Shown: in pieces, positions 1-64,000 of the stretch
How the letters are laid out: the number at the start of each line of letters is the position of its first letter
Numbering within the stretch: the first letter of the stretch is position 1
Assembly (NCBI GenBank): GCA_021464415.1
Contig: JAKCWG010000866.1
Span: 105,729 to 169,728, forward strand
From: Lonicera japonica
Lineage: Eukaryota; Streptophyta; Magnoliopsida; Dipsacales; Caprifoliaceae
Length of the DNA: 64,000 nucleotides
Reading direction: 5' to 3'
The notes under the pieces: model-generated
What the model saw: the letters and a program-made list of their open reading frames with translations, nothing else
What the model was told of the DNA's origin: nothing
Databases searched by the model: none
Program-made: the position numbers and the translations under genes

Positions 1-825
1 TGACAATGCAACTAAGCTTAATAAGAAAACACATAATTAGTAGGAGGAGGCTATGTAAAATAAAATGTATGTGCAAACTTAGTATAAAAAGATAGCTAAA
101 CCCTGAAAGTAAATGTGAAAATATAACAATTTTACCATAAACATAAACACAGTTCGATTAATTGATCGTGTTAAATTGATCAAAATTTGTTACTTGCGTA
201 AAATTTGTATACGCATTGTGAGTCCTAAAAAAAAGAATGGCCAATCAGAGTACCGATTAGTATGATAGGTCGGCCAGACTCCTTTTAGTCAAGGAAGGCT
301 TAGCAAATTTATATGAACTAGTACCATCTTATTCCAATGGTAGTTAAAGATACATGGTAAAAAAATGACTAAAAATTCAAATATGCTAGAAGGATAAAAC
401 CTGCCATTCCAATTGATGGGAAATAAAAAATAGAAGAATCAAGCTTAATTTTATGACCCAAAATTAGCCATAATCTATAGGTAGAACTTTTCTCAGAAAA
501 TTAGCTTGTAAGGGAAGGGTGCCCATAAGCCCAAAATCAATTTTTTTGCTATGTGGGTCTTGGGTTCATAACGTTCCATCATTGTTTGCAACTGTCTTGC
601 AAGGAATGGTGCCCATGGACCTTTTAGACTACTTCCAAATCTACTATTTTTTTATGTGGGGCCTTATAAACTACTCCCCAATCTCCTATGTTTTTCATGT
701 GGGACTTGGATTCATAACATTTCATCACGCTTCGTAATTATCATCCACGATGACCCATTCTATAATGATTTACACCACCGACACTGGCTCAATGGTAGCC
801 CCCTCCTCTTAGGTGGTTTCACTTA
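1..825. repeat. Segmental repeat copy 1, left part (blocks A and B)
   Basis: Block A (about 1-310) matches 34696-34982 at high identity, sharing for example GGCCAATCA and TTTAGTCAAGGAAGGC. Block B (about 400-825) matches 61640-62140, sharing AAACCTGCCATTC and GAGAAGGGTGC-like segments. Inside block B a unit of about 100 bp (AGGGTGCCCAT ... TCTACTATTTTTT ... ATGTGGG ... TTCATAACATT) is repeated in degenerate form, as in old LTR or TRIM debris. No gene is supported; the short open frames here are not conserved between copies. Confidence 0.75.
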
Positions 826-1728
826 TCTATATTATAAAATAAGAATTTTTTGCAATAAAATAATAAATCAATCTAACGTCTCATATTAATTTATAATGGT
901 GTTAACACTTTTAAACCCTTAGATCATTTTTATACCTCACAAGAGGATGTCAAATCAACTTAACATTTACTCACACATTAAACATTTACACAAATATAAT
1001 TCTTATATCTCTCTACTTTTATACAACATTTCTCTCTCATCAAATTTTTAAAAAACTTTTAAATGTCATAACTTTAAATTTACAAATTCAACTTTAATAA
1101 AATTAATATATTTGAAATATGTTCATCAATATCAACAAAACAAGATCCATTGTGACTATTAAATTATGTATAAAAAAAATTCAAGAAAAAGTTATTAAAC
1201 ATTACAAATATAATGGCATATAAAACTTATAAAACATTACAAATATAATAGTTATTGAAAATATACATTTCTCTCTCATCAAATTTACAAATCCATTAGT
1301 TATTGAAAATATTACACAATGAATAAAAGATACTGAAATAAAATTAAAAATAAGTGTTCAACCTATCTCGAATATGGGGTGAATTTTTTTTATATTAGTG
1401 TCCAACTTACCTCAAATATAATATATTTTTTAAAATATACTAATAACACCATTACAATATAAAAGGATCGAAGCAATTTTAGGGCGATCTGCCTCGAATA
1501 TAATATTTTTTTTCTCTTTTAAATACACTCATAACATCATTATATTATAAAACGGTCGATACGATTTCAGGTCTAATTGGACAAGTAAGACAATCATACA
1601 CATCTTCAATCGTAAGTAATATACAATCATACACATCTTCAATCTTCACATTTTTCACGTAATTATATTTTATCTAATTATTATTTTTTATTCTTTTTAT
1701 CGTGCTGGACAGCACGGGTATACCCTAG
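826..1728 (+). mobile_element. Non-autonomous Helitron
   Basis: The 5' end is TCTATATTATAAAA after a host A (825). The 3' end has a hairpin CGTGCT-GGAC-AGCACG (1701-1716), then 8 nt, then CTAG (1725-1728) followed by a host T (1729). This is the Helitron signature: 5' TC, 3' hairpin plus CTRR, insertion between A and T, no target duplication. The paralogous copy at about 62075-62110 lacks the insert and reads continuously across the site. The 903-bp interior codes for nothing recognisable and contains internal direct repeats (TTTCTCTCTCATCAAA twice), so it depends on an autonomous partner. Confidence 0.8.
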
Positions 1729-2660
1729 TCTACTAATATTCAATAATTTCACTCATAATGTCAACCATTTTAATCTTGGACTAAAGAGCAAAAGATAGGC
1801 TGAGGCAAGCAAGAACACAATGATAAACTACTATATGTTAGCCCTTGAAGGGTTAATTTGGATTTGAATCTGGTCTTGCCCTCTCTATGCTCTTGTTGCG
1901 GCCAAGATTTTTAACACAAATAAGACCTATATCATATTGCACATAAATGTAAAAAAGAAAAGGAAAATGATATTTTTCACTTCCAAATCTCAGCTTACAT
2001 TTTCTTGAAAATGATATAGGCCACTAAGAAGAACCCATCACTCCATATGAAATGGTTCATCTTTAAAAGAAATTCTTGGTTTCACTGTTAGTTGAATATG
2101 GTTGTTATTCAACTATTTAAGGAAATTTAACTTCAAAGAAAAACAATTGTATATAGCTATTCTTTGAAAAGAAGTATAAAGTTTTTAATTTTACTTAAAC
2201 AAAGAAGAAAATAATACTATTAGATAAGGGCCCCCCTATAATAAACTTGAAAGCAAGGGTGTCTTTACCAGCCACAAAATAAATTATTATTTTAGATTGC
2301 ATACTCATTTTCTTACTTATTTTTTTTTTCTTTTTTTAACAATGTATGGCTCATACTGAAACTCTAATTTATTTGTATTTATAATAACTTGCTAGTTAAT
2401 TATTATATAGAAGTGAGAAGGCTTATTCATAGCCACTCTCTGAAGATGTGTGCAAAGAAAAGCTATGCCTGCGAAGTCCAAGGAAATAAAAAAAAAAAAA
2501 AAACGGATATTTTTATAATGATCCAACCTGAATCTAGGTTATTGTTTGGTTATACAAAATTTCTACTTTATAAATTAGTTGATTTTAAATTGACAAATTG
2601 TAAATTTTTATTGAATTAACTTAAATTTATAACTTTGTAATATATTTTTTAATTGTTCAA
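1729..2660. repeat. Segmental repeat copy 1, right part (blocks C and D)
   Basis: Block C (about 1729-2400) matches 63370-63850 and, more weakly, 24996-25700, sharing CTGAGGCAAGCAAGAA and CACTAAGAAGAACCCATCAC. Block D (about 2490-2660, starting at a poly-A run) matches 40435-40620 and 63930-64000, sharing TTATTGTTTGGTTATRCAAA. The order A-B-C-D is kept between copies, so these are remnants of one duplicated segment, not independent short repeats. 2661-3141 holds nothing recognisable. Confidence 0.75.
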
Positions 2661-3141
2661 TATTTTTATAGTATGAATTAACTAAAGTTTAAAAGGTTTC
2701 ATATTAGTCCATTTTGTAGTCAAAGAAATACTATACTTTGGCAAAGAGAATTATTTTGACAATATGAATACCCAAAATAAAAATATAAAACAAAAAATAA
2801 ACAAATTAAGTATTCAACAAAGCACTGCCATGTTAATGCTGAATGCATTCGATCTGAAATTGTAATTAAATTCAACATTAAGAGAGATAATAAAAATAAT
2901 TACCCCCAAAATAGATTAATCCTGCAATCACACGTATATATCTAATAATTCAAAGTACATAAGCTGAAAGTACATTAACATGGAAAAGGCATGGAATCAC
3001 TTGAATGAACAATATTGTTAAAGCTTAAAAGCCTAATTAAGCTAGATACAATATTGAAAAACCACTAGTACATTTAATTTACTACATTTAATTTACTGCT
3101 CTACTCCCTTGACAGGAGTCGGATCCATACGGGTAGAAGCT

Positions 3142-4449
3142 TTATTTATCCTTAACGGATATGATAGAACACACACTCTGTATAAGAGTAAGTACAAGTA
3201 GCATAATAGCAGCTATTGTGGCAATAGTTTTCCATGGACTTTGGCAATAATCCCTTTTCAGAGTTTGGATATAATTGCGTTTCAGGGTTGCCTTGGTGGT
3301 TTTGTAGTAATCGTTCAATTCTTTGAAGACCTGAGAGAAGTATATATTCTTAGATAGTGGTACATGAATAAAAAGCTTTCTAATGAAATCAATCGCCTCT
3401 TTGTTATCAACAAGATAGTTGATAATGATTTTCTTCTGAACAAGTAACTCGACATCCTTCGTAGTGTAGATAAGGCTATTCATGAATGAAAAGTAATCAA
3501 TTAGAAAACTTTTATCCTCAGAGAGAAGAAGCTCTAGTGCCATTATATTTCTGATTAGAATCTCTGTATGGTTAGTCAACAATAACCTTGGGATCTCAAG
3601 CACCCCCTTATTAAAAGTAATGTCAAACGAGCCTATATCTGTCGTCTTCTCCCTAAATGTCACTCCTGCCTGGGTTAGTTCCGTTGAGCTATATGAAGTT
3701 TGAAAATTTTCGTTATGCGTTGTTTGTTGTTCTTGAGACGACGGTTGATGAAGTAATAAAACCATGTGTGCAAAATGCTTTATGGAATCAATACGTAGAT
3801 CGCTGCTATTTGTGTTTTCGAATCCTTCAAACAAGTGGGTATTGGTAGCTCTTTTAAGAAAGCAGCAAGCTAGATCAAGAAAGGAGAATCTATCGGAAGT
3901 GGCTAGATGACATAGCTCCTTTAAAACAAAAAAAGGAACTTGATTTTCCAACAACATCAAGTCTAGGCAAAGTCTGTTCATCGTCATGTTGTTTATGTAT
4001 AATGAAAAATCAAAGCCTTCCCATTCGGTGTAAACATAAATGAAAAACTGAATAATGAAACAACTGTCAACCAAAACCATTGTTCTGAAATCTTCGCTAT
4101 CCATCTCAATTTCCTCTGAATAACATTCACGGATATCTGCCTCCTCCTTCTTCACAAAATCAATACAGCCCTTCAAGCTGGAATTTCCATTCTTTCGAAC
4201 CAATTTCTTCATGTATCCTTTTTTAAGTTGCTCCATGGGTTTCAAATTACTATTATAGTGGTGAAAAGGGCCTATCGAAACAATACGAGGAGTGTAGGCT
4301 TCTTCGTTCACAGAGCGAATGTCCATTGGGATCCGGTAGATACAAGCTTCAGACAATGGACGAGGCTCTAATAAGTCTAGCATATGATCCATCTTAACAA
4401 GAAAATCATTTTGATTACTTAATGCCGTGCTTGAGTTGTTGTTGTCCAT
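3142..4449 (-). CDS. DUF247 (UPF0481) membrane-anchored protein
   Basis: Intact single-exon frame of 435 residues, normal for the plant-specific DUF247 family. Visible family marks, in order: a YRIP motif near residue 38; PRIVSIGPFHH near 54-64; the DSCFIIQFF segment around 128-136; and LLENQVPFFVL around 166-176, which is the strongest DUF247 signature. The C-terminus has a hydrophobic helix (about 408-430) ending in a short charged tail, consistent with a single-pass tail anchor; no signal peptide is seen. The start is the first ATG of the frame, preceded by a non-coding AT-rich leader. The biochemical function of the family is largely unknown; some grass members act in self-incompatibility, which cannot be assumed here. 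Repeat block D lies just downstream (2490-2660), and the same block ends this window at 64000. No truncation or stop is seen. Confidence 0.9.
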   Translation of the reverse strand: MDNNNSSTALSNQNDFLVKMDHMLDLLEPRPLSEACIYRIPMDIRSVNEEAYTPRIVSIGPFHHYNSNLKPMEQLKKGYMKKLVRKNGNSSLKGCIDFVKKEEADIRECYSEEIEMDSEDFRTMVLVDSCFIIQFFIYVYTEWEGFDFSLYINNMTMNRLCLDLMLLENQVPFFVLKELCHLATSDRFSFLDLACCFLKRATNTHLFEGFENTNSSDLRIDSIKHFAHMVLLLHQPSSQEQQTTHNENFQTSYSSTELTQAGVTFREKTTDIGSFDITFNKGVLEIPRLLLTNHTEILIRNIMALELLLSEDKSFLIDYFSFMNSLIYTTKDVELLVQKKIIINYLVDNKEAIDFIRKLFIHVPLSKNIYFSQVFKELNDYYKTTKATLKRNYIQTLKRDYCQSPWKTIATIAAIMLLVLTLIQSVCSIISVKDK

Positions 4450-5069
4450 TCTCGAAGTTGGTTCTTTTTCCTAGCGGAATAATTAATTGACACCATTAAT
4501 ATGGATCACATGCATGCATCTAATTAAGAAACTATGAATAATAATACATAATATAAAATGTAATTTCTACCCAAGGGCTCCTTTAATTCAAGTTTTAAAA
4601 CATTAATTGCTGATATGCTACATTCCATTGCGGAAAGATTCTCATGTTTAGTTCAAGTTTTACGCTAGAACTAATGCATTCTAATATTTAATTATTCTTT
4701 CAATATTCTCCCACTTAAGCCAGTGGGAATAAAGGATTTCTTTAGTGCCCACTCTTAAATTTTTCAAGCAAGATTAAAATATTCTTTTATCACTTACAAA
4801 AACAAGTTCCTTTACTTCCTCTCTGAAATTTTACTCTCTTATCTCTCTATAAACTTCACTTCCTCTCTCTCTAACTTCTAGATTTTTAAACCTACCATCG
4901 CAAATACGGATACATTGATATGTGTGTAATTGATTCATACATAGTCTATGAGACCTGTAATATACTATTTCTTTTTCCAGCGAATTGTTTGTCGATCTCC
5001 AGAAATTAATTAGTTCGCAATTCATGTTTCACTTTTATAAAACCTATGTTTAAATAGTGCTGCAAATGA
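4450..5069. other. DUF247 upstream region
   Basis: AT-rich non-coding sequence upstream of the DUF247 start, with a CT-rich stretch at about 4815-4875. I see no conserved open frame and no TATA box I would defend. It presumably contains the promoter and 5' leader of the gene on the minus strand. Confidence 0.4.
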
Positions 5070-5400
5070 AACAAGTCAAGCCGAATAAAAAGTTATTTAA
5101 TATTGGTTCATTAAGTATTTTGAACAAATAAATTTGTTTAAGTTTGGCTTGTTTAGCTCTCGAGACAAACTTATACAAGCTTTTAATCGAGCCAAGCTCA
5201 AATAGCTTGATTTTTACACAGTTTTAAAATGTTTATGCACTTATCGAGCGGTGTTCATTTACATGTCTAACTTTAAAACATGCTCAAGCTTTGTTCATTT
5301 GTGAAACAAACGAATCTCGAACAAGTTTCTAACCAAACAATTGCAAGTCGAGTTCAAATGGCTTGTCTTGTTTTATAGCCCACACAAACATAAATAACTC
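5070..5400. repeat. Dispersed repeat, GAGCCAAGCTC family, copy 1
   Basis: Shares ordered words with about 21525-21790 in the same orientation: a TTTAAGTTTGGCTTG/TTTAAGTTTATAAAT-like segment, TTTTAATCRAGCCAAG, and TTCACAAATGAATCTC/GTGAAACAAACGAATCTC. It looks like an old non-autonomous transposon fragment. Ends and target duplications were not resolved. Confidence 0.45.
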
Positions 5401-5432
5401 ATATGCACCCCAAGCTTTGTTCATAATTTCAA

Positions 5433-5765
5433 ACTTAGAACACCTAATTTACTCATAATATTCATGCATATCATAGATTTAACAGAAAATTAAGATATTT
5501 ATGCACAAAAATTAAAGAGTGTTGAAAAGGGTCCAAATTCATACCTCTAAATAGAATGGCGATGAATTCTTGAGCACACCTCTGATTGGCCCGGTTTCTT
5601 TTCTATGCTCTGCAGTTCCGATTAGTATGTGACTGAAATTAGACAACACTCTTTATTTGCTTATTTACATTCTCATTCAAACATTAAATATAAAATAAAT
5701 AAAAAATAATATTCGATGCAAGGTACACTTTCACAACTATCTATATAAATTTAAGAGTAAATTTA
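5433..5765. repeat. Direct duplication, left copy (unfilled site)
   Basis: About 330 bp matching 6745-6815 plus 7319-7670, sharing TTTACTCATAATATT, AATTAAAGAGTGTTGAAAAG and CACACCTCTGATTGGCC. The left copy reads straight through the point where the right copy carries an insert of about 500 bp, so it serves as the empty site. 5766-6744 is AT-rich with no recognisable gene. Confidence 0.7.
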
Positions 5766-6744
5766 ATTTGATGCGACTTTTTTCCAAATATTTTTATTTT
5801 AGTTAAATATACGTGAGCATAAAATATTCTTATTATTTACTAAGACAAGTTATTTCTTTTTTTTTTTGTTTTTTCCATCCATATACTTTTTATCCTGGTA
5901 AGACCAAAAAAATTGTTTGGAATTTATTTTTGTAGTTTACGTTAATGTTACTTAAAATTTTTTATTTTTTTATTATGAAAATTGTTCCTAACAAATAATT
6001 TAACAATAAAATATAAATTTAAAAACATAAATTGTGCCTTTGAAAAATTGTTAGGATTTGTCTTATATTTTATAAAAATAAGGGCATTATCATAATTAGC
6101 ACTTATTTCATTTATATTCTTGTTTGAACTGGACATAGGGAAGGTAATTCAACGTTCTAAGAAATCAGTATTTATGTCCGAACCAAACATTGGAAACATA
6201 GAAATGCCTAAAATATTGCCATTTCTTCATAATCCACATTACAATCAAGAAAGACCTTAATTGAATTATAAATGAATGTTCTTCTTTGTAAATGTACCCT
6301 CTCAGTCTCAATCTCAATGCAAAATGAACACCAAAATCAATAATGAATATTGATTTCAAAAAGCTAAGTTTTTTTATTCAAATCTTCCCTTTTGTTATTG
6401 AAGTCGTGCCAGCGGCACTTGTGCTTAGAAACCCCTAACCTCATTAACTGATTAGAGTCTTGAGATACATGATTCATAATTCCACCAAAACAAGAAAGTA
6501 GTAGAGGGTTATGTGTTTTAGCTAATGATTTAAACGGTGAGTTATTTGGACATCGTATGAGAGAATTACATGCCTGTAAATTTAGGAAAAAAACTAATTT
6601 TTAATTTTGTTTTTCCTTTCCCTCAAAAATTTGAATGAAGGAAAGCATAGTGGGAAAGAAAAGACAAAAATATATGTTTTACGAAAAAATCATATAAGAA
6701 TAAAAAAAAAATTTAATCAAATTTGAAGGCACATATCTGTTTTC

Positions 6745-7670
6745 GAAATTAGAACTCCTAATTTACTCATAATATTAATGCATATCATAGAATTAACAGA
6801 AAAATAAGATATTTAGAGCATCTACAAAAAAAATATGGATATGTAAGAATATCGAAAGACATGGTTCCTATGTGGCACTAAAAATATTGTTCATGGTCAA
6901 ATTCTAAAAAAAATCATCTCCAATGATGATGTTGTCCATAAAATTGCTATTGACATTATTCGACAAATTTTTTAATAAAAAAATATAAAGTATATGGATT
7001 TTGTTTGATAAATCTTGGAGAATATTTTTTAACAATATAAATTTTATTGAATATAAAATTGTAAATTAAAAGTTAAAATAATTTAAAATTTTAAAAATAA
7101 ATTATTAAGGTAAAAATAATGACGTGGCATCTAGATATCCTCTAGAAGACCCTCTAGATGTAGAGGGTCATCCTTATGATGTCTTCCACTCTTTTTGAGA
7201 CATCACCTTCATGGTCATTTTACATAGTTGTATTAGAGATAGTTTTTTTAACTCACTGTGTATATATCCTACGTGGCACTCTATTTTTTTCTAATTCATA
7301 GTTGCATTAGAGATATTCTTGCACACAAAAATTAAAGAGTGTTGAAAAGTGTACGTGCAAAAACATACCTTTAAATAGAATGGCTGAATACTTCAGCACA
7401 CCTCTGATTGGCCTGGTTTCTTCTCAGTTCCGACTATTCGATCTGTATTTATAATTAAAAAGGGATAATAAACCATTCTAGAAATTAATACTTAATTCGC
7501 AATATCACATATGTGATTGAAATTAGAGAACACACTCTTTATTTTCTTATTTACATTCTTGTTCAAACATTAAATCCAAAATAACTAAAAAATATCACAA
7601 CTCACCGCGAGGTGCATTTTCACAACTCTATAAATATATATATGTACACTATATAAGTAAATTTAATAAA
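6745..7670. repeat. Direct duplication, right copy (interrupted)
   Basis: Second copy of the 5433-5765 block, split by the insert at 6816-7318. The flanks align with the left copy on both sides of the insert. No coding potential. Confidence 0.7.
6816..7318. mobile_element. MITE-like insertion, GAGCATCT ends
   Basis: Inserted in the right copy of the local duplication and absent from the left copy. The left end starts GAGCATCTACAA and the right end is TTGCATTAGAGATATTC, whose reverse complement is GAATATCTCTAATGCAA, giving imperfect inverted termini. A short TTA/TT flank would fit a 3-bp target duplication, but this is not certain. Internal CATCTCCAATG recalls a common class of dicot MITE. 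No open frame of note. Confidence 0.6.
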
Positions 7671-8718
7671 GTGTTGAAAAGTACAAAATGGGAGCAAACA
7701 TTAAACACCAATGTGATGCAAAATGAAATTCTTGACTAAAAAGAAAAGTGGTCAAATTTTAAGGGTGATAATGCTTGTAGTTATTCTCTATTTCATGCTT
7801 TAACTAGGACTTTAATTTTAGAAGAATTTGATAGGTTGAAACCGAAGAACAGCTTGTAATTCTTCTCAATTTCATGCCTTAAGTAAGACTTTTGCTTGTA
7901 ATTGAACTTAATTTTTTAGGATAGAAAGATAGAAACGATTCACTCCATTAAAACAAAGAGATTACAACTAGCAACTCAAAGCAAACAAACAATAAATCTA
8001 AAATACCCCTAAAACAAAGAACAAAACCTAAAATAGGGCAAGAAAACACAAATAACATAAGTGGGCGTAAAATATATGCCCAATGCATAACCACGAACAC
8101 CATAACAAAAGGGACAACACACAAAAGAGAGTTGGCCAAGCCATGGAGAGATATTTTCAAAGGACAGATCAATCATTTGTACATCTTGCAAATACAAGGA
8201 AGACTGAACATCGAATCCTTGGGTGCACACAACTAAAGGCAAAAGCCTTTTTAAAGGTGACAAAGAGAACTCAACGAACTAAACCTCCACAAGAGATCTG
8301 GACATGAAATCAATAGATCTAGATTTGGATTTCTCAGCTCTGATCTAGAGTTGGAGTTTGCAAATCTAGTGGGATAGGCCAAAAAGTGACATCACAACAA
8401 ATCGCCAAAGAAAATGGAACATCGACCGTGTCTCTGTCTTAGTGGCGGCTCCAATGGAGGTGGGGGAACCCTGAAGAGATATGGAACCATGGAAAAACGA
8501 GTAACCATGGAGGTAGAAAAAATGGGGACACAAAGCCTAAAGAGAAACCTTAGGATAATCCTAACCTAGAGAAAGTTAAAAACAACAAAAATTGGAATTG
8601 TAGTTTTAACCCGGGGTTGATGCAATCAAATATTTACTTGTTAATGGCATAAAGAGTGATAGAAGTCCAAATTATTGTAATTAAACTTTAAGAGGGTAAG
8701 TTATAGATATTATTTCTA
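7671..8718. other. Intergenic, unassigned
   Basis: Contains two loosely repeated segments (about 7770-7800 and 7850-7890) and a more GC-balanced stretch at 7920-8600 with short overlapping open frames on both strands. None shows a recognisable domain or plausible gene structure. It may be an old retroelement remnant, but I cannot name it. Confidence 0.4.
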
Positions 8719-9207
8719 GGAAAAAAAGGCAAATTACACCCCTAAAGTTTGGGTCTAAATTATTCCCCTAACTTTCAAAATTCTTTAATATTTTTTTTAA
8801 ATTGTGTAAGTTGTTCGATCCCTCCCCTAACTCTAACCTGTCTATAATTCCATACAAACTTTTTACACTTAAACCCATAAACTTTTAAAAATAATACTTA
8901 ACCCCTTAATTTATACTTTGTTAACACTAAACCCAATCAACATCCCTCACCCTCCATCGCCAACAACCAATATCCATCTTTCCAGCCCACAAACCTCCTC
9001 CGACCACAAGGAAAAATAATCAAGCAACCCTCATCCTCCACTCTTTCTTTCCCCACCCTTATTTATCTTCCCATAATCTTTCTTCATCTCACATCTCATC
9101 TCTCTCTATTTCTTACTTTCTCTCTCTACAAAATATTCCCTCTTTCTATTTTTTCTTTAATGGAGTCCAAGAATACCTGTCTCTTCTTCACCCTCTATCA
9201 ACAGACC

Positions 9208-9211
<4 letters not shown>

Positions 9212-9255
<44 letters not shown>
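9212..9255. repeat. (TC)n microsatellite
   Basis: Perfect TC dinucleotide run of about 44 bp inside the core of the long-TIR element, within pyrimidine-rich sequence typical of a plant 5' leader. Confidence 0.95.
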
Positions 9256-9258
<3 letters not shown>

Positions 9259-10045
9259 ATCGTAAAAGCAAGTACAAATCGATTCATTTAGAGGAGTATG
9301 AACAGACATAAGACATGGATAAACACCCCGTCCATCTTAACTAAACTGTCAGAATTTCGAGCTTTCACCATTTAAAATGAAAATTTTCGTGCTTTCACCA
9401 AACAGCAATTCATCCCAAATTTCGGATTTTTGTACCATTCAAAGTCACTGAACAGGAGGAATTTCGAATTTAAGTGAAACCCATTCATTGTAAAATCTAA
9501 ATTTTAAAGTCTGAACAGGGGGGATTTCGAATTTATGTACTGCAAACCCAATAGTGGTTCTTCGTTCTGACCAAGAAAGAGAAACGGGGCTCTGTTGAGA
9601 GAGGGAGGGAGGGGGGACGCTGAGAGAGAGAGTGAGAGAGAGGGGGGCAAGGTGAGAAAGGGGTAATTTGTTGAGAAAGAAGGTAAATTGCTTTGGGTTA
9701 TTTTTTTATTTTTTTTAAAGTTTAAGCTACTTTGTTTGGAAACAAATGTAGGTGGCTTTTCAAGTAAGGATAGCATGGTGTGGATGGTCGGAGGAGGTTG
9801 AAAGTGTGGTGGTGATTGTGTTTTCGTGTGGTCGGACGAGGTTTGTCGCAAGGAAAGATGAGATCGGTGGTTGGCGACGGTGTGTTAAGGTGTTAGTAGG
9901 GTTAAGTGTTAACAAAGTATAAATACATGGAATTTAGTACTACTTTTAGAATTTTAAGGAGTTAAATATAAAAAATTTAGTCGAAATTATAGACAGAGTT
10001 AGAGGAAAAATTGAACTACTTAAAGAACTTCAGAAGAAACACTAA

Positions 10046-10436
10046 GGTTGTGTTTGGTTGCTCACTATTTCTTTTTTTCCCAAAATTTTAAAAACTCAAC
10101 TCAAAATCAACTCTACTTTCACACTTCTCAAAATTTATTTCACTATACTTTCTCTCTCTAAATTTTTTTTTTAAAACGCAATAACTTTAAATCCAAAAAT
10201 CCAAAAATAATAAAAAATATATATTTGAAACCTACTCATCGAGATCTATAAAATAAGATCCATTGTGACTATTTTTTGAAATTTTTTATGTGTTTTTTTC
10301 ATTGGTTGAAAAAAAGTCAAATAAAACCAAATTCACTTTTCAACATAAAAACTCTAACTCAAAACATTCAACCAAACACCAAATTTTTAAAAACTTATCT
10401 AGAAAACTTGTCTAGAAACATTAACCAAACACAACC
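10046..10436. mobile_element. Tourist-like MITE, copy 1 (nested)
   Basis: 391 bp with termini GGTTGTGTTTGGTT and AACCAAACACAACC and flanking TAA on both sides (10043-10045 and 10437-10439). A 3-bp TAA/TTA target duplication is typical of PIF/Harbinger-derived Tourist MITEs. It interrupts the right arm of the long-TIR element, so it is the younger insertion. Related copies lie at 24256-24613 (reverse orientation) and 61147-61521. Confidence 0.75.
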
Positions 10437-10507
10437 TAACAATTTTAGAATATTAGGTAAAGAATTGAATATAAACCGAATTTTAAAGTTTAATTTTCCT
10501 TTTTCCT

Positions 10508-12434
10508 TTATTTTTTATTAAATTTTTAGAAGGTATATAGGAACATAAAAAAGATAGATCTAGATGCTCCCACAACATGTAAGACAAACACATAATATAT
10601 CGAATGGCATAAGAAAACAATGTAAAACAAATTTAAGAAAAAAAAAATATTGAGAATTAAGAGATCTAGATAGGGAAGATGAAAGAAACCTGTTTAATTT
10701 CCTCAGAGGGAGAAGTGAGCTTGACAAAGGTAGTAGAAAGAACAAAGACTAATTGCTTTTTGCTATCAACATTATTTTAAACAAGGAAGATGAAGAAAAA
10801 TACAACTTCCAGCTGTTATATTTGATATTTTTATTCTCAAGTGGATTAGAAAAGACTCTGATTGGTACCTTAAACGCATGGAAACAAAAAAAGGCAGGAA
10901 AATTAAACCACCTTTTTCTGTTTTGAACAATAAGGCCAAAGGCCGAAGGGAACTTTTCACACAGTTATAAATAATATTTTGGACATGAATTATTGGGATG
11001 GGTGCAATCTTTTTTTCCTTTTTTAATTGATTTGAACGTTAAAAACAGATTTTAGTGCTTATTACGGTTAAAATTCTCTGATTGGTACTGGAAACTCGTG
11101 AAAAAAAAAAGGGAAAAAAAAGAAGAAGAAGAAGCCAATCCACCTTTTTCTATTTTGAACAAGGCCAAAGGCAAATGAACTTTTGACACCTTAAACTAAT
11201 ATTTTGGACATGAATTATTGGGATGGGTACAATTTCTTTAGACTGATTTATCCAAATAGTTAACATATTGAAAAAAAAAATTCAATAATTATTTACTTTA
11301 CCTCACCTTTTATTATTTACCTTTTAACCCATTAGAAAATTGCAATTGCCTCTTCTTCTTTTTTTTTAATAAATCTAGCCTACCGTACAAGGTGAAGGGC
11401 CGGAAGTACACCAACATGTTTCAAAGTCGTTGGCCACCTTTAAACATATATTTAATCACTATTTCCATTCCTTCTTTCACTAGAAGTGATGAAGTATATA
11501 ACATACATATCAAATTGTTGAAATACTAAGATCAATTTCCCTCTATAACTTTTCTGTAAAAAAATTTACGCTATCTAATGTATGGACTTTCCTCGTATAA
11601 AAAGAAATTATGAATTTCTCTACACGCAGTGTACAATGAAGATGGAATTAGAAGAGATTGGTGCTATACTCACCTCATTATAGGTTAGCCTTTGAACTCC
11701 GGTTCTCAATTTTTCCGTCCCCCAAATTCAAATATTGGTATACCCTTGTGCCGTTTTTATAAAAAAAATAAAGAGTTTGCATACTAAAAAAATTAATTAT
11801 GATTCAATTGAATAAAAAAATCGATTAATGTGAATACGAAAGAAAATTTATGTTTTCAGTTCCTCTTTCTTCTAGTGAATTATGTGTTTGATAAATGTAA
11901 CTGTTAATGTGAAAAAAATCAGGCCAAAATTTATCTTATAGGGGGTATCCCATTAGAGATAATTCAAATGAATATCAATGGCACAAATGTAAATAAGTAA
12001 AGGTAATAAATTTTATGCTTCTGGTCCCTTTTATTCAATAAATAAAGTTTTGACAAAGTATACACAACTAAATTTTATGTCTTTAGAGCATTTGTTTTCA
12101 ACGAATAACGAGTTGATATATATATATATATACACCTTTTTAAAAAAAAAAGATAAGATCATCCGCGAGCAAAAATTAACCTCACAATAATGTGCTGCGG
12201 ATATATTTCGGAAAAAAATAAAGAAGAAGAAGAAAGTAGGCGAAGAATAAAAAACAATGGATGGGCAGCGTTGCAAACCCGTGGGCACTCCGACAATTAT
12301 TAGTGCAAAGGAACAAAGTCATTGAGTCCATAAAAAATTAATGGACAAACTACACGAGCCCACCAAAAACATAACCGCCCCTTCTTGATAAGAGGAGAGG
12401 GTTGAGACTTAGAGATTTCAGATAAGGGGCGGAC
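10508..12434. other. Intergenic with a direct duplication
   Basis: About 10845-11005 and 11074-11245 are direct repeats, sharing CTCTGATTGGTAC, CCACCTTTTTCT, GGCCAAAGGC and ATTTTGGACATGAATTATTG. A (TA)n run lies at 12115-12132. No gene is supported; short frames across the duplication are not conserved between the two copies. Confidence 0.6.
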
Positions 12435-12446
12435 CACTACACCAGT

Positions 12447-13083
12447 TTGGGTCTTGGGCGACATAATCTATTGCGTATGTCTCCTAAGAGAGTACTTAGG
12501 AGACATACAAAATATATGTCTCCTAAGAGAGGACTTACGAGACATATATTTCATGTGTCGCCTAAGTACTTACTTAGGCGACATATATACTACATATGTC
12601 TCCTAAGTACTTATCTTAGGAGACATATAAATAATATGTCTCCTAAAAAATTACATACACGACATATATTAATTGCATGTCGCCTATGTACATATCTTAA
12701 GCCACATAGAATTCCGTATGTCGCCTAACTACGGTCTTAGGCGACAGAACCAATTGGATATGTCTCCTAAAACAGAACTTATGAGACATATATTTCGTAT
12801 GTCTCCTCATAGAATCACTTAGGAGACATACATGTAGTATGTCGCTTAAGTAAGTATTTAGGCGACATATATATTCCATAAGTCTCCTAAGTATTTATTT
12901 TAGTAGACATACATAATTAGTGTGTCGCCTAAGAGATTTTAAAAATTCGCGGGTAACAAGGGAAGAAAATTTTGCCTGCAAGATAAGGCGGCAAAAAATT
13001 AAACTCTTAGGAGACATAGTAATTATGTATGTCGCCTAAGAGTAAATCTTAGGAGACATACATATATAAGTGTGTCGCCTAAG
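12447..13083. repeat. CACTA subterminal repeat block 1
   Basis: About 28 copies of TATGTCKCCTAAG and its complement alternate every 20-25 bp. They form consecutive hairpins whose loops lie between CTAAG and CTTAG. Two variants exist, TCTCC and TCGCC. In nearly all adjacent hairpin pairs the two arms carry the same variant, so most stems stay perfectly paired. Such motifs bind the element's own regulatory protein in the En/Spm family. The block also produces spurious open frames on both strands. Confidence 0.9.
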
Positions 13084-13387
13084 TGATAACTATAAATTGC
13101 AGAAAATCTCCGTTTTATTCAATCCCTAAATTTTTTCTAATTTTTTATCTCGTTCATCTTTCTCTTGCTATGAACATTTTCTTTTTGTTTTTAATTTCTG
13201 TACGAAAAAAAATTCCATGCAAAATAAGTAAGAGATGGAGAATATCTCACCAAGGCACTCATCGTTTTTTTTCAAATTTTCATAAGAATTATTATTGTTT
13301 TCAATTATTTTCTAACTTTTTAAGTTTTTATCAAAATAGAGTCAAAAGGAACATCATCATCACCATTTTTAATGAGTAATTAATTAC

Positions 13388-14005
13388 CTTCATAAGAATT
13401 GTTGCTCGGAGAAGAATCAATAACTACTTTATAGGCAAGGAGTGGACATGGCAGTTGCAGCTAATACTCCAACAAGTTCACCAGTAGCAGATAAACTCTG
13501 AGGCATAAATGCAGTCTTTACACCATACTCGAATTGAATGACTGAATGGCTACACACATTCCTGACTGTGCCATCATAACAAACAACAACATCTCGAAGA
13601 ATAGCTATCAAGTCCTTAAACAGGATATTTCTTGTGAAAAAAAGAAGCCATTTCTCTAACCAATGTGCTTGAATAGAGTTTCCCCTTATCTGACATTTGA
13701 ACACCCAAGAACCCTATTTGCTGAAGCACCTCGAGTTGTTCTTAGAATTAATTATATCACTCATTGAAGATGAATTCAGAATGAAATTTGTGGTGGTCAT
13801 TTTAACAAGCTTTAGGTGATTCTCCAGCTGAAACTCCAATAACTCGTTGTAAAAGGACCTTAAGTGATGTAGCGATCGAGAGGGAAACATCTTGAATACT
13901 CGTCCAAATATTCTCTTAGAGTTCCTTAGGGATAAAAAAATCTTCCAAACTAACACTAAAACCTTCATAATATAAATTCTCCATAAGCATCGGTTGTACA
14001 TAATT
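13388..14005 (-). pseudogene. NRPE1: Fragment of RNA polymerase V largest subunit (NRPE1-like)
   Basis: Translated pieces match the plant NRPE1 largest-subunit core in the right order but in changing frames. At about 14000-13960 there is EGFSVSLEDFF. Then LRSFYNELLEFQLENH and FILNSSS appear, then QQIGFLGVQMSDKGKLYSS, then an abrupt join from HKKYP to FKDLIAILRDVVVCYDGTV, then VIQFEYG, GVLAATAMSTP and AYKVVIDSSPS. The join skips roughly 60 residues expected in the family. At least three frameshifts and stops break the frame, for example between STP and AYK. The end at 13388 abuts a GT, as at an exon-intron border. Pol V acts in RNA-directed DNA methylation with this subunit as its catalytic core; this piece cannot encode a working protein. 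NRPD1 (Pol IV) is the main alternative, but the spacing and words fit NRPE1 better. Confidence 0.8.
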
Positions 14006-14752
14006 GCTAAAGGGCATTATCAATAGAATTGCCAACTAGCTAGCTAAAATTACATCAACTCCTACTTCTGCAATATACAACTGGTAATTGGCAAACATTC
14101 GTCTATCCATCATCAATTGATGAAGCAGCCAAGAAGGTCTATTTCAACAATCTAACAAAATTTAAGCAATAATAATTCCTTTTCACAATAAGTCATAGTT
14201 TTGACTTGATATGAAAATTCAAATTAAAAATACAAAAGAGAATAGTGTTATTACTAAAATAATTATAGATATTATTAGAATAATACATAACTTTAAAAAG
14301 CAATAATATACTAATATGCTATGTTCTAATTATAATTATTTTAGTAATAAGTTTAGTCATATAGAAATTGAATTTGTTAGTGAAGTTGTGGTACTGATAC
14401 ATTTGTGTTAGGTGTTCCTAGAAAATTATAGGGCCTATCACAAACAATTTTTTTAATTTTTGTTTTTTCAACTCATTGCGGCCACCCTGAATTAGTTCAC
14501 AAAGCTACTATGGATGCAACGTAAGTATGCTTAAAACTTAAAAGTGGACGGAATTGGAATTCATTTGTCCTTTAAACACGAACACCCTTCTATACCCGTT
14601 CGCCACCTAATTCCCTTCTTAAAGATGCTTTGAATTTTTGATTTGCCGGGCAAATTGTGTATTCTAATTATTTGGTATATGAGGATATTAAAAGAAAAAT
14701 AGTTAATTCTTTTATATAAATAAAATAAAATAAAATTAATTTTAAAAACTAA
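14006..14752. other. Spacer inside the CACTA element
   Basis: AT-rich sequence between the NRPE1 fragment and subterminal block 2. It may contain further, unrecognisable NRPE1 intron sequence near 14006-14170. I see no frame or motif to annotate. Confidence 0.4.
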
Positions 14753-14930
14753 AAACCCTTAGGCGACATACTAATATATTTATGTCTCCTAAGATTTTCT
14801 AAAATAATTCAAATTTTCCGCGAAAAAAAGGGAGGCAAAAAAAAATTTACTTATGCGACATAAGTATTTATATATGTTGCCTAAGAAGTAATATTAGAAG
14901 ACATACATAAATATTTATGTCTCCTAAGTT
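14753..14930. repeat. CACTA subterminal repeat block 2
   Basis: About six copies of the TATGTCKCCTAAG motif and its complement (for example at 14758-14770 and 14916-14928). The NRPE1 fragment therefore lies between two motif blocks, so it is inside the element and not beside it. Confidence 0.85.
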
Positions 14931-16172
14931 TGTGGTATAAATCCTTTAGTTCTAGACCTAATTAACCTTTCTCACTCTCACCTCTCTCTCTCAACGCCTC
15001 CATCTCCACGCCGCCCTCATTCCCCAGCCACAATCGACCTCTCTCTCTCTCACCTCCTCCATCTCCATGCTGCCCCCATTCCCCAGGCAACGGGTTTCTG
15101 GATCTTAGCCCTTGGTTGCTCTCACATATATACATCTTTTTCCTCCTCCTTGCCCTAGAGAAGCCGCAGCCACACACACAACACACTACCCGAGCCCTTT
15201 TTTTCTCCTCTCTCTCCCTTGTTTCTCTTTCTTTCTCTAGAAATTTAAAGAACAAAACTCTCCTTAGGCTTTCTTGTATTAATCTAGAGATTAGAGAGAA
15301 TACATATTGAATATTGATCTCTTGTTGTGATTAATTCAAAATTTGGGGGTTTTTGGAACTTAAGATCGAAAGAATTTTTGTGTATATTTTTTCTTCTGCT
15401 CTGCTGTGTGAATTTGGGTTATGGCTGTGCGCAGCGATTTCCTGCTCTGTACCGCGTTCTTGGTGGCATTATACTTGGTTCGGTGAGTCTATTTTCAGAT
15501 CTATTTCCTTCGTTATTAGTGCTAAATTTGTTAGTATTGTTGTTATTTATGCTGCTATTCTGAAAATATTTTGCCACTGCTTTGTAAACTCAGACTAGAG
15601 GTTGTGGATTTAATTTTCCGAATGATCTCATTTTTACTAAATTATTTAAGACTAGAATTCATAGAACATTCAATACATATGCAATATCAGGGATGGCTTT
15701 CTTGACAATACATATGTACATGTAATTTTTATTTGAGCAGCGGGCACTGTGCTTATCATAAATTATAAGAGGGTCAACCAGTTGATACAAACACATAATA
15801 TTTTTGTATCATTGTCAATTCATCTTGATTTGCAGTTCTCAGCTATTATATATAACAATTACCATCCTCCAGTTTCTTACAGTAAATCTTTCATGGGATA
15901 TTACCTCACTCGATATAACTATTAATATCTAGTAGAAGCTGGCAGCACCAGCATTATTTTTTCATTTCACTTTTAAAAGTCTTCAATGAATTTCCTTTTT
16001 TAATGGGGATTAATATGTAATAGGTCGCTGTATAACTAACAAGATTTAAAACAAGCTATAAAGGCAAAAACACGCAATCACACAGTCAAAAACACAAATA
16101 CTTGGAGTGCAAAAATGTTGAAGGCTCCATCTTATGTCTAGTTTGTGTTTGTGTTGTTTGTTTCAGGTTACG
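14931..16172 (+). promoter_or_regulatory. Leader region of the CACTA gene
   Basis: Pyrimidine-rich sequence (14960-15240) with an imperfect direct repeat of about 60 bp (CCTCTCTCTCTC ... CCATCTCCA ... CATTCCCCAG), like a plant core promoter and 5' UTR. It is followed by a probable leader intron ending TTTCAG at about 16166, just before the ATG at 16173. The transcription start and the leader intron donor were not determined. Confidence 0.45.
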
Positions 16173-17430
16173 ATGCCTCCTATTAGGACTAGTGCTATAC
16201 CTAACAGTCGCCAGCATATCAAGGAGCGATTGTTGGCGTTGCAAAACGCCATGCCCACTGCTTCGTCATCAGCGTCCCAGGACTCGCCGGCGTTGCCACT
16301 AGTGGTTTCTGCTTATTCTACTACGGACAGCACCACGACCACCACAGCCAGGCCCGTACGGAGTATTCGATCACAGCAGCAAGCACAATCGTCGGGTAAA
16401 GTTTTTGATTTCTTAATTATATATCGTAATTATACATATGTATCTGATTGACTGACTATTATGCATGTTCTAATCTGTAGGTGTGCAGAGTCAGGCCATC
16501 ACCAGAGACGATGGCAGGAAGAAGAATAAGAGAGGTGTTGTTAGTGGAAAGAAGACGGCGACAATCATTCGATCCCTGGGGAGGTCGGTGCTCAGCTACG
16601 ACCCAGGGGTTCGGGGGATTCTTGATCAAAACCTTGAGGGGGAGGGTAGTGTTAGACATAGGATCCTGCGTGAGGGACCGAATCCCGATGACACACCTTA
16701 ACTACAGCAACATGCCTGTGGAGTTGAGGATGATAGTCTTCGACTACTTATCGGTAAGTGAACTTTACTTTACGGACATTCTTGTTAACTTTTTTTTTTC
16801 TTACTTATCTTTTTTTGACTTAGACTAATGTTTCTACTGTTTTGTTTTGTAGGAGAGCTATATCATCGATCCCAATGATGATAGCCTCATTGGGTGGATT
16901 GAAACAAAGGCTGCCGGGCGCTTTCGAGAATGGAAACACGATTGCAAAAAAGAATGGGATAAGGACAAAGACGGTCCCGTTCCGATTGAGTTCCCACCGT
17001 CCTGCAGAGTGGGAGTCCCTATGCGCCCACTTCAAATCTCAGTCTAATCAGGTATTTTCTTAGAGAACAATTTTTTTTGGCCAAATAATATTTTTTTTGG
17101 GGTTTTTAGAGTTCATATTTTTGGGGTTTCTTTTGAGCCAAGATCGAATATCTTTGGTGTGTTTGAATTGGATCTGTGAGTTTTTCTTTAAGATCTGCGT
17201 TGTGTACTCAACACTCGATTATGCTCTGTTTTGGTTGTTTTGTACTCGATTAATGTTACAAGGTGAGTTCTCTCTATATATATATACCTCCAAATCAATA
17301 ACCATATATTATATATCACATGCAAAACCCAGCCCCAAGGCATGCATAATTTATCAACACGCTTTTGAACAGTTTGTATTATTAATTAGCTTTTACATCT
17401 GCATGGGCATGGGAGAATTGTAGAGTAATT

Positions 17431-17546
17431 GAATGGCAGGGCAATTCTCCTTTGGCAGAACTTAACAAGCTGCATTAATAGTTTTCCATTTTGCATGCAA
17501 AAAGGAAATTTTTGAAATTCTGCCAGAGGAGAAATTGCACCGTCAT
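17431..17546 (-). ncRNA. MIR399: MIR399 microRNA precursor
   Basis: The minus strand at 17457-17437 reads TGCCAAAGGAGAATTGCCCT followed by G. This is the canonical 21-nt miR399 found in several plants. It lies on the 3' arm of a hairpin, the normal place. The 5' arm (17546-17521, minus) reads GGTGCAATTTCTCCTCTGGC and pairs with it with few mismatches and one bulge. Pairing continues outward through GAATG/CATTC, and the loop is about 60 nt. miR399 is induced by phosphate starvation and represses PHO2/UBC24 to raise phosphate uptake. The hairpin lies in intron 3 of the CACTA gene, on the opposite strand, so it needs its own promoter. An (AT)n tract at 17730-17742 upstream on the minus strand could serve as a TATA region. 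No exact GNATATNC (P1BS) site was found between 17546 and 17900. Confidence 0.88.
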
Positions 17547-17912
17547 TCTTCTTCCAGTACCCTTAATTTCAATTGCAGCTTTGCTTTTGCTATTGCTTGG
17601 GGGTATTATGCCCCTTTATCAATTTTTTTAGTATTTAATTAATCAGTGAGATAATCATTAATAGTTCAAACTGCCAAAAAAGAACGCAAGACACAAACCT
17701 GCGAGCGCGTGCAGACAGTCACGCACACACATATATATATATCGACTTCAAGACAGATTTATTTGGTGTAGATATCCCCGGTTAGGACATCTAATCCACC
17801 AAATTTTGCAAAAAAAAAAATTCAATCATTTGCTCCTAAAAATTAAGAGGAGCTTTTTAGAGTGTGTACATATATAATTTATGTGCAAGCAAGAAAATGA
17901 AAGATAGAGAAT

Positions 17913-18581
17913 CTAGAGGCGTACCAATATGGTTGAAGTTGATAACGAAAGACTCTTGATGCTCGATTCTAAAGCAGGGCAATCAATCACAACTGTTTGT
18001 ACAATATCTTCATGCTTCTCTAGTATAATTTCCATAGACAAACTTTTTAGCGATCTAGAAGCGATGGTTAAGGTATCCAAATCGTCCCATTCCTCTCTCA
18101 CTATAGTTAAATCTTCTAGGACGGGACAACCAGAAAATAGATTTCTTGCTGAATCATTGTCCTTGTATAGAACCGACTCTAATTGGAGAACCTTCAAATT
18201 TGGAAAACATGTAGATTCCGTAAGAAAGTTAATAACTATACCTAGGCCTATTAATCTTAAAACCACTAATGAACCACAAGAAAATAGACTCTGAGGAAAC
18301 TCATGAGGTGGGTCCACATAGGAATCTTTAAAAGACACATCCAGTTCACGAATATTCCTATCTATAGCAGCATTTATCCATGATTCAATATGAGAAGGAT
18401 GAATAGCTGAACCTTTGATAGCAACCTTTTTAAGATAGGGCATGTCACCACCCACCAAAACTTGATATACAAAAGTTAAGAACTTACAATATGCTTCTGC
18501 TCTTTTTTCGTCGTTATACCATGCTCCTCCTCTAGGGTAAAAGTCCCACTCGCTTACCTCAAGGGTGCGAAGTACAGTCAT
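17913..18581 (-). pseudogene. F-box/LRR/FBD protein gene fragment
   Basis: An open stretch of 222 residues shows the leucine-rich middle of plant F-box/FBD/LRR proteins: WINAAIDRNIRELDVSF, then FPQSLFSCGSLVVLRL, FPNLKVLQLESVLY, LFSGCPVLEDLTI and LKSLSMEI, ending DCPALES. No F-box precedes it and no FBD domain follows. The last residues after CPALE look out of frame, and a GT donor-like site lies at about 17926. It is therefore an internal exon fragment. Intact family members are substrate adaptors of SCF ubiquitin ligases. It lies in intron 3 of the CACTA gene on the opposite strand, 370 bp from MIR399, so the two may have been acquired together. Confidence 0.75.
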
Positions 18582-19397
18582 GTTGTACCCTGCATAAATA
18601 CTATATTTTCTTCCCCATACACCTGCTCGATCATAAATCTTTATTCCATTTTTATTTGGTGAAAGCTTTAGGGAAAAATGCTCTCAAATCCAAATTTCCC
18701 TAAGATATGGTGATAATTTGAGAGTATAAAAGTAACTTGGCAGCGAAAACATAAAAAAGTCAAGTGTTGGAAGAGTATTTAGGGAGCCCTCCGTTAATTC
18801 ACATTTGGGTAGACTTTAAAGAGGTCTGGAATATTGGAAGATGTTAGGAAAGGGCTGGAGAACGATTTGTTGATAAAATCTGTTTTGCACTATTGTATAT
18901 GTTTCTGATGCTGCATTGTTGTTAATTACTGTTGTTTCTGCTGCATTGCTGAGAATTCACTGCTATTGCTATTTTAAGATTGCTGCGAATCTGTTTGCTA
19001 TTTCTGTGTATCAGTGCTGCGAAAAATAGTCCATACAAGTCTATTTTTATTGCTGCGAAAAACTGTATATAAATTGTTTTTTTGCTGATTTTTTAGACTG
19101 TTTTTGTGCTAAAAAAACTGAATTAAATTTGTTGGTTATTGCTGAAAAATTGAATCTAAATTGTTATTGTTTTGCTGCGAAAATCTATTTGTTTCGTTGA
19201 GAAAAATCTGTTATATATATGATGCCTTGAAAAGATTGATTTCGTGTGAAATTTGTTGTATTCTTTGATTTTGTTGGTGATCTTTTGAGATTTCAAAATC
19301 TGGAACTTATGGAATTTATGTTTCGATACTTTTTGAAAAGTAAACTTTTGGTTTATTATTAATTCGGAGAATCCATTATGGGAATTTCATCTTGCAG
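18582..19397. other. Rest of CACTA gene intron 3
   Basis: About 18880-19300 is T-rich with many GCTGCGAAAA/TTGCTG-like degenerate repeats, as in transposon introns, and ends with the splice acceptor CTTGCAG at 19391-19397. No coding evidence. Confidence 0.5.
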
Positions 19398-20906
19398 GAA
19401 AAGGGGGCGAAAATGTCTTTGGCCCGGAAGTCTGAGAAGAAGAAGGACCACACTGCTGGGAAGGTTCCGTTCGCTCACTTGGCGAAGAAACAAAGGATCA
19501 ATGGCAAAGTGGCTCCTCACTTAGAGGCCTATATGGACGTCTATTCGGCCACCTACCCCGACGGAACGGTAAAAACTTTTACACTTTACTTTTTGGTATT
19601 ATTTAGTTATGCTTACTTTATCTATTAAATTCACCAAGAAAGAATAGTTCCTATATGATATTTGCATGTTTTGCTTTATTGGATATAGAAAGCAGCTTAT
19701 ATAATTAACAAGCAAGGAAGATTACATTAAAAAAAATCTGAATGCAAAGAAATTAATTATTAATACAAAACTATTTAAAAGGATTGCCCAACTTTTGAGT
19801 GTATGTGTTAATTTCAAAAATTTCTTAGCATAAATCAACTTTTGCTAAGAAAGCAGAAGTAACTCTTAGCTAGTAATATAACACTTTGCCCCTTTGGAGA
19901 CAATTATGATTATCATTTATTATACTTTGTCTTTAGACACAATGGATTGAAATGACAACTTGAACTGTCACAATAGGTAAGAACATTCTGAAGTTTCATT
20001 AATAAACACATGAGAAAATTGAATACAATTAGCCAGTTTGGAGAAATTTATAAGTATATGAACCTATGAGTTGAGAGCTTGAATTCGATTTCATCGACTG
20101 TACCTTGCCCTTGCCTTCGTGCGGCTAATTTTACATTTAACTTGTAGACTTTACTAATATGTTATTGTTATTTGTAGGCGAAGGTGAGAGCCGCCACCGA
20201 TGAGGCCGTGGCGAAAATAATGGCTGATCAGCCCGCCACCGAAGAAGGATCTGAGGCTTCGATCTTGCTCCCTCTTGATGAAGAGATCCGTATCATCGAG
20301 AGTGAGATCGGTTCTTCAAGAGGGACTAGGATCCGAGGCTTCGGGAGCTCTGTTGTCAAGGAGCCGAAGAAGAGAGGTCCCGGGGAGCCGGTGCAGATAA
20401 ATATTCAGATGGTGGAACGGATCGCGGAGCAAGATGCAAGGATCGCGGAGCAAGATGCAAGGATCGCGGAGCAAGAGGCGCGACATAAAGCAGAACTTGA
20501 GGCGATGGAAGAGCGAGTACGAGATCTAGTATCGTCGATGATGGCGAATGTTCCTACGGGTGGTGGTAGACCATGAGAGAGGTTTAATGATAGACTAGTT
20601 TATTTATTGACTATTTTGCATCTGTATATATAGACTATTTTGCATATATACTTTGTAAATTTCAACTTTGGCTTGTAATTAGACTTCGTACATTTCAACT
20701 TTCTCTTATAATTAGACTTTGTACATTTCTAGCTTGTTTTTATGTGTGAATGAATTGAATATAGGTTAATTTGTAGATTTTTTTTGTGTGTGATTGAATT
20801 GTATTTGAATGAATTAGTATCAAATTTATAATTCAGGTTGATTTGTAAAAAAGTGTAGGTGTGGCTACACATTAATACAACCTGTTATAAAACAGGCCTG
20901 GAACTT

Positions 20907-21505
20907 CTTAGGAGACATACAAATAAAAGTATGTCGCCTAAGTGGTGGACCAAAACACACTTAGGCGACATACTTAAATTTATATGTCTCTTAAGATTAA
21001 AACTTAGGCGACATAAGATATCATAGTATGTCGCTTAATAGTTCACTTAGGAGACATAAGATATTATCCTATGTCGCTTAAGATTTAACTTAGGAGACAT
21101 AATAAATTAGTGTATGTCGCTTAAGATTTAACTTAGGAGACATAATATATTATCGTATGTCGCTTAAGATTTAACTTAGGAGACATAATATATTAGCGTA
21201 TGTCGCTTAAGATTTAACTTAGGAGACATAATATATTAGAGTATGTCGCTTAAGATTTAACTTAGGAGACATAACCAAATGAGTATGTCTCCTAAGTGAT
21301 TACACTTAGGCGGCATATCCTACTTAGTATGTCGCCTAAGTTGCCAGATCTTACGCGACATTAGTATTATTAGTATGTCGCCTTAGGTCTTAGGCGACAC
21401 CTCTTAGGAGACACCACTTAAGCGACATACCTTATGTCTCCTAAGGCTTAGGCGACATACATCATCTTTTAGGAGACATACCTTATGTCGCCTAAGCCTA
21501 ATTTT
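20907..21505. repeat. CACTA subterminal repeat block 3 (3' side)
   Basis: About 29 copies of the subterminal motif. Between about 21060 and 21275 a unit of about 43 bp (TATGTCGCTTAAGATTTAAC followed by TTAGGAGACATAATATATTA and a few bases) is repeated about five times in tandem, with few changes between units. Unlike block 1, arms here usually combine the TCGCT and GGAGAC variants, so the stems contain a mismatch. The block stops at about 21502 without the expected GTAGTG terminus. Confidence 0.9.
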
Positions 21506-21519
21506 TTACATATATAATA

Positions 21520-21795
21520 TCGATAATATATATGAGTCGAGTTGAGTCGTACACAAAGTTGTTTTATTAAATATTTTAAGTTTATAAATTTTTTTAGAAT
21601 TGACTTGCTTAACTCTCAAGAAAAACTCAAACCAACTTTTAATCAAGCCAAGTTCAAGTAGTTAATTTGATTATATATATATATATATATTTATTTACAA
21701 AGTTTTGGATCTTATCAAGTTGAGCTCGCTATGTCGAATTCCGAAATATGTTCAAATTTGGTACGTTTTTTCACAAATGAATCTCTATTAATATT
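21520..21795. repeat. Dispersed repeat, GAGCCAAGCTC family, copy 2
   Basis: Diverged second copy of the repeat at 5070-5400, same orientation, directly abutting the truncated CACTA end. It includes a (TA)n run at about 21676-21692. The junction may mark where the CACTA terminus was lost. Confidence 0.45.
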
Positions 21796-22054
21796 AGATT
21801 AAGCAAATGGATAAATTTATTTTTTGCTTACGGTTCAAAATCTTGTACAAGTAATTTTTTATTTTTTTGTCATTTTTAGTACCTTAAAAAATGTTAGCAT
21901 TTCTAATTTATGATGCCGTCAATTGAAATTATGTGTCCACCAAAATAGAGTAAGACAATCTTACAAAGTTATATTTATTTTGAAATGTTTTGCAAATGTA
22001 TAATAAATTTTTCCTAGTATACTTTTCCATTGATGTAAATTTTGAAAAGCTCTA

Positions 22055-22144
<90 letters not shown>

Positions 22145-22150
22145 AAGAAG
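22055..22150. repeat. Compound (AAT)n(AAG)n microsatellite
   Basis: About 20 AAT units (22055-22114) run directly into about 12 AAG units (22115-22150). It lies 25 bp left of the MULE end at 22176. The long Leu/Phe-rich minus-strand frame over it is an artefact of the repeat. Confidence 0.95.
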
Positions 22151-22175
22151 ATTGAACGTAGACAGAAAGAGACGG

Positions 22176-23427
22176 GAGTTATTAAAAATTTACCCCCTTG
22201 AAGTTTACTCACTTTTGTACTTCAATCCATGAAATTTATTTTGCATAACTCACATCCTTGAACTTTTATCCCAATTTCACTTTAGTTCAATACCCCATAC
22301 GCCGTTAGCCTCTTGTACAGAAATGGACATCTGCCTTGCACATAGCTACTGTAGCGTGGGTAAAAAGGTACAGCAACATTAGTGAAGCTCATATATCCTT
22401 GTGTTAAGACAAAGCTAGGACAAAATTAAGTGTGGGTGTGAAAAATGGCAGTGTGAAAGTGGAAAAATTAATTGCATTAAGGGTTCCCTTAAAAGTATTA
22501 ATTAGGGGAAAATGAGGAGGGAATTGAGGCCACCTAAAAATGAAGACTTTGGTACTCCAATCTATGGTATGTAAATCAAATCTTTCTCTCTTAAAAGCAT
22601 AAATGTTGGTTGTTGAAATGGGAATCTTCTCTTTAAAAAAGATGTTCCTAGATTTGTTGTACCATTTGTGTATATGTTTTAGAGTGTAAATATGGTCTCA
22701 TTTGTGTACATATGTTAGCTTGCACAGTGAGTGGTTTATATATATATATATGTACATATTATTTTAGGAGAAAGCCAAACATAGTATACGGTGGAGGTAA
22801 AATATATTACATTGATTAATTATTGATTAATATGAGCGTGACAAACTCTCTATCCTCGAATTGTATGCAACGGCTGGGCAGTTGGGTTATCTAGGTTATG
22901 TGAGATTTTACATTTTTATCAATGGGAACTTGAAACTTGTTGAGGTTGATCATGATGTTCTGAATCTTTTAAATTATGTCAATACTGACTTTGAAATTGA
23001 TATGTTTATGGAAATATGATTGTATTACAAAGTGAACAATTGAGAAATCTAAGGTTTATGAAGAAGAGTCGGTGAATGAAGAACAAGTAGTTAATGACAT
23101 GTGTTATGCCTTCTTCAGCTTCATTTGAGCTTTTCCATTTCATTTTTCAATTCCCACACTTTCTGCCTTAGCTTTGTCTTAACACAAGGATATATGATCT
23201 TCACTAATGTTGCTGGACCCTTTTATCCATGCTACGGTGGCCATGTGCAAGGCACATGTCCATTTCCGTCCAAGAAGCTAATGCCATGTATATATATGGG
23301 GTATTGAACTAAAGTGAATTTGGGATAAAAGTTCAAGGACTAGAATTATGCAAAATAAACTTTATGAATTAAAATTCAAAAGTGGGTAAACTTCTAGGGG
23401 GTGTAGGTGGTAAATTTTCAATAACTC
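22176..23427. mobile_element. Mutator-like element with 10-bp target duplication
   Basis: Inverted arms of about 270 bp: 22176-22445 and 23140-23427. The left end GAGTTATTAAAAATTTACCC matches the complement of the right end (GAGTTATTGAAAATTTACC). Flanks are AAAGAGACGG (22166-22175) and AAAGAGATGG (23428-23437), a 10-bp target duplication with one mismatch. The core of about 700 bp has no recognisable gene. Arms, end sequence and target size fit a non-autonomous MULE; its first bases resemble those of the MULE at 39151. Confidence 0.8.
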
Positions 23428-23608
23428 AAAGAGATGGGGTATGTGGTTGATAATTAATGAGGGTCAGAAATTCGGACCTTTGTGTCATACATTCATATAA
23501 TAAGGACAACTTTTTTTTTTTTTTCATATATCCATATAATTGCTTTGATTTTGACGAACTAAACGTGAAAAAGATGGACACTAATTTTTTTCTCTAGATA
23601 TAGATATC

Positions 23609-23903
23609 ACTCCCTCCGTTCTAATTTAGTTGTCCACTATCTTATTTTCGGATGTCTCAAAATAATTGTCCACTTTATATATATATATATTTGGCAGGTC
23701 ATTAATTACAACACTTTTTATTATTTTCAATATTACCCTTTAAACTCCCACCACTTTCTTTATTTTGGGTTCCGCCACCTTTTTTTATTAGGAGAAAAGT
23801 AAAGGGCATTTTCGGAAATAAATTTTTGCTCTTGGAGTAATTATTAAGTCTCCTTATTTTTTTGTTTTTCAAAATGTGACAATTAAATTGGGACAGATGG
23901 AGT
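23609..23903. mobile_element. Stowaway-like MITE
   Basis: Starts ACTCCCTCCGTTCTAATTT and ends AAATTGGGACAGATGGAGT. These are inverted termini of the plant CTCCCTCCGT Stowaway (Tc1/mariner) class, about 295 bp, with a TA just outside the right end. Non-coding. Confidence 0.75.
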
Positions 23904-24255
23904 AATTCTCTTGGTCACATTTATAATATTTAAATTGAGAAAATTAGTAATGGTGATTGTGGAATATAAATATTTATAAAAGCAGATACTAAAAAATTAT
24001 ACGGCAATATAGGTATTATGCAGATCGCGGTGTACTTCGTGATATTACCAATTTTTCTAGCCAAAATGGGTCAAAACTTCAGTGTGCATGAACTGCGTGT
24101 TTTTTATTTGACCCTCCTCTTGAAATTTGTAATATAGTTGCTTGATTGTTTTTCCGTATTTTTGGGCCTTCGGCTCTCTTTCGGAGGAAAAGGGAAAAAA
24201 AATAGTTAAATATGAATAACATTATCACTAAATAATACAAAAAGTTCACAACGGC

Positions 24256-24613
24256 GATGTTTGGTTGAGTTTTTAATATATGGTATTTGATAAAATTTGA
24301 AAATATGTTGAAAAGTGAATTTAGTTTTTGTTTGAGTTTTTTTCAACCAACTAAAAATTCATATAAAAAATTTTCAAAAAATAGTCACAATAGATTTTAT
24401 TTTATAAATCTAGATGAGTAAGTTTCAAATATATATTTTTCATCTAATTTTGATTTTTGGATTTAAAGTTATAGTGTTTTAAAAAATATTAGAAAGAGAA
24501 AGTAAAGTAAAATAAATTTTGGAAAGTGTAAAAGTAGAGTTGATTTTAAGTTGAGTTTTTGAAATTTGAAAAAACAAAAAAAAAAAAAAAAAACCCTCAC
24601 CAAACAAGCCCAA
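24256..24613. mobile_element. Tourist-like MITE, copy 3 (reverse)
   Basis: Reverse-orientation relative of 10046-10436, sharing complements of ATAAGATCCATTGTGACTAT and CCAAATTCACTTTTCAACAT with changes. Termini GTTTGGTTGAG and CCAAACAAGCCCAAC are diverged. An 18-base poly-A run lies near 24580. Confidence 0.65.
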
Positions 24614-24995
24614 CATGTCCTCTTTATATGAAACGACAAGAGATAGTCTTATAATAATAGTCGTATAATTTTAAAGTTTGTAATTTAGTATATGAAATAA
24701 TCATTTTATTTAAAATTAAGAGTTAAGTTTGAATTTACATGTATTTAAGACATATTAATTTCAACACTATTAGTGGTTAAAACTAATTTTTTTTATTGTT
24801 TTAAAATTTAGTGCGTTGATTATATCCTTAAAATAAAACCAAACTTTTAATTTGGAATATCTTTAAAAAATTATATATCTAATATTAAAAGAGTGAATAT
24901 TTTATAAACAATATTAACTACTTTCAACCTTAATGTCTCAATAAATGTTTTTGTAGTATGAGTAAAAAATTGGCCCAGTATATTACTGGGCCTGT

Positions 24996-25700
24996 TGGTC
25001 TCAGGGATTTACTTTAAAAATGCTACAGATCAATGAGCTGGTCCAGACCAAGGTTTGAACCTGGTCCAGCCCTCTCTACGCTCTGTATTTCAGATTTTGA
25101 CACAAAATAAGACTTATATTATATTGCTTCTAAATGGAGAAAAAAAATTGGAAAAAAAAGGAAAAATGATTTTTTTCACATCCAAATCTCCACTTATTTT
25201 CTTGAAATAAACTGAGAAGAACTCGTCACTCCATATGAAATGGTTCATCTGGAAAAAATTTACAAGTTTCACTGTTTGCTAAGTTTGTATGTTATTGATC
25301 AACTATTTAAAGACATCAAATTCAAAGAAAAATAAAAGCAGCTATGCTTTGAAAAGAATTCTGGAGTTTAAATTTATTTTTTCTCTTAAACATAGTTAAA
25401 ATAATATTATTAGTTAAGGCACCAAGTTATCTTTTCTAAACAGCTGCCAAAATTTGAAGGGTGCTTTCACAAGCATCAGAGAAATTAGTATTTTAGATTG
25501 CAAGCAAAGCTTATTTCCCGACTTGTTTTTTAACCAATGGATGGTTAATATTCAAACTCTCGTTTATTCATATTTAGAATAACTTGCTAGTTAATTATTA
25601 AATATAAAAAACTAAAATTAATAAGTATATATATATTATTAGATAGAAGAGGAAATTAAGGCTCATTGCTACTGTCTAGAGATATGTGTACCGAGAAGAG
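24996..25700. repeat. Segmental repeat, diverged copy of block C
   Basis: Weaker match to 1800-2460 and 63370-63850, sharing CCAGCCCTCTCTACGCTCTG, CACTCCATATGAAATGGTTC and CTTGCTAGTTAATTATTA. Blocks A and B were not found beside it. No DUF247-like frame follows. Confidence 0.6.
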
Positions 25701-27272
25701 CTAGTTAATCGTCCAATGATTTTCCGTTCCCTTGAGCAAATATTTGTTGCTAGTTCCCCTTTTTTTTATAATATTTTTTAATATATATATAAGGTAGAAA
25801 GCCATAAATTCAAATTAATGCAAATCAAAAGTAAAGTGTGATAAAAATCAATATAGAAACAAGGAGTCCTTGCAATCCAATAAATTAAAAAAAAAAGTGC
25901 ATGAGACATAATACAATGAACCACCTTATTACCATCTCCATGCTTTTCCCAACTGTTCTAATATAGTCTCATCCAGAGCTATACTCAGCTCGTTGGTACA
26001 AGTCTGCAAGGCCAACCTCCAAAAGGCCTTCTAGTTCTATCAAGCCGGGGGGGTGGGTTTGCACTTGAGTGATGTTTGATTATTAAACCTAGTCGAGGCC
26101 TCTTGCCACACCATGATGCATGGCTATGTGACAGTTCACGTGTCTTTTTTGTTTATCCAAATGAAATAAATTGGTGTTTCTTCCCATCAAGATTCAATGT
26201 TGAAAGTTAGATTTTACGTACAAAATATAAAGAGATTCAAAATTGCAACCCAACGCAAATACACCCATGTAAAAGATAAGGGTTGGAAAGGTTCATTATA
26301 GAAAGGAAATTAAAATCTTGAAGGGGAAAAGAAAAAAAGTGCTGAGCCACAGCCAAGCAAACCCAAGGGGGCATTTGCCCTCCTAATTTTTTTGTAATTA
26401 CAAATTTAGTCTAATAATTATTTTTAAAAATTGTGAACATATGTATATTATTTAAAATTTGCCCGCCTTTATTTTCTAAATTTTAGTTGTAGTATTAATC
26501 TTACCCCTTTAATCTTGTACAAAAATAACATTAGTACTAATTTTCCCCTTTAATTTATATGTTAATGGCATTAATATTAAGATTGACTTAAATCCGAGCC
26601 AACTGATATTTATACACATACTTTTTTTGAGGCATCCACATCCACATCCGCAAAGCCTAGGAAATACAAAAGGCTCATAACATAAAAGTTGGATTTAAAA
26701 AGGAATTTGAAAAGAGAAAAGAAAAGAGGGCCACACCTTATATATTTGCAGATTGATGAACTCTCTCTCTCTCCCTCTCTCTCTCTCTTCAATTCAATTA
26801 TAAAGATTATTTTAATTTAATCATTCTTTAAGCTACTATATATAAGACTAAATTAAGTCAATGGAGGTGATTACCTTTACTAAAACTTTAATTTCTATGT
26901 AATCAAAGCATAATATGCATATTTTTACAATATAACATGAACTAATGATGATCTAATTAACACAAAGTTTACAAATTGAATTTCTTTTATGTACAATTGT
27001 TCAATTAAGAAAAATTAAAATGAAGAAAAGATTCTCCTTGTGAATGTTCAAAAAGATTCTCATATACTTTAAAGTTATATGTAGTGTACTAAATTCGGCA
27101 ACTTACCAACAAAAATGTTATCGTTTTTGGGCACACACGTATATAATCGGCGATAAAGTACTACACATTCATCAAGCAAATATCACAGCTGAAAAGACGG
27201 CTAGACAAGTTAAGGTAAAGGTAAATGGAATATACATATTACAATTTTGAATTGTTAATTTTCTAGAATTTA
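25701..27272. other. Intergenic, no gene recognised
   Basis: AT-rich sequence with a CT-rich run at 26760-26790. Open frames are short, low in complexity and without domain resemblance. Nothing else supported. Confidence 0.5.
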
Positions 27273-27990
27273 CTAGTTTGTATCCCGCTCGATGTGCGGG
27301 CGTTGTATTATTTATTTTTTACATAATTATTCCATAAATTATTACTAAGACAAAATTTTAAAAAATGAATTATTATATTAGAACTTTTTATGGATACTCA
27401 AACTTGATTTAATCAAGAGTATTAGCACAAACATTAATTATCCTACAAACTTATTATAAATGTCTTATTTATATGTTCGATGCATTTTTAATGGTAACTC
27501 TGGGAAATAAATAAGTAATGTTAGGATAAACCGAAGAATTAAATTATACAATTAAATTACTACATTTAATGTGAATATTATACTTCAAACTTTTGATTTG
27601 TAAAATGGAATAATCACATCATTAAAAATAATAAGAAGAGGAGAAAAATGAAAAATGGCTAATAATTAATTAATTAAAGGTAGAAATTAAATTTATGATA
27701 ATTAATGTAGTAATTATGGAGGAACTTCCTCCGTTTTACTATTATGTAATAGATGAATATTATACTTCAAACTTTTGATTAATGGAAGGGAAGGATCGCA
27801 ACATTAAAAATAATAAGAAGAGGAGGAAGATGAAAAATGGCTAACAATTAATTAATTAATTAATTAAAGGAGGAAATTAAATTTATGATAATTAATGACA
27901 TAATTAATGCATTAAATTTGTGATAATTAATAACATAATTAATGCAGTAATTATGGAGGAACTTCCTCCATTTTACTATTATGTAATAGA
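27273..27990 (-). mobile_element. Non-autonomous Helitron with tandem 5' region
   Basis: Read on the minus strand it begins TCTATTACATAATAGTAAAA after a host A (27991). It ends with the hairpin CCCGCACATCGAGCGGG (27283-27299), then ATACAAACTAG, followed by a host T (27272). This meets the Helitron rules. The 5' region is present twice: the start TCTATTACATAATAG recurs at 27752, giving a tandem duplication of about 180-240 bp (27570-27752 and 27753-27990). No coding sequence. Confidence 0.8.
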
Positions 27991-28106
27991 TTAAAGTTCA
28001 ACAAAGTTAAATTAATTAAGCGGATCAAGATTTGCAGCTTGCATGTTTGTCTTTCTTCGGTTGTTTTCTCCTTTTTCGATTAAGACTAGTTTTTGTGCAC
28101 ATGCGT

Positions 28107-28285
28107 TGCTGACAATTAGAGAGAGAATAAATTATATTGATATCTAATGAATGAATACAAAGGTCCCTTAAATAGGGATTGAATGAGCTGTACATGGAAA
28201 CAAAAATAATATCCCATAATTCTAGGAATTATGGTGGTAGTCAACTATACCATTTATACATATACCATATCTATATATTCTAATA
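28107..28285 (-). repeat. 3' LTR of copia element
   Basis: 179 bp, matching 33108-33308 apart from single-base changes, a 4-bp ATTA indel and an 18-bp duplication in the other copy. On the minus strand it starts TATTAGAATATATAG and ends TTGTCAGCA, that is TA...CA instead of the usual TG...CA. Confidence 0.9.
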
Positions 28286-28296
28286 CTCCCCCTCAA
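28286..28296 (-). other. Polypurine tract of copia element
   Basis: Minus strand TTGAGGGGGAG lies directly upstream of the 3' LTR. This is the standard plus-strand primer site and fixes the LTR start. Confidence 0.88.
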
Positions 28297-31200
28297 GTTG
28301 GCACACATATATCGAACATGCCCAACTTGCTAATTAGCTTGGTGAATATCTTCTTTGTCACGGCCTTGGTGAGAATGTCAGCTAACTGATCTTCGGAGCG
28401 TACATGAGGGACAGAAATAACCTTCTCTTCTAACTTCTCTTTAATGAAGAACCTATCCACTTCAACATGCTTTGTTCTATCATGTTGAACTGGATTGTGT
28501 GCGATATCACACACTACATTGTTGTCGCAATATAGTACCATGGGTTCTGTTGGAGGAAAACCGAGATCTGTCAGTAGCAGTTTCAACCACAATAACTCTT
28601 GTATACCAACTGCCATTTCTCGATATTCTGCTTCTGCGCTTGATCGGGATACTACATTTTGTTTCTTACTTCTCCAAGTAACCAAGTTTCCTCCTACAAA
28701 TGTGAAGTACCCTAAAGTAGATCTCCTATCACATATATTACCTTCAGAATATTCTCATTTTTCTGGAATAGAATTCCTTTTCCAGGAGCTGCTTTAAGAT
28801 AACTGATAATCCTCATAACTGCTTGCATGTGCTTCTCCCCTAGATTATGCAAGAATTGACTGACAATACTCAATGCATATGATATATCAGGCCTTGTATG
28901 TGCGAGGTACATCAATCTTCCTACCAATCTCTGATAGCACCCTCTATCCATGGGTACTTGATTCGGTTCGACCTCTAATTTCAATCCTTCCTCCATTGGA
29001 GTCTCTGATGGTTGACAGGCAGACATCCCAGTTCCATTCAATAAATCTAGAGCATACTTTCTCTGAGATAAAAAGATGCCTTTTGATGATCTAGACACCT
29101 CGATCCCCAGAAAATACTTTAAGTTTCCCAGATCTTTCATCTCAAACTCCTGAGATAAGAGCTTCTTCAATGCCTGCTGTTCTTAAGGGTCGTTTCCTGT
29201 GAGCACCATATCATCTACATAAACAATAAGAGCTATAAGCTTCCCATGGCTCCTTTTCAAAAATAAAGTATAATCAGAATTACTCTGGTTGTACCCAAAC
29301 TTTCGCATTGATCTCGCGAATCTCCCAAACCAAGCTCTAGGGGATTGTTTTAACCCATATAAAGATTTCTTAAACTTGCAGACTTTATTTGTATGCTCAA
29401 CCGGAATCTTATATCCAGGTGGGAACTCCATATATACTTCCTCCTCTAAATCCCCATGTAGAAAGGCATTATTCACATCAAACTGTTGTAAAGGCCAATC
29501 CAAATTCGCAGCTAATGAGAGTAACACTCGCACTGTATTGATTTTTGCGACTGGCGCAAATGTCTTCAGATAATCAATCCCATGTGTTTGTGTGTAGCCT
29601 TTTGCAACTAGTCTCGCCTTGAATCTTTCGATTGTACCATCTGCTTTAAATTTCACAGTGTACACCCACTTGCAACCCACCTTCTTCTTTCCTGCTGGTA
29701 ATTCGGTTAACTCCCATGTGTCATTTTTCAACAAGGATTTTATCTCCTCATCCATTGCCAATTTCCACTGAGAATCACATAAGGCTTCCTGCACACTGTT
29801 AAGAATAGATACAGAAGATAATTGATTCACAAAAGATTTGTTAGATGCAGTTAACTGATCATACGAAACATAATTACTCATGGGATATTTGGCTTTGTTA
29901 GTAAAATCTGGGTCATATGTGGGTTTAGGTATACCTTTATTTGTTCGGTTAGGAAGTTTCTTTATAGGAATAGAAGGAGATACCTGGGAGACTTCAGTTT
30001 TAGGGATATTTGAAGTGGACGATTGGTTGTTTGCGTTATGCAGAGATGGAGACGGCTCAACTTCATTTGAAAGAATTTCTGCTGTTTCTGTTATCTCGGC
30101 GGTTAATGGTGGTGAATCTGAAGTTAATGGTGGTACTACCGTTATTGAGCTTGTCTCTTCCTCATTAACATTCCCAAATGACTGAACTTCCTTATAGTGC
30201 TCCCCCTGAAGTTTAGTCCTGTCAAAGTACATAATTTCTTCATGAAACGTAGCGTCCATGGTGACGTATAGTTTCTGTGTAGGAGGGTTATAACACCGAT
30301 ACCCTTTCTGAGAAGATGCATACCCGACAAAGACGCACTTGAGAGCGGGAGGTTCAAGCTTATGTCGTTGTTCCTTTGGTAAGTGGACAAATGTGACACA
30401 TCCAAACACCCGGGGAGGAAGATTGGACATGGCAGGGGCCGAGACAAATTTAGCTAGGACTTCGAAGGGTGTCTGAAAATCAAGTGTAGCGGAGGGAATG
30501 CGATTTACCAAATAGGCAGCCGAGGATAGTGCTTCGCCCCAATATGAGGTTAGTGTGTTAGCCCCAATCAATGATGCCCGAACTATTTCCAACATATGAA
30601 GATTTTTCCGTTCGGCAACCCCATTCTGTTGAGGTGTATAAGGACATGTAGTCTGGTGAATGATTCCATTGAGTTTGAAGAATTCCTGTAACTCTGTACT
30701 CATATATTCACCACCATTGTCACTGCGGAGAATTTGAATAGTAGCGTTATACTGTGTACGGATCTGTTTATGAAATCCTTGGAACAGACTACTAACTTCA
30801 CTTTTTGATTTCATGGGACAAACCCACGTCATTCGAGTGCAATCATCAACAAATGTGACAAACCATCGTATACCACTTAAAGAAAAAATGTGAGATGGAC
30901 CCCATACATCAGAATGAATAATCATAAATGTAACTGAACTTTTATTTAATGAAGGTTTAAATGAGGTACGATGGCTTTTAGCCAGTCCACAAGTCTCACA
31001 ATGAAAAACATAATAACTAACTTTATTAATTAAGCTGGAAAATAGTTTCTTTAAGTAACTAAACGATGCGTGTCCTAACCGACGGTGCCATAACCAAAGT
31101 TCATCGACAATCTTCTTTTCAGATGTACTAGTGTTCAAGGCTTTATGCAAACGATCTGTACTGTTCAACTCCAAGTCTAGGTAGTACAATTTTTCGCGCC

Positions 31201-32511
31201 TAACGCCACAACCAATCGTCTGCTTCGTCTGAATGTCCTTAAAAACACAATGAGAAGGCCAAAATATGACAATACAATGTAGGGCATTAGTTATTTGAGC
31301 AACAGATAATAGATTATAATCTAGGGATGGTACTACTAGGACAGAGCTTAAGTTTAGGGTGTCTGATAGATTGACTGATCATTTTCCTACTACAGGAACT
31401 GGAGCACCATTGGCTGTGGAAACAAAGGTCTGAGGTGATGGAATTAAGGGAGTAATCATGTTTGAATTAGATGTCATATGATCAGTGGCACCAGAATCAA
31501 TTACCCATGTATTATTCAAAATAGAGACAGAATTTAAAGCCATACCTGATGTACCTGTGGTGGTGAGTAAGCCTGAGGCCTGTTTATTACATCCCTCTGT
31601 GTTTGGACCTGTTTTGCGATTGCGAGTATCCTTCCACCAATCCGGATAGCCAATGATTTTATAGTAGGCCTTTTTCGAGTGTCCGGTAAGTCCGCAGACA
31701 GAGCATAGGGGGTATTTGGAGTTGGAGCCCCGAGAGTCATTTGGCCGGTTACCAGATCGCTTCTCTGAATTTCGCCAATTAGAATTGGAAGGGGCTTGAT
31801 TACTGCTACCATAGCCACAGTATCTGTTGCTGGGCTCATTGTTTGTCGTCGAAGAACTTCACGACGAACCAGGGCATATACCTCTCCTAGTTTTGGAATC
31901 GGATCCTTTCGCAAAATCTCACCCTGGATTTGTTCGAGTTCATTATCTAACCCGACAAGAAAAATGTGGACTCTCAAGCATTTAACTGACCTCATGTATG
32001 ACTTTACATCAGTAGGACTTTCCATAATTACCTTATCACGATGGTCCAACTCGCTGAATATTTCTGTCAGCTCCCCATAAAATTCAAATATTGGTCGTCC
32101 ACCCTGTTTGGCAGAAAAAGCCCGTTGGTTCAGAGAAAAAACCTGTAGTTCATCAGCCCCATCATGAAATGTCGTAGACAGTGATTTCCAAATTTCACGT
32201 GCTGTAGGAATGCGAATGTAGCGTTTCATGATTTCTGGTTTCATGGACATTAAGAGCCAGCGTTTGACTTGTTGATTATCGGGGTACCATTTATCGAACT
32301 CCGGTGTTCCCTCTTTCGGAATTGAGGCAGAACCTTAAATAAAGGAGAATTTATGTTTCTCTGCGATGTGCATCTCCATGAGTTGAGACCATATATCATA
32401 ATTTGTCTCATCTAATAGGAGGCCGATATTGAAAGAGGAGCCCTCAGTTTGAATGATGAGAGGGGAATCCTTTGTGGATGAGCCAATTATTGAAGCAGTG
32501 TCGGAAGCCAT
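28293..32511 (-). pseudogene. Copia gag-pol polyprotein, interrupted
   Basis: Gag begins at 32511 and has an in-frame TAA at 32335-32337. A frameshift precedes the zinc knuckle, where CSVCGLTGHSKKAY has Tyr in place of the last Cys. The protease core VIDSGATDH lies near 31500, followed by an in-frame TGA at 31379-31381. The long frame 31189-29183 holds the integrase (WHRRLGH ... CETCG zinc site, then IHSDVWGP, RSDNGGEY and NGVAERKN) and reverse transcriptase (WVYTVKFKADGT, QFDVNNAFLHGDL, YVDDM). It ends at a stop at 29183; RT resumes in 29170-28712. A deletion with frameshift at about 28720 precedes RNase H (SRSSAEAEYRE, YCDNNV, HVEVDRFFIKEK). The breaks are described only. Confidence 0.9.
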
Positions 32512-33095
32512 TGAAGTAAGATTGAATACCTAGTGATCGAGATTGAATCTTGAAATTCTAAGGCTGCGGCTGTGTTCAGAACGTCGAAAAATGCCAGAAA
32601 GGACTTATGCTGGTCAACGGTCAACGGTCAACAGGTCTGGTCAACGGGTCAACGGGTATGGTCAACAGACTGGTCAACGGTCAGAGTGACGTGGCAGGTG
32701 ACGTGGCAGTGTGGCTGACGTGACAAGATGACGTTGCCAGGTGACGTGGCAGTAGGGCTTACGTGGCAGATGACGTGGTGACGGAGGCGCGTGGACGAAG
32801 CGCTGCGGAGACCACTTTTTTGTAGTGGCGCGTGAGGGCGCGTGTGGTGGTTTCTCGTGATGATTCAAACTGATTTGGAATCGTCTTTCGGAGACGAGGA
32901 CGTTGGTGTAATTTTTGGTTTGATTGAGTGTCTGTATGTGATGGACAATTGTACAGAAATTGGATCCGGTTGTAGGGTCGAAGATTTTGATCTGAGATGA
33001 CTGCTAGTTGGTTTAGGGTATGTGATGGTGTTGTAGGGTGATTTGTGGGTTGTTTGCGTGGTGGTGGGACGGCTAGGATTTTGTGGTTGTGTTTC

Positions 33096-33107
33096 CCTCT
33101 GATACCA
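33096..33107 (-). other. Primer binding site of copia element
   Basis: Minus strand TGGTATCAGAGG directly follows the 5' LTR. It matches the initiator tRNA-Met 3' end used by most plant copia elements (TGGTATCAGAGC), with the last base changed. Confidence 0.88.
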
Positions 33108-33308
33108 TGTTGACAATTAATTAGAGAGAGAATAAATTATATTGATATCTAATGAATGAATACAAAGGTCCCTTAAATAGGGATTGAATGAGTTGTACAT
33201 AGAAACAAAAATAATATCCCATAATTCTAGGAATTATGGTGGTAGTCAACTATACCATTTATACATATACCATATCTATATATACTAACATATCTATATA
33301 TTCTAATA
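33108..33308 (-). repeat. 5' LTR of copia element
   Basis: 201 bp. Its outer part has an 18-bp tandem duplication (33271-33288 and 33289-33306, unit CATATCTATATATACTAA with one change) absent from the 3' LTR. Outer minus-strand start TATTAG; inner end TTGTCAACA, next to the PBS. Confidence 0.88.
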
Positions 33309-33313
33309 TACGT

Positions 33314-34695
33314 TTCACGTGGTTTTAGTACTTAACAAAATTGATTAATTAAGTCCATTAATGAATGTATACATATTAAGAATTGAATAATTAGTATAAA
33401 ATAAAAATAATCACAAATCAACAAAAACATATTATCAAGTGTAAAATTTAATTAAAAATTATAAGAAAATCATAAAATCGGTCAACTGTATAAAAATAGT
33501 ATAAATACATGATAAAAATTGATCAGATATATAAGAGAGTAATATATTTTTAATAAATTTTTAGAATTGGTAGATAGTTAATTCTATTACATGTATAAGT
33601 TAATATTAAATATCGTTGAGTTTTGGAAAACACCTAATTCAATACAAACTCTCTTGGTTAAGAAACAGCCTTTTCTCTATCCCCCGGGTCAGGCCCGAGG
33701 CACAAACTTGGCATGCCGGTTCGCGCACATAGTAATGATATTGTCCCCAATTTAAACACCTTGGGACCACTGGTGTAGGGTTTTCAACTTAAAAGACATC
33801 GTTACTATGTAGAGACTCTCCCCTACTTACATACTCATGTTGAGTTTTACAATTTTTTTCATGTGGGATCAATGGTTTGAGCCAACCATTCTCAACAGAC
33901 ACAGCTTCGACAAATGAGCTTAATGTAAATTGTAAGCAATGTCCAAATCAAATTAAATTTTCAATGAAGGGTTTTTTTTTCATTTTTTTTTAATTCCAAA
34001 CTAGTAAATTAAAGGGTAGGTACAATGCTGCAACTACTGCTAGCATGATAAAACTCTAATATGAATCTCTATCTCGATTGGGATGAAGGTCTATTACGAC
34101 GGTATTACAGAGCACAAAATTTATTTAAATCTAGTTATTCGAGATTAGGTATAAATATTTTAGAAATGAAGTATATAAATTTAATCAAAAAAGAAGAAGA
34201 AGAAGAAGAAGAAGAAGAGAAGTTGCTTACTCTTAATTGAAAGCGAGGTAGCAGAAGGCCAATATTGTGGCGCAGTTGGCTAAGATAGGAGGCAAAATGG
34301 TGGCAGGAAATGACTCTATTTGGGCTAATATTTTCCAGAAAAAATACATTAAAAACCAAAATAAGATGGAAGTTGTTACTAATCCTTATGATTCTCATAT
34401 ATACATGGAGAAGAGTGATAAAGAGAAAATATTTCGATATGGTTTGATATTTGGTTACATAAAGATCCTTTGTGCCTTGTGGTACGGTTGAAGAAATTGA
34501 TGCACATGAAATAACATGGACAGTGAATGACATTATTGTTGATGATGGAAATTGGGCTTTGCACAGATTATATAAACACAACTCGATTAATTGATATTGT
34601 TAGATGCAGAACAATTATACAAAAACTCAAAGTTCAAAGAAATCTTATCACTAACTAAGATTTTGTTACCAAAAAAAAAAACTAACTATTATTTT
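33314..34695. other. Intergenic, no gene recognised
   Basis: AT-rich. About 33640-33900 resembles LTR/TRIM-like debris (GGTCAGGCCCGAGGCAC; CATGTGGGATCAATGG) but no ends were resolved. An (AAG)n run of about 30 bp lies at 34190-34220. Overlapping frames at 34135-34581 on both strands show no domain. Confidence 0.45.
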
Positions 34696-35092
34696 AACAA
34701 TGCATCAAAGCGTAATAAGAAAGCACATAATTATATGTGAAAATTTAGTATAAAAAGATAACCAAATGCTGCATGTAAATGCGAAAATATAACAGTTTTA
34801 CCATCAACGTAAACGCGGCTCAATTAATTGATAATGTTTGATTGATCAAAATTTGTTACTTGCGTAATATTCATATAGGCATTGTGAGTCCCAAAAAAAT
34901 AGAATGGCCAATCACAATACTGATTATTATGACAATCCGGCCAAACTCCGTTTAGTCAAGGAAGGCCGAGCAAATTTATATTACATAGGTCAACCATTTT
35001 AATCCAGGTCACCTATATTACATAGGTCAGCCCTTCCGCAGAGTTCGGTTCTAGCCGGCCGTAGCTCATTATGTCTGATCCCATACTCAAGC
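34696..35092. repeat. Segmental repeat copy 2, blocks A and E (left half)
   Basis: 34696-34982 matches 1-310. 34985-35092 matches 62745-62825, sharing CAGCCCTTCC and TCTGRTCYCATAC. The copy is interrupted by the hAT element and resumes at 38392. It provides the filled site; 62757-62900 provides the empty site. Confidence 0.75.
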
Positions 35093-38000
35093 CAGGGCCG
35101 ACTTTAACAATTTGGGGGCTCTAGGAGGAGATAAAAAAACAGGGCCTTTTTGTCGTTATAATATAATTTATATATAATTTTTCCCCAAAAAAAAAACATG
35201 CAAATTCAATGGAAAAAAACAATATCTCAAATACAAAATTACATACTAATTGTATCAAATTTTTTTTCAAAGTTTTGCTTTGAGTTATCTTTATATACTT
35301 CTTAAAAGTTCTCCTTCAACTCTCATGTAAACACCGGTACCTATAAAGAGAAAAAAAAATCTTTAGTTTAGCAACATAACAAATTTACAATATCAATTCT
35401 AACATTATTTAACAAAATACTATGTATTGTAAAGAAAAATAATTTATACCTTATCACTGAAAAATGACTCTTCTTGCATTCTTCGTAGCAAAAGTTTCGA
35501 TCAAATTCGAATAGTCAAGCTTTAACGTCAATTCTTTTTCAATCGATAATCAAAGATAAGATTTGATCAATTTTAACTTTGAAAAACTTTTCTCGGCGGA
35601 GGCAACGGTAACGAGTATGGTTAATAGAATTCTATAAGCAATCCAAGCATTTGGGTGACAACCATCCATTTGCCTTAAATAGCTCAACACATCAATAGCT
35701 TTTTTAGCTTCTTTTGGTATAACTTCTTTCAAGTAGCGCAACTCGGTAAATAGATCACTCCCAATGATGTCAAAAACGTCACCATTCTTCAACAACTTTT
35801 CAAGATTCATGCAACACTTCATCAAACTCTCATTATTTATAGACTTCAACTTCTCCAACTTAAACAAGAATCCCAAATTTGCTTCATATTTCTTGAATTG
35901 TTCAAATTTATTATTTGAAGTGAAGATAGAGCTTGATCAATTATATAAAGGAAGTAACCAACCTTGAATGACTCCAAAGCTGATTGTGTGACCTCTTCAT
36001 CGTCTCTATTATTATCATCAAAGTGCTTCCTTTTTTTAATGGTTCTTTTCTCACGGAATTTGGCGTCAACTTCCATCTCACTTACAATTTCTTTAGCTAT
36101 GACCAAGGCCTCCTCGAATCCGGTCTCTCTATATTTCTGCAAAAATGAAATGAGCTTTTTCCAATTCTTCAATATCAACATCAATATGCATGTCTTTAGT
36201 TTGAAGAATTTTACTAACAATATTGATAGCATTCAACAAATCATACCAAATAACCATGCCCAACAAGAACTCAAAATTCTTCATCTCATATGTTGTCATA
36301 CATTCAGCATCAGACCTTGTTTTCGAATCATCGCCTTTTTTGCCAAATAAGCTAAAGTATCTCTAATTTTTGGAGCTTGGTATCTAAATTCTTTCACTTT
36401 CAACGCGGCTTTCCCATCGTGTTTCAAACAATAGTTTAAGAGTGAGACCGTCCACATAATCCCTAAAAACTTTCCATCTCTTTGTAAAAGACGAGAAAAA
36501 TGAATATATTCATTGCACCACTCCAAAAAAATAGTCAGCTTTAGGAGTACAATTAGCCATATCAGAAATTGCAAGATTCAAACTATGACAATCACAAGGC
36601 GTATAAAATGCTCTAGGATTTACCTCAAGAAGTCTTTTTTGCACGTCTTTATGTTTTCCTCTCATGTTGGAACCATTATCATATCCTTATCCTCGTAAAT
36701 CACCAATATCAAGTGTATGAGTATTTAGTCAATTTGTAAGTTCATTAAAAAGTCCAAGCCCCAATGTATCATCCACCTTTAAAAACCCCAAAAAGAATTC
36801 TCTCACCAAAATCGGACTTGATGCAACATCAACACATCGACCAATAAGAGACATTTGTTCATCATGACTTGCATCAGGAGTGCAATCAAGAATAATTGAA
36901 CTTTGCTTCTTTAATAATTGCAATGATGGAAACTTTTACCTCAGTTGCTAGAAGCTGGATCATTTCATTTTGGATCTTGTTACTCAAGTAATGGTAATAA
37001 GTTTCTTTCTTTAGAATACGTTGCACGTGCTCTTGCATCACTGAATCAAATTAAGCAATCATCTCAATCACTTGCATGAAATTCCCATTGCTCTCGTCAT
37101 ACAATTTCTCATTATCCCCACAAAATGCCAAATTGTTCTTTGCAAGCCTCTTCACAATAGTTAGGATTCTTAATAGTACTTGTCTCCAATGTACCTTCTC
37201 CTTTGTTATTTGCTCTTCTACACTTTGATCAATTGTTGCATTCTTCATAAATCTGTTTTCTAATTCAATCCAACTAGTAAAGCAATAGATGTGATGACTA
37301 TTTTTTTCATGACTGGTAAGCCTTTCATGAATGTTTTTCCAATCATTCAATCCTTCATTAGCAAATAGACCCAATAAAGTCTTGGTGTGATTTACTTGAA
37401 CAATTTACAACAAAAGCAAAATACCCTGTCCAAAGATACTGAGTAAACTGACCACCTCCTATTCCTCTTCTCACCATTTGGTAAGATTCAAAAATAAGGT
37501 GAAGAACTAAAATGTCTGCCATAGTCATTAGCCGGGAAAATGAAATCATCTTCTTTTTTAGAACCTCTTTCAACTAGAAAATATATTTTATTTTGTTTCA
37601 TTCTATCCCAATTTCCAAGATCATCAAAGTCAAATAAATAGTCAAATTCCTCATTCTCGCTAGCATTCATACATTGGCTTGCTTCTCCATTTTCATTGAC
37701 ATCTATATCTTGACTTGCATTTGCATTCTTATTGACATTCAAACATTGGGTGTCTTCTAAATTTTCATTGGCATTCTCATTAACATTAATTCAAACATTC
37801 GGTGTCTTCTACATTCTCATTCCTATATACTTGCTCGTCAATTTTCTTGAAATATTTATTTAGAGATCCCGCTTAAAGCTTAACTAATGCTGCTCTTTTT
37901 TTATTTCTCTTTTCTTTTTTTTAGCCCCGGAAGGATACTTCTTGATTGGAGTCATGAATGTTATAATATGCCATAAAATCAAATACCTGAATAAAACTTA

Positions 38001-38391
38001 TAATAATTTTAATAACAAGTGTAAATATACAAACGAAACACAATATTATGAATCTATTAAATAACTACAGTATTAATTTAAATGAACCATTAAATTATAT
38101 AGAGAGATTCAAATACCTAGTTGGATGAAGATTAAGTTGATTAACAATGAGAGCAAGCCGATTTCATCTCTAGTCTACGTTTAATGACCAAGGCAGCGGA
38201 GTGCGGCTGCGATTTGCGTTGTATATCGGTGAACGTTTGGTGAGCTGTAAATGAAAATGGAATCGTAAAAGCAGGCTACAGACGTAAGAACAGAGTAATA
38301 TTTTTATTTTATTTTTACATATACTAAAAATATATTAAAGGGGTATAAAAAATTTAGGGGCCTAGTCCCACTATACCCAAGGCCTGGTCTG
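35093..38391 (-). mobile_element. hAT transposon, decayed
   Basis: Left end CAGGGCCGACTTT (35093). The right end GGCCTGGTCTG (to 38391) has complement CAGACCAGGCC, so the termini are short and imperfect. The 8-bp flanks ACTCAAGC (35085-35092) and ACCTAAGC (38392-38399) agree at six of eight positions, as expected for an old hAT target duplication. The paralogous locus at 62757-62900 is uninterrupted at this point. It carries one minus-strand transposase pseudogene. Confidence 0.82.
35454..37955 (-). pseudogene. hAT transposase (TTF-zinc-finger / ZMYM1-like), broken
   Basis: Pieces in order on the minus strand. The start is near 37955 (MTPIKKYPSGAKKK), with LNKYFKKIDEQVYRNENVE at about 37850. 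A degraded TTF-type zinc finger region follows (37573-37358, [15 protein letters not shown]). Then come NEGLNDWKNIHERLTSHE (37374-37051), the DUF4371-type core [14 protein letters not shown] and [10 protein letters not shown] (36923-36729), and the C-terminal dimerisation region with NAWIAYRILLTI and ASAEKSFSKLKLIKSYL (35876-35550), ending at about 35454. Each piece sits in a different frame with stops between, so no active enzyme is made. Domain order fits the plant TTF zinc finger / hAT C-terminal family. Confidence 0.85.
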
Positions 38392-39150
38392 ACCTAAGCC
38401 ATAGCTTGGCCGCACTACATCCGTCCCATAACCATGCATCATGGTGCTTGCTATGATACTATTTGTTACGAACTCATGTGTTGGAAATGTTTTAAAATTT
38501 GACCAAATATGTTTTAAAATTTGAATAAGAAATTTAAAATTTGAAGATAAAGTTTTTGTTGGTTTAAAAACTACCCTAACTACTTTTGGACAATAAACGC
38601 CTTGTCCAAATCTATAAATAAGCTTATCCTCTCTCATTTTCAAGGGGTGAAAATACTACTTCCTCTTCTCATTACTTATTCCTATTGTTGAGTTCTTAAA
38701 CACATTAATACATAGTTGTGTCCATTGTTCCGGTGAGTGGTAGTGATGCCATTTTATGAAAGTATTCCGTTCTATCCTGAGAGACGATTGATCAAATACT
38801 CATTAGCACCTAAGTGAGGGACCAATATTGTTTTAAGGACGGTCGCTTACGGGGCTCAGAAAAAATCAGTTTCACTTTTGCTTTTACCACATCAAGGTAT
38901 ATAAATTTATATATATATATATATATGTATGTATACTTATATTCTTTTTTTATTTACAATAGAAATTGTCTAACGAAATTATGTCTTCGTAGTATGTGAC
39001 GAGATTTACCGTGAGCTATTCTTGCGAAGCCCAAGGGAATAAAAAAAAGATGCATAAAATGCATTGCCGTGAGCCACCTTATTAGTATCCCCACGAATAA
39101 ATTGAAATTAACTGACGTGGAAGGTACAACCAAGATAATACCAACTAAAA
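38392..39150. repeat. Segmental repeat copy 2, continued
   Basis: 38392-38480 continues block E (AGCTTGGCCGCACTACATCC against 62825-62900). 39005-39060 matches block C/D of copy 1 near 2463 (GCGAAGYCCAAGGRAATAAA). The part between is unmatched AT-rich sequence with a (TA)n run at 38909-38930. Confidence 0.65.
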
Positions 39151-40326
39151 GAGTTAATTATATTTCTTACCCATAAAGTTTACTCTTTGTCCCACTTTGG
39201 TTCACAACGTACTGAAAAGCACTCATAAAACCCAAAAGTCTAACGTGGGTCCCACTGTGGTCCAAAAGTGGACGGGCCATCAAAAAAATAGATAGAATCT
39301 CGCATGTAACTAACACGTGATATATTTAGAGGGGCAATATTGGTAAATCCATTGTACTTTACCTGCAAATACTACACTGTTTTAACAACACACTATTATT
39401 AGTTGTCTCAATTTGGGTATTTCTCCTTTTTCTTCTTTCTTTCTTTCTTTCTTTCATTATCTTCCCAAACACACTTCTCTCTACACAATCCAAACGCGCG
39501 TGTGCACACACACACACACGCTCATTCTCTCTCTCTACCAGTAAAATCTCCACAAATCGCAAACATTAAACATTCGATCACTTCTAAATCACTCTTAAGC
39601 CTCTCAAAACCCTAGCCAAACCTCATATCGACTCTCATTGCATCACTTCACTACACTTCACCATGAATCAATAGCTAGTTAAATAGATATATAGATAAAA
39701 AATGGCTACCAACAACTCGACGAAAATTCCATGTCCCGATCCTTGGCCATCGGTGCCAAAATCCACCTCGTTGCCTTCGTTATCATTGTCTTGGGCAAAG
39801 CGCACCAGTTTCTACTCTAAATTCTCAGGCGAAACTAATGCCAATGATTCTAGCCAAATCGTGATTCAACCAAACCTAAGAATGGCACAAACATCGCACC
39901 TTTTATTATGGTAAAGTACTAATGACCATATATTGGGGTACCAAAATCTTGTACCTCCAGCGTACGCAAGTTCCAAGTCATTAGGAGAATCAATGGTATA
40001 TCAATCTAGGTTTTGATATTAGAATTTTTAAGGTTCTAAATCTCTATATCTCTCTTTAAACAACTTTAATTTGGGGATTTAAGGTTTCGATTAAGGTTAA
40101 CAAAGTATTAGTAGGAAAAGAGAATGTGATTTACCAATATTGCCCTTCTAGATATGTCACATGTTATTCACATGCGAGATTGTGTTTATTTTTCTGACGG
40201 CCCGTCTAATTTTGGACCATAGTGGGACGCGGGTTAAACTTTTAGGTTTTATGAGTGCCTTTTGGTATTTTATAGACCAAAGTAGAATAAAGAGTAAACT
40301 TTGTGGGTGAGAAATGTAATTAACTC
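39151..40326. mobile_element. Pack-MULE with perfect 9-bp target duplication
   Basis: Inverted arms of about 200 bp: 39151-39350 and 40128-40326. The left end is GAGTTAATTATATTTCTTAC; the complement of the right end is GAGTTAATTACATTTCTCAC. CAACTAAAA flanks both sides exactly (39142-39150 and 40327-40335), giving a perfect 9-bp target duplication. The core is not transposase but looks like a host promoter, 5' UTR and start of a coding exon (39702 onward). Perfect target duplication and well-kept arms suggest a fairly recent insertion. It interrupts segmental repeat copy 2 between blocks C and D. Confidence 0.9.
39702..39914 (+). pseudogene. Captured 5' fragment of a nucleobase-ascorbate transporter gene (NAT11/12-like)
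   Basis: The frame starts at ATG 39702 after a pyrimidine-rich leader and encodes DPWPSVPK followed by SWAKRTSFYSKFSGETNAND and SSQI. The motif WAK-T-F--KFSGET-A-DS is characteristic of the cytosolic N-terminus of plant NAT11/NAT12 transporters. The frame then leaves that pattern and stops at 39914. None of the transporter's membrane helices is present, so only the first part of a gene is held, as is usual in Pack-MULEs. Assignment rests on this short N-terminal match from memory. Confidence 0.6.
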
Positions 40327-40625
40327 CAACTAAAAATCCAGAATATAAAAGGACTCCCAAAAATCCACTTAGCTTTCCTCGCAAATGCAAATAATACTTT
40401 TCCTACAAATCCAGATTCCCAATGTTGGATTAACCAAAAATTATTTTTATAATAATGACCCAATTCGAATTAAGTTATTGTTTGGTTATGCAAATTTTCT
40501 AATTTAAAAATTAGTTCATTTTAATTTGACAAATTGTAAATTTTTGATGAATTAACTTACATTTGTAGCTTTGCAATTTATTTTTTTAATTGACCAATAT
40601 TTTTGTGGTGTCTTGTTTGATATTT
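40327..40625. repeat. Segmental repeat copy 2, block D
   Basis: 40327-40445 matches 63855-63945 (AGCTTT, AATGTTG-ATTAACC). 40446-40620 matches 2520-2660 (TTATTGTTTGGTTATGCAAA, TTGACAAATTGTAAATTTT). Confidence 0.75.
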
Positions 40626-42394
40626 AATGAATTAACTAAGGTTTATAACTTTCCATATATATTCGTCGATTTTGCAATCAAAATCTAATTAAATTATCCT
40701 TATTAAATGATAATGTTGTTATCACCTTTATTTTTAGACAATATATAATACAATTAATAATAGATATTTGTCACCTCTATAGTATTTATCATTACCTCTA
40801 ATACAATTAATAATAGATGTTTATGACAAATGCATATATATCTCTACGATTCCTTTTTAGATTAATTAAAGAATATATAATACAAATATATTAAAGTCTA
40901 CATTTCTCTCTATAGATTGTTATTCATTTATTTATGGAGGATTTGATGATTGACCCCTTAATTTTGGTGGGGGCATACCCTCTATTACGAAGATGAACAT
41001 TCATTAAAAAAAATTACGAGATCAATCAGCAACATCATAGTCTAATGTCTATGGCAAAATATGGGATATACAAAAATTTCATTATGAATTTATGTATTGT
41101 TGCGATCATGCAATATATGATCCAAGGGACCACCAGTAGTGCAGCTTGTTTTAGAGTGTAGATAGAGTAAACTAAGGTTTGGGTTTCTTATAAGAGGGAT
41201 TTCTTGTGAGTGTTTATGGCCAAGGTTTCGTTAGGGTTTGAGAGGGTAAGATCAATTGGAGGCTTGTTCCATTGATCGGTGAGAGAGGTGATTAAGTGTT
41301 GAGTTTCAAATTCTCTTCATCAACAAAAATCTCCCATTTCAGGTGAAAGACCCGGTTTGGGTACCCACCTTACATCTTGTGTGTTTTCTTGATTGTCTTA
41401 CTTGTTCATTTATCGTCTGCTTTATCAATTATTCATAACTACATATATATTGTGTGTGGATTGCTTCTTGGTTGATTGATCTAATTGCTAATCAGAATTC
41501 CGCCAGCCTAGTGTTAGTGAAAATTACCGAAAGGGGTTTCTCGGGTTATAATTGTGATTAAGGGCTAGGTTAATTGCTCCCGCATCCGCAATAACTACAT
41601 GTTCTTCACAATAACAAAAACTTACACAAATGAAATGAAATGAAAGAACAAAAAAACAAAAAAAATCATTTGAAATGTCTCTATGATCTCCCAAAACACA
41701 TCATCATCCTATTTCCTGATACGAATAACACACTAGTACAGCGTTAACTTAAAACCTCGAATTCGATTTCAATGCATCAATGTCTTTTCTATTTCAATAA
41801 ATTAATATTTGACCGACGTAAACAGTAGTTATGATAACAGACACACGTAAGCAAACCTCCATTTTCCCATGACTTCAGAATCAAGCCTTGATCTCCCTGC
41901 CCTTTTTCCTTCAAATCCACGAGGGTGGTTGATTAGTTGCAAATGACATGCTTTGATGCGAATGCCCTAGCCAGTGATTAAGAACCTGAGAAAAAATCTT
42001 GGAGTCTATACGATCGATGAATGAATAGCAAAGTCTGCTTTGACGAACAGATTAATGATAAGCATTTACAATATGTTAACTATTTGCTTCAAAAATATTG
42101 ATGTCATAACATAGTACTTTTTTGTTGCAAGTATATATGCTTCAAAACTGTCAACAAAAAGAAATATCATGCGAAGCTAGATCTCTATTTGAATACAATC
42201 TTATATAAAAGTCAAAGATGATATATATATATATATATATAAGCAAGGAAGAAAAAGAGTACATTAATGGGGAAGGGGGACTCAAACTCAATCCCCTCTG
42301 ATGGAGAATAGGCAAAAGAATAAACAAATTGTTCTGCATTTAGCTTGCTCCAAATTAAGTTAGTAAGTTCCCTTCAACCTCGGGTTATGTATAA
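40626..42394. other. Intergenic with a partial copy of the CESA1 3' flank
   Basis: 41588-41810 is a diverged direct copy of 43186-43408, the CESA1 3' UTR and last few coding bases. Shared words include ACATGTTCTTCACAA, TTGAAATGTCTCTATGAT and CCTCGAATTCGA. No exon of the gene accompanies it. The rest (40640-41580 and 41820-42390) is AT-rich with no recognisable gene. Confidence 0.6.
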
Positions 42395-42865
42395 AAGTTG
42401 GAGATGAGATATGGGAGGAAGCTAAACAAATTCTATAAGCTTCAAATTTGTTTAATTTCCTCCCCTCATGTATGACTTGAACAAGAATTTTATATTATAA
42501 TTTATGTATATATATAGAAGTCGGATATAATATATAGGAGGAAACTAGACAAATTACTGCAATTTAAGCTCCAAGTTTGTTTAATTTCCTCCAATTCTCA
42601 CATACGACTTGAACACAAGATATGGTTATAAATTACTTAGCACTAAGCTCCAAATTTTGTTTAGTTCCCTCTAATTATCGCATACGGTTGGTTTGAGCAC
42701 AAAAAACTCGTACAAGAATTTGTCTATTCACTGATATCCTTATGAACTGCATGAGATTAATTTGTAGAAGTCGGAGACGAGATGCGGGAGGAAATTAAAC
42801 AAATTATTTAAGATTTCAGGTCTAAATTTGTTTAATTCCCCCCGATTCTCGCATGACTAGTACAA
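42395..42865. repeat. Cluster of hairpin repeats downstream of CESA1
   Basis: Three imperfect inverted-repeat units lie in a row. Each has a left arm like GTCGGAGACGAGATGCGGGA continuing GGAAATTAAACAAATT, a loop of about 10-20 nt, and a right arm AAATTTGTTTAATTTCCTCC continuing to CTCGCATRCGACTTGA. Unit positions are about 42396-42480, 42518-42615 and 42767-42862, with an unpaired right arm at about 42640-42690. Stems reach about 20-35 bp with few mismatches. The units lie 570-1030 bp beyond the CESA1 stop. They could be a decayed foldback transposon or a source of small RNAs; no known microRNA sequence was recognised in them. Confidence 0.7.
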
Positions 42866-43083
42866 AAGACTTCTAGGGGTGTATATACTACTTTTTTGTT
42901 ACTGAGAAATCAAACATTTGAGATGTGCGATCACAACAAATCTGATGTTGCACAACTTGCATCTTAGCCAACTGCCCCACTGTACGCACATTTATATATG
43001 GCATTTAGAGTTTGATCAATGAGAAAAGGAAAATGAAGGGTAAGCCAGGGATGAATGACAAGTTCTTTACAATAACTTGTACT

Positions 43084-43085
43084 AA

Positions 43086-43116
<31 letters not shown>

Positions 43117-43118
43117 GA
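43084..43118. repeat. (TA)n(TG)n microsatellite in CESA1 3' flank
   Basis: Compound dinucleotide run about 310 bp beyond the CESA1 stop codon. Confidence 0.85.
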
Positions 43119-43429
43119 TCCAATGAATTAACTTAATTTCTTCTTTTAATTCTCCAAGAAATAACAACAGCCACCAAATGGCATTACATGTTCTTCACAA
43201 ATAAATCATCATAACACTACAGAGTAACAACAAAAACTAATACAAATAAAATGAAAGAACAAAAAAGAAAATAAAATACAGTTTGAAATGTCTCTATGAT
43301 ATCCCAAGATCCATTATCGCCATCCTCTTTTCCAAGACCAAAAATGAAAATCCTCGAATTCGACTTCCATACCGTCATGTCTTGTCTATTTACACAAACA
43401 TACCTCCATGGAATCATACTCCGAAAGAT

Positions 43430-46400
43430 CTAGCAATCAATTCCACATTGACCTCTTGCAGCGGATTTTGTAGCGTCCGATGTAAACGGGTCAATCCTAA
43501 CCCATAGGAGTGAGAATATTGAGGCGAGAAGGATAGACCACACAATAACAATGGTGGGCGTGCGGTTTTGCCGGCCCAACAAACCCTTGAGGAAGGGATA
43601 CAAGTGGACAATGACCCAAATGGCGAAAAACAGTTTGCCCAGTAGTGGACCCCACGATTGGTACCCGCTATTTATGGCATAAGAAACGCCCGCCACTATG
43701 CCTACTAGGTTGACTATGAGGACCGTGGTAGGTGGGATTAGGAGCGCTGTCCATTTGAAGAGGTATAGCTCAGCAAAGTCACCATCCTCGTCGGATGCTT
43801 TTGAGGTGACAGTGAAGTTGGTGTCGATACCAGCGAGTACTTTGAGGAGACCTTGAAAGACGGCAAAGAGATGGGCCGAAGTTCCACCAATGACCCAAAA
43901 TTGTTCGTTTCTCCACCAGTCATCGATGCTAATGCCGCTCCACCGAAGCTCAAGGATTCCGGTAGCAATAATCGAGGCGAAGAGGAGAATGAACCACATA
44001 CTAGCTAAGTTGCTTATCTGAAAATGCATTTTTGGTGGATTAGGGTTTAAGCGTGATGTATCTAGATTCTAGGAAGAACATATACTTCTAGGTAACGATG
44101 ATCTTACCAGTTTTATCAGCTAGATAATTATATTGAGTGCATTAATGAGTTGCAAATTCCAAGAATGTACAAGCCATTAATGCATCTGGTATGAGTAACT
44201 GGCTGACAAAGCCGGTTAGGTCTAGCATTGCTCATAGACAATATTCTAAAATCCCCGGCTAGGATTGCTTGTTGCCACAGGGCCAGTCTTGAGGGTGTGC
44301 AGAGTTGGTGACTGGCTCCAATAGAATTTTTTATAACTTATGCAAGGACCTAATATTTTATACAATGCATTAAAATAAGGGCCTAAGAATTACAATGTTT
44401 ACAGGGAAAGGGCCCTCGATTTCATATTTATACAAGTCCCTAAATATCTCAGGACAGGACAACCCGTACTTTTCACCTGAAGCTGGAGACTAGGCCGGAC
44501 TCGATTTCATATTAAGTTTTTGAATAGCAATACATGCAACAACTTAAATGAGCAAGTTAAGAGCCGAAATGATGTGTCAGAAAGTGCTTTTGTTACTGCC
44601 TGGGGTCCACTTGAAACACCAGCTTATGCACCTTCTAACATATCATTTGGGCTCTTATCTTGCTTATTTAAGTTGATTGAGGGTGCCAAACAGAAAGAAT
44701 CTTAATTTAAGACTCTGGAGAAACTAAACATTTGACATTCTTGACAATTATACGCTACTAAACTTACTCGTCGTTAGAAAATATTATTTGCATATACTTT
44801 GCGTCTATATAAGAAGAAAAAATCTAACATAACCAAAATTTGTAACTGTACCTCGGGAATGATGAACTTTCCGGTGAGAAGGCAGACGGCGGGAAGAATA
44901 CAATAAGCAATAAGTGGGATAGAAGTGAGAGGATAGACAATGGTATTTATATATGCCACCCTCTCCAAAAGCTTCAATTTACCATTATACCCATACCATA
45001 TGGGACAATGCCTGCTCAACAAGATTTCAATGGACCCTAATGCCCATCGAAGAACTTGGTTCAATCTATCAGAAAGATTGATTGGAGCCGATCCCTTGAA
45101 TGCTGGGCGGGGCGGCATGCAATAGATCGAAATCCATCCTCTGGCGTGCATTTTAAATCCGGTTAAAATATCTTCCGTAACTGAACCATAGATCCATCCA
45201 ATCTGGTTGTAAGGAAAGAAAAAAGGATTAGTTAAGTTTGTAATTTAAGGCACTGTTTGGTTCAAAGTGAAATGTTTCTCGCCTTTTCCAATGGAAAATG
45301 GCAAAAAGTCCTAATTTTTCACTTCTATTAGTGTGTGATTGCATTAGCTTTCTAAGAATCATTTTCTGTGGATTCCAAAACCCACCTCCCTCCTAGGTTT
45401 TTTGTTCTACAGAAATTTTTTCCATGTAGAACAATTTCAAGTTCGTTCATCCTTTTCCACATAAACCAATCAAATGTGCCTTATGTGAAAGTGGTATTTT
45501 ATTCAACGTGGGCTTGAAACCATTTCACTTCAACGAAATGAAAAATGGATAATGGAAAAAAAATTCATTGATTTGTTTCACAAGGCAACATTTGGTTTGA
45601 GGTGATATTTTAGAATCCAGCTCCTCTTATCACTCTAGAATAGAGTAGTAAATCTAGACCATTGGTTTTAAAATAGATGCCTCAGATTTATCAAGTAATT
45701 CTTGCCTCCAGCAAGGACCTATATAAATAGAAACAAATTGAAAATATAATCGGCAGGCTAAAATCCCCTTTTAAACCAACTTTTCATCTTTAGTCGTGTT
45801 TGATTGTATTAGCTTTCTAAGGAATCATTTTCTTGGATTCCAAAACTCACCTCCCTCCTAAGTTTTTTGTTCTACAGAAATTTTTTCCATGTAGAACAAT
45901 TCCAATTACGTTCATACTTTTTAACATAAACCAATTACATGTGCTTTCCTTATGTGAAAGCGGTATTTTTTTCAACGTGAGCTTAGTTGAAACCATTTCA
46001 CTTCAACCAAATGAGAAGGATAATGGTAAAAAACTTCATTGATTTCTTTCACAAGGCACCATTTGGTTCGAGCCAGCTCCTCTAATCACTCGAGAGTAGA
46101 GAAGTAAATCTGGACCATTGGTTTTAAAATAGATGCCTCAGATTTGTCAAGTAGTTTTTTGCCTCCTGCAAGGACCTATTTAAATAGAAACTAATTGAAA
46201 ATATAATCGCGGCAGGCTAAAATCCCCTTTTAAACCAACTGTCCAAATTTCTTCACCTCTCCTCTAGCGTGATTTCCATGCCCGGTGCATATTTTTCACC
46301 TAGTTGAAATATAGTTCACCAGCTAAAACATATATTGTTCAACTCGGGAATGGCATTTAAAATGATTAACACAATCCACAAAATAATTCAAACATATATA

Positions 46401-48496
46401 TACGGAAATGATCTGGTACAGACCGGTTTGTATATGGACCCGGCCTAGCGATGTTTTCTCATCACTGAAAACATCTCCCCAATATTTTGGCGACAAAAAT
46501 TCATCGCTAAAGGCCGGTCCGTACCAGATGCGGACTATATATATATTTAGATGCCATAGTGATGTCATAATAAAGTACCTCTTTTCCCCATTCACTCTTG
46601 TCCTCGTATCCACAGCTAATAACATGGATTGCCTCTTTCAAAAGTGTGGCCGGGTTGGTCGTTGGTGGAATGCCCCCTTGCTCCATAAAGGTTGCCGCTA
46701 TAAAAACCGGGGACTGACCAAATCGTTTCTCTAAACTCTTCTGAGACATAAGAAGTGACTTCTCTTCATCGTATGCTGCAGAGTACAAACAAAAAATTAA
46801 TTATAAAGCTACAGAATCCAGCCACAAAATATCAATCCCAGCATTATCATTATATCATATACTATACGTCAACATTTTTGTGGAATTTTATAAGTTTCAC
46901 CACGCATATTTTTTCAATAAGTAGGGTAAATGTTTGTAAAGTACATCAATTGGTGCCTTGAGTTGTTCTTACATTTGAATTGGAAGATTTGAAAATACGG
47001 CAGTCTGTAAACAGTAGTTGAAAAATATTACTCCTGCCCCAATTAAAATGATATGACTGACTTTCACAGTTTCTTAAAGAATCACTACTTTCAACATAAT
47101 CAATGTTTTTTTATGGAGCATGCCTACACTATTACATTGGGGGAGGGGGATTAATGCTGCAAGTGCAGCTAGTGAGACTCGAACTAGAATCTTCAGGTCG
47201 AGTGGGGTCCCTTTACCACTAGAATGACCCACTTGCTCCAACACAATAAATGGTTAAGACAAAAACCTATTTACAATCGCGAGATTTGGTACATTATGTC
47301 CAAAAAAACAACTGGACGAATTGGGATGTCCCGAAAAGGACCAGTGGACTCTTAATTGAGAATGGAGGGAATATTTGTTTATTTGTATATGTGATGAATG
47401 CCTTTGTTATGGAGAAACAATGGCATAACATATCAAAATTTCTCTGGATTGTCACAGCCTTTTGTCTTGATTTTGTAATGGATTTGGTAGCGTTTTGATG
47501 TATTGTAGGCTTAGGCTATAATGCCGGTGGAAGTCTCATTAACTGGCCTACACCTGCTATGATTGTATTTTCTTTTTGAGTTTGAAATAAAAATTTTGTT
47601 TCTGGTCAAAAAAAAAATAATAATAATAATTTCTCCCTTTCGCCTACAACTCGAAAACATAACCATGTCCTAATTAGACAATAATGACTAACCTTCAACA
47701 CCGTCATCAATGTCTTCCATATTGAAAATGGGAATGGATGATTCAGTTCTTTTTGCAGCTCTCTTTTTAGTATCAATATACTTCTTGTTGGCGTTTCTGC
47801 CCTTCTTCCTTGAACCACAACAACTTTTGAAAATAATGTTTGGTTCCAAATCGGCCTCCGTTAGAACAGGGTCATATCCATAAAGAGCTTGCCTGTTGAA
47901 ACAACAACCTGTTCCCACATAAACTGGACCTTGTATACCATCTAAACCCTTCAAGTTAATCTGCAAACATGGAACAAGGGCAAAAATGTAACTCCAGTAC
48001 AAGCATAGCAAAACATCAGGGACGTGTTTGGTTTGGGGTGAATTAGTTTTCTCCTAGGTAAAAGGTGAATTAGTTTTCTCCTAGGTAAAAGGTGAATTAG
48101 TTCATTAATTTTGATGTTGTGTTTGGTTCCTTGGAAAATCAATACAGTTCAGTATAAAGATTTTTTCATGCAAATAAAATGTGGCGTGTCTGAGTGGTAG
48201 GTATTAGAAATTATGAAAATCAATTGCACTACTTTTTGGTGCGCAGTTTATTTTGATTTACGAAGCCAACCAAATACAAGGATAGAACATTTTCATCCCA
48301 AGCTAATCCCTCCTGAACATTTACAGGTAATCAAACATAGCCTTAGTGGGTGCGTGTTAATTCAAGATTTTATATGGAGAAAAATTTACTTGAAATAGGT
48401 GAAAATACTTTCCACCATATTATATTTCACTAGGTACAAAAAAATATTTAAGAAACTAACGGGCCCTAGAGGTGATAAAAATGTATGTATGTGTGT

Positions 48497-48529
<33 letters not shown>

Positions 48530-51500
48530 ATAGGGACATACATCAAAGAAGACAATGTTGCGATTAGCATATCGATCGTGCAAATCAATGCCGTCAAAAC
48601 GCTGAGGAAACTGAACGTAGCAAGTTTTCTTTCCATAAGCCGGATCCATCATGAAACACATGGCTTCTTTAAGAGCTTTGCTATTATTGAAGTAGTGATC
48701 ACAATCCACATTCAATAGATATGCACCGTTTGTGAGAACAGCCGATACTCGAATCTGTAAAAGCCACAAACAAAAAAAAAGTTTACAAACCTAGAAAATA
48801 TAAGATAGCACTAAGTTTGAAAACATCAATTTCATAAACAACAGTTAAGATCGATCCAAGTAAAGGCAATGTACGAGATCCCAAGTCTTTTCCATTCCCC
48901 CAAATCTTTAAGACACCCATGACAAATAAAAATTATTTCTAACCCAAATAAAAGATGTCAAAATTATTTGGAGAAATAATGCCACAAACATATATTAACA
49001 TACTAATATATGTTTCGAGTAAAATAAGGCACAATTTAAAAATTATTATTGTATCCAAAGGCATAATAATTTTTGCCATAACCAGCACTTAGGTACTGTT
49101 TAAGGTACAAACAATTCATAGTAGGGACGAATACTTTACTAGTAAATAAGCACAAAAAATGTAAATATATATGCAGTCAGTCGCCTGTGCAGCCTGTCTC
49201 AGAGACAGACTCATTTATATATATACACATATAACAATATAGGTTGACTAAAATAAGAGGTGGAAATTATAGCACAAACCAAAGCATTCATGGCTCCAGC
49301 TTTCTTGTGATGTTGAAATCCTGGACGCTTCTCACGAGAAACATAAACCAGACGTGGTAGCTCATTTCCATCAGTATCAAGTCCTCCACTGTGCCCCAAG
49401 AACACCTATCCATTCATATAATAAAGAAGAACAATAAAAAACAAAATATCCATCCAGAAATGAAATCTTTACGCATTCTCTTAAAAAAAAAAAATTAAGT
49501 ACCTGGATCATTCCAGGGTGATCCCTAGGATTGTTCCCGGGCCAGGGAGTTCCATCTTGCATTGTCCAACCTTCTTCAGGCATCTTTTGTGCTTTAGCTA
49601 CAAGCGCGTTGATTCTTACCTTAAATTCTTCATATTCTCTCTGTACAACAAATTTTTTACATATATAATTATATATTTACAATATAAACATATCATTGAA
49701 GTTTCCCGAGTCAAACAAATAAATAATCTATGGAAGGTGATTAATCCTTTATATTGGGAAATGGTTTTGAAATATCATTATATCTGTGCAACTACTAGAA
49801 CCACGCGTCATTTCGTTAACTTCTTGGCGACAATATTTGGGCAACATATTCCGCAAAATAATAATCCATCATTACACTATGCAAGCAAAATTAGTACAAG
49901 CAATACCATCACTTACTTTCATTGCACGGCGCTCTTTGACAAAAGAAGGCTGAATCTTGTCCTTCAAGTAATCAATCTTCTGAGCAAAATAAAACTCGGG
50001 GGCCCTCGGCTCAATGTGGTGCTTCTTGCAAAATGGGACCCATTTCCTCGCAAACTCGGCCGTCTCAGAGAGGGACTCAAAGGTTAACATTGCAGACCCA
50101 TCGTCAGAAACATAACACGAGACTTTGTCGACAGGGTAATCCACAGAAAGAATGGACAACACGGTGTTTGCAGTAATAAGAGGAGGTTCTTTTAGAGGAT
50201 CCACCGTACTCACAAATACATCCACCGGGGCTAATTGTGAAGGCTCCCCTTCTCTATCATATCTATAAAAAGAAGAGTAATTAATATGGAATATACAATT
50301 CAATAAGAACCCACAAGTCAATATTGGATGCAAAATGTGTTTATTTTTACTAGCATTTTTGAAAAATTAAATTTAGTAATTTGTAAAATGAACAACTGGC
50401 CACCTCCTTTTATGAAAAAATTTGCACTTGGGTCCCCTTGGTGTAGATTATCATAAACTCTATCGCCAAGGGTGAAACTAACACTTCAAAACGACATTTT
50501 GCGGGTTTTTTGTCTTTAATACTTTTGATGATTTAGGGTCATTTGACTCATTTTCTTCAAAAGAGAGTATTGAAATGTCACAAACATCATAGTTAATATT
50601 TTGCCCCTTTTAAATATTGGCACCACCACTGGCAAGGGGTAATCCGTGCCTATGATTCCACCTGTGTTTAATGGGAGATTCAACAAGGAGTGGGTCCCAT
50701 TAGGAAGTGATTTAAGCAAAGTCTCTTTTGGACCACAATTGTGCAATATTATATAGATATCTTATAAAATACTCCCTCCATCTCAAATTATGAATAACCC
50801 GTCCATATGGATATATCAAAATTAAGAGTGACGCTTCTAAGTGCGATAAACCAAAGAATAGTTAAATCGACCATTAAGCACAATGAATTTAACATATCTT
50901 TGAAAAAGATTTAGCTTTGAATAAGGACATAATTTGGAACAAAGGGACCAACCGACTCTAACCGACCTCAATATTATATGTGAATATTGAATTTGAGAGA
51001 TGTAAAAAATGTGAATTTTTCAATTCTAATGCAATGTGAGGCACTTTTGTACCAAAAGTTGTGAAGAAAAATTGTTCTTGAAGTAGAATGGAACAATCTT
51101 GGCCCTCCATGTCTCTTATATCTCTAAAGACATCATCAAAATAGTCCTAAATTATTAGTTAGAGACAGAGGATTGTTATCAAATATATAATTCCAACTGA
51201 CCTCAATGCGAGCCTGTCGAGGTAGGTCTCACGTTCGACCGGGCACCACTTTGGGAATTGATCCAAAAGCCAAGACAAGGCAAACCAAATCTCACAGATA
51301 ACCGATGTTAGCCACAAGGGATATGCATCCTTCACCGGGTGAGTAACACGATATTGCAAGAAAAAACCCAAAATAATCAACCTAAGTATGATCACAACCC
51401 GATAAGGGGTCAAGTGAGATGAAGAAATGGACACCACACGGCTCAAAGGTTGGCGAGCATCACCAGCCCTGCACACACAAACAAATAAAAAAATAATTAT

Positions 51501-54500
51501 TATATTTCACAATATTTATCGTAAATTCCCTCAGCCCCTCAAGGAAGAAAATGTTTAAATTCTAGGCAAATAAAATCCATCAAAAAGCATTAATAGGTGC
51601 TTGATTGTATTTTTAATTTTTTTTAAGGTGGAAAGTATGTAGTTTTTTCCATGCAATGATGACATGTTTTCCATTAATTGAACTTTTCGCCTTTGAGCTC
51701 TTTTCCACTTTAGCTAGAGTTCATTTTCCTTGGGGGGGTAAGCATTCAAATTCCTAGAATTTTGCATCATTTATTCGTACAACGGAATTCGATGGAATTG
51801 GGATTGCCTAGAAGCTTAGGCCATCAAACACAACCAAAAGATGGAGAAGTGTAAATTTTTTCAAGTTTTCCAAGGAAAATTTTGCCAATCAAACACACCC
51901 TCGTATTACATGGAAAGGAATTGAATTTCTTGGTACTGTGTTACATGGAAAACAAAAACTCAAGGAAGAAGTTGGTTTTTATTTACGTATTAAGTTTTAC
52001 CATGGAAACTTGGGCACTCAAGCACCACTAAAGATGTACAAAAGGAAATCTTGGGCACTTTCCACAAAAAAGAGGTGCAATCACTTATACCCTTAAATCT
52101 TAATATAAAAATACTACTCAAAAAGGATACTTACATTTGCAGTTCTTCTCCATTAGACCCCGTGCCTTCAATGTCCCCTTTCCCTTCAGGGTACCTGTTT
52201 GTCATTTGCATCATATTCTTGTCCTGTTTTATTTTCCATCCTTCAACTCTTTCCTTCCAGTCAACATTTCCAAGACCATAAGAATTCAAGTCCTTCGATG
52301 GGTCCACAATTCTTACAGGAACTACAGCAATAAAAAGAAAGGTTCATTGAAGAATTCCTTATTAATGGATTCAATTGAATGGGGGCCGTAATATCGAAAT
52401 ATGAAATGATCAAATGGGTGTTAAATAGAGATTAAAAAGAATTAGTAGGGCACCTGGTTGCCTTGGATCAATATATGGAAGTGAGTGCTTGTCGCTGGGG
52501 CCCAAAGGACCTGAAGTACTTCGCACAGATTGATTATCAGGCGTAGCACTAGGAATTTCACCAGATACCTGAAAATTTTAGCAGACAAGCAAATGTTCAC
52601 AAAAAATAATAATAAAGGACCTAAACTCCTAAAGGGTCCATTTAATTAAAAAAAAATCGGAAAAATGACTGAAACACTACTAATTTTTATGAGAAATTGG
52701 GGGGAAAAAAAGTAGATGAGTGATTTGGTGGGATTTTGTCTATCATTTTCTTGTTTTCCATGGATATTTTTTCTTACCTGCTACCCGGAGAAACTTGTCT
52801 ATGGAAAACCCGAAAAGTAAAAAAAAATGCCGAATCACTCATCTTTTTCCAACTTTTCATATAAATTACTAGTGCTTTTGATAATTTTTAAAACTTTCTA
52901 TCAAAGTACCCAAAGAGGCGCATGCATAATGTGTTCCAGCCTGAAAATCACATTGAATCACATTCTTTCATAGAATGTATGTTTATATAGTGGGTGAATT
53001 GTTGAAGGTAATGGATAATAATATATTTCAAGTAGGCTATATCCAAATACCCGATGAAAGCTAATCAATATACTGCCTCCATCCCAAATTAAGAGTCCAC
53101 TATTCCCTTTAGGGACAAAGAGTACACTTTCCTTTTTAGAAGATAATCAACATGCCAAATCTCACTATGGGAAGAAATGCGTTTTGTTCTAAACAATTGG
53201 TTGTGATGAGTAGTGAATTCTTAGAAAAAGGTGAAAGTCAAACATAGACTCATAATTACTCACCACTTGCCCATTAGTGAGAAGAGGAATCGGACGTTGA
53301 GATTCATGCCTAGAGGATGAAGACAGATCAGCATCTTCCCCTTGCCACTGGCGTCTCGCCTTTACATTTCCTTGCCCATAATTGAACTCATTTTCCAAGT
53401 CATCAACCTCATCCTCATCATCATCACCATCAACTCGAGGACTCCCTATTAAATATATACCCATCAAATTATTCCATTTCTATATTTTTATTATAACCCA
53501 CAAAAACTACATTCCATAAAAGATTTTACGATAAAAAAACCAACCTTTGAGTCTTTTATATCTAGTCTTGCACTGAGGGCATGATTGATTTCCATCTCTC
53601 CGTTCATATTCGTAGCAAGGCCGGCAAACTGGAAATGCACATTCATTGCAAGCAACAAAGACATCTCCAGTGGCCGTTAATCCAACAGTATCTCCACAAA
53701 TCTGACAAATCTGGCCGTTCAAATTCTTAAGGGGCTTGGGCTGCATAGTCAAGAAGGTCAAAGTGATTAAAAATAACGGAAGAATAATAAAATTTAAAAT
53801 AGAAAGACAATTTTGTGTTCAAATCTAATTATAATTTATATTGATCATAATATCATATTAAGACATTAATTAGTCCAATGCATCACAGAGTGATGAAACA
53901 GTATATTAGTAGTTTAAATAATTTATTATCCTCAAGATAACAAGAGGATTAAATTAGTAGGTCAAACTACAACCCACCTAATCTCTAACCCAATAATTTA
54001 ACTGAATAAGCTTCCACCTACTGCCAATCAAATATCATTTATCATTTATATTTTATAAGCCAATAAATAAACTCAATTATGAACTACCAAGATCTCAACT
54101 TTAGGGTATTAAAAAGTTAAATCTCAGCAAAACTCAACCATCAAAATCCCATCTTTACAACATTAAACATCAAAATTTTGTAGAAAATCACACTATACAA
54201 TCTAACAAATACCAGAATAATCAAAACTCAAAAGTTCCCAATTTTCCATATGATCAGAACTGATCCAAAACCAAATCTGAACCCCACATATCAGAACCCT
54301 AGATTTAACTAACTAGTTTCTTGAATCCATTGAAACAAATGTAAATTTGAGCTAAATGCCAATCTTGTAAAACACTTTTGGTATCTAATCACTCAAATGT
54401 AAGCAAATCAAATAGTCAAAATCAAAATCAAAATCAACCACTACCTATCACCTAATCAATGAAATTACCTAACATCAAGCAGATTATTCACTCTACAGTA

Positions 54501-54939
54501 ACACCCAGATCTAAATTGAAATAAAATTCCATAGTAAAAACCAATTTCAGACTTAAAAATCAAAATTAGCCACTACCCATCTCCTAATTCAATAAAATAA
54601 CGTAACACTGAGCTGATTACTCACTCTACACTAAAACCCAGATCTAAATTAAAACAAATCCCATAGACGAAGCCTATTTTAGACTTGAAAATCAAAATTA
54701 ACCTATACCCATTTCAGATTCCATGAATTAAACAAGAAAATTTCAGCTCAAAAACCCACTTGAACACAAACAATAATCAGATCTAAAGGCAAAAATTAGA
54801 TCAAATCTGAACTAAATACCAAAAGGGTATCTCAAAACGAAGAAAAACACAAACATACCCCACTATCAGAATCATGCCTAATTCTCACAAGCTCATTCCT
54901 ATTGTGAGATCCAGCCACCAATCCAGCATTTGCCTCCAT
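43430..54939 (-). CDS. CESA1: Cellulose synthase A catalytic subunit, CESA1 clade
   Basis: Fourteen exons (minus strand): 54939-54859, 53740-53545, 53445-53264, 52568-52454, 52321-52135, 51468-51202, 50262-49917, 49640-49503, 49405-49280, 48754-48542, 47960-47693, 46775-46579, 45202-44852 and 44017-43430. All junctions are GT-AG. The spliced length of 3255 bp gives 1084 residues. The start [18 protein letters not shown] is the family start. A RING-type zinc finger begins [10 protein letters not shown] at residue 39. The glycosyltransferase-2 core has DDG ([10 protein letters not shown]), DCD ([10 protein letters not shown]), TED ([10 protein letters not shown]) and QVLRW. Two helices precede the core and six follow; the protein ends RGQCGIDC. 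It polymerises UDP-glucose into cellulose in plasma-membrane rosettes. Words such as [20 protein letters not shown] and [16 protein letters not shown] place it in the primary-wall CESA1 clade, not CESA3, 6 or 7. Odd: FPKWCP in exon 6, where the family has FPKWYP. No frame break seen. Confidence 0.96.
45331..46243. repeat. Tandem direct duplication in CESA1 intron 12
   Basis: Units of about 450 bp at about 45331-45784 and 45794-46243 match along their length, sharing ATTAGCTTTCTAAG, TTTTTTGTTCTACAGAAATT, TTTAAAATAGATGCCTCAGA and CTAAAATCCCCTTTTAAACC. They account for most of the unusually long intron (45203-46578). CACTGTTTGGTTC and CACCATTTGGTTCGAG motifs near the unit ends suggest a MITE-like origin. 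No coding role. Confidence 0.85.
47029..47370. mobile_element. Stowaway-like MITE in CESA1 intron 11, interrupted
   Basis: The left part starts ATTACTCCTGCCCCAATTAA. The right part ends ACTCTTAATTGAGAATGGAG, whose complement CTCCATTCTCAATTAAGAGT matches the left terminus class. The two halves are separated by the SINE at 47106-47242. Confidence 0.5.
47106..47242 (-). mobile_element. tRNA-derived SINE, nested in a MITE
   Basis: Read on the minus strand: start GGAGCAAGTGGGTCA, an A-box-like TCTAGTGGTAAAGG (47224-47211), a B-box-like TAGTTCGAGTCT (47186-47175), then a short unrelated body and an A-rich tail (ATAAAAAAAC). Box spacing is like that of tRNA genes, but the sequence does not fold as a complete tRNA, so it is a SINE and not a tRNA gene. 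It sits in intron 11 of CESA1, in the same transcriptional orientation as CESA1. Confidence 0.6.
47372..47635 (+). mobile_element. Possible 5'-truncated LINE 3' end
   Basis: T-rich 3'-UTR-like sequence (TTTTGTAATGGATTTGGTAG, then AAATAAAAATTTTGTTTC) ends in a poly-A tract running into AATAATAATAAT (47607-47635), as in plant L1 tails. No ORF2 sequence remains. It lies antisense to CESA1 in intron 11. Confidence 0.45.
48022..48345. repeat. MITE-like segment in CESA1 intron 10
   Basis: Left GTGTTTGGTTTGGGGTGAAT and right AATCAAACATAGCCT form loosely inverted ends. A unit of about 27 bp (GGTGAATTAGTTTTCTCCTA and following bases) is repeated in tandem at 48037-48100. A (TG)n(AG)n run lies at 48485-48527 near the intron 10 donor. 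Confidence 0.4.
50772..50945. mobile_element. Stowaway-like MITE fragment in CESA1 intron 6
   Basis: Starts ACTCCCTCCATCTCAAATTA and ends near ATAATTTGGAACAAAGGGAC, an inverted-terminus pair of the CTCCCTCCGT class. A related partial copy starts at about 53069 (TACTGCCTCCATCCCAAATT) in intron 3. Confidence 0.55.
53741..54858. other. CESA1 intron 1
   Basis: Largest 5' intron (1118 bp) of CESA1, AT-rich. Short segments recur in near-tandem (ATCAAAATTARCCACTACCCA, AACCCAGATCTAAATT). A first intron of this kind may carry enhancing elements, but nothing specific is visible. Confidence 0.6.
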
Positions 54940-55006
54940 TTCTTTCTTTCAAGAAACAGAGGATTACAGAGTAAAGTGTAGAACAATAAAATCAAACTTT
55001 GGTGTG

Positions 55007-55016
55007 AATATATATT
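55007..55016 (-). promoter_or_regulatory. Candidate TATA box of CESA1
   Basis: AATATATATT, 68-77 bp upstream of the CESA1 ATG (54939) on the minus strand. This leaves room for a start site about 30 bp downstream and a short leader containing CTTGAAAGAAAGAAA. Inferred from position only. Confidence 0.4.
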
Positions 55017-55790
55017 GGTTGGATTGGATGTAGATCTTGAAATTGAGAGTGAATATGATATGGGTTTTCGTTAAAAAGGGAAAGTGTTGAAGGATTTCAG
55101 TCTTGGCGCAATCAATTTGCCCATCTCTCTACTCCTCCTTCCACTTGGAAAAAATTTTTGTCCCTTTATTCATTTTCTTGGGAAATTATTTTTTTATTAA
55201 AATAAAATAATGTATTGATAACGTAAGGTGTTTTTACCGGGCTAACCGTAGTCAGTAACAGACACTAGCTCCAGCTGCACTTGTGATGATTTTACTTCAC
55301 TGGCCGGCTCGTGTGATGATTTAATTTAACTATATGGTGTGAAAAGTGAAAATAAATTGTATTTTCTTATTGAACCTGCAACTAAAGCGCAAAAATAAAA
55401 AGATGAGATAATATATTTTATTATATTTTATATTTGGAATTTTTGATATCAGATTAGATTATTTATTTTATTAAAAATTTTTATATTATTGAGAGATGGA
55501 TTAACAAATCACATATAAAATGTGAGATTATTTTATCTTATTTAGATGGGATTAAATAATCATATTCAACTCTTTAATCTAGTACGTTAAACTATGGTAC
55601 TCCTTTAGAACATTCACAATGGTTAAAGAAAGTAGGATAAAATAATGATGCATAATATTGATGTGCTTATTGTACGAGATTAGAGATAGGATTTGATTAA
55701 TTAATCATATCCGATCTTTATTATCAAAAATGACAGGATAAACAAAGCCTACCCTGTGTGATAAAGTAAAATGGACATTTAACTCTTGGG
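55017..55790. other. CESA1 upstream region
   Basis: Non-coding. Contains part of the CESA1 promoter near its start and AT-rich repeat-like sequence at 55340-55780 (ATAAAATAATCTAATC-like words). No gene supported. Confidence 0.4.
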
Positions 55791-56991
55791 TAGGGGTGTA
55801 AACGGATGGGATACTACACTATCCATAATCTTTATCCTTTTTTAAATAAACTATCCAAATCCTTATCCTTAACTTTATCCATTCGGATAATATGTTCAAC
55901 TATTCTTATCCTTATCCTATCGAATTCTTCTTATTCGGATAAGTACCTTATCCATTTTTTTATATAACTATAGATATGTTGTTGTATAATAAATTTCTAC
56001 CTTTGTCTTCACTTTTACACAAAGGAAAAAGGCAAAAAAAAAAAATGTCAATTTCAAATCGTTGGTCTTTTTTACAAGAATTCCCGGCGCTCAAGAGATT
56101 GACTTCTCTCTCTCTATTTAAGTTGAAAAGTGATTATTGATTTTTTTCTTTCCTTTTTGGAGCGGAGATTCCACATGTAATGTCAATGATCTAGAGAATA
56201 GAGTTAGGTACTAAGTAGGTATGATATTATATTAGCTACACACGTTTTCCCTAAACAATTATGCTATGTTTTCCTCTCTTATTGTGCTTTTGCTCCTATG
56301 TCTTATTTGTGCAAAAATTTAAAGCGAGCCTAAAAATATATTTAACTATTTAATTTATTAATTACGACGAATTTTTTACAAGTTTAACTTGATAAGTAAA
56401 ATGGAACATTTTAAAATCTCTTAAAATAAAGAGTTACATATATTATAAATTTTTGACCTGATATAACCCAGCAAGATTCATTTAAATTATAAGATAACCA
56501 CCATATAAATGCAAATAATAAATCTAAATTGAAAATCATTACCATTTAAATTTGATATGATCTCGAACCTTTCATTCTAGAAATCACATATATATGTTGT
56601 AAACACAACTTAGGTCTTTTTTTTTTTTTTATTTCTTTTCTAAACCTTTTTTTTGTTTAATTTAAAAGACTTTGGTGAATTGTGGCAGTTTATAAACAAC
56701 AAACTAAAAAATATCCAATTTTTTTAAGGGTGGGAGAATATATATGTATATATACATAACATATACTAAATCATAGCGGATACGAATATCGGTAAAACAG
56801 ATATTCGCAAATATGGATATCCATCTCGGATGCGAATTGTCCAGGTCGAATACTATCATTATCTATTTCTTTGGATATTTAAAAAACACTATCCAAACCT
56901 CTTTTTTGAATATTCATTCAGATAAGTATCCACAAAATTCGAATTCGAATACGGATCGGATTCGAATTTTTGGACATCCATTTACACCTTA
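55791..56991. mobile_element. Non-autonomous hAT element, TAGGGGTGTAAAC ends
   Basis: The left end TAGGGGTGTAAACGGATGG and the complement of the right end TAAGGTGTAAATGGATGTCC are inverted termini. CTCTTGGG flanks both sides exactly (55783-55790 and 56992-56999), a perfect 8-bp target duplication typical of hAT. Subterminal stretches are rich in ATCCNNATC-type words (about 55810-55960 and 56820-56960). 1201 bp, no transposase. Confidence 0.85.
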
Positions 56992-56999
56992 CTCTTGGG

Positions 57000-57846
57000 C
57001 CAATTAAAGGGACACTAGCCGTTTATGTCAATGTAAGACAACGTGGCAAAAAGGTCTGAAACCCAATGCTTGCACATGGGCACAGAGCTCATGCATGGGA
57101 ATGTTAGAGCAAGGTTTGAATAATATTTAAGTAGCAGACTTTTCGGAGCTCAGCCTCTAGAGCTCCTCCACTGAGTTATAGTGGGCCCTGTCCCACCGTT
57201 CTGTCAAAGTGATAGAATGTGGCATGGGCAACTGGCACCAACTATATAGGAAGCACATAACCTATTTCAACTCCATTAAATACATACAAACTGCATTTAA
57301 TGCTCTAGATTAAAGGAAAAAAAACAAGGTTAGCAATCCAATGCTGTGATGATGGAGAATGGCTGAGGGCCAACTGTTTCAGGTCTGCTAGACGTCTTCT
57401 TCCTCGATTTATAAAGAAACATTTATTTTTTTTCACCAACCAAGTTAAAAAAAAGACAAATAGAGAGAAAAAGCAAGTAAAACAGTGAGCACGCAGAGAA
57501 AAAGTTTAGGGCACACTCCAGGGCTCCCAGACCTAGAGAGTTAGGACTTTGATTAGTATATTAATCCACCAACATTTGTATTAAGATGAAGAATGATTTG
57601 AGAGAAAAAACTATATAATCAAAATTTGTTTGTTATATTATTACAAGGCAACTCCGAGCCCAGAGCTTTATTCATAGAGAATGGTAGTCCTTATTCACAT
57701 AAAAAGCAATTATCCTTTATATATCTTTGTATTGTCTTCTCTATTAGAAAATCCCATAAAAGTATTGCTTTGATTGCACGTCATCCCCATTATTAGCAAT
57801 CATTTAATTGTCGGTTTAAAAAAGTCTATTCTAGATTTTACACTAA
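57000..57846. other. Intergenic, no gene recognised
   Basis: AT-rich with no conserved frame, RNA gene or repeat ends that I can support. Confidence 0.5.
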
Positions 57847-58635
57847 CACTGTGTTTGGTGCAATAGTTGATAGGATATTTTATCATATCTGCGTTTAGTG
57901 CAACATGAGACATGATTGCACTTCGGATTAATTATTCTTTTATCTTATTAGAAGCGGATAAAACTATACTGTCCTTATAGGTGGTATTATTTTATCCTAT
58001 GGCTGTCAAAAAACAAAACGAATATAAAAATAAATTTTAATTAATTTATTTTGATCTTCTTCTTTATGCCCTTTAAATAATCAAATTGATTAATAAAAAA
58101 TTTGGCCACTTAAAATCTCAGAAAATCAACTAATAAAATTCATTTATCGTATATATATGGAATTTTTATTTTTCTTTTATTAAACGAAGGTATTTATCAG
58201 AAACATTAATTTAAAAAAAAAATTACATTAGAATTTGAAAATGTAATTAGGCTATTTTGTAAATACTGTATGTAATATAGAAATTTTTTTTGCTGGAAGG
58301 AGTTTTACTAAGCTTATTTTTAAACATGAGAATAACATTAGCAAAAAGGGAAAAAAAAAATGTGGCAACAATTAAAATTGCATGTATTTTTAAAACAAAA
58401 GTGAGCTGTGTTTATATATATCGGGACTTGTAATTCGGGATTCCATCAAATACAAAAATTTATTAAATCTTTATTCGACTAGTCCTTGTCTTGTCTGATC
58501 CCGCTTAATCCTTATCGGATTGATTCCTTTTATATCATATCCACATAATTCTTATCCGACTAATTTCAACTTATATTATATCTGAATTTTTTCTTATCAT
58601 ATCCTATTTCTTAATCCGGTGCGCCAAATACACTC
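57847..58635. mobile_element. MITE-like element, TGTTTGGTGCA ends
   Basis: Left ACACTGTGTTTGGTGCA and the complement of the right end GAGTGTATTTGGCGCA are inverted termini. TA lies just outside each end. About 790 bp; the interior has degenerate TTATCCG/CGGATAA words and no coding sequence. Confidence 0.55.
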
Positions 58636-58736
58636 TAGGTGTATGATAAGGTTGAATTTTATTAAATTTCTTAACGTACTCAAATTAGGTTGATGTTACG
58701 AGGGGCATTGTACTTAATTGGCGTCTTAGAATAGAA

Positions 58737-59524
58737 CTATGAAGCACAGACACGGGTTACGGGTGTCATACCCGGTACCGGTACAAGGTACGGGTACGGC
58801 AAATCTTAAAAAACTTAGACACGGGTACGGCGAGGGACACATTTAATAAATAAATATATTTATATAATAATGCATTATGTAAACTCATATCCAAAGAACA
58901 TACAAACAAATAAAATTTAACATCACTTAAAATAAACAAGTCATATCCACAAGAGAAATGATTGCATAAAAATAGAAGGTCCACACCGAGCCCATGCCGT
59001 GAGTGAGAAGAGTTGAAGACCGAACGAAGCAGAGTCGAACCGCCGTGAGTGAGAAGAGTAGAAGAGAGAAGGTCGACAACGAGTCTAGGCCGTGAGTGAG
59101 AAGGACTCGACAGCGAGGACTTGACAGCGAGAGCTTGACGACGATGATAAGGCTGTTGAGATGAGAGAGGGCCGTTGAGAGAGAGGAGATATGTGAGAAA
59201 TGGTTTTGAGACGTAACCTAATTTTTTGTCGATTGATATTTGGGACATCTCACTCTTAATAACTTAATATACTATTTATAAAATTAATTAAACAAAACCC
59301 CAAAGTTCATTGCATATTGTAAATTGAGACCTTAATTTCTATTTTTTCATCCCACCCGTACCCATACCCACACCTGTTTTAGCCGTGTCCAACAAAATTT
59401 AATATTATTTTTGTTGGGACACGACGTGGCGTGTCAGCCATGTTCCACCTGTGTCGTACCCGTACCTATATCGAATCGTGTCCAAACGGGTCCCCCAAAA
59501 AAAATGAAATACCCATACTTCACA
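58737..59524. mobile_element. Non-autonomous hAT element, CTATGAAGCAC ends
   Basis: Left end CTATGAAGCACAGACACGGG; right end CCCATACTTCACA. The outer regions are rich in ACGGGTACG and CGTACCCG words in inverted arrangement (58745-58830 and 59345-59500). GAATAGAA flanks both sides exactly (58729-58736 and 59525-59532), a perfect 8-bp target duplication. The 160-residue minus frame inside is low in complexity and not a transposase. Confidence 0.82.
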
Positions 59525-59532
59525 GAATAGAA

Positions 59533-61146
59533 TGCTAAACGCATCGGCAGCTGAATTTTGAAAAAAAGTAATACATGGTATGCCATTTTATAAATCAAAC
59601 ATGCAATAAATTAGGTTGGTGGGGGGTTTGAAAAACAGTATGCAAAGAAAATAATGCAACTAATGGTGCAGGAAAACCACTCCAAACCACTCAAGCGTTT
59701 GGGTTTGGACCCGAACACTAACTCATACTCATACGCGTATGTTGTGTCACTGTTATTTAAGCAAAAAAGTAAATAGAGTAAATACATATCATTAATTACA
59801 TTATTAAGTTTTTTTTTATTATTATGAATGCTCTTATAATGACAAAAATTCCTTCTAAAAAATAGTTGAAGAAATCTAAATAGTTAGTTTGTTATGAGAT
59901 TCTTCTACACAAGTGAAAATCAAATTTAAATGAATGTTGAAGAAAGCAAAATCATTAATTTAAAATTGAATAACTCAACTTATAACAATTAGTTTAAATT
60001 TAAATGAGTAGAGGAAGCCAATAGGCTAAGTCTCCAAATACAAGATCAACATAAAAGTTATTATCAACTTAAATTGAATAAAATAAACTCAAGAAAACTA
60101 TGTTTAACTCTTATAGCAAATTGACAAAATTGGCATGACAATCATGAAAGATAATTAAATTGACATAAAGTTTATGGTTCAAAATGGTTTACCCTAAATT
60201 ATTATATATTCAGGTATACTTCCATCTATTAGTCAAACAAATTTTTTTTTTTACAATACATATATTAAATGTGAGTCGTTACAAATTCTTCTGTTTTGCG
60301 TCATATTTAACGTGGGGGCAATTGCGTAAAGATAACAACATATAATAAACAAGTCCACAACATCCACGTGGTAATGGCTTGGCATAACTCAAATCTCACT
60401 TAAAATAATTTGCCCTAGTTATTATTATAATTACTTTAAACTCGCGTATAATTAAAAAAAAAAAAATTCACTATCACACTTCTAATTTAATTGCTTCTTC
60501 TCTTTCTTCCTCAGTTGAATCATAAGTGTTAGTGTGAAAAAAAAAATACCACAAATAGTGACTTAGTGACTTGACTCTCATTGGGTTTGTTTTTTGAGTG
60601 TGACTGAAAACTCTTTAAGTCTATTTTTAGCTACAACGAAATAATTGTGGTTAGTGGCAGACTCAAATTTCGAAGTGGGGATTAATCGAATTACACAAAA
60701 TTTAGTTCAAATATTTTATGGCATATAAAAAAAAAAATTAAATGATTGTTTCAATTAAGAAGTGTGGTTGTTGCCTTGTCAATTAAAGCTCGATCACTAT
60801 GGAAAGTGAAGTGTTACCAGTAATGATAAAAAAAAATGTTAACAGTCAGATTGATGGCAAGAGAAAGTGGTTTTCTACTTTTCTACGTGACCAGTGTAAA
60901 ATTTGACTATTTAGGACAACTGACGAATGAAAATCCAACACGTGGCATTACACCAAAATTGTTACTTCCAATGTATTGTATCGAAGAATCCCTGCTGTGA
61001 ATAGGCCGTACCAATAGATTACCGGTTATAGCCAGTTGATCTTCTCCGACAAATTCAATATCTGTCGGTGGACTCGTTTTGTGCTGACACCGATGGCTAT
61101 TACTCCAAGAAAAATATTGATTACAAGTTAATTTCAGGAAACAAAT
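59533..61146. other. Intergenic, no gene recognised
   Basis: AT-rich. Nothing beyond homopolymer runs and short unrelated frames. Confidence 0.5.
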
Positions 61147-61521
61147 GTTGTGTTTGGTTGCTCACTATTTTTTTTTTCTCTCAAAATTTTAAAATTCAAC
61201 TTAAAATTAATTCTACTTTCACACTTTTCAAAATTTATTTCATTATACTTTATCTTTCTAATTTTTTTTTAAAACACTATAACTTTAAGTCCAAAAATCA
61301 AAAAATAATAAAAAATATATATTTGAAACCTACTCATCGAGATCTATAAAATAAGATCCATTGTGACTATTTTTTGAAATTTTTTATGCGTTTTTTTCAT
61401 TGGTTAAAAAAAAGTCAAACAAAACCAAATTCACTTTTCAACATAAAAACTCTAACTCAAAACATTCAACCAAACACCAAATTTTTAAAAACTTGCCTAG
61501 AAACATTAACCAAACACAACC
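61147..61521. mobile_element. Tourist-like MITE, copy 2
   Basis: Very close relative of 10046-10436 in the same orientation, sharing for example ACCTACTCATCGAGATCTAT and ACATAAAAACTCTAACTCAA, with termini GTTGTGTTTGGTTG and CCAAACACAACC. The 3-bp target duplication is not clear here. Confidence 0.8.
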
Positions 61522-61639
61522 AAAATATTTTAAGATAAGATTTTTAATACAATCACAATACTAAAGCCTAAAATTTATTGAGCTCGAGTTCATTTATTTA
61601 ATATCATAATAACATTTTTTTTATGCGTACAAATGTTGC

Positions 61640-62155
61640 AATTGATAAAACCTGCCATTCAAATTAATGGGAAATTAAAAATAGGTGAGTCAAGTTTAAT
61701 TTTATGACTAAATTTACCATAAATATATGGATAAAACTTACTCTTAAAAACTGATTCATAAGAGAAGGGTGCTCATAAGTCTTATAAACAACTCAAAATT
61801 TACTATTTTTTTACTTTTTTTTTTTTTATGTTTTTTATGTGAGACTTGGGTTTATAACATTTTGTCATGCTTCGCGACACTTTGAAACTGTCTTATAAGG
61901 GAATGGTGCTCATGAGTCTTATAAACTACTTTCAAATCTATTATTTTTTCCATGTTACGTGGACTTGAATTTATAACATTTCATTATGCTTTGCAACCGT
62001 TGTTCACAACGACCCATGTTATAACGGCTCACTCTGCTAACACTCTGGCTTAATGGTAGCCCTCTCTTCTTGGATGGCTTAACTCATGTACTAGTATTTA
62101 ATGATTTTTCTCATAATGTCAAGCATTTTAATCTAAATTGTATGTCACCTATTCT
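61640..62155. repeat. Segmental repeat copy 3, block B
   Basis: Matches 400-825 plus 1729-1775, reading continuously over the point where copy 1 carries the Helitron (ACTCATGTACTAGTATTTAA against ACTTA|TCTACTAATATTCAA). Confidence 0.75.
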
Positions 62156-62744
62156 CATGGGCGTAGTCACACTATGGCGAGGGGGTGCACGGCGATTTCG
62201 GCAATTATTTTTTTTAAAAATAAAAATAAAAATATAGAGACTTATATGCATAAATTTATAGTTGAGTATATATAATTATAAGAAATACAAGTGGAGGGAC
62301 ATTTGGAGAATTGAAATACACTTAAGTGAGGAGAGAGATCCCGAGACTCTCCCCCTTTTTTTTTTCCGTTCTCTTGTCCCCTGTTCGTATATGCATAAAA
62401 AAAAATAGGAACAAGTTATGTTTGAATTTTTCTCTTTAATCAAATTTTATATTTGCTCGTATATGTATTAAAAAAAAAACATAACGACCATAAGACAATT
62501 GGATCTTCTGGTATGCAATTGGTTATTAACATAACGGCCATTACTCGAATAGCAATAATATGAATGTTATGATATGCAATTAGTTGTTAATTTAATAAAT
62601 GTTGAATTTATAGGACTGATTTTAAAATGAAGAAGTATTATAGCAAAATAGGAATAAGTTCCTCCTCCAGTCCTCAAAATGTACGCGCGAGTTCCACCAT
62701 TCAAATTGCGCACCCCCTGCCAAAAATTCCTGGCTTCGCCATTG
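62156..62744. mobile_element. Non-autonomous hAT MITE, CAATGGCGNAGCCA type ends
   Basis: Left CATGGGCGTAGTCAC and the complement of the right end CAATGGCGAAGCCAG are inverted termini. CCTATTCT flanks both sides exactly (62148-62155 and 62745-62752), a perfect 8-bp target duplication. Copy 2 of the segmental repeat, near 35015, lacks it. 589 bp, non-coding. Confidence 0.82.
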
Positions 62745-64000
62745 CCTATTCTATAGTTCAGCCCTTCCACAAAGGGCAGTTCGAGCCATAGTCACTATAT
62801 CTGGTCTCATACCCAAGCCATCACTTAGCTGCACTAGCTACGTCCATCCTATACCAAGCATGGCGCATGTTATGATACCATTTATTACGAACCCATGAGT
62901 TTAACCTACTCCTGAAAACCGACTTACAAGAGAAGGGTGCCTATGAGTTTTATAAACTACTCCAAAATCTACTATTTTTCTAGTGGGAGACTTGGATTAA
63001 CAAACTCTTAATTTAGGACATCATTAAAAGATTGAATATGAAATCTTAACTCGATGACCGAGTGTATTTTTCAAATATTTGTTACTACTTTACTAAATTT
63101 GCTTTCTCTTCTTTCCTTTTTTTAAGATACAAGCGATGAGTCAATAATAAATTATACAATTACCATAATAAAGAGTGAATATACAACCAATAAAAACGAA
63201 TGGATGCAATAAAATGTTTTATACCACATGTATGTTGATTGAATCCGTGAACTTCTTATTCCTGCTAGTTCAACCTTGTTTTGTCTTAATAGATCAATGT
63301 CTCTTTAGAATGAGTAAATTGTGGCCCAATATATTATTGTTGGTGTTAGGGCTTTTCTCACTATGAGGTAGATCAGTGAGTTGGGCTGGACTAAAGAGCA
63401 AAAGGTTGGCTGAGGCAAGCAAGAATATAAGGATAAACTGTTATAGGTTACCCTTCCCAAGATTAATTTGGATTTGAGTTCAGTCTAGTCCTCTCTACGC
63501 TCTGGTTACGTTGCGGCCGAGATCTTTAACACAAAATATAAGGCCTACATCATATTGGGCCTAGAAGTAGAAAAGAAAAAGAAAAGGAGAATGATATTTT
63601 TTTCACTCGCAAATCTAGCTAAACTTACATTTTCTTGAAAATGACATAGGCCACTAAGAAGAACCCATCACTCCACATATATGAAATGGTTCATCTTTAA
63701 AAGAAATTCTCGGTTTCACTGTTAGTTGAATGTGGATATTATTCAACTATTTAAAAACATTTAACTTCAAAGAAAAATAAATTTATGTAGCTATTCTTTG
63801 AAAAGAAGTGTGGCGTTTTTAATTTTTCTTAAATAGAAAAAGATTTGCAATAATCCTCGTAGCTTTTGCTCCAAATGCAGAGAATATTCCTTTCCTAGAA
63901 ATCTTGATTCTCAATGTTGTATTAACCGGAAATTATTTTAATAAAAATGATCCAACCCGAATCTAAGTTATTGTTTTGGTTGTACAAATTCTCTAATTTA
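62745..64000. repeat. Segmental repeat copy 3, blocks E, C and D (runs off the window)
   Basis: 62753-62900 is block E, the empty site for the hAT at 35093. 63370-63850 is block C (against 1780-2220). 63900-64000 is block D (against 2500-2560). In copy 1 the DUF247 gene begins about 480 bp after block D, and this copy leaves the window inside block D. Confidence 0.78.

Follow-up and report, generated by a model that had tools for sequence, protein, structure and literature searches.

A MIR399 hairpin captured and spread by a CACTA transposon in Lonicera japonica

Introduction

Transposons are well known to capture fragments of protein-coding genes, and young miRNAs are well known to be born from transposons. 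A 64,000-nucleotide stretch of Lonicera japonica DNA, called the window here, holds a hairpin of MIR399, a conserved family of phosphate-starvation miRNAs, within an intron of a CACTA transposon gene. How did it come to lie there: was a MIR399 gene taken up by the element, or an old MIR399 locus invaded by transposon pieces? And does the element-borne hairpin still belong to a working gene? The genome that we searched is the L. japonica 'Sijihua' assembly, comprising 886,079,548 bases in 967 contigs, with chr1-chr9 corresponding to C1-C9 (accessible text of PMC9130202).

Results

The MIR399 hairpin occupies 17431..17546 on the minus strand, as judged by an Rfam match, its fold and its identity to a donor locus. 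The mature miR399, TGCCAAAGGAGAATTGCCCTG, lies at 17437..17457 (-) on the 3' arm, just where the initial annotation had read a canonical 21-nt miR399 on a well-paired hairpin. In a scan of the 64-kb window, Rfam model RF00445 (MIR399) matched 17427-17552 (-) with 80.1 bits (E 1.8e-17; cut-off 57), and the only other match over cut-off was the reverse-strand echo of the same hairpin (57.9 bits). Folding 181 nt around it, a check that had been suggested from the letters, gave a z-score of -4.47, with none of 200 shuffles as stable. The Rfam match and fold statistics rule out a chance hairpin. In its accessible text, PMC4961011 names a ghr-MIR399c-like L. japonica sequence, without a locus.

The hairpin lies within a CACTA element that occupies 12435..21496 (+) and has lost its right terminus. 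The left terminus, CACTACACCAGTTTGGGTCTT (12435..12455, +), starts with CACTACACC and is preceded by the three host bases GAC (12432..12434), any partner of which would lie beyond the lost right end. Subterminal repeats, TTAGG[C/A]GACA and its reverse complements, occupy 12435..13100 on the left, and a right subterminal array occupies 20900..21496. All 39 exact subterminal motifs of the window fall inside 12435-21496, near the element's ends, which agrees with the CACTA end and CACTA-type repeats of the initial annotation. From 12435 to about 21496, the element matches loci on chr5 and chr8 at 97-99% outside the subterminal arrays. Complete copies sit at chr5 34.19 Mb and chr8 2.05 Mb, two unlinked sites. 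Both begin CACTACACCAGTTTGGG and finish CAGGTAGTG (ends CACTACACC/GGTAGTG), and 3-bp target duplications flank them, AAG/AAG on chr5 and GTA/GTA on chr8. CACTA/TAGTG termini are thus found at both ends in two of the three copies; the window copy has the left end alone, and by comparison with the chr8 copy about 18 bases are missing at its right.

The cargo described below is present in all three copies, each at an unlinked place. The three have only short dispersed repeats in common in their flanks, so we rejected the idea that whole chromosome segments had been duplicated en bloc. A site without the element was also found. At chr8 58.99 Mb, a stretch collinear with both flanks of the window insertion (96.5% to window 11281-12435 and 97% to 21502-22196, the right flank matching chr8 58990315-58991373) has 39 bases between the flanks where the window has about 9.07 kb. 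The left junction is exact: GGGGCGGAC is followed by CACTACACC in the window and by CTACGTG at chr8 58.99 Mb. The right junction has lost the element end together with roughly 35-40 bp of host flank. The window insertion and the chr8 58.99 Mb site may be alleles or an old duplication. Mobility, which had been only inferred from the window, is borne out in the evolutionary sense by the composite at three unlinked places, two of them with 3-bp duplications, together with the site without the element. Elsewhere in the window, 10045-10437 and 61147-61504 are each 94-95% identical to one stretch of the chr8 2.05 Mb locus, near 37.4-37.8 kb, by which measure this sequence is a young dispersed repeat.

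The element's gene, which is TnpA-like and runs from 16173 to 20576 (+), was recognised by a weak PF03004 match on its joined pieces and by the relatives P0001 and P0002. Its five exons lie near 16173-16396, 16480-16752, 16853-17051, 19398-19569 and 20178-20576 (+). The intron between exons 3 and 4 (about 17052..19397, +; GT and AG at its ends) holds the cargo, and the hairpin within it is antisense to the gene. In the window copy, the gene is not open as one frame. Five of its ORFs, each scanned alone, gave no Pfam match over cut-off, and no transposase was seen among the eight window ORFs scanned with Pfam; the joined pieces reached 17.4 bits for PF03004 (E 0.005), below the curated cut-off of 28.7. 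Six database relatives of the element's protein were found, all from L. macranthoides, and one of them, P0002 (80% identity), bears PF03004. A Transposase_24 identity is therefore no more than suggested for the window copy's gene: the hairpin does lie between exons 3 and 4, as the initial annotation had it, but the Transposase_24 label is weak. In the relatives P0001 and P0006, TnpA-like sequence of the element is joined to P450 (PF00067) and DUF247 (PF03140) sequence, as if relatives of the element had captured other genes.

The element also carries a fragment resembling the largest subunit of Pol V (NRPE1) at 13429..13713 (-), within a region of 13420-14120; over residues 30-93 it is similar to subunit 1 of Pol V (E 8.3e-19). 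This is older cargo, common to many relatives. Because the tail of the element's protein adjoins the NRPE1-like fragment at another locus (L042), we regard the fragment as standing cargo of the CACTA lineage. It is high-copy, with at least 71 matches when 40 of 278 first-look candidates were scored. A transposon family that spreads pieces of a silencing gene raises the possibility of small RNAs against NRPE1. Within this fragment, between the equivalents of window positions 13579 and 13584, the chr8 2.05 Mb copy has an extra insert of about 835 bp that consists of two near-identical halves.

The captured cargo in the intron, at 17251..18878 (-), is a mosaic of pieces from a chr1 MIR399 locus and a chr3 F-box gene. 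Along the minus strand it begins with a distal upstream piece of the MIR399 donor (18653..18878, -; chr1 109093494-109093720, 95% identity). This is followed by a fragment of an FBD/F-box LRR gene from chr3 75.41 Mb (17616..18658, -) in three pieces, 93.5, 97.8 and 94.9% identical to their donor, with PF24758 on the ORF at 17913-18683 (Pfam, E 8.6e-20). Next comes a scrap of about 30 bp from the donor's promoter side (17588..17618, -; chr1 109094831-109094860), and finally the hairpin piece, which corresponds at 97% to chr1 109094976 through the hairpin to about 109095336. At the five internal junctions, adjoining alignments overlap by 6, 0, 3, 3 and 11 bases, as would fit microhomology joins.

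Searching the genome for further copies of the family and for the original MIR399 locus, as had been proposed, yielded the chr5 and chr8 copies and the chr1 donor. The hairpin occurs four times in the genome, in the three elements and at chr1 109094994-109095174, the latter being one of five MIR399 places within 109073842-109095147. Over 40 kb around the donor, among matches longer than 150 bp, nothing is common with the window beyond the captured pieces and short matches. Relatives of the element possess the intron without the cargo (40 of 98 candidates scored). At least four alignments cross the cargo join, one at chr1 45.0 Mb (92%) and two on C630 and one on chr8 (80-81%). The distance between the intron flanks is 63-99 bp at four places and about 280 bp at three, compared with 1,631 bp in the window copy; a further candidate of about 280 bp on chr5 is a weak match.

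These data decide the first question. In the reverse history, transposon pieces would have inserted into an old MIR399 locus, an outcome that the initial annotation had named as fatal to its own reading, or else the element would have given rise to the chr1 copy. We found no evidence for either. The chr1 locus is contiguous where the element has the F-box fragment and a 115-bp gap, and it belongs to a five-gene cluster in whose 40 kb nothing else resembles the element. The element copies hold only scraps of that locus, split by the chr3 fragment, and their own flanks are unrelated. As element relatives lack the cargo and the chr1 locus is contiguous, the cargo was captured by the element, and the reverse history is barely credible.

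Divergence among the copies places capture before spread. Over 4.9 kb, the K2P distances are 0.011 and 0.010 between the window copy and the other two (transitions:transversions 40:15 and 34:15) and 0.004 between the chr5 and chr8 copies (11:10). Distances to the donors are 0.023-0.026 for the hairpin pieces, 0.041-0.046 for the upstream pieces and 0.027 for the window F-box piece. The copies are mutually closer than they are to their donors; capture thus preceded spread. The same substitutions bear on the idea that the cargo is mainly a source of siRNAs, made when both strands are transcribed or when the element is silenced, and that these may act back on the MIR399 or F-box donors. The transition excess of the window copy would fit this idea, as would the opposite strands of the hairpin and the TnpA-like gene, and a maize study, in its accessible text, predicts that gene fragments borne by transposons feed the siRNA pool (PMC2773423). 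However, the chr5-chr8 pair shows no transition excess, and neutral DNA commonly has such an excess as well. We give the siRNA idea a minor though appreciable chance.

What the capture left behind matters for the second question. P1BS is the PHR1 site. The donor has P1BS consensus octamers (GNATATNC) at chr1 109094858 and, 28 bp further on, at 109094886. Of a 24-bp block that contains the second, 22 bases are identical in the paralogue at 109089424, where a similar octamer pair stands 29 bp apart. In the 40 kb around the donor, we counted 16 such octamers, or one per 2.5 kb. At the junction of the scrap with the hairpin piece, the element copies are without 115 donor bases, 109094861-109094975, a gap that removes the second octamer wholly and the first except for three bases. 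Within window 17401-19400 there is a single octamer, at 18350 in the F-box piece. Hence the 'complete-looking' copy of the initial annotation is complete as regards the hairpin, but not as a gene, the promoter stretch with the two P1BS motifs being absent. Since that stretch is gone, we propose that PHR1 no longer places the element copy under phosphate control.

In contrast to the promoter, all three element copies have kept the hairpin and the mature sequence intact. The chr5 and chr8 hairpins score 77.4 bits each against RF00445 (cut-off 57), and element hairpins fold at -44.8 to -45.1 kcal/mol as compared with -44.8 kcal/mol for the donor. One loop base separates all three from the donor hairpin. 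A single base of the 5' arm sets the chr5 and chr8 copies apart from the donor and the window copy (GACGGAGC versus GACGGTGC). Five loci share the mature 21-mer (the donor, the paralogue at 109089424 and the three element copies), so mature reads cannot assign origin, and star or precursor reads are needed; the 5'-arm base of the chr5 and chr8 copies allows the processing of transposon-borne conserved miRNAs to be tested. Constraint on the captured hairpins, sought by column counts in donor and copies, was not found: 2 of 126 columns vary in the hairpin and 8 of 235 outside, too few to test selection.

A target for such an miRNA exists in the genome. A pattern search for miR399 sites with one mismatch allowed gave 14 matches, six of them in MIR399 hairpins, one on chr1 and seven on chr2. 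The seven chr2 matches, identical to each other, fall within 385 bp (29689188-29689572), and five of the six gaps between them measure 36-37 or 72 bp. Downstream lies an ORF with a UQ_con (ubiquitin-conjugating) domain (E 3.6e-8). We take this layout, miR399 sites before a UQ_con ORF, to be that of PHO2/UBC24, the identity of this PHO2-like gene, seen in part, resting on the sites and the domain. MiR399 from any locus would meet this target.

The element-borne copies could then be working MIR399 genes, which would raise the miR399 supply, whether or not phosphate controls them, and reduce PHO2/UBC24. The donor-like fold, the seven-site target and the mature 21-mer unchanged in three of three copies speak for this, although divergence is too low for the last to be read as constraint. 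Against it stand the missing donor stretch with two P1BS motifs, the antisense position of the hairpin relative to the element's gene, and the mature plus star sites of a second family of elements, presented below, which vary like the other positions. We consider working genes unlikely.

The second family, which we call B to set it apart from the window's family A, was found at five places: chr3 30.69, chr7 56.84, chr1 65.46, chr1 85.81 and chr9 42.42 Mb. Its copies are mostly 87-94% alike over long stretches (77% in one piece), and they carry pieces, 87-97% identical, of a 1.8-kb stretch with another gene of the cluster, at chr1 109086411. A CACTA left end, CACTACAC[C/T]AAAACTCGC, follows unrelated flanks in all three copies examined at length, those at chr3, chr1 85.81 Mb and chr9; stretches of four copies were examined for an intact right end, and none was found. 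Two copies held only four ORFs of 80-110 aa (lower limit 80 aa). Family B thus appears to be a CACTA-like family that transduplicated a second gene of the same MIR399 cluster. A stretch of the window, 57850-58628, resembles the right half of the chr9 family B element (77.6% over 795 bp) and may be a relic of this family.

One family B hairpin exceeds the Rfam cut-off, with 65 bits; the other four fall short of it, with 53-55. Three of the five copies have the donor's mature sequence, and in the other two it has two changes. In an alignment trimmed of unrelated flank, mature plus star positions vary among copies like the rest (6/42 versus 38/221, p 0.82), also when the donor is included (6/42 versus 44/221, p 0.52). 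By these sequence comparisons, family B is older and drifting. All five copies carry a P1BS-like octamer, GCATAT[G/A]C, where the donor now has GCACATGC. Loss of P1BS in both families was accordingly rejected, and we make the promoter-loss claim for family A only.

Counted together, elements of families A and B contain 8 of 16 MIR399 places at E <= 0.001 and 4 of 12 over the Rfam cut-off, the counts being lower bounds from 45 of 41,891 first-look candidates scored. With such shares inside elements, homology counts may overstate the working family.

Discussion

A CACTA element of L. japonica captured a MIR399 hairpin and spread it. The account that we favour, and hold to be quite probable on the sequence evidence, is that the element transduplicated a conserved MIR399 gene in the manner of Pack-CACTA, that the composite spread, and that its copies are mostly promoterless, silent passengers, the last because the promoter stretch is lost and family B drifts. 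Template switching guided by microhomology, while the element was being repaired, may have produced the mosaic, and transposase from another element would have moved the composite. Without its P1BS motifs, a copy would be free of PHR1-driven phosphate control, and it would give rise to authentic miR399 only if transcribed from a foreign promoter, for example through the upstream F-box fragment on the same strand.

Thus, in this genome, and apparently on two occasions, the intact hairpin of a deeply conserved MIR gene has been copied, separated from its promoter and distributed to other chromosomes. Such capture offers conserved MIR families a way of altering both their copy number and their control. 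It is very unlikely, in our estimate, that Lonicera CACTAs go further and act as repeated MIR399 vehicles, with promoters changed or dropped, that supply part of the miR399 outside PHR1 control. If they did, plants would differ in phosphate signalling according to which insertions their haplotypes carry.

Tandem MIR399 clusters occur in other plants and grow by local duplication. The chr1 cluster is of this kind and is the source of both captured genes; unlike the members of tandem clusters, the element-borne copies went to other chromosomes inside transposons.

Pack-CACTAs have reportedly been studied in Arabidopsis (Catoni et al. 2019). As described in the accessible part of a review (PMC13317346), CACTA ends enclose pieces of protein-coding genes, and the proposed mechanism joins neighbouring elements. 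The Lonicera element resembles these in having CACTA termini around host-gene pieces from several chromosomes, in several copies, and its host-gene donors lie elsewhere, at the chr1 MIR399 and chr3 F-box loci. It differs in that its cargo includes a MIR gene, whereas the cargo described is protein-gene sequence, and in that this cargo lies within an intron of the element's gene, away from the ends where neighbouring elements would be joined.

The literature searched, which missed most subscription papers, held no precedent for a captured conserved MIR gene; none appears in the accessible parts of PMC10004981, PMC13317346, PMC3459959 and PMC2773423. The nearest known case is rice miR820, whose genes, according to the accessible text of PMC3459959, lie within CACTA transposons, target OsDRM2 and number five copies in Nipponbare. 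In both systems, a miRNA hairpin from captured host sequence lies inside a CACTA element that has raised its copy number. However, the target of miR820 is a silencing gene, and the target found in Lonicera is a PHO2-like phosphate gene. Moreover, miR820 is young, confined to rice and made from its own target gene, whereas the Lonicera cargo derives from a conserved MIR gene that was already working.
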